Source of the DNA: Candidatus Roizmanbacteria bacterium
GTDB taxonomy: Bacteria > Patescibacteriota > Microgenomatia > UBA1406
Length of the DNA stretch: 8,412 bases
Direction: 5' to 3'
Assembly: GCA_024653645.1 (NCBI GenBank)
Contig: JANLHK010000003.1
Location: forward strand, 1 to 8,412
Part shown: one piece after another, positions 1-8,412 of the stretch
How positions within the stretch are numbered: the stretch's first letter is position 1
How the letters are laid out: the number at the start of each line of letters is the position of its first letter
Made by a program: the position numbers and the translations under genes
Notes under the pieces: model-generated
What the model was told of the DNA's origin: nothing
Databases searched by the model: none
What the model saw: only the letters and a program-made list of their open reading frames with translations

Positions 1-177
1 GTAAAACTCTTGCTCAATTTTGCGCTTCTTATCCTTTGGTTCAATGCGGGCTACGCCACGGGCTATGCGCTTCCACATCTCTTGTGGTGTTTTCTCCACA
101 GGCTTACCATCTTTGTCCTTCACCGAATAACGATCCAAAAAAACCTTCTGAGAGATCCCATCTAAAGTCACTGCCAT
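1..177 (-). CDS. nrdJ: Adenosylcobalamin-dependent ribonucleotide reductase, N-terminal fragment
   Basis: Class II ribonucleotide reductase reduces ribonucleotides to deoxyribonucleotides with an adenosylcobalamin radical in the cytoplasm. Only the first 59 codons are present; the gene runs off the left edge. The visible part has the family's N-terminal pattern: a VFLDRY segment, a KDKDGKPVEKTPQEMW stretch (residues 18-33), then a basic RIARGVARIE helix. The ATG at 177 is the only sensible start, because an in-frame TGA lies four codons upstream. No Shine-Dalgarno sequence is visible. It lies 41 bp downstream of nrdR on the same strand, so the two probably share the NrdR-controlled transcript. 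The call rests on this short N-terminus plus the nrdR neighbour. A class I large subunit is less likely because these N-terminal phrases are typical of B12-dependent enzymes. None of the catalytic cysteines is in view. Confidence 0.82.
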   Translation of the reverse strand, partial: MAVTLDGISQKVFLDRYSVKDKDGKPVEKTPQEMWKRIARGVARIEPKDKKRKIEQEFY

Positions 178-218
178 AGCATTAAAAATTCAACTTATAA
201 TGGCCCGTTACACGCTCT

Positions 219-665
219 CTATAATAACTTTTTAAGCTCCCGCTCAAATTCCTCTACTTCTACAAAACGTTTGAACACTGACGCAAATCGAATGTAGGCT
301 ACTTTATCAATTTTTTTTAATTTTTGCGCAACTAAATTTCCGATAAATGAGCTCTGTATTTCCGTATTGTCCTGACGCCTCAGTTGCTCTTCAATCTCGT
401 CTGCCAACAGCTCAATTTGTACCCCCGTCACTTTTGTTTTTTCAAACGCCTTAATGATGCCCGACAGTAATTTTGAGCGATCGTACATATCGCGTCTACC
501 ATCACGCTTAATAACGACAATAGGTATCCGATCAACACGCTCATATGTCGTGTATCGTTTAGCGCATGAGCCGCATACCCGTCGACGACGCAACGCCGCT
601 CCATCCTCCGAAATGCGCGTCTCAACAACGTCGCTTTCTTGAAAACCGCAAAATGGGCATTTCAT
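219..665 (-). CDS. nrdR: Transcriptional repressor NrdR
   Basis: NrdR is a nucleotide-sensing repressor of ribonucleotide reductase genes that binds NrdR boxes when loaded with dATP/ATP. The 148-aa length is the usual one. An N-terminal zinc ribbon is complete, with C3 and C6 (CPFCG) and C31 and C34 (CGSC), followed by the conserved RRRR basic run at 26-29. An ATP-cone domain follows from about residue 49, opening with VIKRDGRR and YDRSKL. The family-typical segment VAYIRFASVFKRF lies near the C-terminus. The ATG at 665 gives the canonical MKCPFCG start. The gene sits between mrdA (stop 69 bp upstream) and the nrdJ start (41 bp downstream). A consensus-like promoter and a 16-bp NrdR-box palindrome lie directly upstream, so autoregulation together with nrdJ is expected. 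Confidence 0.97.
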   Translation of the reverse strand: MKCPFCGFQESDVVETRISEDGAALRRRRVCGSCAKRYTTYERVDRIPIVVIKRDGRRDMYDRSKLLSGIIKAFEKTKVTGVQIELLADEIEEQLRRQDNTEIQSSFIGNLVAQKLKKIDKVAYIRFASVFKRFVEVEEFERELKKLL

Positions 666-672
666 GTTAAAA

Positions 673-688
673 ACACTACTATTAGTGT
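673..688 (-). promoter_or_regulatory. NrdR box (operator) upstream of nrdR-nrdJ
   Basis: The minus-strand sequence ACACTAATAGTAGTGT is a palindrome with perfect 6-bp arms (ACACTA/TAGTGT) and a 4-bp centre. It matches the known NrdR box consensus acaCwAtATaTwGtgt at all arm positions, 12 of 16 overall; only the centre differs. It lies 8 bp before the nrdR ATG and downstream of the predicted -10 element, where bound NrdR would block transcription. NrdR boxes usually come as pairs about three helical turns apart; I see no second copy 31-32 bp to either side. Confidence 0.82.
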
Positions 689-699
689 GTCCCCTATTA

Positions 700-727
700 A
701 TTAAACCCTAAATGAAATCTTTGTCAA
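700..727 (-). promoter_or_regulatory. Sigma70-type promoter of nrdR-nrdJ
   Basis: On the minus strand a perfect -35 TTGACA (727-722) is followed after 16 bp by TTTAAT (705-700), a 5/6 match to the -10 consensus. The start site would fall near 693, giving a leader of roughly 28 nt that contains the NrdR box. The -35 lies only 7 bp after the mrdA stop codon, so nrdR-nrdJ is probably initiated here rather than only by read-through. Confidence 0.68.
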
Positions 728-734
728 GAGTATT

Positions 735-2258
735 TTATTGAGTAAAATAGACATCCAACACCGCTTTAGCAATGGGAGCAGCAACCGCTGAGCCTTCCCC
801 ACCGTGTTCCACCAATACCGTTATGGCAATGGTTGGATTGCCCGCAGGGGCGAATGCCGTAAACCAGGCGTGCGGGTCTTCTGTTTTTGCCGTGCTTTCG
901 GCTGTGCCTGTTTTACAGGCAACGCCAATTGATCGTCCTTGTACTTTGTAATTAAAAAACGGATAAGCCGTTCCACCGGTTGAACAGGCTGCACGCATAC
1001 CGGCACGTACCAACTGTAAATGCTCGGAGTTAAGCGAGTGTTGACTGCAGTCTAATTCCTGACCCTTTTCAAACACGTACGGGCACCAGGTACCGCCTGA
1101 GGCGATAAGGCTCGCCGATGAATGCACCTGCGTGGGACTGACTAATAAATATCCTTGGCCAATCGAAAGGTTGATGGTGTCGCCTAAATACCACTGTTCG
1201 CCAACGTGTTCACGCTTCCACGCATCATCAGGTAAGGTGGAGGGGGTTTGGGCAAAGAACGCATCCATGTCGGTTTTGTCATACCGAAACTGTTTGAGCC
1301 ACGATACTAATTTGTCTTCACCTCCCTGTATACCCAAGGTGTAGAAAAAAATATCGTTTGAACGGGCAATGGCTTTTTCCACATCAACCGATCCCTCTTT
1401 CCTACCATATTGCAGATAGTACCAATTACCAAATGAGGTGCCGCCTACTTCCAGTACACCGGTGTCTTCAACTATGGTGTATTCGTCAATCACCCCATCC
1501 TCAAGCGCACCAAGCGCATACATAGGTTTCACAACCGAACCCGGCGGGTAGGTACCGGATACCACACGGTTAAATAACGGCTGCAGGGGATCGGCGGCAT
1601 ATTCTCCATAGGCCCGTGGAGTATGAATAATGCGCTGCGGATCAAAGGCAGGAGATGAATAAAAAACCAGCACTTCGCCGGTAGTTGGATTGGTAGCCAA
1701 TACTGCTCCCTGTTTTCCCTTGAGCGCCCGCGCAGCAGCTTTTTGTAATTTCGTATCAAGCGTGAGATGAATGTCTTCACCTTTTTTGGGCTGCGTTACC
1801 GCCAAATCAACCTGCTCCTGCCCCTGCGCATTGGTCATGGCATAGCGCACCCCCGGTACACCTCTTAAACGACATTCATACATCCGTTCAAGGCCGTAGA
1901 CACCTACTAATTCATTTGATCGTGCTTTCACCGGACAGGTTCTGTCTTTTAAATTCTTATCACTGGGAAGACCCACATAGCCGATCACATGCGCATACAA
2001 TTCGTGATACGGATACTCACGCAAAAACGTATAGCGTTTGCTTTCGGTATTGGTGGTCAATAGTTCATTGTTGCGGTCATAGAACACACCCCGCGGCGCG
2101 GATATTTCTATCTGACGAATAGCATTGCTATCGGATAGGCGCTGGTAGTAGCTTGATGAAAAAACAGTTTTTTTAAGCAGCTCAACCACTAAAAAAGCGT
2201 AGGCTAATAGGATAATGCCAATTAAAATACGCGTGCGACCATCATAGAGCCCTTTCAT
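735..2258 (-). CDS. mrdA: Penicillin-binding protein 2 (peptidoglycan D,D-transpeptidase)
   Basis: This is a class B penicillin-binding protein that cross-links peptidoglycan at the outer face of the membrane. At 507 aa it is shorter than the roughly 600 residues common in model bacteria. One N-terminal membrane anchor spans about residues 11-29. The PBP-dimer region follows, with APRGVFYDRNN at 54-64 and the YGLE and RGVPG segments at 121-136. The transpeptidase domain carries all three active-site motifs: S241-V-V-K244, S300-N301-D302 and K449-T450-G451. SIGQG at 365-369 and HAWFTAFAP at 463-471 are typical of MrdA rather than FtsI. The ATG at 2258 precedes the anchor directly; no Shine-Dalgarno is visible. 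It lies 41 bp downstream of the recombinase-like gene on the same strand. An inverted repeat containing a TATACT -10-like hexamer lies just upstream. All catalytic residues are present, so it should be active. Confidence 0.94.
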   Translation of the reverse strand: MKGLYDGRTRILIGIILLAYAFLVVELLKKTVFSSSYYQRLSDSNAIRQIEISAPRGVFYDRNNELLTTNTESKRYTFLREYPYHELYAHVIGYVGLPSDKNLKDRTCPVKARSNELVGVYGLERMYECRLRGVPGVRYAMTNAQGQEQVDLAVTQPKKGEDIHLTLDTKLQKAAARALKGKQGAVLATNPTTGEVLVFYSSPAFDPQRIIHTPRAYGEYAADPLQPLFNRVVSGTYPPGSVVKPMYALGALEDGVIDEYTIVEDTGVLEVGGTSFGNWYYLQYGRKEGSVDVEKAIARSNDIFFYTLGIQGGEDKLVSWLKQFRYDKTDMDAFFAQTPSTLPDDAWKREHVGEQWYLGDTINLSIGQGYLLVSPTQVHSSASLIASGGTWCPYVFEKGQELDCSQHSLNSEHLQLVRAGMRAACSTGGTAYPFFNYKVQGRSIGVACKTGTAESTAKTEDPHAWFTAFAPAGNPTIAITVLVEHGGEGSAVAAPIAKAVLDVYFTQ

Positions 2259-2264
2259 ATGTAG

Positions 2265-2278
2265 GGGTAAGTATACCC
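2265..2278. repeat. Inverted repeat over the putative mrdA -10 region
   Basis: Five-bp perfect arms (GGGTA/TACCC) flank a 4-bp centre. Read on the minus strand, the repeat contains the -10-like hexamer TATACT (2275-2270), which ends 11 nt before the mrdA ATG. No good -35 hexamer is placed at 17 bp, so a promoter here is tentative. The repeat could equally be a small operator. The TTTGGGTATA string at its upstream edge recurs just before the 411-aa gene (5649-5658). Confidence 0.35.
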
Positions 2279-2299
2279 AAAAAAGCGAGGTAGAAAAGA

Positions 2300-3172
2300 T
2301 TAGAGCTCGTCTAAGCGGTAGCTTGAAGAAGGCTGTTCTGGTTTTACCAGATCGAGAAATGATTCAGTTGAAGACAAACGCTTATGACCCACTACTTTAG
2401 ATACATAGGCAATTGGGACACCCGCAGCCAGCTGGTGGGCAATAAAGGTATTGCGCAAATCGTTTACTTTCGCGTTTTCAATACCCACTTCCTTGAAGCA
2501 GCGGTCTACTACATTGCGAATATTGCGAATCAACAGTGGTTTTTTGTTCTTGGTGATGAACAAATGATCTTCCGTGTCAGTTTGGGGCCGCACGGTTAAA
2601 TATTCCTCGACCGAGGACTTAACCAGCTTATTCAGTTGAATTTCCCGGTTTTCATTTTTGCCATATTCGCGTACCACCAATACCTCACTTTTCATGTCCG
2701 ATAGTCTGATATTGGCCAGCTCTCCAATGCGGATGCCGGTCTGCAAGAACAACTCGATAATAGCGTAGGTTCGCTTGTCATTACGGGCATAATCGCGCAG
2801 TGCGCGGTATTCGAGTTTGCTTAAAATGCGGGGCTTGTTGTTCTCAAATCGGGGATGAGCAACATCAAGTGCCGGATTCACGGTCACGACGCTTTCACTT
2901 TTCAAAAATCGGTAAAAGGTTCTGATCGAATTAAGCTTTCGTGAGGCTGACTTTCGGGTATAACCGGTCGTAAGGAGTTCTTCAATAAATGACTGAATAT
3001 TCTCTTTTTTAACCTCTACAATAGCGCCCACTTGAACTTTAGCTAGGTACCCCAAAAATTGCTCTATATCCTTTTTATAGGCAACAATAGTGTAGCGAGA
3101 TTTGCCTTTGTCCTGTAGGTGTGCTATAAACTTATTCAGGTACTCACTGAATACAATATTATCCGTTTGCAT
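2300..3172 (-). CDS. XerC/XerD-like tyrosine recombinase family protein lacking the nucleophilic Tyr
   Basis: The protein has the two-domain layout of tyrosine recombinases: an N-terminal SAM-like core-binding domain (about residues 3-95 from the chosen start) and a C-terminal catalytic fold. Using numbering from the upstream in-frame ATG at 3208, R160 (TGIRIGEL) is Arg I, K184 fits the beta-hairpin lysine, R252 (DLR) is Arg II, and H275 (VVGHKRL) is the His/Trp position. The usual HxLRH motif reads N249-D-L-R252-N253. The nucleophile position, nine residues after H275, is F284 (TESF) instead of Tyr. It therefore looks unable to cleave DNA in the standard way. I start at 3172 (MQTDN, 290 aa) because the conserved domain begins there and a promoter overlaps the upstream alternative. 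It leads the minus-strand set with mrdA and diverges directly from the ftsB-like gene. An accessory DNA-binding role in chromosome segregation or division is inference only. Confidence 0.85.
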   Translation of the reverse strand: MQTDNIVFSEYLNKFIAHLQDKGKSRYTIVAYKKDIEQFLGYLAKVQVGAIVEVKKENIQSFIEELLTTGYTRKSASRKLNSIRTFYRFLKSESVVTVNPALDVAHPRFENNKPRILSKLEYRALRDYARNDKRTYAIIELFLQTGIRIGELANIRLSDMKSEVLVVREYGKNENREIQLNKLVKSSVEEYLTVRPQTDTEDHLFITKNKKPLLIRNIRNVVDRCFKEVGIENAKVNDLRNTFIAHQLAAGVPIAYVSKVVGHKRLSSTESFLDLVKPEQPSSSYRLDEL

Positions 3173-3550
3173 ATGGCCTATAATATCAAACCAAATAATA
3201 AAAAGCAATATACATTTTGGCCATTACTCTACGTTGTCTTCTTTTTCTTCGCCTCAACGCTGGCCGTCAGTATATTCCGACTCGGAAGCCAATATTATAC
3301 ACAGCGTCAAACGTTAGAGCAAAAAAAGAAAGAGGTGCAGGAGCAGCAAAAAGGAATCGAGCGCTACCAATTAATGATCAAACGTGCGCAAACCGATGAA
3401 TATATTGAGGAAGAAGCACGCCGGCTTGAGCTTGCCCGAGAAAATGAAACCGTGGTCGTGGGTGCATTTCCTACCCCGACTCCCAGCCCCACGCCGTTTG
3501 TTGACCGCACTCCCGTATACCGTCAATGGTACAATCTGTTTGAACCATGA
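3173..3550 (+). CDS. ftsB: Septum formation initiator family protein (FtsB/DivIC-like)
   Basis: FtsB/DivIC proteins are small bitopic membrane proteins that join FtsL and FtsQ/DivIB in the divisome. From the ATG at 3173 the product is 125 aa. It has a short cytoplasmic tail rich in Asn and Lys, one membrane segment at about residues 15-35, a Gln/Lys/Glu-rich coiled coil at about 40-70, then TDEYIEEEARRLELARENE at 74-92, the family's signature segment after the coiled coil. A PTPTPSPTP run (100-108) and an aromatic QWYNLF tail follow. An ATG at 3119 would add 18 residues but lies inside the recombinase-like gene and gives no family similarity. The stop overlaps the next start by ATGA, so translation is probably coupled to pduO. 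Family membership is supported; assignment to FtsB rather than FtsL is less certain. Confidence 0.82.
   Translation: MAYNIKPNNKKQYTFWPLLYVVFFFFASTLAVSIFRLGSQYYTQRQTLEQKKKEVQEQQKGIERYQLMIKRAQTDEYIEEEARRLELARENETVVVGAFPTPTPSPTPFVDRTPVYRQWYNLFEP
3180..3208 (-). promoter_or_regulatory. Promoter of the recombinase-like gene, likely leaderless
   Basis: On the minus strand TTGCTT (3208-3203) and TATTAT (3185-3180) are separated by exactly 17 bp. Only 7 nt lie between the -10 and the ATG at 3172, so transcription should begin at or next to the A of the start codon. The promoter lies inside the first codons of the divergent ftsB-like gene. It also argues against the upstream ATG at 3208, which would fall in the -35 element. 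Confidence 0.55.
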
Positions 3551-4044
3551 AAGTAACCACAAAAAAAGGCGATACCGGAACAACTACGCTCTTTAATCAG
3601 GCGGGCATACCAAAACATGATCCGCTTATTATGCTGATTGGCGAGAATGATGAGGTACAATCCTTCTTGGGTTTGCTCAAAACTACCCTCACAGAGCCTG
3701 TAATCCAAGCCTACCTGACCGATATACAACGTCACATCTATCAAATGATGGGAGAGCTTTCCCACGGCCCGGAGGTTCCCAGTAACCTACTGACACAATG
3801 GTTGACAGAACTTGAGGCACGCGAAGAAGTATTACTGACCCGTACCCCTATTGGCAACAAATTTATTATTCCGGGTGAAAACAAAACAGAAGCCTGGTGC
3901 CAGGTCGCCCGCACAGCAGTGCGCCGTTTAGAGCGCAACTACAGCCAGTACTCTGTCAATCATCCCGAGGTAAAAAGATTTATCCCCTACATTAACCGAC
4001 TTTCTGATTACCTGTTTATCCTGGGACGTTCCTATACGGTATGA
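3547..4044 (+). CDS. pduO: Cob(I)alamin adenosyltransferase, PduO type
   Basis: PduO-type enzymes transfer the adenosyl group of ATP to cob(I)alamin, making adenosylcobalamin in the cytoplasm. At 165 aa the protein is close to a single-domain PduO. The ATP-binding N-terminal motif TTKKGDTGTTTL lies at residues 4-15. An E-N-D-E segment at 33-36 corresponds to the usual DELN region. The conserved R126-R127-L-E129-R130 (RRxER) and N150-R151-L-S-D154-YLF (NRLSDxLF) motifs are intact. It overlaps the ftsB-like stop and the Nudix start by 4 bp each (ATGA), so it is the middle gene of an operon. No corrinoid synthesis gene is in the window. The likely consumer of its product is the B12-dependent ribonucleotide reductase at the left edge. 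Confidence 0.94.
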   Translation: MKVTTKKGDTGTTTLFNQAGIPKHDPLIMLIGENDEVQSFLGLLKTTLTEPVIQAYLTDIQRHIYQMMGELSHGPEVPSNLLTQWLTELEAREEVLLTRTPIGNKFIIPGENKTEAWCQVARTAVRRLERNYSQYSVNHPEVKRFIPYINRLSDYLFILGRSYTV

Positions 4045-4469
4045 GAATCGAAGTTTCAGCTGGTGGCATTGTATACAAAAAAACACCCCAAGGGCTACTC
4101 TGGCTGGTGGTGCAACACTCGTACCGCCATGATCATTGGGGATTCCCGAAAGGACATATCGGGGATATCCATAAGAACGAGCCCATAGAGGACGCTGCGC
4201 TACGGGAGGTTCGGGAAGAAGGCGGCATAGAAGCGCGAATTATAGCTCCAGTTTTACCTCCATCTCAGTATATCTATCGCTGGCAGGAGGAAATGATCAA
4301 CAAAAGCGTTCATTATTTTCTGATGGAATACGTGTCCGGCTCGACCGAAGACCATGATATCGAAATACAAGACGCACAGTTTTTGGATGCTGAAACCACC
4401 CTGAGCCGCTTGCGGTATAATAGTGATCGCCAGCAGTTCATAGCAGCACAGAAGCTCCTGCCGGAATAA
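4041..4469 (+). CDS. Nudix hydrolase
   Basis: Nudix enzymes hydrolyse nucleoside diphosphates linked to another group, using divalent metal bound by the Nudix helix. At 142 aa this is a single-domain member. The Nudix box is fully canonical, running from G41 through E47 to R55-E56-V-R-E59-E60-x-G62-I63, which fits GX5EX7REUXEEXGU. It is preceded by the usual GFPKGH segment (34-39). The N-terminal VSAGGIVYKK strand resembles small NUDT2/diadenosine-tetraphosphatase-like or MutT-like enzymes, but the substrate cannot be read from sequence. The start overlaps the pduO stop (ATGA). The TAA stop (4467-4469) is followed with no spacer by the first base of tRNA-Arg, so the mRNA end must be produced by tRNA processing or the transcript continues into the tRNAs. 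Confidence 0.93.
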   Translation: MRIEVSAGGIVYKKTPQGLLWLVVQHSYRHDHWGFPKGHIGDIHKNEPIEDAALREVREEGGIEARIIAPVLPPSQYIYRWQEEMINKSVHYFLMEYVSGSTEDHDIEIQDAQFLDAETTLSRLRYNSDRQQFIAAQKLLPE

Positions 4470-4541
4470 GCTTCCTTAGTTCAATGGACAGAATGGCGGT
4501 TTCCGGAACCGCAGATGGGCGTTCGATTCGCCCAGGGAGCA
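4470..4541 (+). tRNA. tRNA-Arg (anticodon CCG)
   Basis: A complete 72-nt cloverleaf: acceptor GCTTCCT/AGGGAGC (one G-T pair), D-stem GTTC/GAAT, anticodon stem GCGGT/ACCGC around loop TTCCGGA, 4-nt variable loop, T-stem GGGCG/CGCCC with TTCGATT loop, discriminator A. The anticodon CCG reads the Arg codon CGG. CCA is not encoded. It begins at the base after the Nudix stop codon and is 4 nt from the next tRNA, so it is probably excised from the operon transcript. Confidence 0.95.
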
Positions 4542-4545
4542 CAGC

Positions 4546-4617
4546 GCATCTGTAGCTCAGTGGTAGAGCACCACTCTTATAAAGTGGGGGTCCTTGGTTC
4601 GATCCCAAGCAGATGCA
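4546..4617 (+). tRNA. tRNA-Ile (anticodon UAU)
   Basis: A 72-nt cloverleaf with perfect acceptor GCATCTG/CAGATGC, D-stem GCTC/GAGC, anticodon stem CCACT/AGTGG around loop CTTATAA, 5-nt variable loop, T-stem CTTGG/CCAAG, discriminator A. The loop has U33 followed by UAU, which reads the Ile codon AUA. Most bacteria read AUA with a CAU tRNA whose C34 is converted to lysidine, so a genuine UAU isoacceptor is uncommon. CCA is not encoded. It ends 7 bp before the 3' end of the convergent HTH gene, with no visible terminator between. Confidence 0.93.
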
Positions 4618-4624
4618 CTCTTGT

Positions 4625-4846
4625 TCAGAGATTGCCTTCAAGAAGATCCACGATACTCACTCGAAGCGCCCGGGCAATGCGCTGCAATACTCGCAAGGTA
4701 GGGTTGGCTTTCCCTTGCTCTATGCGGCTCATGTAGGTTCGGTCCACTGCTGACACAAACGACAATTCCTCCTGTGATATGCGCTTCTTTTTACGCAATG
4801 CGGCTACGGTACTGCCCACTTTGCCATGCCAACCTCTTAATGACAT
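4625..4846 (-). CDS. Small Xre-family HTH transcriptional regulator
   Basis: A 73-aa protein made almost entirely of one Cro/C1-type helix-turn-helix domain (about residues 10-69). The pattern is VAALRKKKRISQEEL (14-28), a recognition region SAVDRTYMSRIEQGKANP (32-49), then TLRVLQRIARALRVSIVDLL (50-69). The RTYMSRIEQGK region is like that of the controller (C) proteins of restriction-modification systems and other short Xre repressors; no restriction or modification gene is present here. It is divergent from the 204-aa gene across 104 bp rich in palindromes, one of which sits in its own promoter, so autoregulation is likely. Its stop is 7 bp from the 3' end of the convergent tRNA-Ile. The target and biological role are unknown. 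Confidence 0.9.
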   Translation of the reverse strand: MSLRGWHGKVGSTVAALRKKKRISQEELSFVSAVDRTYMSRIEQGKANPTLRVLQRIARALRVSIVDLLEGNL

Positions 4847-4870
4847 AGGCCTAATACACCATATTGATAT

Positions 4871-4898
4871 ATCATAATCTACAGACTATAGTCTACAA
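4871..4898 (-). promoter_or_regulatory. Promoter of the HTH regulator with internal palindromic operator
   Basis: On the minus strand TTGTAG (4898-4893) and TATGAT (4876-4871, 5/6 match) are separated by 16 bp. The spacer holds most of the perfect 12-bp palindrome AGACTATAGTCT (4883-4894). A second perfect palindrome, TGATATATCA (4865-4874), overlaps the -10. The regulator could bind either and repress itself. The GACT..AGTC half-sites resemble the C-boxes of restriction-modification controllers, although the central spacing is 2 bp here rather than the usual 3. Confidence 0.5.
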
Positions 4899-4924
4899 TA
4901 AATGTAAATAAATACTTACAATTT

Positions 4925-4944
4925 TTGTATAGCTGGTATACAAT
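4925..4944 (+). promoter_or_regulatory. Inverted repeat and -10 of the 204-aa gene
   Basis: Perfect 7-bp arms TTGTATA (4925-4931) and TATACAA (4937-4943) surround GCTGG. The right arm contains the -10 candidate TACAAT (4939-4944), and a TG precedes the overlapping TATACA. Only 6 nt separate TACAAT from the ATG at 4951, predicting an essentially leaderless transcript. A weak -35 (CTTACA, 4915-4920) lies 16 bp from TATACA. The repeat could be an operator for the divergent HTH protein, but its sequence differs from the palindromes nearer that gene. Confidence 0.45.
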
Positions 4945-4950
4945 CCTGAT

Positions 4951-5565
4951 ATGAACCAATCTGTCTATGGACATATCGCCCAACAACACCATGCGGTAGG
5001 CATACTCAAACTGGCAACCGGCACACTCAATAACGAAATTGGCCTATTCAGAGAGCGAGTACGCTATTATCAACCATTTGCGTTTGGTGCCGTACGTGAC
5101 CATAACTTAAAACTGTATAAACAACTCCTTGATATATATTTCACGGTTCCCTACACCAGCTTCAGCGTTTTCTATCATGAAAAGAGTTATTCCCTTGGTC
5201 AACTCATAGCCAATAGCCTTAACAAACAAGAAAATATGGTTGTATTTGTATCGTCTCAATACCACAATTCTGCTCATCGCTATTCAGAAGAGGACACAAG
5301 AGAGATGGTTAAAAGAAAGATGCGTCGTGATGCACTTTTTGGTATTCATCCTGTCAGTATCCGCGATTCAAGCGAGTTACAAATGGCGCAGGTATTGTTA
5401 GGTATTGTGTCACACGCTGTTTCACTGCTTGATACAGATCCGATTACTAAAAATGCGAAGTTTAGATTAGTTAAGCATCTACAGCGCCACCTCAATACTG
5501 ATAAGCTGGCACGCACCAACGAGTATTATCTGCGCTTTAAGCGGCGCTTTGCTGTAGAGCTGTAA
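4951..5565 (+). CDS. Uncharacterised protein, DUF3800-like without the acidic residues
   Basis: I do not recognise a characterised homologue. The 204-aa protein is soluble, with no signal peptide or membrane segment. Two stretches resemble DUF3800 proteins, an RNase-H-like family often seen in phage and defence contexts: HNLKLYKQLLDIYF with SFSVFYHEKSY (51-64, 70-80), and VSIRDSSELQMAQVLLGIVSHA (135-156), which parallels the family's DSK...LQLADLLLGAI end. The family's N-terminal D-E-S strand is missing, and the Asp expected in LQxAD is Q147, so a catalytic role looks doubtful. The C-terminus (166-204) is basic. The ATG at 4951 sits right after a promoter-like inverted repeat. No earlier start can restore the missing strand, because the upstream 104 bp is promoter-like. 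The divergent HTH gene is a plausible regulator. The family link is tentative. Confidence 0.6.
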   Translation: MNQSVYGHIAQQHHAVGILKLATGTLNNEIGLFRERVRYYQPFAFGAVRDHNLKLYKQLLDIYFTVPYTSFSVFYHEKSYSLGQLIANSLNKQENMVVFVSSQYHNSAHRYSEEDTREMVKRKMRRDALFGIHPVSIRDSSELQMAQVLLGIVSHAVSLLDTDPITKNAKFRLVKHLQRHLNTDKLARTNEYYLRFKRRFAVEL

Positions 5566-5577
5566 AAAAACAGCCGT

Positions 5578-5611
5578 ATGGGTGACAACTGCCAGCAAAG
5601 GGCAAACCCAT
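5578..5611 (+). terminator. Possible stem-loop after the 204-aa gene
   Basis: ATGGGT (5578-5583) can pair with ACCCAT (5606-5611), and inside it TGCC (5590-5593) can pair with GGCA (5601-5604). This gives a two-part hairpin 12 bp after the stop codon. No U-tract follows, so it is not a classical intrinsic terminator; it might be a processing or attenuation structure. An 8-bp direct repeat ACAACTGC lies at 5585-5592 and 5613-5620. Confidence 0.3.
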
Positions 5612-5654
5612 AACAACTGCTTATTAAAACTATACCACACCGCAATTGTTTGGG

Positions 5655-5674
5655 TATAGAATACTGATTCTATA
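5655..5674. repeat. Perfect inverted repeat touching the start codon of the 411-aa gene
   Basis: Arms TATAGAAT (5655-5662) and ATTCTATA (5667-5674) are perfect over 8 bp around ACTG, and the last base is the A of the ATG. It includes -10-like hexamers TAGAAT and AATACT, so it could be an operator over the promoter, or an RNA hairpin masking the start codon. A second pair, CTATACC (5630-5636) and GGTATAG (5653-5659), overlaps the left arm and could form an alternative pairing. Confidence 0.55.
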
Positions 5675-6909
5675 TGGAATCTATTCCCAGCGATATTCAA
5701 CAGGACATAGAAGGCGTATCAGAGCGGATTAACCAGTATATCCATGAGCTACGCGCCGTTGATATGGTTGTGATTACGCTTGCCTGCTCGGACAGTCGTG
5801 TCGTATTGCCCAGTAACCAAGTACTCGTACCTATGAAGAATGGGATTCAAAAACGCGTTATGTTTATGGGCATACCCACCATAGGAGGAGGCTCGCCGAG
5901 CCGTTCCCGATTGCGGGGCATTATTAAAACCCTCAAAGCCTGGGGTGTTGCCAAAGATCACATCAATATATTGGTTACCCAGCATGGAGATACCTCTGAA
6001 ATTTCTGCCGCTCTTGCCAAAACTTCCGGCCATATATCATGCGGGCTACGAACTTTTTTTAACCAACATAAAGGTGAACTGGAGGATATTCGCGAGTTGC
6101 TAATTGCCTGGTCACGGCAGTATAAACAAACTGTGAATGATCCGCGGGCTGCTCCCGACCGTTTGGCTCTAGAGACTATTGCCCATGAATGTCCCGAGGT
6201 TATGGATCTTATTAACACACTGCATACTCAGACCGGCATGCCACGCCGATTGCTCCTGCGGGCAGCCTATCGCAATGGCTCATTTGACATACACGGGAAT
6301 GAGCTTGAAATCATGGACAAAGTAGCCGAATATATTGCAGATGAAGAAAACAAGGATATATTCCCGACCTGCGCCATCGGTGCGGCATACTATGATCACC
6401 AACTAAAAAAGCTGCATTTTGCCCTTCCCTATGCCGATATCGGATTTAAAAATAAAACCTTAACCTTTACTAACCTTCCTCCCCGGCACGACAGTATTCA
6501 AAATCCACAGAATGTCATTGTTTCACTTGGTGAAGAGGTTATTTGCATACACAAAGAGGTTATACTTCCCAATATCGTAAAATCGGCACCCGACAACCTG
6601 TTTCGCTCATGTGCCTCAATTCCAACCGTTCCTACTATATTGTGCGCCCTGTCGGAATCTTTTTATGCTGTAGTGCATAAGGTTAATCCACACCCCGACA
6701 ATGCCAATTTTTCGGCCCTTAAACGCGTTATTGCCCTATGCGATACCCAAACACATGTGAAAGTACTACAGGAAGCATTACTCAGCGACGAATTCAAAAA
6801 AGATTATCGGGATACTTTTCTAAAACTCAATAAAGGGGTTATTTTTGTTGTTAACCTAAACCGAAATTCACCCCATACCGCACCTACCTGCCAACCGCTT
6901 GCGCTATAG
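5674..6909 (+). CDS. Large uncharacterised protein with beta-carbonic-anhydrase-like N-terminal motifs
   Basis: I do not recognise the full-length family. Residues about 30-125 resemble a beta-carbonic anhydrase core: a strand VVITLA ending in C38-S-D40-S-R42 (the CxDxR zinc and Asp/Arg dyad motif), a helix with LKAWGV (87-92), then the strand INILVTQ. Where HxxC is expected the sequence is H104-G-D-T107, without the Cys. A GH120-I-S-C123-G motif, the exact GHxxCG pattern, follows 16 residues later. Zinc could be bound by C38 plus H120/C123 with an insertion, or the site could be degenerate. Beta-carbonic anhydrases are about 200 aa; this protein adds roughly 280 residues of no recognised domain. 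No signal peptide or clear membrane segment is visible. The ATG at 5674 overlaps a perfect inverted repeat. Its stop abuts the stop of the convergent VOC gene. Enzymatic function is unproven. Confidence 0.75.
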   Translation: MESIPSDIQQDIEGVSERINQYIHELRAVDMVVITLACSDSRVVLPSNQVLVPMKNGIQKRVMFMGIPTIGGGSPSRSRLRGIIKTLKAWGVAKDHINILVTQHGDTSEISAALAKTSGHISCGLRTFFNQHKGELEDIRELLIAWSRQYKQTVNDPRAAPDRLALETIAHECPEVMDLINTLHTQTGMPRRLLLRAAYRNGSFDIHGNELEIMDKVAEYIADEENKDIFPTCAIGAAYYDHQLKKLHFALPYADIGFKNKTLTFTNLPPRHDSIQNPQNVIVSLGEEVICIHKEVILPNIVKSAPDNLFRSCASIPTVPTILCALSESFYAVVHKVNPHPDNANFSALKRVIALCDTQTHVKVLQEALLSDEFKKDYRDTFLKLNKGVIFVVNLNRNSPHTAPTCQPLAL

Positions 6910-7284
6910 TGCAGCGTACAGATCAATCCTATATCCATCGGGGTCTTCCACTATGGCATAACGCTGTCCCCAAAATGCATCCCACGGCTCACGCACCACT
7001 TTGCCTTTTGCATTAAATACTGCCTCAACCACTCTATCTACTTCTTCAGGGCTGTCGTACTCAATGGCAAACGAAGAGTGGTTACCCGGCTGCGGATCTT
7101 GTCCAATTATTTCCTTTACCACGTTTTTTGCATCAATCATAAGCCGTGCTGATTTATCGGGTGTAAACGGCTCAAGGTGTTGCTCGTCGTCCTTTAACTC
7201 CGAAAAGGTAAAACCCAACAAGCTATAAAAACTCACGGTTTTTTTCATATCGCTGCTGGTTACCCCCACCGCATTAAGTTTCAT
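6904..7284 (-). CDS. VOC superfamily protein (glyoxalase/bleomycin-resistance-like)
   Basis: A 126-aa protein with the paired beta-alpha-beta-beta-beta layout of the vicinal oxygen chelate fold. The first half opens with LNAVGVTSSDMKKTVSFYSLLGF (3-25), the second with SFAIEYDSPEEVDRVV (71-86). It ends with the hallmark DPDGYRIDLY (114-123). Metal-ligand positions look atypical: the first-strand His is A5 and the terminal Glu is D121, so glyoxalase-type catalysis is not assured. Ligand binding or an unknown lyase/dioxygenase-type role is possible. It lies 12 bp downstream of the pentapeptide gene on the same strand. A TAGAAT hexamer (7296-7291) ends 6 nt before its ATG and could support a leaderless internal transcript. 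Its final Leu-stop codons overlap those of the convergent 411-aa gene in CTATAG. Confidence 0.9.
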   Translation of the reverse strand: MKLNAVGVTSSDMKKTVSFYSLLGFTFSELKDDEQHLEPFTPDKSARLMIDAKNVVKEIIGQDPQPGNHSSFAIEYDSPEEVDRVVEAVFNAKGKVVREPWDAFWGQRYAIVEDPDGYRIDLYAAL

Positions 7285-7296
7285 ATCTTTATTCTA

Positions 7297-7878
7297 CTAA
7301 ACCGTTTCAATAATAATATCAAGGCTGTCTAATAACGACAAAGCCTCCGGCAAAGCAAAACGGGCTTTTTTAATCGTATTACTTCGAGCGTCAATCAAAT
7401 AATTTTTTGCACCTACCAAATTTGCTTTGGTGAGATTGGTTTTAGAAAAAATACTTCTTTCAAAGTCAGTATTGGTTAACTCACTATTGCTGAGGTTTGT
7501 TTCAACAAAATCAACCTCTTTTGCTTCACAATCAACCATCTTCGTTTTTGGTAACTTGAGCATTCTAAAATTTGAGTAATTAATCTGGCACTCCTTAAAG
7601 CTTAAATTTTGAACTTGTTGTGCTTTTGTCCAATCGATTCCAATAACCTTGCTGTCAACAAAGCTTACATCAATAAAATGGCAATTAGTAGGGAGAACCG
7701 CGCTGAGCATGCACTCTTGAAATACACAGTGAATGAACTTGCACTGCAAAAACGTACTATTTACAAAACTGCATCTGTTGAATGTGCAATCCTCAAATTC
7801 TATCTCCCTAATGTTTTGTCTGGATAGTGAAAGTTTAGAAAAGGTGTTTTTAAAATAATCGTCCTGATTAAAGACCAT
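7297..7878 (-). CDS. Pentapeptide-repeat protein, Qnr/McbG-like
   Basis: Tandem A(D/N)LXX-like pentapeptides form a right-handed quadrilateral beta-helix. From the ATG at 7878 the protein is 193 aa. A first block runs over about residues 25-80 (FEDCTFNRCSFVNSTFLQCKF...), a break follows around IDWTKAQ (81-87), and a second block covers about 88-158 (...VDFVETNLSNSELTNTDFERS...). It ends with a helical tail ARFALPEALSLLDSLDIII (172-190), like the dimerising C-terminus of Qnr and McbG, which protect DNA gyrase from quinolones or microcin B17 by mimicking DNA. Longer reading to 7944 would translate through tRNA-Gly, so I reject it. The gene starts 16 bp after that tRNA and is probably on the same transcript. 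Overall architecture fits gyrase protection, but the loop residues that decide this cannot be judged here. Confidence 0.88.
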   Translation of the reverse strand: MVFNQDDYFKNTFSKLSLSRQNIREIEFEDCTFNRCSFVNSTFLQCKFIHCVFQECMLSAVLPTNCHFIDVSFVDSKVIGIDWTKAQQVQNLSFKECQINYSNFRMLKLPKTKMVDCEAKEVDFVETNLSNSELTNTDFERSIFSKTNLTKANLVGAKNYLIDARSNTIKKARFALPEALSLLDSLDIIIETV

Positions 7879-7894
7879 ATATGAGCTATCCGTG

Positions 7895-7966
7895 AGCGGC
7901 GGACGGGAATTGAACCCGCGACCTTCTCCTTGGCAAGGAGACATTCTACCGCTGAACTACCGCCGC
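7895..7966 (-). tRNA. tRNA-Gly (anticodon GCC)
   Basis: A 72-nt cloverleaf on the minus strand: acceptor GCGGCGG/CCGCCGC, D-stem GTTC/GAAT, anticodon stem TCTCC/GGAGA around loop TTGCCAA, T-stem GCGGG/CCCGT with TTCAATT loop, discriminator U, which suits glycine tRNAs. CCA is not encoded. It lies 13 nt downstream of tRNA-Phe and 16 nt upstream of the pentapeptide-repeat gene. Confidence 0.96.
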
Positions 7967-7979
7967 GCTTTATGCACTG

Positions 7980-8052
7980 TGCAGAGGGTCAGAATCGAAC
8001 TGACATCTGAGGTTTTTCAGACCCCCGCCGTGACCGCCTTGGCTACCTCTGC
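7980..8052 (-). tRNA. tRNA-Phe (anticodon GAA)
   Basis: A 73-nt cloverleaf on the minus strand: acceptor GCAGAGG/CCTCTGC, anticodon stem GGGGT/ACCTC (one G-U pair) around loop CTGAAAA, 4-nt variable loop, T-stem GTCAG/CTGAC, discriminator A. The D-arm GCC...GGC closes with only three pairs and an A-C at the fourth position, reminiscent of tRNA-Cys/Leu D-arms rather than the usual GCTC/GAGC of tRNA-Phe. The anticodon GAA is nevertheless clear. CCA is not encoded. It starts 17 nt after the uppP stop. Confidence 0.9.
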
Positions 8053-8069
8053 GCTCTGCTTACGGATTG

Positions 8070-8412
8070 TCATTTTAACATATTAACCCCAGGCAACGCA
8101 TACAGAGAAACCAAAATCCCTATACCCAACGCAATCCGGTATACCGCAAAGCTAACTAATCTGTTTTTTTGCAGAAAAGCCAACAGCCAACGAACTACGA
8201 TGTACGCTGTTACAAATGAAGTTATAAACCCTATAGCAACATACATCATTTCGCTGCCTGTCAGTGCAATGCCCGACTTAAGCAAATCGTATCCCGACGC
8301 TGCTGCAATGGTAGGTACAGCCAATAAAAACGAGAATAGTGCCATATCGGCACGCCGGTACCCCAGCGCCATACCCGCTACAAATACTATCCCTGACCGC
8401 GACACACCCGGA
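8070..8412 (-). CDS. uppP: Undecaprenyl-diphosphatase UppP/BacA, C-terminal part
   Basis: UppP is a multi-pass membrane enzyme that dephosphorylates undecaprenyl diphosphate, recycling the lipid carrier of peptidoglycan synthesis and giving intrinsic bacitracin resistance. Only the C-terminal part is present (114 codons including stop); the gene enters from the right edge. It begins inside the PGxSRSG catalytic motif (P-G-V-S-R-S-G at the window end). Family-typical segments follow: RADMALFSFLLAVPTI, then hydrophobic membrane spans, then AIGFITSFVTAYIVVRWLLAFL and AVYRIALGIGILVSL. The GTG at 8405 lies inside the motif and is not the true start. It is upstream of and co-directional with tRNA-Phe, tRNA-Gly and the pentapeptide gene. 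Together with PBP2 and the FtsB-like protein it marks the region as rich in cell-envelope genes. Confidence 0.95.
   Translation of the reverse strand, partial: PGVSRSGIVFVAGMALGYRRADMALFSFLLAVPTIAAASGYDLLKSGIALTGSEMMYVAIGFITSFVTAYIVVRWLLAFLQKNRLVSFAVYRIALGIGILVSLYALPGVNMLK

Follow-up and report, generated by a model that had tools for sequence, protein, structure and literature searches.

A predicted fused, one-site beta-carbonic-anhydrase-like family of bacterial proteins

The window, by which we mean the whole 8,412-nucleotide stretch of Candidatus Roizmanbacteria DNA analysed here, carries a gene for a 411-residue protein that founds what we call family F1 (Table 1). The first-pass annotation had reported this open reading frame, and we recover it as described, with an ATG start and with C38, D40, R42, H104, H120 and C123 all at the positions given for them (...LACSDSRVVLP...ILVTQHGDTSEISAALAKTSGHISCGLRTFF...). 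Other genes of the window presumably encode NrdR, a penicillin-binding protein, a tyrosine recombinase and UppP. Upstream of the F1 gene, at 4951-5565 (+), lies a gene for a 204-residue protein that matches the PADLOC candidate PDC-M04A (E 9.6e-9) and phrog_3732 (E 6.2e-10), with a weak match to ThsB TIR-like proteins (E 0.011) and only two weak rows in the PDB, the better of which is a portal protein (E 0.043); this gene was detected in 2 of 80 genomes of the order, the same two that carry F1. The gene at 7297-7944 (-) encodes pentapeptide repeats (PF13599, E 1.9e-22), and a tRNA-Gly gene at 7894-7966 overlaps the earliest start codon of this reading frame. In a related Roizmanbacteria locus (L003) the order cobalamin adenosyltransferase, NUDIX, 204-residue protein, F1 and glyoxalase-like protein is kept, with other open reading frames interspersed; genes of that locus were named by likeness to those of the window, and the last of them, the glyoxalase-like gene, is partly masked.

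Table 1. Features of the F1 gene and its predicted product, in window coordinates
Feature	Position	Strand	Basis
F1 gene, 411-aa fused two-lobe carbonic-anhydrase-like protein (predicted)	5674..6909	+	ORF, relatives, AlphaFold2 model, dN/dS
Residues 1-250, N-terminal lobe of predicted beta-CA fold that has the full predicted metal site	5674..6423	+	structure and profiles; boundary approximate
Motif CSDSR at residues 38-42, with C38 as a predicted zinc ligand and D40-R42 as the predicted dyad; C, D and R in 27/27	5785..5799	+	alignment, structural register
H104, predicted zinc ligand closing strand 97-105; 27/27	5983..5985	+	model, profile comparison, alignment
Insertion that separates H104 from C123, 18 residues long in this protein and 14-29 across F1; holds unconserved H120	5986..6039	+	alignment
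C123, predicted third zinc ligand; 27/27	6040..6042	+	profile comparison, alignment
Residues 263-411, C-terminal lobe, by prediction a degenerate beta-CA lobe lacking a metal site	6460..6906	+	profile and structure comparison; boundary approximate
Q276-N-P278, Q and P in 27/27; likely the partner-lent Gln of beta-CA (E. coli Q33), His397 of CsoSCA	6499..6507	+	alignment, structural register
Former CxDxR site, residues 285-289: F (21 rows) or L (6) at 285, mixed residues at 287 (D in 1/27), no R at 289	6526..6540	+	alignment
F310, 27/27; likely the partner-lent Phe (E. coli F61, Coccomyxa Phe-66')	6601..6603	+	alignment, literature residues
Y331 and H335, four apart, 27/27; likely Coccomyxa Tyr-88' and His-92'	6664..6678	+	alignment, literature residues
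T358, where the His ligand is missing: S, N, D or T in the family, H in no row	6745..6747	+	alignment

A database search at E <= 10 returned 27 F1 relatives, the weakest at E = 4.4e-47, and a second round with the F1 alignment added one more (P0028). Our alignment of the family (A1) has 27 rows, namely the window protein and 26 relatives; a 250-residue fragment (P0025) that likewise has CCDSR, TQH and CGLR was left out. Identity within A1 reaches down to 32%, with 44 invariant columns. Between the window and L003, which represents a sister species, dN/dS of the F1 gene is 0.10, next to 0.11 and 0.09 for two genes nearby, and the gene is thus under purifying selection. Because it has 27 relatives (one a fragment), this dN/dS value and an AlphaFold2 model with a pLDDT of 94, we regard the gene as real, and with 26 relatives aligned to the window protein and 44 invariant columns its residue pattern goes beyond chance. 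F1 is rare: counting the window's own genome (806 kb in 133 contigs) at each rank, it occurs in 2 of 3 genomes at family level, 2 of 83 at order level, 1 of 373 at class level and 1 of 379 at phylum level. The only genome of the same genus that was searched has it on a 5,295-base contig, which agrees with L003 in length and in the position of the match. Against Pfam and NCBIfam the whole protein has no match, the sole Pfam row being DUF2990 at E 0.043, below its cut-off. A viral origin was dropped, there being no F1 or F2 (see below) relative among the viral contigs searched and, for F1, no viral fold match at E <= 1e-3 and no PHROG at E <= 0.1, as was a defence role for F1 itself, which has no PADLOC match at E <= 0.1. 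Among the titles and abstract openings listed for the literature on carbonic anhydrase (CA) in Patescibacteria, Microgenomates and the candidate phyla radiation (including PMC8217296), we did not find this family.

Seven residues of the N-terminal part, C38, D40, S41, R42, H104, C123 and G124, are invariant in the 27 rows of A1. The first-pass annotation had read the motif GHISCG as an HxxC ligand pair relocated by an insertion, and this is not how the family behaves: H120 is His in just 8 of 27 rows, against 27 of 27 for H104 and C123, and it is therefore the usual His and Cys that are both kept, with a loop of variable length between them (ten rows have 18 residues, fifteen have 20-24, and one row each has 29 and 14). 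H120 was accordingly rejected as a ligand. By residue pattern, then, the Cys-His-Cys ligand set and Asp-Arg dyad of the beta-CA superfamily appear to be complete in all 27 rows, whereas the HxxC spacing of curated Pro_CA is found in none, and C38, H104 and C123 are the predicted zinc ligands of F1, with D40-R42 as the dyad. Structural comparison of the model offers a further reading of C38: 13 of 32 single-domain rows were examined, and of the 12 for which the zinc Cys number is known, 10 place C38 on that Cys, with 1i6o off by four and 2a8c by one. Registers of this kind presume no gap between the start of the matched range and the residue, and, E. coli and Coccomyxa aside, the number of the zinc Cys in them is one that we assume.

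The carbonic-anhydrase-like core proposed for this protein is borne out by the two comparisons that had been suggested for it. In the predicted structure, beta-CAs hold ranks 1-36 of the second structural comparison, so that the fold, as far as the model goes, is that of a beta-CA; and in HMM-HMM comparison F1 matches an alignment of 13 classical beta-CAs (E. coli Can and 12 plasmid-borne proteins taken among the matches listed, 60 of 141 records) at E 1.9e-5, with a reversed control at 0.13. In this direct alignment of the N-lobe core H104 lies on the His, but C123 lies off the Cys, which counts against the assignment. More conventional searches see little: a single-sequence search of the PDB with F1 gave nothing relevant, nor did the F1 profile, the best rows of which (E 0.0018) are, to judge by their names, what we take to be designed coiled coils. 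PF00484 (Pro_CA) stays below its gathering score in F1, with a row in one of the 27 members (E 0.39), and it has no match in the window's own genome, where 9 of 14 control genomes do match.

A further sequence link is provided by a sister family, F2. The Pfam beta-CA model has 13 matches in 281 genomes of the class, none above the curated cut-off, and one of these, together with the neighbour of another, gave two proteins of 388 and 396 residues, whose mutual alignment spans 392 columns at 25% identity (E 3e-27). A profile of these two matches 19 of 373 genomes of the class, and in an alignment (A3) of 18 full proteins, one fragment left out, C59, D61, R63, H104 and C119 are invariant; the Pfam model is seen in 3 of the 18, at best at E 6.4e-4. 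The N lobes of F1 and F2 match at E 3.5e-7, with C38, D40, R42, H104 and C123 on their F2 counterparts, the C lobes at E 2.6e-7, and the whole proteins at E 3.9e-9 in an alignment over the C lobe, with reversed controls at 0.61 and 0.62. F2 in turn matches the classical beta-CAs at E 5.8e-10. Among PDB sequences the best row of the F2 profile is 1ddz (E 1.8e-4), and 25 of its 28 rows are carbonic anhydrases (four at E <= 0.0024, the others at 0.09-2.1), the remaining three being two EscV entries and a cyclohydrolase. Four of the five listed alignments reach CGG with a gap opened between it and the His, and in the fifth, to 1ddz, one of the two aligned stretches extends to the Cys, again across such a gap. 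A plain or near-plain spacing of two or three residues is seen in three F2 proteins (HFDC in L029 and L032, HEPVC in L033). By sequence, F2 thus links F1 to the classical beta-CAs, and it is from this bridge that we take which His and Cys are the predicted ligands in F1. Across the phylum 3 of 361 genomes match F2, of which the third (L054, E 8.6e-4) was set aside as false, since the stretch shows only two other long open reading frames, presumably polyprenyl-synthase-like and hydrolase-like.

About 280 C-terminal residues had been described as matching nothing recognisable. By prediction they instead comprise the rest of the first lobe and a second, degenerate carbonic-anhydrase lobe, and on the strength of the structural comparison we reject a C-terminal part devoid of any known fold, the folds of both lobes being predicted ones. 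The second lobe lacks Cys at 285, Arg at 289 and His at 358, places set by offset from Q276 and from strand ends, as was 287, so that the two metal sites of curated Pro_CA, whether in a homodimer or a tandem, do not appear to be present. What it retains is a different set. According to PMC3230598, the type I beta-CA site combines an Asp-Arg dyad with Gln-38', which donates a hydrogen bond, and with wall residues including Phe-66', Tyr-88' and His-92'; we take the primes to denote the neighbouring subunit. Among our 13 classical beta-CAs the Gln and Phe are each found in 13 of 13 and the Tyr in 11 (Phe in two), and the place four past the Tyr is His in two; the step from Y331 to H335 in F1 is likewise four, the same as from Tyr-88 to His-92 in Coccomyxa. 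The F2 counterparts are Gln in 15 of 18 (His in two, Ile in one), Phe in 16, Tyr in 16 (Phe in two) and His in 11, and at the corresponding Gln place in the first lobe of F1 (residue 29, nine before the Cys) there is Ala, Ser or Val. Structural registers, for which 13 of the 14 beta-CA rows beginning at model residues 16-23 were examined, put Q276 on residue 33 in six Haemophilus influenzae rows, on His397 in two CsoSCA rows and, with a zinc Cys number that we assume, nine before that Cys in two Can2 rows and in 1ym3; the register of 2a5v differs by two, and that of 9s4g was not readable. Forced global hhalign of F1 C lobes on beta-CA gave no usable alignment. The registers mostly agree with the residue pattern, in which two complementary sets, each invariant in 27 rows, sit in different halves of the protein.

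With classical single-domain beta-CAs (PF00484; E. coli Can, Coccomyxa CA), F1 shares CxDxR, the His and Cys ligands, the dyad and the pocket Gln, Phe and Tyr, but it differs in being a fused pseudo-dimer with one site, in its H-x14-29-C spacing in place of HxxC, and in falling below Pfam detection. The tandem beta-CA of Porphyridium purpureum (1ddz) is fused too, yet both of its repeats match the CxDxR...H part of the F2 profile, whereas the predicted metal site of F1 is in the first lobe only. A closer anatomical parallel is CsoSCA (2fgy, 9g4t, 8thm), which is the known precedent for a one-site pseudo-dimer, with two fused beta-CA lobes, one zinc site and a degenerate second lobe, an arrangement that F1 shares by prediction. 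The zinc ligands of CsoSCA are Cys173, His242 and Cys253 (PMC12646314), so that there too extra residues, ten of them, separate the His from the Cys, the F1 loop being longer and variable. At the lent position CsoSCA has His397 and F1 has Gln (Q276). The N-terminal hook or oligomerisation domain of CsoSCA is missing from F1, which has 30 residues before the first strand of its model, and PMC11086599 describes 'non-cso' relatives of CsoSCA that are shorter and missing the hook as well. F1 would therefore resemble CsoSCA and its non-cso relatives in anatomy, as judged by prediction and residue pattern. We nevertheless rejected membership of CsoSCA by sequence, because none of PF08936, PF20686 and PF20687 matches any of the 27 members and an alignment of 120 CsoSCA proteins matches F1 only at hhalign E 0.23. 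The one PF08936 row in the window's genome (E 0.057) comes from a different contig, and the model also has matches in 3 of 14 control genomes, none above the cut-off. No carboxysome gene was recognised among the open reading frames examined in the window or in L003.

The zeta CA CDCA1 (3bob) also has its H and C set apart, HGDHSSDMLGCGFF, which is reminiscent of HGDT...ISCGLRTFF in F1, and in PMC4413181 one repeat of it is speculated to mimic a beta-CA dimer, one lobe carrying the metal and the other the majority of the substrate residues. Membership by sequence was again rejected, with no PF18484 match in any of the 27 members and hhalign E 0.051 to a profile of only two CDCA-like proteins; CDCA is absent among the structural matches listed for F1, to which we attach no weight for or against a CDCA fold. 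Elsewhere, a genome of the window's class encodes a 205-residue zeta-CA-like protein (L013:2009-2623 (-); PF18484 E 1.8e-14, PDB 3bob E 1.5e-16), which shares a 3.3-kb locus with a small CxDxR gene, and L008:1909-2592 (+) is a weaker case (PF18484 E 0.051). The 'putative carbonic anhydrase' Pro_CA_2 (PF20393) has CxDxR and HxxC in a single domain of 120-160 residues, and genes of this kind adjoin F2 genes: in 10 of 18 loci (L018, L021, L023, L025, L027, L029, L031, L032, L033, L034) the F2 gene lies head-to-head with a gene for a small CxDxR/HxxC protein of 121-162 residues, L018 being a biased locus because it was found through its neighbour. Two of the small proteins were scanned, and both match PF20393 (E 1.6e-32 and 3.4e-18). 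An alignment of ten such neighbours matches the F2 N lobe at E 5.8e-5 and F1 at E 0.029. There is no such small gene in the window or in L003, and one Pro_CA_2-like protein, searched in the window's genome with no positive control, had no match. Finally, a further divergent family of carbonic-anhydrase-like proteins may be represented by L016:2-811 (-), whose 270-residue product runs to the locus edge, contains CSDSR and HQTECNITTGCG, and matches nothing in Pfam at E <= 1.

We consider it likely that F1 is a tandem, pseudo-dimeric enzyme of beta-CA type that hydrates CO2, with the metal in its N-terminal lobe and a pocket completed by its C-terminal lobe. A single zinc ion would probably be held by C38, H104 and C123, the Cys2His set leaving its fourth place to water, with R42 holding D40 as in a type I state with an accessible metal. 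The C-terminal lobe, itself without the Cys and His ligands, probably lends Q276, F310, Y331 and H335 to this one active site, so that a pseudo-dimer would take the place of the homodimer usual among beta-CAs, each chain having one working site rather than two. The H104-C123 loop would border the site and might regulate entry to it. The reaction would be hydration of CO2 to bicarbonate, as opposed to one catalysed by a related hydrolase that shares these ligands.

This last step is where the best-surviving alternative departs, in that the fold and zinc site could be as proposed and serve another small-molecule reaction, such as hydrolysis of COS or CS2 or a different hydration. A beta-CA relative of this sort exists (carbonyl sulfide hydrolase, 3vqj, matched in the search with E. 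coli Can), and the seven invariant arginines of F1 (R42, R79, R126, R192, R196, R200, R271) are in our judgement more than a plain beta-CA needs; we think it unlikely all the same, as the dyad and the type I pocket positions (Gln', Phe', Tyr') are kept as in CO2-hydrating beta-CAs. Quite unlikely, in our estimation, is a metal-binding but non-catalytic sensor or regulator in which the fold binds bicarbonate or a phosphorylated ligand, a role that the many invariant residues beyond the metal site (within the 44 invariant columns overall) might suit, whereas the named positions on both the metal side and the partner side are kept in 27 of 27 rows. That F1 has no carbonic-anhydrase ancestry, its CxDxR, H and C being a chance motif in an unrelated fold, would accord with the missing Pfam match and the uninformative PDB searches, and is very improbable and already largely refuted by the predicted structure, the profile links with their reversed controls and the F2 bridge.

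Returning to F1 as a one-site carbonic anhydrase, it is tempting to go further, to a conjecture that we give a rather low chance: that Patescibacteria evolved a one-site carbonic anhydrase of their own, a carboxysome-independent fused pseudo-dimer in which the long, variable His-Cys loop and the invariant arginines make for a ligand-gated enzyme, or for one that exchanges Zn and Cd as the diatom cadmium enzymes do. Whatever its particulars, beta-CA surveys that rely on PF00484 would miss the F1 family, and those based on COG0288, which PMC13098186 used for a beta-CA survey of IMG genomes, are likely to miss it as well; in the class, 0 of 281 genomes have Pro_CA above the curated cut-off, yet F2 is found in 19 of 373. 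If our reading is true, nature would offer in F1 a clean example of complementary degeneration: following duplication, the half of the site that binds metal was retained in one lobe and the half that serves the substrate in the other. The loss of the second site in CsoSCA could then be compared with that in F1.
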